64,000 bases of DNA from NCBI RefSeq assembly GCF_004027225.2, contig NW_022651109.1, positions 165,177-229,176 of the forward strand, in the 5' to 3' direction. Source of the DNA: Strigops habroptila (lineage: Eukaryota > Chordata > Aves > Psittaciformes > Psittacidae). Under the pieces are notes generated by a model. That model ran no database searches. It was not told the DNA's origin and was given only the letters and a program-made list of their open reading frames with translations. Numbering within the stretch: the first letter of the stretch is position 1; the number at the start of each line of letters is the position of its first letter. The position numbers and the translations under genes are program-made. Below, in pieces: positions 1 to 64,000 of the stretch.

Positions 1-1240
1 AATCAACCACCTTCACCCATTCCCGTGGCCTGGAATCCATCAAGGACCCACATTTGGGACCAGATCCCATTGGAGATGAACCCTGGTACCATCTTCTCCC
101 ATTCCCATGTCCTGGAATCCCTCATGGAGCCACATTAAGGAATCAGATCCCATTGGAGATGTGTCCTTGCTGCCCTATTGACCGTCTTCACCCAGTTCTA
201 TGTCCTGGAATCCATCAAGGACCCACATTTGGGATCAAATCCCATTGGAAATGTGTCCTTGGTGCCATCCTCTCACATCTCCATGTCCTGGAATCCATCA
301 TGGACCCACATTTAGGACCAGATCCCATTGGAGATGCACCAATTGACCATCTCCTTCCATCTCCACATGCTCATATCCATCAAGGAGCCACGTTTGGCAT
401 CGGATCCCATTGGAGATTCATCATTTGACCATCTTCTCCCATCTCCATGTCCTGGAACCATCATGGACCCACATTTAGGACCAAATCCCATTGGAGATGC
501 CCCAATCGACCACCTTTACCTATTCCCATGTCCTGGAATCAATCATGGAGCCACATTTGGGACCAAATCCCATTGGAGATGCCCCAATTGACCACCTTTG
601 CCCATTCCCATGCCCTGGAACCATCATGGACCTACATTTAAGACCAGATCCCATTGGAGATCAACCACCTTCACCCATTCCCATGCCTTGGAATCCACCA
701 GAGACCCACATTTGGGACCAAATCCCATTGGAGATGCTCTTACCGACCACCTTTACCTATTCCCATGTCCTGGAATCCATCATAGACCCACATTTGGCAT
801 CACATCCCATTGGACATCAACTACTTTCTCCCATTCCCACGTCCTGCAATCCGTCACGGACCCACATTTAGGACCAGATCCCATTGGAGATGCTCCTACC
901 GACCACCTTTACCTATTCCCATGTCCTGGAATCCATCATAGACCCACATTTGCCATCAGATCCCATTGGACATCAACCACGTTCTCCCATTCCCATGTCC
1001 TGGAACCATCATGGACCCACATTTAGGACCAGATCCCATTGGAGATGAACCCTGATCCCACCTTCACCCATCCCCATGCCCTGGAATCCATTATGGACCC
1101 ACATTTAGGACGAAATCCCATTGGACATCAACCACCTTCTCCCATTCCCATGTCCTGCAATCCATCGCGGACCCACATTTAGGACCAGATCCCATTGGAG
1201 ATGAACCCTGGTCCCCACCTTCACCCATTCCCATGGCCTG
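1..1240. repeat. ~82-bp minisatellite upstream of protease gene A
   Basis: About 15 head-to-tail copies of a unit of roughly 75-90 bases. Each copy has the phrases 'tcctggaatcc', 'acccacattt' and 'cccattggagatg' in the same order. It begins at the window edge, so the array may be longer. Each unit carries one CCAAT core in reverse (ATTGG). The array stops about 150 bases before the TATA-like box of gene A. No coding exon is seen in it; the open frames are by-products of the repeat. Confidence 0.85.
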
Positions 1241-1350
1241 GAACCCATCCGGGAGCCGCGTCTGGAGCTTCCTGGCTGCAAGCGGAAGGTTCCGGAGCGG
1301 CGCCGGGATCAGGCGCGGGCGGAGGGAGCCTCTTCCTCCTCCAGCCCCAC

Positions 1351-1425
1351 ATAAAAGGCCCCAGGACAAGCGGTGGCAGGAGAAGACGCGGCCGCATCCG
1401 CCCGGGAGGAGCCGCTCCCGCCCCG
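1351..1425 (+). promoter_or_regulatory. TATA-like box and non-coding first exon of gene A
   Basis: ATAAAAGG at 1351-1358 sits in GC-rich sequence. About 25-30 bases downstream a short exon would begin (about 1380) and end at 1425 with the donor gtaggg. The next exon follows the acceptor ctcag at 2531-2535 and carries the start codon at 2552. This leader-plus-signal-exon layout is repeated in gene B. The TSS is inferred. Confidence 0.5.
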
Positions 1426-1439
1426 GTAGGGACACGGGG

Positions 1440-2525
1440 CCCGTTCCCAGCCCCTTTCCCATCCCCCTTTGCCCTATTCCCATCCCTATTCCCAGCCCTT
1501 TTCCCTTCCCCCTTTTCCCACCCCTCCTTTTCCCTATTCCATCCCCTTTTTCCCTTTTCCAACCCCTTTTCCCTTCCCCTTTTCCCACCTTTCCTTTTCC
1601 CATCCCTTTTCCCTTCCCCCTTTTCTCTGTTCCCATCCATTCCCACCCCTCCTTTTCCCATCCCCTGTTCCCATCCCCCTTTTCCCTGTTCTCATCTCTA
1701 TCCCATCGCTATTCCCATCCTTCTTCCCTTCCCCCTTTTCCCACCCCTCCTTTTCCCATCCCCTTTTCCCTATTCCCGTCTCTGTTCCCTTCCCCCTTTG
1801 TCCTTTTCCCCCTCCTTTTCTCACCCCTCCTCTTCCCATTCCCCTTTGCCCTCTTCCCATCCCTTTCCCTTCCCCCTTTTCCCACTCCTCCTCTTCCCAT
1901 CCCCCTTTCCAGTCCTTCCCCCTTTTCCCTTCCTCCCTTCCCTTCTTTTCCCTTCTTTTTCCCTTCTTTTTCCCTTCTTTTTCCCTTCTTTTTCCCTTCT
2001 TTTTCTTCCTTTTCTTCCTTCTTTTTTTCCTTCTGTTTCTTCCTTCTTTTTTTTCCTTTTCTTCCTTTTTTCCTTCTTTTTTCCTTCCTTTTTTCCTTCT
2101 TTTTTTCCTTCTTTTTTTCGCTTTTTTCCTTCCTTTTTTCCCTTTTTTCCTTTTTTTCTTTCTTCCTCCTTTCTTCCTTCTTTTTTCTTCCTTCTTTCTT
2201 CCTTTTTCCCTTCTTTTTCTTCCCCAATCCCCTTTTTTCCCTCTTTTCCCATTCCCTCTTTTTTCCCCATTCCCCTTCCCCCCCATTCTCCCTTTTTCTT
2301 CCTATTCCCCCTTTTCCCATCCCCACTTTTCTTCCCATTCCCTTTTTTTCCCCATTCCCCTTTTCTTCCCATCCCCTTTCCCCCTTATTTTCCCCTCTTT
2401 TTTCCCTTCTTTTCCCTTCTTTTTCCACCCCACTTTTCCCTTCCCTTCTCCCAACCCTCGTCCATCGCTCCCTGTCCCCAGAGGTCCATGTCCCCATCCC
2501 AATCCCACCATCTCCCCCTCTCCGT
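1440..2525. repeat. Polypyrimidine tract (CCCTTTTCC-type) filling the first intron of gene A
   Basis: More than 1 kb of almost uninterrupted C and T on the + strand, in units such as 'cccttttccc' and 'ccttcttttt'. It lies between the donor at 1426 and the acceptor at 2535. Such homopurine-homopyrimidine sequence can adopt triplex (H-DNA) structure. It holds no gene. Confidence 0.9.
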
Positions 2526-2551
2526 GTCCCCTCAGCTCCCGGTGCTCCGGC

Positions 2552-4632
<2,081 letters not shown>

Positions 4633-4796
4633 AAGCTCCCAACCCGGCCTCACACTGGCCATGGGATGGACCCACCAAGAGCTTCGCTTCCTCCTCCTCT
4701 TCCATGACGAAGGTCCCCAGAGCCGGCCGGCCCGAGCGCTGGGTGAGGAGCAGGCAGGGGTTGACCACAAGGACCCTGTTGAGATGTTGCTGGATG

Positions 4797-4802
4797 AATA
4801 AA
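4797..4802 (+). terminator. Polyadenylation signal of gene A
   Basis: AATAAA, 165 bases after the stop codon of gene A, in a non-repetitive 3' UTR. Confidence 0.75.
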
Positions 4803-4924
4803 GGGGTGTTGGACGTGGCTTTTCACCACGTCTTCTGCTGCTGGAGAAGGGGAAGAGGTGGCCCGAGGTGCCCTGAAGCTCGTAGGGGCAGGAGAACATC
4901 GAGTACGCAGTCTTTGGGGCAGAC

Positions 4925-5115
4925 CTCCTGGCCCCCAAGGGGGTAGACCTGTTGGCCCTAGCTGACCCATTGGCTCCATTGTGGGGTAGACCTGTTGGCC
5001 CTGGTAGGGTTGACCTATTGGCTCCCCCATGGGGTACACATAGACCTGGGTTGACCTGTTAGCCCTACCATGGGGTTGACCCATGGGCTAGATCCACAGC
5101 CATGGGGTAGACCTG
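4925..5115. repeat. Short tandem repeat 'ggggtagacctgttggccc'
   Basis: About five degenerate copies of a 35-45 base unit downstream of gene A. Nothing recognisable follows from 5115 to 5640, which is apparently unique, non-coding spacer. Confidence 0.6.
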
Positions 5116-5639
5116 TTCGCCCCACCATGAGGCACATCTATTGGGCAGTTTGGGGTCACCCAGAGCTCTTTGCGCCACCATGGAGGGGACAAAACCCACC
5201 TTGGTGTCCTCCAACAACAGCAACAAGCCCCAGAGCATTGATGGGGGGGGGGATTTCCCCTCCATGGTGTCCTCATGGTCCCATCTTGGTGGTGGGATGG
5301 GCTGGAGGACATGTCTCTAAGACGTTGATAGGCTTCAAAAGCACCTCAAGATGTTCCCCTGGTGCAAGAGGAGACCTGGTGAGGCCAGAACATCCCCATG
5401 TCTCAACAAGGTGTCACCAAGGGTGTGGGGCTGGTCCGGCCACCACTGTGGACAAAGAGGTTTTGGTCCAGGTCCAGATCTCCAAGGTAGCGGAGGAACC
5501 ATTGTCCATCATGGCTGCGGTCAATGGTGGCCAATGGTGACTTGTAGCAGGTTCAACCACCTTCCAGCAAGCCATGAAGGAGGTTTGGTTTGGAGGGTCC
5601 ACATGGTGATGGTCATCAGCTGTGGTGGGATACCACAAT

Positions 5640-6110
5640 GGGCTTGGAGGTCTGGTCAATGTGTCCATGGAGCTCTGGTTGGTGTGTCCATTAAGAGCTG
5701 GTCAATGTGTCCATGGAGGTCTGGTCAATGTGTCCATGGAGCTCTGGTTGCTGTGTCCATGGAGGTCTGGTCACCATGTGCATGGAGCTTTGGTCAATGT
5801 GTCCATGGAGTCAACATGTCCATGGGGGTCTGGTCCATGTGTCCATGGAGCTGTAGAAGCCACAGCCAGGTCCTCGAGGTCCACTTGGTCACCGTGTCCA
5901 TGGAGCTGAGGTTGTGTCCATGTGTCCAATGTGTCTCCAATGTGTCCATGGAGGTCTGGTCAATGTGTCCATGGAGTCAATGTGTCCATAGAGGTCTGGT
6001 CACCATGTCCATGGAGCTCTGGTCGATGTGTCCATTAAGAACTGGTCACTGTGTCCATGAAGGTCTGGTCAAGATGTCCAAGGAGGTGTAGAAGCCACAA
6101 CCAAGTCCAT
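5640..6110. repeat. ~21-bp minisatellite 'tggtcaatgtgtccatggagg'
   Basis: About twenty copies with the core 'gtgtccatggagctctgg' in the spacer between genes A and B. It is non-coding. Confidence 0.8.
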
Positions 6111-6339
6111 GAGTTCCACTTGGTCACCACATCCATGGAGCTGAGGTTGACCCATCCCTTGGTCAAGTCAAAGTGACCACCACAGATCCTGCTCCTGCTG
6201 CCCATGAAGACGAGCCACCAACCAGCATGGGTGCCCAAGGAGGTCTCCATGTCCATATGGACTCAACGGTGGGTGCTGGACCACCAACGGTGGCGGCGGG
6301 GGGACGGTCCCCAAAGCCAAACACCCCCCAGGTTGAGCC

Positions 6340-7540
6340 ACCACCACTCCCATGTCCCTTGTGTCACCCAGGGCACCGCCACCCACGGCGCCACCAACCC
6401 CAATGTGTCAGCCAGGGCCACCCCTTTGTGTCACCCAGGGCATTGCCACCCATGGAGCCAACCTTGGGGCCACCCCCGTGTCAGCCGGGCCACGGCCACC
6501 CCTTGTGTGTCACCCGTGAGGCCACCAGGGAGGGGTTGGAGGACAAGGAGGAGGCAGAGCCCTGCCCCTATGAGCTGGACGTGGTGGGATGAGGGTGGAC
6601 CAGGAGGTCCTGGGTGGCCTTGGCAGTGGGTGGCAGGTCCAGGCTTGGCTCTCCCTGGGCCCCGCGGGGGGGGTGAAGTCATTGGCTCCAGTGACACCAC
6701 CTCAGATGGGACCTGAGGAACTGGGAGAACTGGTTTGGGCCCAGCCCCTGCCTCAGGCGCTGGGAGCTTGGCAGAGGCGGGTCCACGTCTCCAGTGGGGC
6801 CCCACCAGGTTCCTGCTTGGGCTTCATGGCTCCTGCTGTGTGTTCCACACACCCCCATGGGGGTCCATGCGCCCCTCATGGCCCCCCCCCTGTGTCCCGT
6901 GGCCCCCCCATGTCACATTCTGTGCCCCAATGTCCCCTCATGTTCCTCTATGTCCCCCCATGTCCCTTCATGGCCCACCATGTGCCACATCTCCCCCACC
7001 ATGTTCTCCCCCATGGCCCCCTCATGGCCCCCTATGTCCTCCCTATCACCCCAATGCCCCCCTGTGTCCCCCTCATGGCCCACAGTGTCCCCTCCTGGCT
7101 TCCTATGTCCCCTTATGACCCCTCCAAGTGCCTTCATGGGACCTCCATGGATGGGATCTCCATGCACCAGCCCTCCATGCATAGGTTCTTCCTGGATGAG
7201 ACCTCCATGAATGGCTTCTTCATGGAGCAGACACCACGGCTTGAGATCCTGGTGGACACCATCCCAGTGGATGAGCTCTTTGTGGGGCAGATCTCCCTGG
7301 GAGAAGCTCGCTATGAACCTCCTGTGTGGCCCACACCTCCACGGGGTGGGATCTCCATTGGACAACACCCCAGTAGGTGCCACCTCCATGGGCCAAATGG
7401 AGGCCACAACCTCTTTGCTGAGGAGCTCCATGGATCTGGTGGGACCAAATCCAAGCTCCAGCTTCCTCCTGCCACCAGCAGAGAGCGAGATCAGCATCTT
7501 CCAACCGTGATTCATCCCAACCATGGTCTTCTCCACCCTT
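6340..7540. other. A-B intergenic spacer with low-order repeats, no supported gene
   Basis: It contains 'tgtgtcacccagggc' repeats (6360-6500), 'atgtccccc' repeats (6850-7110) and 'gagacctccatg' repeats (7130-7350). A continuous open frame of about 317 codons (6589-7542) exists, but it has no recognisable domain, no signal peptide and a repeat-driven composition, so it is not called. Confidence 0.5.
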
Positions 7541-7959
7541 AGTTGCTCCTCAGGCTTTTAATTGAGCCTTGAGCTGCTCCCAGCTTCGTCTCCCAACCCC
7601 ACCAAAGGGACCACTGAAGAAGCCCAAAGGTGCCTTCAAACCACCGCGTTGATGCTCTGCTGCCACCACCATTGAGGATGAGCAGGGTCGGGGTGGCTTT
7701 AGAGGACCCATCGCTACCTTAACGCCTTCTTCTCGCTGTAGGACGTGCTGGAGCCTGAACATGGATCAGCCAAGGGAGGAGAACCATCACTGGGGTCATT
7801 GGGGACCTCCAGTGTGGTGGTGTCCTTCAAGGGATGTGTGGACCATAATGGAGGTGGGGGGGTTCCTCCTTGATGGTGGCGTCCATCCATTCCATATGGG
7901 ATGGGAGGACACATGGTGGTGTCCTGCTGGCTTCTGGGCCAGCTGGGTGGAGGGACGGA

Positions 7960-8565
7960 CGTAGGGATGGACAGAGGGATAACATAGGGATGGACACAGG
8001 GATGGACAGAAGGATGAACATAGGGATGGATGGAGAGATGGACATAGGGATGGACACAGGGATGGAAGGAGAGATGGGCATAGGGATGGACATAGGGATG
8101 GATGGAGAAATGGACATAGAGAGATGGATGGAGAGAGGGATGGACATTGAGATGGATGGAGAGATGGAGGAGAAGGATGGAGAGATGGATAGACAGGGAT
8201 GGAGGGATGGACAGACGCAGGGATGGACACGTAGGTGGACACAGAGATGAAGAGATGGATGAAGGAATGGATCAGTAGATGGCCAGATGGACATCCAGAT
8301 GGGAGGACAGATGGATGAGCTGAGGGATGAGCAGATGGAGATACGGATGGATGGATGGAGAGATGATGGATGATGGATGATGGATGGATGGATGGATGAT
8401 GGATGATGGATGATGGATGGATGGATGGATGGATGATGGATGATGGATGATGGATGGATGGATGGATGATGGATGATGGATGGATGGATGATGGATGGAT
8501 GGATGGATGATGGATGGATGGATGGAGGATGGATGATGGATGGATGATGGATGGATGGACTTACA
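7960..8565. repeat. GATG-type microsatellite/minisatellite
   Basis: (gatggatggagagatggacatagg)n from 7960 grades into pure (gatg)n from about 8340 to 8560. It lies 250 bases before the gene B promoter. Confidence 0.9.
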
Positions 8566-8809
8566 GTCGGATGACACATGGACAGCCACTCAGGTAGACA
8601 ACCATCTCCACGGCTCCCAGACGGACAGAGGCGCTTTGGGACCTCCCCGAGCTCCACGTCTGGAGCTGGGTGGTTCCCTCTTCTCCCGGTGTTCCCTTTG
8701 GGAACATCAAAGCCATAATCAACCTCCGGGACCAGGGAGGTGACGCCCACGTTGTCCAACCACCCTTTGACTCACTCCACCAAGGCCACAACCCACTTTC
8801 CACCTCCAC

Positions 8810-8884
8810 TATAAAGGTGCCCAAGGCACCAGCTCCCAACTTCCCAACACACGGAGAACCGGCTCCGACCTTCTCCTCCATCAG
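8810..8884 (+). promoter_or_regulatory. TATA box and non-coding first exon of gene B
   Basis: TATAAAGG at 8810-8817. A leader exon would run from about 8840 to 8884, ending in the consensus donor caggtgagt. The next exon begins after the acceptor ctctgccccag at 9376. The layout copies that of gene A. The TSS is inferred. Confidence 0.6.
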
Positions 8885-9378
8885 GTGAGTCCCATCTCCA
8901 TGAGCAGGATCATGGACGTTCTTCCAAGGGATGGATGCTCCAGGGGGTTTCTCCATCTCTTGGTGGCTCCATGTGGTGGGTTGGGGTTGGATGGGTTTGG
9001 TGGGAACACTTTGTGGTAGATCAGTTGATATTGGATGTCCCAGTTGACCTCAGATGTCCCAGTTGATGTTGGGTGTCCCAGTTGACTTTGGATGCCCCAG
9101 TTGACCTCAGATGTCCCGTTTGGATGGGGACATGCTGCTTCTGGAGCTTGGGGTGGTGGCTTTGGTGCTGAACTCAATCAAAGCGAGGTGGAGATGCAGG
9201 TCCAAGACGACCCCAAGGTCTATAAGGGCGAAGGTGCTCCAAACCACCACCAGCACCTTGGTCACGTTGCCTCCATCCCATGCTGGGGGTAGAAGAACAT
9301 CGCTGAGGACCTTCTCCTTGGTACCAAGTGCTCCTGTGGGCCTCAGGGTTGATCCAATGTGGTTTCTCTGCCCCAGGA

Positions 9379-15473
<6,095 letters not shown>

Positions 15474-15605
15474 GGCCTCCATGGGCCACCCCAACAGGGT
15501 CTCAGCAGCTCTCTTCTTACTGGGGGAACTGGGAGCACTGGTGGCCTGAGACCTCCATGGGTCACCCCAATGGGTCCCCCAGCCCTTGGTGGGAACTGGA
15601 GGGGG

Positions 15606-15611
15606 AATAAA
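15606..15611 (+). terminator. Polyadenylation signal of gene B
   Basis: AATAAA, 133 bases after the stop codon of gene B, just before the G-rich satellite. Confidence 0.7.
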
Positions 15612-15639
15612 GGAGGAGAGTCAAAGTGGAGCCATGGAG

Positions 15640-16925
15640 TCAATGGGGGAACTGGGAGCACTGGGAGCACTGGGGGGCAATGGGAGCACTGGGGGCAATG
15701 GGAACTGGGAGCACTGGGAGTACTGGGGGGCAATGGGAGCACTGGGGGGCAATGGGAGCAATGGGGGGCAATGGGAGCACTGGGGGGCAATGGGAACCGG
15801 GAGCACTGGGAGCACTGGGGGGCAATGGGAGCAATGGGGGGCAATGGGAAATGGGAGCACTGGGGAAGGGGCAATGGGAAATGGGAACACTGGGAGCAAT
15901 GGGGAGAATGGGAATTGGGGTGGAACTGGATTTGGGGGGACAGAGGGAACTGGGAGCACTGGGAACACTGGGAGCACTGAGGAGGGGGGCAGAAGGAACC
16001 GGGAGCACTGGGAGCACTGGGAGCACTGGGAGCAATGGGGGGCAATGGGAACCGGGAGCACTGGGGAGGGGGCAATGGGAACTGGGAACACTGGGAGCAA
16101 TGGGGGGAATGGGAATTGGGGTGGAACTGGATTTGGGGGGACAGAGGGAACTGGGAGCACTGGGAACACTGGGAGCACTGAGGAGGGGGCAGAAGGAACT
16201 GGGAGCACTGGGAGCACTGGGAGCAATGGGGGGCAATGGGAACCGGGAGCACTGGGGAAGGGGCAATGGGAACTGGGAACACTGGGAGCAATGGGGAGAA
16301 TGGGAATTGGGGTGGAACTGGATTTGGGGGGACAGAGGGAACTGGGAGCACTGGGAACACTGGGAGCACTGAGGAGGGGGCAGAAGGAACTGGGAGCACT
16401 GGGAGCAATGGGGGGCAATGGCAACCGGGAGCACTGGGGAAGGGGCAATGGGAAATGGGAGCACTGGGAGCAATGGGGAGAATGGGAATTGGGGTGGAAC
16501 TGGATTTGGGGGGACAGAGGGAACTGGGAGCACTGGGAACACTGGGAGCACTGAGGAGGGGGGCAGAAGGAACTGGGAGCACTGGGAGCACTGGGAGCAA
16601 TGGGGGGCAATGGGAACCGGGAGCACTGGGGAAGGGGCAATGGGAACTGGGAACACTGGGAGCAATGGGGGGAATGGGAATTGGGGTGGAACTGGATTTG
16701 GGGGGACAGAGGGAACTGGGAGCACTGGGAACACTGGGAGCACTGAGGAGGGGGCAGAAGGAACTGGGAGCACTGGGAGCAATGGGGGGCAATGGCAACC
16801 GGGAGCACTGGGGAAGGGGCAATGGGAAATGGGAGCACTGGGAGCAATGGGGGGAATGGGAATTGGGGTGGAACTGGATTTGGGGGGACAGAGGGAACTG
16901 GGAGCACTGGGAGCACTGGGGGACA
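15640..16925. repeat. GGGAGCACT satellite with ~190-bp higher-order structure
   Basis: The basic unit is 'gggagcactgggagcaatgg'. From about 15900 a longer block recurs every 182-200 bases, marked by 'ggaattggggtggaactgg' at about 15911, 16111, 16301, 16481, 16675 and 16857. The + strand is dense in G runs. The long open frames on both strands are a consequence of the unit and are not genes. Confidence 0.9.
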
Positions 16926-17269
16926 CGGGGACATCTCCATTGGTGGCATCTCCAGCTGGTGCCCAACTGGTGCCCACTGGCCCAGGAGCCACCTCGAGGT
17001 GCCCAAACTGGTCACCCCAGTTCCCAGCAGGAGCTGGCAGGGGCTCAGGGTGGGAGGGGACACTGGAGGTCACTGGGGTGAACTGGGAGGCACTGGGGTG
17101 AACTGGGAGGCATTGGGAAGGATGGAAAAGGCACTGGGATGCACTGGGATGAACTGGGAAGCACTAAGTACTGGCTGGCACTGGGAGGCACTGGTTGGCA
17201 CTGGGAAGCACTGGTTGATACTGGTTGCACTGGGCTGTACTGGTTGGCACTGGTGGGCACTGGGAGTCA

Positions 17270-17835
17270 TTGATTGGCCAGTACCCGCCTCAACAGCCTC
17301 TTGATTGGCCCTTTCCTGCCCTGGCCGGCTCTGATTGGCCCGCAGCCACCCCAACAGCCTCTGATTGGCTCACACCTGCCCCAGCCGGCTCTGATTGGTC
17401 CATGCCCATTTCATCTGGCTCTGATTGGTCCGTGCTCACCCCAGTGGGCTCTGTTTGACCTGTGGCCCACCCTGCCTGGCTCTGATTGGCCCAGGGCTGC
17501 TCTGTGGGCTCTGATTGGCCCGTGCCCACCCCAGTGGGTTCCAATTGACCCATGCCCACCCTGCCAGCTCTGATTGGCCCATCTGGCTCTGTTTGGCCAG
17601 CGCCCACCCTGGCCGGCTCTGATTGGCCCATTCCCACCTCAGGGGGCTCCAATTGGCCCATGGCCCACTGTGCCCGGCTCTGATTGGCCCGGGACCACCC
17701 TGGCGGACTCTGATTGGCCTGGACGGCTCTGATTAGCCTGTGCCCACCCCAGCCATCCATGATTGGCCCAGGGCTGCTCTGCCTGGCTCTGATTGGCCCG
17801 CACCCGCCCAGACGGGCTCTGATTGGCCCGTGGCT
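17270..17835. repeat. Tandem CCAAT-box (reverse ATTGG) minisatellite upstream of gene C
   Basis: About 16 copies of a 25-40 base unit with the core 'ctctgattggcccg'. CTGATTGGYY is the NF-Y consensus read on the reverse strand. The array ends about 60 bases before the TATA-like box of gene C, so it forms the proximal upstream region. A short 'ggcactgg' repeat (17040-17270) precedes it. Binding is inferred from the motif. Confidence 0.75.
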
Positions 17836-17893
17836 GCCCTAGCCGGCCGCCCTGGTTGGACCGCCCCGACCAGCCCAGGCGGGGCCCGGCTGG

Positions 17894-18000
17894 ATTTAAA
17901 GGGGCCAGAGCCGGGTCCCCACCAGGTGCCGCTTCCTCCTCCTCTTCCTCCTCTTCCTCCTCTGCTTCCTCCTCTGCTTCCGCCTCTTCCTCCCACCGCC
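17894..18000 (+). promoter_or_regulatory. TATA-like box and 5' leader of gene C
   Basis: ATTTAAAGG at 17894-17902, followed by a pyrimidine-rich leader (ttcctcctc repeats) directly before the ATG at 18001. There is no sign of a separate non-coding exon, unlike genes A and B. Confidence 0.5.
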
Positions 18001-22463
<4,463 letters not shown>

Positions 22464-22558
22464 GCCACCAGCAGAAGGAAAGGTCTTCTCCTCCCACCCC
22501 GCGACCATCAGGTGTCTTCTTCTCCCTTCTCCCCTCCCCTATGGCACCTTCTTGATGG

Positions 22559-22564
22559 AATAAA
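22559..22564 (+). terminator. Polyadenylation signal of gene C
   Basis: AATAAA, 95 bases after the terminal stop of gene C. A retained signal favours an expressed gene. Confidence 0.7.
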
Positions 22565-22659
22565 GCCCTGTGAAACGTGGCCACCACCATGTGGGTCCAC
22601 CAAGGACATGGAGGTCATAGGGGGAAGGAGGGGAGGACCGTGGTCACCATGAGCATGGG

Positions 22660-23625
22660 GAGGAAACTGGGGGTTGGTGGCCATGGTGGACAACTTGTGG
22701 TCATGGATGTTTGATGCTGGTGGCCATGGTGGCAACCTGGAAGCCCATATGTGGTGTTGGTGGCCACGGTGGACAACTCATGGCTGTAAGGATCTGGTGC
22801 TGGTGGCCATAGTAGACAACTCATGGCCATAGGGATGTAGTGCTGGTGGCCATGGTGGCAACCTCCAACCATCTATCTAGTGCTGGTGGCCATGGTGGAC
22901 AACTCATGGCCATAGGGATCTGATGCTGGTGGCCATGGTGGCAACCTGCAACCACATATCTCCAATACCCACCTCCACAACCCAACATCACCCATCCCAC
23001 TATCTCCATAACACACCATCTCCATACCCCACCTAAATAACTCCATAACCCACCATCTCCATACCTCACCTAAATAACTCCATAACCCACCATCTCCATA
23101 ACCCACCACCTCCATATCCCACTATCTCCATACCCCACCTCCATCACCCACCATCTCCATATGCCACCTCCATAACTCCATAATCCATCTCCATAACCCA
23201 CCATCTCCATATCCCACCTCCATAACTCCATAATCCATCTCCATCACCCACCATCTCCATATCCCACCTCCATAACTCCATAACCCACCATCTCCATAAC
23301 CCACCACCTCCATATCCCACCTCCATAACTCCATAACCCACCATCTCCATAACCCACCTCCATATCCCACCATCTCCATATCCCACCTCCATATCCCACC
23401 ATCTCCATATCCCACCTCCATAACTCCACCATCTCCATCACCCACCATCTCCATATCCCACCTCCATATCCCACCATCTCCATATTTCACCTCCATAACT
23501 CCATAACTCCATAACCCATCACCTCTATAACCCACTTCCATGACCCACCTCCATGACCCACCATCTCCATATCCCACCTCCATAACTCCACCTCCCACCA
23601 CCTCCATATCCCACCTCCACCCCCC
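22660..23625. repeat. Minisatellites between genes C and D
   Basis: 22680-22965: ~55-base units with 'ggtggccatggtggacaac'. 22965-23625: ~19-40 base units of 'ccataacccaccatctcc' and 'atatcccacctcc'. No gene is supported. Confidence 0.85.
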
Positions 23626-23801
23626 CCCCACCTCTAACCCCTCCCCATCTCCTCCCACCTCCTCCCCTCCATCCACCACCTCCTCCGAGGTGAGGCAAGT
23701 CCAGGCGGTGCCGGTGAAGCTCCAAAGGGATTAAGGGAGCGTCTGGGCGCCCATCGGACGCCTCCAGCTCAGCCCCGGGGTGGGACGTGCCCCGACGCCC
23801 T

Positions 23802-23840
23802 TATAAAACCCATTGGGTGCTCACGTGGGGTGGGACGGGC
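23802..23840 (+). promoter_or_regulatory. TATA box of gene D
   Basis: TATAAAA at 23802-23808 in a GC-rich, non-repetitive stretch (23680-24110), with a single ATTGG at 23813. A non-coding first exon would start near 23830, but its donor is not certain (candidates at 23854 and 23889). The signal-peptide exon follows at 26034. Confidence 0.5.
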
Positions 23841-24119
23841 ACCCAAAGGTGGCCACCGAGCCAAGGAGACGCCGCTGCCACCACCAAGGTCTTCGCCCCA
23901 CCGCTGGCCACCAAGGAGGACAAGGGCGAGGGGCACGGCCCCCGGCCCCCGCTGGGGCACAGTGGGGACCCACAGAGAGGTTTGATGGTGGTGGTGGTGG
24001 TGGTGGGCAATGGGGTTCCATCACGAGGAGGTTGTGGGTTGGGGTTGCTGCTTGGAGCGTGGTTCGTTCCTGGTCTTCTTCTGGTCTTCTTGGATGAAGG
24101 TGGAGGGGTTTAGTCACTG

Positions 24120-25520
24120 TCCAAGTGTCCTTCTGCATGTTTGATCCATCTCTGATCTCCATCCTTCCTCCTTCTCCAGGTTTGATCCATCTCCAATCTC
24201 CTTCTTTCCCTGCTCTCCATGTCTCCTCCTTCCTCTATCTCCATCCTTCCCTGTTGTTCATGTTTCCTCCATCGTCCGTCTCCATCCTTCCTTCCCCTCC
24301 ATGTTTCCTCCATCCCCATCTCCATCCTTCCTCCTTCTCCATTCTCATCTCCATCCCTCCCTCTTCTCCATGATTCCTCCATCTTCCATCTCCATCCTTG
24401 CTTCTCCTCCATGTTTCCTTCATCCCCATCTCCACCCTTCCCTGTTCTCCATGTTTCCTTCATCCCCATCTCCACCCTTCCCTGTTCTCCATGTGTCCTC
24501 CTTCCTCCATCTCCATCCCTTCCTGTTCTCCATGTTTCCTCCATCCTTATGTCCATCCTTCCTTCTCCTCCATGTTTCCTCCATCCCTATCTCCATCCCT
24601 CCCTGTTCTCCATGTCTCCTTCTTTCTTTCTATCTCCATCCTTCCTCCATTTCCATCCTTATCTCCATTCTTCCGTTCTCCATGTTTCCTCCTTCCTCAT
24701 CTTCATCCTTCCTTCTCCTGTTTCCTTCTTCCTCCATCTCCATCCTTTCTTCTCCTCCATGTTTCCTCCACCCCTATCTCCATCTTTCCCTCTTCTCCAC
24801 ATCTCCTTCCATCTCCATCCCTCCTCCATCTCCACCCTTATTTCCATCCCTCCCTCTTCTCCATCCATGTTCCTCCATCCTCCATCTCCATCCTTCCTCC
24901 TCCATCCATGATCTCCAACCCCTCCCCGTCCTCCTCCAACCCCTCCATAGGGCCCTCCCCAACCCATCTCCATGGTCCCCACCATGGGGCCCACCACGGG
25001 GCCCACCACCCATCTCCATGGGGAGCAAGGAACCTGCGCCCCATGGGCCCCATTTCCTTTATCTATGGGGCCCATGGCACATGGCCACAGGGAGTGGTGA
25101 CCCACACCCATGGGTGGCTCCAACCCATGGCCATGGGAACCGTGACCCACAGTCACGTGGAGCTTTGACCCACTTCTATGGGGCCCACAAACCTTCTCCA
25201 TGGGGAGCAATGACCCACTGCTGTGAGGAAGCAGCACCCATGGCCATGGGTGCCTCCAACCCATGGCCATGAGGATCCATGACCCACGTCCATGGGGAGC
25301 AATGACCCACGTCCATGAGGATCCATGGGGAGCAATGACCCACGCCCATGAGGATCCGTGGGGAGCAATGACCCATGTCTTTGAGGATCCATGGGGAGCA
25401 ATGACCCACGTCCATGAGGATCCATGACCCATGTCCATGGGTACCTCCAACCCACGTCCGTGAGGATCCATGATCCATGTCCATGGGTACCTCCAACCCA
25501 TGGGAACCCCTGACTCAGAC
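24120..25520. repeat. Minisatellites in the 5' intron of gene D
   Basis: 24120-24910: pyrimidine-rich ~60-base units with 'ctccatgtttcctcc' and 'atctccatccttcc'. 24950-25520: ~33-base units with 'gagcaatgacccac' and 'catgaggatccatgg'. 25520-26030 is apparently unique and non-coding. Confidence 0.8.
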
Positions 25521-26071
25521 CCATGGACAACCCCAACCCTCAACCATGGCCACCAACCCCCATGTCCTTCCAACCCCTTCCCCATGTCCATAGAGGAGAC
25601 GACACCCCCATCCAAAGCTATCTCCAGCCCCACCCCCTTGAAGACCCATTGGGCCACCACGTCCCCTATCTCCATAGCCCCACCAGCTCCATCCCATGGG
25701 AGGCATCCAAGGGCAGAGTGAGGTTCTGGGAGGTCAATGGCCTGGAGACAAGGAGGGGGAAGGTGGAGGACTTGGTGGAACCCATAATTACGTGGCCTCA
25801 TTAAGGATGACTCTGCTGGTTGCTCCTATGGGCCCATGATGTCACCCATTGCAACAGCTTGATGGCAATGACGGGGCCAATGGGGTGGAGGTGGTGGGGT
25901 GGGATGATGGACACCCCATCTTGCTCTAAGACCCCCCCAAAACCTCCATCTATGGGGGTCCTTATGGACCATCTCATCTTCTCCTGGGGGCAAAACCCCC
26001 ATGGGGGGGGCATCTAACAGCTTTGCCCCACAGCGACCACAGCAATGGAGGTCCCCAAGCTATGGGGCACC

Positions 26072-30587
<4,516 letters not shown>

Positions 30588-30700
30588 GGGGACCTCCTCA
30601 ACCAGCTCCACACGCCATACAGGGGGGAGGTCAGAGGACCACGGGGCCACCAGAAGCTGTGGGTGAAGCTGGTGAGATGTGGGGTGGGAAGACACCAGAA

Positions 30701-30706
30701 ATTAAA
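30701..30706 (+). terminator. Polyadenylation signal of gene D
   Basis: ATTAAA, the common variant signal, 114 bases after the stop codon of gene D. Confidence 0.6.
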
Positions 30707-30984
30707 GCCTTTGTGATGGTCGCTTTGGTCCTTTCAACCTCCCGTTAGATGAGAAGATCAAGCCCAACGTGGTGCTGTGGTCGCCCCCCATGGCCCCAGT
30801 GACCAGTGGTGGTGGTGGTTGTGGGCTTCATGGTGGGGTCACCACCAGCTTTCCAACCCTGGTCTCCTCATCCATCATCTCCCATGGGTTGTGGTGGCAC
30901 CAAGGACATGGTGGTCGACAAAGGGTCTTCAAGCCAGAGAGAGGGTGGTCAACTCAAGCAGCGTCTATCTACCAGGAGGTGCCC

Positions 30985-31200
30985 AATAGGAGAAGAACCC
31001 AACAAGGGTCAGCCAATGAGGGTCAATGGTGGTTGGTCAACCCAATGAGGTTCAACCAAGCAATGGTGATTGGTCAACCCAATGAGGCTCAACCAATCAA
31101 TGGTGCTTGGTCAACCCAATGAGGCTCAACCAATCAATGGTGCTTGGTCAACCCAATGAGGGTCACCCAACTCATGGTGGTTGCTTGGTCAACCCAATGT
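30985..31200. repeat. ~38-bp repeat 'caacccaatgaggctcaacc'
   Basis: About five copies downstream of gene D. Three of them contain CCAATCA. It precedes the larger CCAAT array at 31340. Confidence 0.7.
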
Positions 31201-31339
31201 CCACCTTCTTCTGAGGCTGGTGGCCACTTGGTTGCCTTCTCCTCCCCCCCCCATAGGTGGTGCTGGAGGGGTCACGTCTCCATCCTGCCCCACATGGGGG
31301 TCTCCTGAGGTGGGCCCCATAGAGATGGTCAGGGAGAAG

Positions 31340-31860
31340 ACGTCGCCATTGGTCGAGCTCTTCTCAAGTCCCACCTGCCTCAAAGAGGGGCCACGCCATT
31401 GGTTGAGCTCTTCTCAAGACCTACTCGCCCCAAAGTGCTTCCACACCATTGGTTGAGCTCCTCCTAAGTCCCGCCCACCCCAAACTGGAGCCACCTCATT
31501 GGCTGAGCTCCTCCTAAGTCCCACCTATGTCAACTTGGAGCCACGCCATTGGTTGAGCTCCTCTTAAGTCCCACCCACCTCAACTTGAAGCCACCCCATT
31601 GGCTCGACTCCTCCTAAGTCCAACCCACCTCAAAGCCCACCATTGGTTGGGCTCTTCCCAAGACCTACTCAACCCAAAGTGCTACCACGCCATTGGTTGA
31701 GCTCCTCTGAAGTCCCACCCACCCCAAAGTGGGGCCACGCCATTGGTTGAGCCCTGTCCAAGACCAACTCAGCCTAAATGGGGTCCACGCCATTGGCTGG
31801 GCTCCTCTTAAGTCCCACCCACCTCAACTTGGAGCCACCCCATTGGCCGCTGGTCCTGCC
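31340..31860. repeat. ~50-bp CCAAT-box minisatellite upstream of gene E
   Basis: Eleven copies spaced 45-51 bases apart, core 'gccattggttgagctc' plus 'ctaagtcccacccacctcaa'. Each copy has one ATTGG preceded by CC, which fits NF-Y on the reverse strand. The array runs to within about 35 bases of a further forward CCAAT at 31893. Its unit is unrelated to the CCAAT array before gene C. Confidence 0.8.
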
Positions 31861-31889
31861 CCAATGCTGGGGGCGGAGCTTCCCCATCA

Positions 31890-32040
31890 CCAGCCAATCA
31901 CAGCCCAGGCTCGCGTGCCCTTGCTGAGGCCCCTAAAGCCTCATTAGCGTTAATGAGCCATCCCATAATAGGCGCCCGGCCCCACACCCAGGGCGAGGCC
32001 TTAATCCAACCTTAATGGGGCAGCACCCGCCCCACACGTC
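31890..32040 (+). promoter_or_regulatory. Probable promoter region of gene E
   Basis: Non-repetitive segment with CCAATCA at 31893 and an A/T-rich element near 31950-31972. There is no clear TATA box. A leader exon is likely, because an acceptor (polypyrimidine then ag at 32681-32682) precedes the coding exon. The TSS cannot be placed. Confidence 0.3.
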
Positions 32041-32620
32041 GCCCCATAGATAGACACAGGGACCTGCTTTGACCCATAGATGGTCCATGCGGACCTTCTT
32101 CACCCCATGGCTGGACCATGGGGAACCTGCTTAGACCCATAGATGGACCATGGGGACCTTCTTCACCCCATAGATAGACACAGAGACCTGCTTAGACCCA
32201 TAGATGGACCACGGGGACCTCCTTCACCCCATAGATAGACACAGGGACCCACTTCACCCCATTGTCACCCCATAACTGACCCCTATGGCCTCCTCTTTGT
32301 CACCTCATCATCAACCCCATTATCACCCCACGGGCACCCCATAAGTGACCCCATTGTCACCCCATAACTGTCCCCTATGATTCCCCCTATGGGACCCCTT
32401 TGTTGCCCCCATGTGTGTCCCCCCCCCCCCATAGCCACCCCATTGTCACCCCATAACTAATCCCATTGTCACCCCCATGACCCCCCCCATTATTACCCCA
32501 CGGCCACCCCATTGTCACCCCATTATCACCCTATAACCAGCCCCATTGTCACCCAATAACCCCCCTATGGCCACCCCTTTGTCACCCCATAACCAACCCC
32601 ATTGCCCCCCCCAAGTGACA
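32040..32620. repeat. Repeats in the 5' region of gene E
   Basis: 32040-32260: ~60-base units with 'cccatagatggaccatgggg'. 32260-32620: ~15-20 base units with 'ccccattgtcaccccataac'. They are presumably intronic. Confidence 0.7.
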
Positions 32621-32768
32621 GGGTGGGGGAGGGGTGGGAACACGCCACCTGCCCCCCCCCCATCCCCCCCCCCCCTTCTCAGGGTCTCATTAACGAGCCC
32701 CGTTAATCATTAACCGGAGCCTTGATGAGCCTCGGGGGGGCCCCGACCCCCCCCCCCCCGGACCCGCC

Positions 32769-36527
<3,759 letters not shown>

Positions 36528-36539
36528 GACCTGCTCGTC

Positions 36540-37465
36540 CTGCCATGGAACCCACCATAGATCCAACAGAGACCATCTCATCCCACCATGGAACCCACCA
36601 TAGATCCAACAGAGACCATCTCATCCCACCATGGAACCCACCATAGATCCAACAGAGACCATCTCATCCCACCATGGAACCCACCATAGATCCAACAGAG
36701 ACCATCTCATCCCACCATGGAACCCACCATAGATCCAACAGAGACCATCTCATCCCACCATGGAGCCATGGAACCCACCATAGATCCAACAGAGACCATC
36801 TCATCCCACCATGGAGCCATGGAACCCACCATAGATCCAACAGAGACCATCTCATCCCACCATGGAACCCACCATAGATCCAACAGAGACCATCTCATCC
36901 CACCATGGAACCCACCACAGATCCAACAGAGACCATCTCATCCCACCATGGAACCCACCATAGATCCAACAGAGACCATCTCATCCCACCATGGAACCCA
37001 CCATAGATCCAACAGAGACCATCTCATCCCACCATGGAGCCATGGAACCCACCATAGATCCAACAGAGACCATCTCATCCCACCATGGAGCCATGGAACC
37101 CACCATAGATCCAACAGAAACCATCTCATCCCACCATGGAACCCACCACAGATCCAACAGAGACCATCTCATCCCACCGTGGAACCCACCATAGATCCAA
37201 CAGAGACCATCTCATCCCATCATGGAACCCACCACAGATCCAACAGAGACCATCTCATCCCACCATGGAACCCACCATAGATCCAACAGAGACCATCTCA
37301 TCCCACCATGGAGCCATGGAACCCACCATAGATCCAACAGAGACCATCTCATCCCATCATGGAACCCACCACAGATCCAACAGAGACCATCTCATCCCAC
37401 CATGGAGCCATGGAACCCACCATAGATCCAACAGAGACCATCTCATCCCACCATGGATGGACAGA
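36540..37465. repeat. 43-bp direct-repeat array in the 3' UTR of gene E
   Basis: About 21 near-identical copies of a unit with 'ggaacccaccatagatcc' and 'aacagagaccatctcatccc'. Some units carry an 11-base extension ('gagccatggaa'). It starts right after the stop codon and ends 30 bases before the poly(A) signal, so it should be transcribed as 3' UTR. Confidence 0.9.
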
Positions 37466-37492
37466 CCCCACCACAGACCCCCAATAAATCCC

Positions 37493-37498
37493 TCCCAG
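37493..37498 (+). terminator. Polyadenylation signal of gene E
   Basis: AATAAA after the 3' UTR repeat array. No earlier AATAAA is seen after the stop codon. Confidence 0.6.
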
Positions 37499-37539
37499 CA
37501 TCTCTAAGGCATCTCCTGACCCATTGGGAGGACAAAGGG

Positions 37540-38620
37540 ACCCAAAATCAGGTAGAAGTGACCAAAATTGGGGACAAATGACCCAAAATCAGACAGAATT
37601 GACCCAAAAATACAGAAGTGACCCCAAACTGGGCAAAATTGACCTAAAATCGGATAGAAATGACCCAAAACTGGGTAGAAATGACCCAAATTGGGCAGAA
37701 TTGGGCAAAATCAGATCGAAATGACCCCAAATTGGACAGAAATCACCCCAAATTGGGCAAAACCGACCCAAAACCATACAGAAATGACCCAAAACCACAA
37801 AAATGATGTAAAATTGGACAGAAGTGACCCCAAATTGGGCAAAATTGACCTCAAATCGGGTAGAAATGACCCAAAATCGGGTAAAAATGACCCAAAATCA
37901 GGCAGAAATGACCCAAATTGGGCAGAATTGGGCAAAATCAGGTCGAAATGACCCCACATTGGACAGAAATGACCCAAAATTGGGCAAAACCGACCCAAAC
38001 CCAGACAGAAATGACCCAAACCCACAAAAATGACGTAAAATTGGACAGAAATGACCCCAAATTGGGCAAAATTGACCTCAAATCGGGTAGAAATGACCCA
38101 AAATCAGGCAGGAAATGACCCAAATTGGGCAGAATTGGGCAAAATCAGGTCGAAATGACCCTACATTGGACAGAAATGACCCCAAATTGGGCAAAACCGA
38201 CCCAAAACCAGACCGAAATGACCCAAAACCACAAAAATGTCGTAAATTGGACAGAAATGACCCCAAATTGGGCAAAATTGACGCAAAATTACAGGAATGA
38301 CCCAAAATCAAGCAAAATAGACCCCAAATTGGGCAGAAATAGGCAAAAATGGGGCAGAAATGGGCAAAATTGGACAGAAATGACCCAAAATCGTGTAGAA
38401 ACAACCAAAAAATACAGAAATGATACAAAAATTGGACAGAATTGACCCAAAATTGGACAGAATTGACCCCAAAACACAAAAATGATGTAAAATTGGACCG
38501 AATTGACCCAAAATTGGATAGAAATGACCCAAAATTGGGCAAAATTGACCCAAACTGGGGCAGAAATGACTCCAAATCGGCCAGAATTGACCCCAAAAGG
38601 GCAGAACTGCCCCACACTGG
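37540..38620. repeat. A-rich minisatellite 'cagaaatgacccaaaattggg'
   Basis: About 45 copies of a 20-25 base unit, with a ~240-base higher-order pattern marked by 'ttgggcagaattgggcaaaa' at about 37695, 37916 and 38124. It lies between genes E and F. 38620-38985 is unique sequence with no supported gene. Confidence 0.9.
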
Positions 38621-38984
38621 TCCCAGAGCAGCTCAACGCCGGTTCCCTATGGGGAGGGAGCCCAATTCCCACCTAATTCCCACCACCCACCCCCAATTCC
38701 CAGCCTTCTTCCCGCCCCATATCCCATGGGCTCCGTGGGGCTGAGTCATGGGGCACAGCAGCGTTATGGGGCATGAAGAGGGGGGGTAATTAGTGCTGGG
38801 GGGTAATTAGAGCCATCAATGGGGCCGGAGGGGCAGGGAGGAGCCGCGTTGGGATTTGGGAGCGTTCCCGCGTCCCGGATCCCGCCGCCTCCTCCCCAAA
38901 GCTCCCGGGATTGAGGCTGGGTTGGGATGGGAGGGACCGGGCTGGTGCGAGAGTCACGAGAGGCTCGGGTCCAACGTCTATCCC

Positions 38985-39745
38985 GACAGCTATCGCGATA
39001 TCCCAGTGTCCATCCCGACATCTATCCCGACATCCATTGTACCATCCATCCCATCCAATGTCCATCGCATCCATGGCAACATCCCCACTGATTTCCATCC
39101 CATCTATCGCATCCACCCCAATGTCCATCCCAGCATCCATCCCAACACCTATCCCAACCCATCCCAAGATCCAACCCAACATCCACCCCAATGTCCATCC
39201 AACGTCCATCCCAACATCCATCCCAAGATCCCTTCCATCCATCCCAACCATTCCATCCATGCCAACATCCACCCCAACGTTCATCCCATCCATCCCAACA
39301 TCCCGACATCCATCCCGACATCCATCCCCTCCACCCCAATGTCCACCCAACATCCCAAATCCATCCCATCTGACCAACATCCATCCCAATGTCCATCCAA
39401 CGTCCATCCCAACATCCATCCAAGATCCCTTTCATCCATCCCAACCATTCCATCCATGCCAACATCCACCCCAACGTTCATCCCATCCATCCCAACATCC
39501 CGACATCCATCCCCTCCACCCCAATGTCCACCCAACATCCCAAATCCACCCCATCTGACCAACATCCATCCCAATGTCCATCCCAAATCCCATTGTACAT
39601 CCCACCATCCATCCCACCATCCCATTGCCCATCTCTACATCCACCCCAACACCCATCCCAACATCTCAAGGTCCATCCCATCATCCCGACGTCCACCCCA
39701 TCATCCCAAACCCATCCCCTGGTCCATCCCATCATCCCATGGTCC
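38985..39745. repeat. 'catcccaacatccatcc' minisatellite
   Basis: Short (~17-19 base) units; a ~200-base block containing 'caaccattccatccatgcc' is duplicated at about 39240 and 39440. It lies upstream of gene F and is non-coding. Confidence 0.85.
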
Positions 39746-39894
39746 ATCCCGGGCTCCTCCCCCGGGGCGGAGCCATCGGCACAAAAGCCACCCCCAACAA
39801 GCTGGGACACGCCACAACACGCCAGGACACGGCACGGACACGGCACGGACACGCCAAGGACACGCCAGGGACGGGAGGTGACACGGGGGGGGGA

Positions 39895-40980
39895 CACGGG
39901 GGGTGGGATAAGGGGAGGGATAAGGGGGGATATGGGGAAGGGGAGAGGGGGAGAAGGAGGAAGGAATGAGGAAGGAAGGAGGGAGGAGGAGGAAGAGGGA
40001 AGGGGCGGAAGGAGGAAGGAGGGAGGGATGGGAAGGAAGGAGGAAGGGAAGGTGGGGCGGAAGGAAGTGGGGACAGGAGGAGGTGGAGAGGGTGGGATGG
40101 AAGGTGGGAAGGGGGGAAGGAAGGAGCGGGATGAAGAGGAGGAAGGAGGGAGCGGGATGAAGGGGGGAAGGAGGGAGCGGGATGAAGAGGGGAAGGAAGG
40201 AGCGGGATGAAGAGGAGGAAGGAGGGAGCGGGATGAAGAGGAGGAAGGAGGGAGCGGGATGAAGGGGGGAAGGAGGGAGCGGGATGAAGGGGGGAAGGAA
40301 GGAGCGGGATGAAGGGGGGGAAGGAAGGAGCGGGATGAAGGGGGGAAGGAGGGAGCGGGATGAAGGGGGAAGGAAGGAGCGGGATGAAGAGGAGGAAGGA
40401 GGGAGCGGGATGAAGAGGAGGAAGGAGGGAGCGGGATGAAGGGGGGAAGGAGGGAGCGGGATGAAGGGGGAAGGAAGGAGCGGGATGAAGAGGAGGAAGG
40501 AAGGAGCGGGATGAAGAGGAGGAAGGAGGGAGCGGGATGAAGGGGGAAGGAAGGAGCAGGATGAAGGGGGGAAGGAAGGAGCGGGATGAAGAGGAGGAAG
40601 GAGGGAGCGGGATGAAGAGGAGGAAGGAGGGAGCGGGATGAAGGGGGAAGGAGGGAGCGGGATGAAGGGGGGAAGGAGGGAGCGGGATGAAGAGGGGAAG
40701 GAAGGAGCGGGATGAAGAGGAGGAAGGAGGGAGCGGGATGAAGAGGAGGAAGGCGGGGGCGGGATGAGGGGGGGAAGGAGGGAGCGGGATGAAGGGGGGA
40801 AGGAAGGAGCGGGATGAAGGGGGGGAAGGAAGGAGCGGGATGAAGGGGGGGAAGGAGGGAGCGGGATGAAGGGGGGAAGGAAGGAGCGGGATGAAGAGGA
40901 GGAAGGAAGGAGCGGGATGAAGGGGAGAAGGAAGGAGCGGGATGAAGAGGAGGAAGGAGGGAGCGGGATGAAGGGCGATG
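39895..40980. repeat. 27-bp homopurine minisatellite upstream of gene F
   Basis: About 35 copies of 'gggatgaagaggaggaagg' plus 'agggagc', purine-rich on the + strand, ending 40 bases before the signal-peptide exon of gene F. It can form triplex DNA. The preceding 39745-39890 segment contains 'ggacacgcca' repeats. Confidence 0.9.
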
Positions 40981-41018
40981 CTGGGACAGACGGACACGGG
41001 CAGGTCCCCCCCAGGGCC

Positions 41019-45412
<4,394 letters not shown>

Positions 45413-45469
45413 GACACGCCAAGGACACGTTAACAACACGCTAAGGACACGGGACATGGAGCTGGACCA

Positions 45470-45900
45470 CAACGAGGGACCTACATGGAGCTGGGCCACC
45501 ACGGACTATGAGTAGGGACAGAACGACATGGAGATGGATCACTATGGACCACATATAGGGACATACATGGAGCTGGGCCACCAGAGACCATGGATCTGGA
45601 CCACCATGGGCCACCATAGACCATCATGGACCATGGATCTGGACCACCATGGGCCACCATAGACAATCATGGACCATGGAGCTGGACCACCATAGACCAT
45701 CATGGACCATGGATCTGGACCACCATGGGCCACCATAGACCATCATGGACCATGGAGCTGGACCACCATGGGCCACCATAGACCATCATGGACCATGGAT
45801 CTGGACCACCATGGGCCACCATTGACCATCACGGACCATGGATCTGGACCACCATGGGCCACCATTGACCACATACAGGGCCATCCATGGAGCTGGGCCA
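45470..45900. repeat. ~40-bp repeat in the 3' UTR of gene F
   Basis: About eight copies with 'ggaccaccatgggccaccat' and 'agaccatcatggaccatgg'. It lies between the stop codon and the AATAAA at 46146. Confidence 0.75.
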
Positions 45901-46145
45901 CCAGAGACTATGAGTAGGGACACAAGGACATAGACCTGGGTCACCACAGACCATCAGGGACCACCAGAGACTACAAGTAGGGACTCAAAGACACAGACCT
46001 GGACCACCATGGACCTGGGCCACCACACACCACCTCTATGGACACAAGCCATGGGGCTGGGCCACCACCCCCCAGCTCTGGAGGCCATGGACATGGTGGG
46101 ACACACCAGAGCTCCTGAAGGAGCCACATTGGGGGGGGGAGGAAC

Positions 46146-46151
46146 AATAAA
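46146..46151 (+). terminator. Polyadenylation signal of gene F
   Basis: AATAAA, the first clear + strand signal after gene F, about 730 bases past the stop. It converges with the minus-strand signal at 46271. Confidence 0.55.
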
Positions 46152-46270
46152 GTAGGAGCAAACCCAACGTTGAGTCCATCTCTAGGTCCCACCACCCCCA
46201 AGAGGTCCCACCATGGTCTTTGGTGGCCCAAACCCCCTCGGAGATCTTCATGGGCTTCTCCACTAAAGTC

Positions 46271-46276
46271 TTTATT
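46271..46276 (-). terminator. Polyadenylation signal of the synaptophysin-like gene
   Basis: TTTATT on + (AATAAA on the minus strand), about 740 bases past the minus-strand stop at 47015. Genes F and the synaptophysin-like gene are convergent with about 120 bases between their signals. Confidence 0.6.
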
Positions 46277-47014
46277 GAAGGAGACACCACAAAGGGGGGA
46301 GATGGGGGCCGGGGACCCCCCTGGAGGTGGCCCCAAGGGGGCATCAAGGGCGTGGTTGGAGATGACCTCAAGGGGCTCCAGCAAGTGATGGTCACCTCAA
46401 ATATGGCCGCCCAAGGGGGGGGAGAAGGGCAGGAGGAGTGTGATGGTGGAGGAGATGGGGGGGGACCAAGATGGCCGCCACGTCTCCCATCCCCACCGCT
46501 GCCAGCGGCCAATCAGAGGCCACCAATGGTCACCTCCAGGTCTCCACCTGATTGGCCGAGCCCTTCTTGCTCCCGCCCCATTGGTGGTCCCCAAGCCCAT
46601 GTGATCTCCGTTGAGCTCCACGCCACCCAATGAGGATGAGGCCGAAGCTCAAGCCGCCCAATCCTGAGCGAGACCACACGGGAAAGGACCAATCGGGGCC
46701 AAGCTGGGGCCGTGGCTGCTCGAGCGAAGCCCTGGAGAAGCCACCTCCTGGCGCAGAAGAACCCACCTGAGATGTGGTTGAACCCAGAACCCACGTCCTC
46801 ACCTCACCCATGGCCTGATCCTCACCCCCCCATGGGTCCCCTCCACCCCCCTGCCCCACGAGGACCACATGGACCTTCCTCTATCTCCTCCCATGGGAGG
46901 AGCAGAAGCTTCACCCACCACCCAAAAGCAGCTCCAAAGGGCCCCCATTGACCTAAAGGAGCCGGAGGCAGGAGGTGGCCACCACCGGGGGGGCGGTGGG
47001 ACGTGCGATGGAGG

Positions 47015-50000
47015 TTACATGGGGCCGGGGGCCGGGGGGGCCGGCGGTTGGTGGAACTTGGTCTCCTTGAAGACGAACCAGGAGCTGCCGAGCCAAAGGA
47101 TGAGGTTGAGGAAGCCAAAGACCTGATGGGGGGGGGAAGGGGTTGGAGATGTGAGACCAAGCGCCAGGAGCAAGGGGACAACCTCAGGCTGGGGCAGCGC
47201 AAGGGTCTCATTGGGGTCTCAAGAGGTTCCTCAAGGAGGAACCCAAAAAGGGGCCCCAAAGGGTTCTCAAGAGGCTCCTCAGGAGGTTCCTCAAGAGGTT
47301 CCATCAAGAAGCTCCTCGATGGAACCAATTGAGCTTCTTGAGAAGTTCCTCAAGAGGGTCCCCAAAAGGCTCCTCAGAAGGTTCCTCCCATCCCCCCCCC
47401 CAAGCACCCACCACGGAGACGTTGAGGGCGCCCATGGGGGTGGCCCCGTCGCGGTGGCACGTCACAGCCGGGGGGTGGCAGTGGGGCAGAGGAGCCGCCA
47501 CCGAGGCCTTGATGTCCGTCAGCGCCTTGGCCCAGGCCGACGAGGCCACCAGCCACAGGAAGGAGAAGGCCGCGGTGGCCAAGAAGTCCTGTGGGAGACA
47601 TGGGAGAGGTCAGGAGGTAGGAGAGGACAATGGGGGTGGGCATCAGATCCCGTGGGGCAGAGGAGGGACGTGGTGGACATCAAGTGTTATGGAGCTTGGA
47701 GGTCCAGAGGACAACGTGGTGGACACTAAAACCCATGGGACATGGTGGGGTAGAGGAGGAATGTGGTGGACACCAAGTGTTATGGAGCTTGGGGGTCCAG
47801 AGGACCATTGTGGTGGCCCGCAAGACATAGAGACATGGAAGGAGACCCCAAAAGTGGTGGGGAACATGGTGGACACCAAGTGTTATGGAGCCTGGAGGTG
47901 CAGAGGACAATGGTGGTGGAGCTCAAGAGGCATAAACATGGAGGGAGACCCCAAAACTATGGGGTTGGAGAGGAGGAACATGGTGGACACCAAGTGTTAT
48001 GGACACTGGGGGTGCAGAGGACAACGTGGTGGACACTAAAACCCATGGGACATGGTGGGGCAGAGGAGGAACATGGTGGACACCAAGTGTTATGGAGCTT
48101 GGGGGTCCAGAGAACCATTGTGGTGGCCCCCAAGACCTAGAGACATGGAAGGAGACCCCAAAAGTGGTGGGGAACATGGTGGACACCAAGTGTTATGGAG
48201 CTTGGAGGTCCAGAGGACAATGTCGTGGACACTAAAACCCATGGGACCACCATGGGATGTGGCGGGGCAGAGGAGGAACATGGTGGACACCAAGTGTTAT
48301 GGAGCTTGGGGGTCCAGAGACATAGGGGGGGACCCCAAAAGTGGGGTTGGGAGAGGACAATGATGGTGGACACCACGTGTTCTGGAGCCCGGCGGTGCAG
48401 AGGACCATTGTGGTGGGCCCCAAACCGTGGTGGGACCCCAAAGGCAAGAAGGGCCGATCCTTACCCTGTGTCCTGTCCATGGCAGCAGGAGGAGAGAAGG
48501 TCAAAGGAGGGTTATGGAGCAGCCCCAATGTCCCACCCCCCGTCCCACCCCACCAGGGGCACCTCCCAGCCGCAAAGGCTGATGGGATTGGAGGCCCATG
48601 GGAGCAATGGGGGGAGCTGGGCTGGGATTGGGGGGCGAGGAGGTGGTGGGTGACCAATGGGAGGGCAGGAGAGGAGCGAGGTGGTGGATGGAGAACACCA
48701 ACATGGGTGGATGGTGATTGGATGGTGGTTGGATGGAAGTTGGATGATGGTGGATGGTGATTGGATGATGGCGGGTGAAGGTTGGATGATGTTGGATGGT
48801 GATTGGATGGATGGAAGATGGTGGGACAATGGTTGGATGGTGATTGGATGATGGTGGATGGTGATTGGATGGTGGTGGATGAAGGTTGGATGATGGTGGA
48901 TGGAGGCTGGATGATGGTGGATGGTGATTGGATGTATGGAAGATGGTTGGACAACGGTTGGATGGTGATTGGATGGAGGTTGGATGGTGGTGGATGGTGA
49001 TTGGATGGATGGAAGATGGTTGGATGAAGGTTGGATGATGGTGGATGGTGATTGGATGGATGGATGAAGGTTGGATGGTGATTGGATGATGGTGGATGGT
49101 GGTGGATGGTGATTGGATGGAGGTTGGATGATGGTGGATGGTGACTGGATGATGATGGATGAAGGTTGGATGGATGGAAGATGGTTGGATGAAGGTTGGG
49201 TGGTGATTGGATGATGGTGGGTGAAGGTTGGATGATGGTGGATGGTGACTGGATGGATGGAAGATGGTTGGATGAAGGTTGGATGAAGGTGGATGATGGT
49301 GGATGAAGGTTGGATGAAGGTGCATGAAAGTTGGATGATGGTTGGATGAAGGTGGATGATGGTGGATGAAGGTGGATGAAGGTGGATGAAGGTGGATGAA
49401 GGTGGATGATGGTGAATGATGGTGAATGAAGGCGGCTGAAGGTTGGATGAAGGTTGAATGACGATGGCTGAAGGTTGGATGATCCTGGATGACAACATCT
49501 GAAGACCAGATGACCGAGGAACCCCCCAGGACCCCACCCCCCCCCCCCGCTCGCTCCCACCCCTGGAGAAGACTCACGGCCAGCGGGAGCCTCCCCCCGG
49601 CGCCCCGGTACAGGTGCAGGTAGCCCAGGTAGAGCGCCAGGGCCCCCAGGCTGTAGAGGAAGGAGAAGACGGCCACCACCACGAAGAACTGCGCCGAGGA
49701 CGAGAAGTCCCCGACCAGGTGGACGTCCATGGGCCACGTCTGGTTGCACATGGTGGTCAACGAGGGCGTGAAGGTGGCCAGGTTCATCCTGAGGGCGGCA
49801 AAAGGGGGTTCAAAGGGGGCTTCTCCATGCTGGGGTTGACCCATCCCGAAGCTCTTGGACCTTCTCAGAGCTCCAGTGTCCATCCCATGTGTCCTACGGG
49901 GGGGGGTGGTCACCATGGAGGTGCCAAACCCAAGTGCTCCTTGTTTAAGGGACTTTCATGGAGCTCCAAACCCATCCCAGAGCTCCAGTGTCCATCCCAT

Positions 50001-52494
50001 GTGTCCTACAGATGGTCCCAACCCCAACTTCTCCTGCTCTTCTCCATGGTTGAGAGATCTTCCTGGAGCTCCAACCATCTCCAGACCCTTCCCAGAGCTC
50101 CACCATGTCCTACAGGTTCTCATTGACCAACCACAGAGGTCCCAACCCCAACTTCTCCTGCTCTTCTCCATGGTTGAGGGACCTTCATGGAGCTCCAAAC
50201 CCTTCCCAGAGCTCCAGTGTCCATCCCATGTGTCCTACAGATGGTCCCAACCCCAACTTCTCCTGCTCATCTCCATGGTTGAGGGACCTTCATGGAGCTC
50301 CAACCATCTCCAGACCCTACCCAGAGCTCCAGTGTCCATCCCATGTGTCCTACAGATGGTCCCAACCCCAACTTCTCCTGCTCATCTCCATGGTTGAGGG
50401 ACCTTCATGGAGCTCCAACCATCTCCAGACCCTTCCCAGAGCTCCACCATGTCCTACAGGTTCTCATTGACCAACCACAGAGGTCCCAACCCCACCTTCT
50501 CCTGCTCATCTCCATGGTTGAGGGACCTTCATGGAGCTCCAACCATCTCCAGACCCTTCCCAGAGCTCCAGTGTCCACCCCACGTGTCCCATGGATGGGG
50601 TTTGGTCCCCATTGAGGTCCCAAACCCAACTGCTCCTTGGTTGAGGGACCCTCATGGAGCTCCAGGCATCTCCCACCCCATCCCATACGTGAAGATAGGA
50701 ATAAGGGTGGGATCAAGGTGGGGATTGAGGTGGGAATGAGGGTGGGAATAGGGAATGGAAGCAGGAATGGAGATGGGACCAAGGTGGGATCTGAGGTGGG
50801 ATGAAGGTGGGAATGGACATGAATGGAGGTGGGAATGGAGGTGGGATGAAGGTGGGAATGGAGGTGGGATCAAGGTGGGATCGGGAATGGGATCAAGGTG
50901 GGAATGGACATGAGAATGGAGGTGGGATCAAGGTGGGGATTGGGAATGGAGGTGGAGCCAAGGTGGGACTGAAGATGGGAATGGACATGGGATCAAGGTG
51001 GGATTTGAGGTGGGAACTGGGAATGGAGATGGGATCAAGGTGGGAATCAGGAATGGAGATGGGAATGGAGGTGGGATCAAGGTGGGAATGGAGATGGGAA
51101 TGGAGCTGGGATCAAGGTGGGATCAAGGTGGGAATGGAGCTGGGATCAAGGAGGGATCAAGGTGGGATCAAGGAGGGATCAAGGTGGGAATGGAGCTGGG
51201 ATCAAGGTGGGATCAAGGTGGGAATGGAGCTGGGATCAAGGTGGGAATGGAGCTGGGATCAAGGTGGGATCAAGGTGGGAATGGAGCTGGGATCAAGGAG
51301 GGATCAAGGAGGGATCAAGGTGGGATCAAGGAAGGATCAAGGTGGGAATGGAGCTGGGATCAAGGTGGGATCAAGGTGGGAATGGAGCTGGGATCAAGGT
51401 GGGATCAAGGAGGGATCGAGGTGGGATCGAGGTGGGATCAAGGAGGGATGAGGGTGGGAGCGGAGCAGGGGGCCGAGGCTCCGCCCCCTCCCTCCCGGCA
51501 GCCAATCGGAGCGCGGGGGGGGGGTGTCTCACCGGAAGGGGTAGGCGAAGGGGGCGCTGCTGGAGGCGTTGGGGCTCCCGGCGCAGCTCAGGCGGAACCC
51601 GACGGAGCCGCGGAACCCCCCGACCGTGGCGAAGGCGAAGATGGAAAAGAACTGCGGGAAAAGCAGGAAAAGTTGGGAATTCCGGCCCCAAATCCCACCC
51701 AGAATGGGCTTCCCCCCCAAAAAACGGGGAAAAACGAGCCAAAAATGGGGGTTTTGGGGGGAAAAATGAGGCAGGAAATGGGTCAAAAGGGGGAATTTGG
51801 GGATTTTAAATAGGAATTGATGGGAAAAGTGGGAATTCTGGGGCAAAACGAGGTGGGAAAAGGGTCAAAAGGGGGGATTTTGAATGTTTGGGGCTGGAAT
51901 TTGGAATTTTCAATAGGAATTGGTGGAAAAAATGGGAATTTGGGGTAAAAGTGAGGCAGGAAATGGGTCAAAAGGTGGAATTGTGGGAATTTGAGGGGGG
52001 AATTCGGGATTTCTAAGTGGGACTGATGGGAAAATGGGAATTCAGCCCAAAATCCCACCCAAAATGTGATTTCCCCCCAGAAAACGGGGAAAACCGAGCC
52101 CAAAATGGGGGTTTTGAGGTAAAAATGAGCCGGAAAATGGCTCAAAAGGCGGAATTTGGGGATTTAAAGCGGCATTTTGGGATTTTAAAGAGGAATCGAT
52201 GCAAAAAGAGGGAATTTGGGGGCAAAACGAGGCGGGGAACGGGTCAAAAGCGGGAACTCGGGGTCGGAATTCGGGATTTCGAACTGGAATTGCGGGAAAA
52301 AAGGGAATTTCACCTCCCAGCCCCCCCCTTCCCCTCTCAGTGCCCCCCCCCCGCACCCCAGCCCGCCCCACCCCGCTCCCCGCCCTATCCCGCTCCCCCC
52401 CCGGTGCCCCCCGCGCCCCGCTCACCCCCTGCAGGGGCCGGATCAGCCCGAGCGGTTCCCGGGTCGGGCCCAGGTTCCACCGCGGAGCCGCCAT
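47015..52494 (-). CDS. Synaptophysin-family four-transmembrane (MARVEL) vesicle protein
   Basis: Five coding exons on the minus strand: 52494-52426, 51651-51533, 49788-49578, 47588-47412 and 47122-47015; 684 bases, 227 residues, all junctions in phase. Family signatures in order: [10 protein letters not shown], then [14 protein letters not shown] (TM1), [17 protein letters not shown] (TM2 start), [13 protein letters not shown] (TM3 end) and [15 protein letters not shown] (TM4), with a paired Cys in each luminal loop. These are diagnostic of synaptophysin/SYPL/synaptoporin. The cytoplasmic tail after TM4 is short (about 20 residues, Pro-rich) and lacks the Tyr-Gly repeats of synaptophysin, so it is closer to a SYPL-type protein. 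Such proteins sit in small secretory or transport vesicles. The exact paralog cannot be decided here. Confidence 0.85.
47640..48400. repeat. ~120-bp minisatellite in intron 3 of the synaptophysin-like gene
   Basis: About seven copies with 'gtggacaccaagtgttatgg' and 'acccatgggacatggtgg'. It lies on the low-coordinate side of intron 49577-47589. Confidence 0.85.
48700..49480. repeat. 'ggatggtgattggatgatgg' minisatellite
   Basis: (ggttggatgatggtggat)n, about 45 units of 12-18 bases in the same intron. On the minus strand it reads CATCCAACC / CATCCACC and shows long but meaningless open frames. Confidence 0.9.
49860..50610. repeat. ~112-bp minisatellite in intron 2 of the synaptophysin-like gene
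   Basis: About seven copies with 'gagggaccttcatggagctcc' and 'cccatgtgtcctacagatgg'. Each has the same three blocks in the same order. Confidence 0.85.
50690..51465. repeat. 'ggtgggatcaagg' minisatellite
   Basis: About 55 units of 11-18 bases (gggatcaaggt / gggaatggaggt / ggagctggga), ending 70 bases before exon 2. Confidence 0.9.
51660..52300. repeat. ~85-200-bp repeat in intron 1 of the synaptophysin-like gene
   Basis: Degenerate blocks with 'gaaatgggtcaaaaggggg', 'aatttggggattttaaa' and 'aaaacggggaaaaacgagcc', three to four copies, A- and G-rich on the + strand. Confidence 0.75.
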
Positions 52495-52530
52495 CTTCCC
52501 CCGCGCCGGAAGTGACGTCAGGGAGGCGGG
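52495..52530 (-). promoter_or_regulatory. ETS-CRE composite promoter with YY1-like start of the synaptophysin-like gene
   Basis: CCGGAAGTGACGTCA at 52506-52520 joins an ETS site and a full CRE (TGACGTCA) directly upstream of the start codon. The start itself (AAGATGGCGGC on the minus strand) matches a YY1 site. There is no TATA box and the region is CpG-rich, which suggests a broadly active promoter. Confidence 0.6.
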
Positions 52531-52589
52531 AAAGCAGGAAGGAAGGAAGGAAGGAAGGAAAGGGAGGAGCTGCGCGGGAACGCGGCGGT

Positions 52590-53135
52590 TCATTTGCATG
52601 CGAAACCACGCCCCCTACCCATGTTGGTGTTACATTTACATACGAGGCCACGCCCCCTCTCCATTATGAGTGCGCAGCCGAGCCGCGCCCCCCCCCCGCG
52701 GCCGTGGCCACGCCCCCTCCGCATGTGCCCGCTCATTTACATACGTGGCCATGCCCCTCCGTAGCTCTCACTTCGTGGCCACGCCTCCCGATGATTGGAG
52801 ATGCTCATTTGCATACTCGACCACGCCCCCAGCTCATGTTGCACGCCTGGCCATGCCCCCTCCTCGCGGCTCTTTTGCATACGGAGCCACGCCCCTTTCG
52901 CGCCGCGACCCCGCCCTTCGGCTCTAATTTGCATAGCAAGCCGCCCCCCCACCATTAACCCCAGCCGCCCCAATTCCCTTATTTGCATAGCCACGCCTCC
53001 CCTACCGCCTCATTTGCATAGCCGATGATTGACACTGGGTTCCATTGGCGTGGCCACGCCCCCCCGAGACCCCGCCCATTAACACGTTCAACCAATCCCT
53101 TCAATCAGTTTATTGACATCATTTGCATGGCCCCG
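52590..53135. repeat. Octamer plus CACCC-box array
   Basis: Nine units of 30-110 bases each join an octamer or near-octamer with CCACGCCC or a close variant. Exact ATTTGCAT at about 52592, 52806, 52927, 52982, 53010 and 53121; variants ATTTACAT and TTTTGCAT at 52635, 52736 and 52875. Octamers bind POU factors and CCACGCCC binds KLF/Sp factors. The array lies between the promoter of the synaptophysin-like gene and the 3' end of CTU1. Confidence 0.65.
53109..53114 (-). terminator. CTU1: Polyadenylation signal of CTU1
   Basis: TTTATT on + (AATAAA on minus). It is the first good minus-strand signal beyond the CTU1 coding region, overlapping the end of the octamer array. Confidence 0.5.
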
Positions 53136-53496
53136 CCCATGACTCGCGGCTCTTTCACATAGGGAGCCACAAGCCCCCCCCCCCCCCGGGAGGGGCCATT
53201 GATGATGTCACACACAACAGCCAATCGGCAGCAGGGAGGGGCGTGGTTTCCACGGGTGGCTCCGCTTCCTTGGTAAGGCCACGCCCCCTCCTGCCCTGGG
53301 TCCTAGCGCACCCACCCCCCTCCCCCCACTGGGGACCCCCCCAACTGCCCTCCAACCACTTCAAGCGCCCCACAACTGCCCTCCAAGTCCCTCTAACTGC
53401 CCCCAGGGACCCACAACTGCCCCCAAGTGCCCCTCAAGCACCCCCCAAGTACCCCAATAACCCCCAAGCGCCTCCAACTTCCCCCCAAGTGCCCCA

Positions 53497-53552
53497 TCAG
53501 AAGTCCCAGATGTTGAGGGCCCCCCGGGGCCCGGCCCAGCCCCAGCTCCCGG
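53497..53552 (-). other. Possible last coding exon of CTU1
   Basis: After an AG on the minus strand (53553-53554) a frame reads SWGWAGPRGALNIWDF and stops at 53497. Its Trp-rich end looks like a genuine C-terminus, and a poly(A) signal follows. It needs a phase-1 junction that was not found from the preceding CTU1 exon, and there is no polypyrimidine tract. It may belong to CTU1 with a missed donor or indel, or be coincidence. Confidence 0.3.
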
Positions 53553-53619
53553 CGCCTCAGGGTCCGGCCCCCGGCCCCCCCCACCTCCACCTCCACCCCC
53601 GCCAGGGGGTCGACAGCCC

Positions 53620-54350
53620 CACGGCCACCGGCCCCATGGCCAATAGCCCCATGGCCAATAGCCCCATGGCGGTCAACCCTATGGCCACCAACCCCATGGC
53701 CACCAGCCCTACAACTACACGCCCCATAGCCCCCATCCCCATTGCCCCATCCCCACGTCCATCACCCCTATGGCCAACATCCCCATGCCCATCACCCCCA
53801 TGACCCCCAGCCCTACAACTACACGCCCCATAGCCTCCATCCCCATGACCATGACCTCCTTCACCCTTATGGCCATCAGCTCCATGATCACCATCCCTAT
53901 GGCCACCACCATCCCCATGTCCCTCACCCCTATGGCCATCAGGTCCATGACCACCATCTCCATGCCCACCACCCCTATGACCCTCACCCCTACAACCACA
54001 CACCCCATTGCCCCCATCCCCATATCCACCACCCCTATGGCCACCATCTCCATGCCCACCACCCCTATGACCCCCAGCCCTACAACTACACACCCCATTG
54101 CCCCCATCCCCATATCCATCACCCCCATGACCCCCAGCCCTACAACCACACACCCCATAGCCCCCATCCCCATAGCCCCCATCCCTATGCCCATCACCCC
54201 TATGGCCACCATCTCCATGCCCATCACCCCTATGACCCTCACCCCTACAACCACACACCCCATAGCCCCCATCCCCATTACCCCCATGACCCCAGCCCCA
54301 CAACTACCCGCCCCATAGCCCCCATGCCCATGACCCTCACCCCTACAACC
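53620..54350. repeat. 'cccatagcccccatcccc' minisatellite at the CTU1 3' end
   Basis: About 40 units of 12-18 bases with 'tatggccaccatctccatgc' and 'ccctacaactacac'. The annotated CTU1 frame runs into it and stops at 54278. Confidence 0.85.
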
Positions 54351-57300
54351 ACACCCCCCCACCCCCCACCCCTCCCCCCCCATCCCCCCTCCTCCTTGGC
54401 CACCTCCAGCGCCCTCTTCCCCAGCCCCACCTTGGGCCTGCCCCTCTCTAGGGCGGCCAGGAGCACGCAGGCCTTGCACAGCTCCCGGCTGGCGGCGAAC
54501 CCGCACCTGCGGCAGGCGCCCAGCACCCTGCCGCCGCCCTCAGCACCCACCCGCAGCCGGCGGCTCGAGTGGCCCAGGGCGGCCACGGCCGGGGCCCTGG
54601 CGGCCTCCAGCTCCTTGAGCAGGGCCCTGGCGTGGCCGCGGAAGGCCTGCGGCGCGTACACGCACTCGGTGCTCACGTACTCCAAGCCCTGGAAGTAGGC
54701 GTAGAGCACGATCTCCTTCTCGTAGGCGTGGCGCAGCGGCTTGCACCGCGGCACCGGCGGCCACGGCGCCCCCGAGGGCTTCCCGCTGGCCTGAGGGGGC
54801 TCCGCTGGGGTCTTGAGGGGCTTCTTGGGGGTGTTTGTGGGGTTTAGGGGGGTCTTCGTTGGGGTCTTGATGGCTTCCGTTGGGTTCTTGGGGGTGTACG
54901 TGGGGTTTGGGGTGGTCTTTATGGGGTTTGGGGTGGTGCCTATGGGGTTCTTGGTGGTGTCCATGGGGTTTATGGGGGTCTTCATTGGGTTCTTGATGGT
55001 GTCTATGGGGTTTGGGGTGGTTGGAGACCCCATAGGGACCTTCATGAAACTCATCAGGGTCTCTATAGGGTCTGGGGTGGTGTCCACGGGGTTTGGGGTG
55101 GTCTTTATGGGGTTTGGGGTGGTTTCTATGGGGTTTGGGGTGGTATTTATGGGGTTTGGGGTGGTGTCTATGGGGTTTGGGGTGGTTTCTATGGGGTTTG
55201 GAGTGGTTGGAGACCCCATAGAGACCTTCATGAAACTCATCAGGGTCTCTACCGGGTCTGGGGTGGTGGCTATGGGGTTCTTGGGGGTCTTCACTGGGTT
55301 CTTGATGGGCTTCGTTGGGTTCTTGGTGGTGTCCATGGGGTTTGGGGTGGTATTTATGGGGTTTGGGGTGGTGTCTATGGGGTTTGGGGTGGTTGGAGAC
55401 CCCATAGGGACCTTCATGAAGCTCATCAGGGTCTCTATAGGGTCTGGGGTGGTGTCTATGGGGTTCTTGGTGGTGTCTATGGGGTTTATGGGGGTGTCCG
55501 TGGGGTTCTTGGGGGTCTTCATTGGGTTCTTGGTGGTCTTTATGGGGTTTGGGGTGGTGTCTATGGGGTTTGGGGTGGTTTCTGTGGGGTTTGGGGTGGT
55601 TTCTGTGGGGTTTGGGGTGGTTTCCATAGGGTTTGGGGTGGCTGGAGACCCCATAAGGACCTTCATGAAGCTCATCAGGGTCTCTATAAGGTCTGGGGTG
55701 GTGTTGATGGGGTTCTTGGTGGTGTCCATGGGGTTTATGGGGGTCTTCATTGGGGTCTTGATGGCTTCCATTGGGTTCTTGATGGCTTCCATTGGGTTCT
55801 TGGTGGTGTCCATGGGGTCCTCGGTGGTCACAGAGCCTGCACTGATCTCCATGGACCTCACAGCAGCCTCCGGGGTGTCTCCCATGGGGTTTCTGGTGCT
55901 CTCCATGGGGTTCTTGGTGGTCCCAGAGCTCCTGGAGGTCCCTACGGTGTCACTGGAGGTCCCTATGGGGTCACTGGAGGTCTCTATGGGGTCACTGGAG
56001 GTCTCTATGGTGTCCCCGGTGTCCCTGGAGGTCCCCGTGGGGTCCCCGGTGCCGCCGGTGGCCTCGGTGGCCGTGCGCCGCAGCCGCGCCACGTCCCCGC
56101 GCAGGAAGTTCATCAGGACGGTCTCAGCGATGTCGTCGGCGTTGTGCCCTGCGGGGAGCGCGTACAACCGGGTACAACCGGTTCCAACCGGTTACAACCA
56201 GTTACAACCAGTTACATCCCACTTACATCCAGTTAGAACCAGTTACCCCCCACTTACATCCAGTTAGAACCAGTTACATCCCACTTACATCCACTTAGAA
56301 CCAGTTACATCCCACTTACATCCATTTAGAACCAGTTACATCCCACTTACATCCACTTAGAACCAGTTACACCCCACTTACATCCAGTTAGAACCAGTTA
56401 CACCCCACTTACATCCAGTTAGAACCAGTTACCCCCCACTTACAACCAGTTAGAACCAGTTACATCCCACTTACATCCAGTTAGAACCAGTTACCCCCCA
56501 CTTACATCCAGTTAGAACCAGTTACCCCCCACTTACATCCAGTTAGAACCAGTTACCCCCCACTTACAACCAGTTAGAACCAGTTACATCCCACTTACAT
56601 CCAGTTAGAACCAGTTACATCCCACTTACAACCAGTTAGAACCAGTTACATCCCACTTGTACTCAATTATATCCACCTAGAACCAGTTATAACCAGTTAT
56701 AACCACCTATAACCAGTTACATCCCGCTATAACCAGTTGTTAGAACCAGTTACAACCAGTTCCAACCCAGTTAGAACCAGTTCCATCCGGTTCCAACCAG
56801 TTATAAGCAGCTGCACCCCACCTACAAGCACTTACACCTTACGTGCAACTAGAACCACTCAGAACCAGTGACACCAGTGACACCAGTAACACCAGTGACT
56901 CCCCAGTCCCCCCCAATCCCCTCCCAGTCCCCATCTATCGCTTCCCAGTGTATCCCAATCCCCTCCCAGTCTCCCCCAATCCTCTCCCAGTCCATCCTAA
57001 TCCCCTCCCAGTCTATCCCAGTCCATCCCAATCTACCCCAGTCCCTTCCCAATGCCCCCTAATCCCCTTCTATCACTTCCCAGTCCATCCCAATCCCCTC
57101 CCACCCATTCCCAGTTTCCCCCAATGCCCTCCCAGTCTATCCCAATCCCTCCCAATCCCCTCCCAGTCCCTCCCAGTTCCCCCCAATCCCCTCCCAGTGT
57201 ATCCCAATCCTCTCCCAGTCCCTCCCAGTCCCCCCCAATCCCCTCCCAGCCCATCCCAGTCCCCCCCAGTCCCCCCCAGTACCCTCCCAATCCCCTCTGA

Positions 57301-58448
57301 GTCTATCCCAGACCATCCCAATCCCCTCCCAGTCCCCCCTAATCCCCTCCCAGTCTATCCCAGTCCACCCCAATCCCCTCCCAGTCCATCCCAGTCCATC
57401 CCAATCCCCTCCCAGTCCATCCCAGTCCATCCCAATCCCCTCCCAGTCCCTCCCAATCCCCTCCCAGTCTATCCCAGTCCATCCCAGTCTCTCCAAATCC
57501 CATTCCAGTCCCCCCAATCCCCTCCCAGTCTATCCCAGTCCATCCCAGTCCCCCCAATCCCCTCCCAGTCTATCCCAGTCCACCCCAATCCCCTCCCAGT
57601 CCATCCCAGTCTATCCCAATCCCCTCCCAGTCTATCCCCGTCCATCGCAGTCCCCCCCAGTCCCCCCCAATCCCCTCCCAGTCTATCCTAGTCCATCCCA
57701 ATCCCCTCCCAGTCTATCCCAATCCATCCCAATCCTCTCCCAGTCCATCCCAGTCCATCCCAATCCCCTCCCAGTCCATCCCAGTGTATCCCAATCCCCT
57801 CCCAGTCCATCCCAGTCCATCTCAATCCTCTCCCAGTCCCCCCCAATCCTCTCCCAGTCTATCCCAATCCCTCCCAATCCCCTCCCAGTCTATCCCAGTC
57901 CATCCCAATCCCCTCCCAGTCCCTCCCAGTCCCCCCCAGTCCCCCCCGGCCTCACCAGTGGCGATCCAGTCGGCGGCCAGCAGCCGGGCCGCCCTCTCCA
58001 GCGCCTGCCTCCTCATGACGCCGCAGAAGGTGCAGCGGGAGCCGGGTCCTAGCGCCGGCCCCAGCTCATCCACGCTCCAGCCGAACAGCTCCCGGTGGGA
58101 GAGCACGAGGAGCGGGGGGGAGCCGCGGCCCCTGCGCACGGCCGCCAGCGCCGCCTCCCGGTACCCGGCGATGCCCTCGTCCACCGAGACCAGCGCCAGG
58201 CGCCAGCCCAGGCGCGGGGCGAAGCGCTGCAGGAGGTGGCTCAGCACCGTCGAGTCCTTCCCGCCGGATGCGGCCACGGCCACGGTGGCGCCGGGACCCG
58301 GCGCGGGCGGGCGGGAGCCCGGCGCCAGGGAGCGAAGGGCTTCGGCCTCGAAGCGCCGCACGAAGCAGCCGCGGCAAAGGGGGGAGCCGCAGCGCGGGCG
58401 CAGCAGCGCCGGGGGGCGCGAGCAGTGCAGGCAGCGCGGGGGGGGCAT
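54278..58448 (-). CDS. CTU1: Cytosolic thiouridylase subunit 1 with large in-frame repeat insertion
   Basis: CTU1 with CTU2 thiolates wobble U34 of tRNA Lys, Glu and Gln in the cytosol, using sulfur from URM1. Coding exon 1 (58448-57956) begins MPPPRCLHCS, then the PP-loop ATPase motif SGGKDSTVL, VDEGIAGYREAALAAV, CTFCGVMRR and WIATG. Exon 2 (from 56148) continues HNADDIAETVLMNFLRGD and later EKEIVLYAYF, CVYAPQAFRGHARALLKELE and the zinc-binding CRRCG...LCKAC. Intron phase is 1. Between RLRRTATEATGG and RCKPLRHAYEKE, where human CTU1 has a short linker, lie about 430 in-frame codons of Thr-Pro-Asn-rich repeats (about 54760-56070). Without splicing the protein would be near 785 residues; the human protein is about 348. 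The C-terminus past ALEVAKEE also runs into repeat sequence (stop at 54278), so the true end is uncertain. Confidence 0.85.
54795..56050 (-). repeat. 21-bp-based coding minisatellite inside CTU1 (TTPNPID-type)
   Basis: The minus strand reads heptads TTPNPID / TTPNPIE, with a longer block ETLMSFMKVPMGSP appearing four times. All unit lengths are multiples of three, and no stop occurs over about 1.25 kb in the CTU1 frame. Confidence 0.85.
56165..56880. repeat. 'cacttacatccagttagaaccagttac' minisatellite
   Basis: About 26 copies of a 27-30 base unit in intron 1 of CTU1, immediately upstream (minus sense) of exon 2. Confidence 0.9.
56890..57945. repeat. 'cccagtccatcccaatcccct' minisatellite
   Basis: About 55 units of 10-20 bases in intron 1 of CTU1, next to the donor of coding exon 1. 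On the minus strand it reads GGGATTGGGATGGACTGG; ATTGG cores occur but without the NF-Y flanks. Confidence 0.9.
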
Positions 58449-58499
58449 GGCCTGCAGCGGGAACGGGGGGCGCGGTTAGCGGGGGGGGACACCCTAAAG

Positions 58500-58900
58500 G
58501 GGATGGGGGGGACCTAAAGGTGATGGGAACATGCTAAGGGGGTGATGGGGGGTGATGGGGGGTGATGGGGACACACTAAGGGGTTAATGGGAAGTGATGG
58601 GGGGTGATGGGGATGCACTAAGGGGGTGATGGGGGTGATAGGGGGTGATGGGGACACACTAAGGGGGTGATGAGGGGTGATGAGGGGTGATGAGGATGCA
58701 CTAAGGGGGTGATGGGGGTGATGGGGTGATGGGGACACACTAAGGGGGTGATGGGAAGTGATGGGGGGTGATAGGGGGTGATGGGGATGCACTAAGGGGG
58801 TGATGGGGGGTGATGGGGGTGATGGGGACACACTAAGGGAGTGATGGGGGGTGATGGGGATGCACTAAGGGGGTGATGGGGAGTAATGGGGGGTGAAGGG
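58500..58900. repeat. ~60-bp minisatellite 'cactaagggggtgatgggg'
   Basis: Seven or so copies with 'tgatggggacacactaagg' upstream of the CTU1 coding exon, within its 5' intron. The same texture resumes at 59010-59105. Confidence 0.85.
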
Positions 58901-58902
58901 GG

Positions 58903-58990
58903 GAGCCACAGCAGCGCCGGGGGCGCGAGCAGTGCAGGCAGCGCGGGGGGGGCATGGCCTGCAGCGGGAACGGGGGGCACGGTTAGAGGG
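58903..58990 (-). pseudogene. Truncated duplicate of the CTU1 start region
   Basis: About 90 bases nearly identical to 58382-58487, including the acceptor (ctgcag on minus), the ATG and about 15 codons of CTU1 with a small internal deletion. It then falls into repeat sequence. It cannot encode a CTU1 product alone, but it keeps an acceptor and an ATG. Confidence 0.75.
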
Positions 58991-59109
58991 GGGACACCCT
59001 AAAGGGGATGGGGGGGGACCTAAAGGTGATGGGGGGCGATGGGGATACGCTAAGGGGGTGATGGGGGGTGATGGGGGGACTTAGAGAGAGAGCTAACACT
59101 AAGGGGGCG

Positions 59110-59330
59110 ATGAGGGAACCCTAAAGGTGAATGTGACCCCCAACCCCCCCCCCAAAGGGCCGCAATGGTCCCTCCCAGCCCCAAACCCCCCCCGCCATGG
59201 GCCGCAATGGTCCCTCCCAGCCCCAACCCCCCCCCCCCAAGGGCCGCAATGGTCCCTCCCAGCCCCAACCCACCCGCCATGGGCCGCAATGGTCCCTACA
59301 CCCCCCCCAGCCCTCCCCAAGCCCCCCAAA
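59110..59330. repeat. ~40-bp minisatellite 'gggccgcaatggtccctccc'
   Basis: Four copies with 'agccccaacccccccc' between them. It lies in the 5' intron of CTU1. Confidence 0.8.
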
Positions 59331-59385
59331 CCCCCCCAACCCCCCAATGGGCTCTCCCAGCGCCCCCCCTCTCCCCTCCCGTTAC

Positions 59386-59560
59386 CGGGAATGGTCTCGT
59401 CCGCCGGGCTCACGTTACACCGCGCCGCTGCACGCGCCGCCGGACCCTTCCCGGAGTGCACCGCGCTGGGGAGGGGCGGGGGAGCGTGGCCACGCCCACC
59501 AAGGACCCCGGCGGCCAATCAGAGCGCGGGGGGCGGAGCCACGGCCAAGCCTGCGCAGGG
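59386..59560 (-). promoter_or_regulatory. CTU1: CTU1 promoter and non-coding first exon
   Basis: A minus-strand donor (ccg then gtaacg) at 59386-59380 closes a CpG-rich leader exon whose 5' end is near 59480. Further up are a CCAAT box (CCAATCAGAGCG, 59515-59526), a GC box (GGGGCGGAG, 59530-59538) and TGCGCAG (59552-59558). The next exon begins at 58451, just before the ATG. No TATA box is seen. Confidence 0.55.
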
Positions 59561-59569
59561 GGAGGGTAA

Positions 59570-60440
59570 TTAGCAGTGGTGGGGTCATTAATAGCCCTAA
59601 AAGAGTCATTAATATTGCTAAAGGAGTAATTACTGCTCTCTAAGAGTAATTAATGTTTTCTAGGGGTAACTAATAGCCCCAAACGGTAATTAGTAGCCCT
59701 AAAAGAGCAATTAATAGCCCTACTGGGGTAATTAATAGCCTCCATGGGGTAATTAATGCTCTCTAAAGGTAAATAATGTCCTCTAGGAGTAACGAGTAGC
59801 CGCAAGGGGTAATTAACAGTCCCCAATAGGCGATTAATAGCCCTAAAGGCGTAATTAATAGCCCTAAAGGGGTTATTAATGCTCCCTAAGGGTAATTAAT
59901 AGCCCCAAGAGATACTTAATAGCCCCCAGTGGGCAATTAATAGCCCCAATTCCTGTAATTAATATCCCCATGGGGTAAATAATGCTCCTTGAAGAGTAAA
60001 TAATAGCCCCAAAGGGGTAATTAACAGCACCAAGGGGTAACTAATAGCCCCAAGGCATAATTAGCAGCTCCAAACGACTAATTAACAGCCCCCAATGGGT
60101 AATTAATGGCCCACAAGGGATAAATAACGGCTCCAAAGGGTAATTAATGGTCTCTAATGGTAATTAATAGCCTCCAATGGGTAATTGACAGCCCCCAAGG
60201 GGCAATAAACAGCCCTAAAGTGGTAACTGAAATGCCCCAGGGGTCATTAATTGCCCCCAGGGGGTAATTAACAGCCCCCATGGGGTAGTTAATGCCATCT
60301 AAGAGTAATTAATAGCCCCAATAGGTTAATTAACAGCACCCAGGCATAATTAATAGCCCCAAAAAGCAATCAAAAGCCCTAAAGAGTCATTAACAGCCCC
60401 CAAGGGGTAATTAAGGCTCCTATTGCATAATTAACACACC
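59570..60440. repeat. ~30-bp TAATTAATAGCCCC minisatellite
   Basis: About 29 degenerate copies of 'gggtaattaatagccccaaa'. It is A/T-rich in a GC-rich setting. Most units contain TAATTA or ATTAAT, the core bound by many homeodomains. It lies between the divergent CTU1 and TYROBP promoters. No gene. Confidence 0.85.
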
Positions 60441-60502
60441 GCAAGGGGCGGAGCTTACCGTAAGGGGGGGCGGAGCTTACCGTAAGGGGGCGGGGCCCAC
60501 CC

Positions 60503-60625
60503 AAAAAGGGAAGTAAAGGAGGAAGGGGGGGCGGAGTTTAACCCACGTGACCAAAGGGGGCGGGGCTTCCCCATTGGCCCCTCCCACTTCCCCATTGTCC
60601 GCGCGGGTCCGTGTCCGGTGGCGCC
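60503..60625 (+). promoter_or_regulatory. TYROBP: TYROBP promoter with PU.1-like site
   Basis: AAAAAGGGAAGTA at 60503-60515 closely matches the PU.1 (ETS) consensus, followed by a second GGAGGAAGG at 60518-60526. Two 'ggcggagcttaccgtaag' repeats and GC boxes lie at 60440-60495. ATTGG occurs at 60574. The ATG is at 60626. PU.1 control fits the myeloid expression known for TYROBP. Confidence 0.5.
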
Positions 60626-61826
60626 ATGAGCCCCCCCCCCGCACTGCTCCTGCTGCTGCTGCTGCTGATGGGTGAGACCACGCCCCCCCGAGGCCACGCC
60701 CCCCTCCGGGGGCTCCGCCCACTGCCCCCCACCCACAGTAACCCCCCCGCCCCCCCCCCCCCCGGCAACAGGAGCCAATTGGGGGGGGGAGGCAATGGGA
60801 GGGGCCAGGTGTAGGGGGAGGAGCCAATAGGGGAGGGGCCAATGGGTGAGAGGAGACAATTGGGTGGGAGGGGCCAATGGGGGAGGGGCCAATGGGTGGG
60901 AGGAGCCAATGGGGTGGGGATAATGGGGTGGGAGGAGCCAATGGGGAAGAGATAATGGGGTGGGAGGAGCCAATGGGGTGGGAGGAGCCAACGGGGAGGA
61001 GCCAATGGGGTGGGAGGAGCCAATAGGAGAGGGAAGAGCTAATAAGGGAGCAGACAATGGGGGAGGAGCCAATGGGGTGGGAAGGGCCAAGGGGAGGAGC
61101 TAATGGGAAGGGGAGGAGCAAATAGGGGAGGAGCCAATGGGGAGGGAGGAGCCAATGGGGGAGGAGCCCAATGTGGTGGGAGGAGCAAAGAAGGGAGGAG
61201 CCAATGGGGAGGGAGGGGCGGAGCTTCCACCGCTGTCACATGACGCCTCCCTCATGTCTCCATCCAGGATTGGCCGCTGCAGAGGGAGGTGAGGCCCCGC
61301 CCCCTCCAACCCCACGCCCACCCACCCGAGGTCAAGTGGGCGCACGTGGGGGGGTCACCATGTTCTCCCATCCATCAATCAGATTGCAGCTCCTGCCTGC
61401 CGGGCCCGGGAACCAATCGCAGCTCTGGTGGCCGCTGACATCATCATGACGCTGCTCATCGCGGGCGGGGCCTATTGCCTGGGAGGGCGGGCCAGAGAGG
61501 TGAGGGCGGGGTCAAGGGGAGGGGGCGGAGCAGGAGGGATGGGCGGGGTCATGGGAGTAGCAGAGCCAATGGGAGAGGCGGAGCCATGGGGCGTGGCCAG
61601 CGGTGGGCGGAGCTTCCCCTCACTGACCCCGCCCTCTTAACCCCTCCCAGGCGCGCCCAAGCCCCGCCCCCAGGAGGTGGAGCCGACCTATCAGGTGAGA
61701 TCAGGGCGTGTGTGGGAGGGGCAAGGGGGCGGAGCTTTGCCCTTATATGGCGCGGCTGACCCGACCTCTGCCCCCCAGGAGCTACAGGGCGCACGTGGAG
61801 ACGTCTACAGCGAGCTCAAGCGATAG
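60626..61826 (+). CDS. TYROBP: TYROBP (DAP12) ITAM adaptor
   Basis: A small membrane adaptor that pairs with activating receptors on myeloid and NK cells and recruits SYK/ZAP70. Exons 60626-60671 (signal MSPPPALLLLLLLLM), 61268-61288 (21-base exon), 61383-61499, 61651-61694 and 61779-61826. Exon 3 gives the short DCSSC ectodomain (dimerising Cys) and a transmembrane helix with the essential Asp (LVAADIIMTLLIAGG). Exons 4-5 give the ITAM YQELQGARGDVYSEL (YxxL, 7 residues, YxxL) and stop at 61824. In exon 3 an extra A at 61415-61416 separates the frames of GPGT and IAALVAAD. Removing it leaves the junction to exon 4 out of phase by one, so a second fault is implied. As assembled the frame stops inside the helix. 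The adjacent partner gene HCST is not seen. Confidence 0.8.
60775..61215. repeat. Forward CCAAT-box minisatellite in intron 1 of TYROBP
   Basis: About 24 units of 15-22 bases based on 'ggaggagccaatggggtggg', around 14 with an intact CCAAT. GAGCCAATGGG matches the NF-Y consensus. It starts about 100 bases after exon 1. Confidence 0.8.
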
Positions 61827-61878
61827 CCCCGCCCCCTCCCCCTCCCCCCACACCGGGCTCTGGCCCCTCCCCCACCCC

Positions 61879-61884
61879 AATAAA
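61879..61884 (+). terminator. TYROBP: Polyadenylation signal of TYROBP
   Basis: AATAAA, 53 bases after the stop codon. The RBM42 start codon follows only about 130 bases later. Confidence 0.75.
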
Positions 61885-61966
61885 CAGCTTTTTGCCTCAA
61901 TTTTCCCTTTTTCGCCTCATTTCCGAGTCGCTGGGGAAGGGGGGGGTGGTTTTGCGGGCGTGCTCG

Positions 61967-62017
61967 TGACGTCATCGCCATGCGCCGGAAGTGGCTCTTC
62001 CCTCCTTTGCCATCATG
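61967..62017 (+). promoter_or_regulatory. RBM42: RBM42 promoter: CRE, ETS and YY1 sites
   Basis: TGACGTCA at 61967-61974, CCGGAAGTG at 61985-61993 and GCCATCATGGCGG over the start codon (YY1-like). It has the same three-site design as the synaptophysin-like promoter, is TATA-less and CpG-rich. Confidence 0.6.
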
Positions 62018-63414
62018 GCGGCAGCTGCGGCTCCCGCAGCGGCGGCGGCTCCAGCGGCCGGGCCTGGGCCTGGTCCCGGTCCCGGAGCTGCGGCCTCGGC
62101 CGTGACCGGGAACGGAGCGACCGCGGTGACCGGGAACGGGGCAGCGGCGGCGGCGGCGGCGGGAGCGGGGCCGGCCAAGAGCGGCGAGGAGCGGCTGAAG
62201 GAGATGGAGGCCGAGATGGCGCTGTGAGGGGCGGGGGCTACGGGGTTACCATGGCAACGGGGGGGAAGGGGGGGGGGGAGACAGGGTTGCCGTGGCAACG
62301 GGGGGCGGGCGGAAGCCCGTGGGGGGGGGGTGCCATGGCAACGGAGGGGGTCATGGAGAGGGGTTGCCATGGCAACGCAGATGGGCGGGGCCTGGGGCAT
62401 GGGCGGCCGCAGGTTCCCATGGCAACGAGGGTGGGCGGGGCTTGGGGTCGCCCTGGCAACGGGGGGGGGGCATGAAGAGGGATTCCCATGGCAACACGGA
62501 GTGGGCGGGGCTTGAGGAGGTGAAGGAGGCGGGGCTAAGGGAGTGGGCGGGGCTATACGGAGTCCCTGGGGGTGTGGGTGGAAGGTTCCATTGGGGGGTG
62601 ATGGGGGGGATTGGGGGGTAATGGGGGGACTGGGCGGTGATGGGGGGGACTGGGCACCCCCCTGACCCCGTCTGTCCCCCCCCAGGTTCGAGCAGGAGGT
62701 GCTGGAGCCCCCACCCCGGCTGCACCCCCCAGTACTGGGGACCCAGCATCGGCCATGGCCGTGCCCCCCGTGACCCCTGTCCTGCGGCCCATCATTGCCA
62801 CCAACACCTACCAGCAGGTGACACCCCATGGACCCCCCCATAGCCCTCCCCATGGCCCCCCCATTGCCCCATATCCTCATGTCCCTTCGCCCCCCTTCAG
62901 GTCCAACAGAGCCTTGAGGCTCGCGCCGCCGCCGCTGCCACCGTCCCCCCCATTGGAGCCCCCCCGGTGCCATTTGTGGGTCCAGGTAGGTGTCATGTCA
63001 CCCCCCCCCCCAAAGTGTCCCCAAGCGCTTTGGGGTGACCCGAATGCACTCACCCCACACCCCCTTTATGTGTGTCCCCCCCCCCAGCTGTGTCCCCACA
63101 GAGGCCACCAGTGCTGAGACCGGCCTTTGTCCCCCACGTGCTGCAGCGCTCTGGTGAGTGGGGACAGGGGGACATGGGGGGGTCAATGGGGGGACGTTGA
63201 GGGGGGTAAATGGGGGGATATGGGGGGGCTGACATGTCGTTCTGTCTCTTACAGGTGCCCCCCGGTCTCTATCCCTGCGCCCCCCCCCCGGGGCCATCGT
63301 GGGCCCTCCCCTGGGGGCTCCCCCCGCCCCCCCGCTGCTGATGGCCCCGCCCCTGCAGCGGCCCCCCCGGCGCCCCTCCCCCCCGCTGGGACCCCCCTGC
63401 GAGGCCCCGCCCCT
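62015..63414 (+). CDS. RBM42: RBM42, N-terminal part (runs off the right edge)
   Basis: RBM42 is a nuclear and cytoplasmic RNA-binding protein with one C-terminal RRM. Exons 62015-62223, 62686-62817, 62901-62985, 63088-63153 and 63255-63414 are seen; the RRM exons lie beyond the window. Conserved stretches: KSGEERLKEMEAEMALFEQE, RPIIATNTYQQVQQ, LEARAAAAATVPP and LRPAFVPHVLQR. The N-terminus is Ala/Gly/Pro-rich, including a duplicated VTGNGA. In exon 2 one G is missing (GG at 62704-62705). Restoring it gives EVLGAPTPAAPPSTGD and also makes the junction to exon 3 phase 0. As assembled, exon 2 ends in a stop after CPP. From 63415 to the end is intron with 'gggggttaatgggg' repeats. Confidence 0.85.
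62240..62500. repeat. RFX X-box-like array in intron 1 of RBM42
   Basis: Seven units of 30-45 bases each centred on a near-palindrome GTTGCCATGGCAAC: 62245-62258, 62286-62299, 62330-62342, 62363-62376 (perfect), 62413-62426, 62447-62460 and 62482-62495. The consensus for RFX factors is GTNRCC, 0-3 bases, RGYAAC. Confidence 0.75.
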
Positions 63415-64000
63415 GTGAGTGGGGGGGTCAATGGGGGGCTATGGGCGGTCAATGGGGTTAATGGGGGGGGCTGTGGGGTGAATGGGATGCTAATGGCGGG
63501 TTAATGGAGGTTAATGGGAAGGATATGGGGGAGTTAAGGGAGGGATTTTGGGGGTTCTAGAGGTTAATGGGGGGGGTTAAGGGAGAATTGGGGGAGTCCT
63601 GAAGAGACAATGGGGGTTAAGAGGGGGTTTAAGGAGAGAATGAATGAGATTGGGGGGTGTAATGGGTGGATTTGGGGTACAGGGAGGGTTAATGGGGGAC
63701 AGGAGGGGAGATTGGGGGGTCCTGGTGGTCAATGGGTGGGTTAAGGGGGGTTATGGCGGCATTGGGGGGTTCTGGGGGTCAATGGGACTTAATGGGGGTT
63801 AATAGAAGGACTATGGGGCAGTTAAAGGGTGTTGAGATGAAATGGGGGTTAAGTGGGGATTTGGGGGTCTATGGAGGTAAATGGGGGGTTAAAGGAAGCA
63901 TTTAGGGCATGAATGCGGGAGAATGGGATGGAAATGGGGTGAATGGGGGGTAATGGGGGGCTATGGGGTTACAAAGGGGGGTATATGGGCGTGGGGGGGT
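63415..64000. repeat. 'gggggttaatggg' low-order repeat in RBM42 intron 5
   Basis: Degenerate G- and T-rich units (ggggttaatgg, gattgggggg) to the window edge. No exon is seen. Confidence 0.7.

Follow-up and report, generated by a model that had tools for sequence, protein, structure and literature searches.

A frame-locked tandem repeat array within the catalytic domain of a predicted CTU1 tRNA thiolase in Strigops habroptila

We analyzed a 64,000-nucleotide window of the Strigops habroptila genome assembly GCF_004027225.2 (contig NW_022651109.1, positions 165,177 to 229,176). Tandem repeats covered 35,738 of the 64,000 bases and merged into 122 arrays. The minus strand of the window carries a gene resembling CTU1 with two coding exons. 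Exon 1 (57956..58448, minus strand) contains the SGGKDS PP-loop, the N-terminal zinc-finger cysteines and the CTFC cluster motif, and ends at CTG/GTGAGG. Exon 2 (54278..56148, minus strand, including the stop codon of the window copy) follows the acceptor TCCCCGCAG/GGCACAAC in a frame that is open over 56191-54281. Between them lies intron 1 (56149..57955, minus strand), filled with arrays of 31-base and 21/62-base units that show no lock to multiples of three; its donor and acceptor scored 9.1 and 6.8, respectively. With the ATG at 58448 taken as the start, the window copy encodes a protein of 787 aa (164 + 623). A second array on the same strand (53613..54286) spans the CTU1 C-terminus and 3' flank, and the frame of the window copy stops where this array starts. 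Upstream of exon 1, also on the minus strand, we found a partial copy of the exon 1 start (58909..59013, 95% over 108 aligned columns), which at 59013-58909 comprises the 60 bases ahead of the ATG plus the first 48 coding bases. The stretch ahead of the start codon would be an intron, judging from its CTGCAG and its position.

Both exons are predicted to encode an NcsA/CTU1 thiolase. Exons 1 and 2 matched the NCBIfam NcsA model with E-values of 2.2e-12 and 3.5e-19, respectively, staying below its 500-bit cut-off when each exon was scanned alone. They matched the archaeal NcsA of PDB entry 6scy with E-values of 2.1e-12 and 3.6e-10. The Pfam PP-loop model PF01171 reached 22.9 bits in the exon-by-exon scan, below its cut-off of 27, and the zinc ribbon model PF16503 scored 46.5 bits at the C-terminus of exon 2 (cut-off 34.9, E 2.5e-12). 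According to the profile matches and the 6scy alignment, the PP-loop, the three cysteines of the [4Fe-4S] cluster and the zinc ribbon are all intact. The CTU2 Pfam model returned no match in any genome searched, which makes that search uninformative on CTU2.

The exceptional feature of exon 2 is a long repetitive insert, which we located by comparison with archaeal NcsA (6scy). Residue 29 of the exon 2 protein (P0001) pairs with NcsA residue 191 and residue 471 pairs with NcsA residue 203, so that residues 30-470 (441 codons, approximately 56077-54755) replace 11 NcsA residues (192-202). On the minus strand, the whole stretch lacking an NcsA counterpart runs over 54755..56077. The preliminary description had proposed a protein more than twice the usual size, and the 787 aa compare with 348 aa given for human CTU1 in the part of PMC10067955 available to us. 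It had also set the insert between the PP-loop and zinc domains, a placement that proved wrong. In the available part of PMC10067955, the [4Fe-4S] ligands of NcsA are Cys142, Cys145 and Cys233. The CTFC of exon 1 aligns to the CSFC of NcsA (Cys142, Cys145), and the cysteine of TECVYAP, past the array, aligns to Cys233. Because the first two cluster cysteines precede the array and the third comes after it, the alignment puts the array within the catalytic domain, which it would split by separating the CxxC from the third cluster cysteine. The same source, as far as available, describes NcsA and a model of human CTU1 as differing at the loops between structural elements and at the termini, and the CTU1 C-terminus as mainly non-structured (PMC10067955). 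The arrays found here occupy one loop and the C-terminus, the sites which that text calls divergent or non-structured.

We next consider the make-up of the insert. TRF resolved the in-frame tandem repeats of exon 2 (54807..56051, minus strand; 7-codon units, e.g., TTPNPID) into a principal array (54807-55828) plus three short arrays at 55874-56051. The periods over the array rows were 21, 30, 42, 63, 186, 207, and 249, all multiples of three. A block bearing ETLMSFMKV was present in four copies with spacings of 83, 62 and 62 codons. The frame is open from GHNADDIAETVLMNF across the repeats up to RCKPLRHAYEKEIVLY. A frame-preserving repeat at 54760..56070 with unit lengths all divisible by three had been proposed beforehand; the coordinates fit, the statement on unit lengths holds for every TRF period across the array, and the phase lock reported below makes the case stronger than it was first put. 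The same proposal stressed that the repeats contain no stop codon. The frame is indeed fully open, but an open frame by itself carries no information. Across 54807-56051, stops were absent from one frame per strand, two frames had 1 and 3, and two had 20 and 45, and elsewhere in the window, stretches spanning repeats stayed open for up to 953 codons. Since two of the six frames carry no stop at all and another two hardly any, the lack of stops lends little support, and we dropped the open frame as proof of coding. Coding on the opposite strand was rejected, as the minus frame alone joins both halves of CTU1.

The signal beyond chance is a phase lock to multiples of three, not the open frame. 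When we measured the distances between successive identical 8-mers (at most 260 bases apart), 413 of 414 in the array were multiples of three, and 41% were multiples of seven. For nine control arrays of the window, most of which have a 21-base unit among their periods, multiples of three made up 6-62% of distances. Among identical 6-mer pairs at 54807-55828, distances divisible by three occurred at 2.58 times the chance rate (the maximum being 3), and the corresponding value for seven was 1.27. Of all window arrays spanning 250 bases or more (45), this one had the highest mod-3 coherence. Eleven core words, picked by the authors, were each confined to one frame, e.g., AACCC in 35 of 35 occurrences.

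Such a lock is partly built in, as the base unit is 21 bases long. It could be a by-product of that unit in a young, neutral array with few indels, translated or not, a reading that we regard as unlikely. The period of 21 is divisible by three, TRF reported 2-6% indels in the main array rows, and independent register changes are few: from the list of units we counted about four that are not divisible by 21, giving a chance of about (1/3)^4 on that count alone. Yet phase is partly or entirely lost in the window's other arrays built on a 21-base unit (29-62%), and the 41% of distances divisible by seven indicate that the register of the CTU1 array did shift, by three-base steps and with one exception in 414.

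Two further measures were less telling. Differences among the array repeats fell on codon positions 1, 2 and 3 in 26, 16, and 42 cases (84 in total, not independent), and pN/pS was alike in the true frame and one wrong frame (0.55 against 0.61), with 1.38 in the third. The codon-position pattern leans weakly to constraint, but the test is not discriminating. Alignment to a 21-base unit with wrap-around lent the lock no support: the array had 29.7 frame-changing events per kb, compared with 13.4-40.8 in seven controls. In a second wrap-around count, it had 10.4 per kb, the lowest by little when set against 10.9-33.2 in six controls. The gaps were scattered round a block that is not repetitive, and we take them for an artefact of ambiguous placement.

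The insert could also be an intron, or an exitron cut from most transcripts, with a frame open by chance. Intron 1 and the flanks around it bear arrays that are noncoding by position, and the near-complete openness of several frames over the array suits this reading. So does a published rule that keeps repeat expansions of this kind in introns: avian dot-chromosome genes are described as undergoing 'sequence stuttering', i.e., local imperfect tandem expansions (Hron et al. 2026, PMC12954441), and in the available part of that paper no stuttering block was seen crossing into exons and coding regions are said to be intact. However, within exon 2 no donor scored above 4.0 and no acceptor above 4.6 (the acceptor at 54804, close to the right edge, reached 3.2), below the values for intron 1, although this test for an exitron is a weak one. 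Moreover, an intron has no reason to keep a phase of three, and just 6% and 29% of distances were multiples of three in the two arrays of intron 1. We consider a spliced-out array very unlikely.

To place the lock in a wider frame, we scored arrays from the window and 15 fetched loci. Of 130 arrays, one with fewer than 30 distances was left out; among the remaining 129, duplicated loci are represented by both of their copies and the loci L014 and L018 overlap, and the loci outside the window's contig (C81) were picked for likeness to the CTU1 array, making the sample non-random. Median coherence was 0.32, and eight arrays reached 0.95, a line of our own choosing. Six of these eight lie in CTU1 (the linker twice and the tail of the second copy described below) or in a FITM1-like gene (three). 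The other two, L013 5694-5954 (51-base unit) and L023 1396-1754 (18-base unit), each repeat a single unit length, which makes their lock trivial. Two arrays with 78/156-base units and without known coding fell just under the line: L011 6057-6528 (0.947) and window 14855-15165 (0.875). An array that is short or simple can thus approach the lock. The L013 array belongs to a stretch (5500-5954) that begins exon-like, presumably encoding the largest subunit of RNA polymerase II, and continues as about five copies of the 51-base unit. The 18-base array at L023 1396-1754 has about 20 copies.

A second copy of CTU1 was found about 74 kb away on the same contig (L009, C81:143200-153199; the assembly totals 1.149 Gb in 89 contigs). 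It may represent the second haplotype, or else the gene may be tandemly duplicated. Aligned over exon 1 and the part of exon 2 that ends with the zinc domain, the two copies showed no indels and seven substitutions in 2256 bases: one in the 492 bases of exon 1, six in the 1245 bases of the array, and none in the 519 bases of the remaining exon 2. The two linkers are equal in length. Outside, the copies differed by 13 substitutions and seven indels in 949 aligned bases of the 5' flank, by 84 substitutions and six indels (40-124 bases each) in 1336 bases of intron 1, which is shorter in L009, and by five substitutions and four indels in 1051 bases of the C-terminal tail with the 3' flank. Together, these three regions contained 17 indels in 3336 aligned bases, 14 of them not multiples of three. 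At the rate seen outside, about five indels would be expected in the array, and none was observed. Gene conversion or homogenization could also account for the absent indels. All six array differences fall within 44 bases (window 54874-54917) and change five residues, a pattern that resembles conversion by a different repeat unit.

The C-terminal tails differ more. The frame of the second copy runs 240 residues further, giving an exon 2 of 863 residues against 623 in the window copy, and 323 of 324 distances in its tail array (L009 1517-2263) are divisible by three. In the window tail array (53613-54286), 87% of 278 distances were multiples of three, and single-base differences put the window tail out of frame relative to the second copy. 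This loss of frame may be genuine, or it may stem from faulty assembly.

These comparisons bear on whether the array is an assembly artefact or part of a dying gene, with misassembled repeats or with one or both CTU1 copies being pseudogenes. In favor of this, two copies separated by 74 kb on one contig could result from the joining of both haplotypes, and single-base differences take the window tail out of frame with that of the second copy. Against this, copies with diverged introns share the length and frame of the array, and the catalytic residues are intact. A genome search with exon 1 returned two matches, the two copies, both bearing the array, and no other. The C-terminal part gave one additional match, in which the zinc cysteines are missing and a stop is present. 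An artefact or a dying gene seems to us highly improbable.

A second gene in this genome showed a similar pattern. The FITM1-like gene at L015 3425-5905 (C78), with a second copy at L016/L026, has two in-frame arrays in one loop, and across the arrays of the two copies, 454 of 454, 86 of 86, and 453 of 453 distances were multiples of three. In two L015 arrays upstream of the gene, the counts were 206 of 439 and 609 of 1017. Counted from a shared point, the copies are 587 and 597 residues long, differing by one gap of ten codons (30 bases) and at six residues. Here the mod-3 restriction was seen together with a length change between copies. The units of these arrays measure 10, 11, 17, and 21 codons, and their full lock speaks against the CTU1 lock being a mere by-product of a 21-base unit. 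Searched against the genome with very common words skipped, the FITM1-like array matched two places alone, its own copies, which fits a local origin.

Identification of this gene was less direct than that of CTU1. Pfam FIT scored 15.8 bits on the C78 gene, below the cut-off of 21.4, and a genome search with PF10261 returned C13 alone and not the C78 gene. The joined flanks of the FITM1-like arrays match the FIT-family protein of C13 across the junction with an E-value of 3e-24. We take the C13 protein to be FITM2 and, from the human protein, the C78 gene to be FITM1.

Taken as a whole, the sequence evidence makes it quite probable that the array is part of a translated coding exon of CTU1, where an expansion of the stuttering type arose within exon 2 and purifying selection kept the frame. 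Presumably, the mutational process that packs the introns with repeats also acted locally in exon 2, at a site that corresponds to a loop in the PP-loop catalytic domain. Variants with a frameshift or a premature stop would then have been purged by purifying selection, leaving as survivors length changes by multiples of three. The enzyme, which catalyzes tRNA U34 2-thiolation, would probably still work with a loop of about 440 residues rich in Thr, Pro, Asn and Lys. This loop is probably flexible and may be disordered.

A more general reading, which we favor only slightly, is that stuttering on avian dot chromosomes also enters coding exons wherever the fold tolerates a loop or tail. Selection would pass changes by multiples of three only, and conserved enzymes could gain large, fast-changing inserts, as in the catalytic domain of CTU1 and the membrane-protein loop of the FITM1-like gene. 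If the CTU1 array is translated, the catalytic domain of a conserved housekeeping enzyme tolerates a 441-residue insert larger than the remaining protein (346 residues). Such an array runs against the statement, in the available part of PMC12954441, that stuttering blocks stay out of exons. It may also bear on which dot-chromosome genes are lost and which retained, with survival possibly favored where the protein offers a permissive loop. As a test that needs sequence only, the mod-3 lock is a cheap way of recognizing coding repeats where annotation is poor. Our literature searches found no work joining CTU1 with birds and microchromosomes and none on FITM1 as a missing GC-rich bird gene; in the literature on missing genes of chicken, CTU1 was absent among the 10 matches listed out of 232. 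Avian sequence stuttering was represented by one paper.

The kinds of phenomena involved, the coding minisatellite and avian stuttering, are already known, and the interest lies in the catalytic-domain site and in a second gene repeating the pattern. Coding minisatellites or protein VNTRs, e.g., those of mucins, are translated in-frame tandem repeats rich in Thr and Pro, and are best known from extracellular or structural proteins. The CTU1 array resembles them in being an in-frame, Thr/Pro-rich tandem repeat in a coding exon, but it differs in interrupting the catalytic domain of a conserved enzyme that acts on tRNA. In-frame repetition in an avian coding exon has a precedent in emu IRF3, a gene once thought missing, whose exon 2 is extended by a small in-frame repetition at the exon border, according to the available part of PMC12220609. 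That case is a four-fold codon repetition at the border, whereas the CTU1 array has about 415 codons within the exon and the catalytic domain. With stuttering as described in the accessible text of PMC12954441, the locus shares imperfect local expansions in tandem, whose units measure from tens to hundreds of bases, repeat-filled CTU1 introns, and a duplicated exon-start fragment beside exon 1; unlike the blocks described there, the CTU1 array lies wholly inside a coding exon and is frame-locked. Finally, the predicted protein has the PP-loop, three cluster cysteines and zinc ribbon of the NcsA/CTU1/Ncs6 U34-tRNA thiolases (6scy; PMC10067955, as far as available), but carries 441 codons where NcsA (6scy) has 11 residues.
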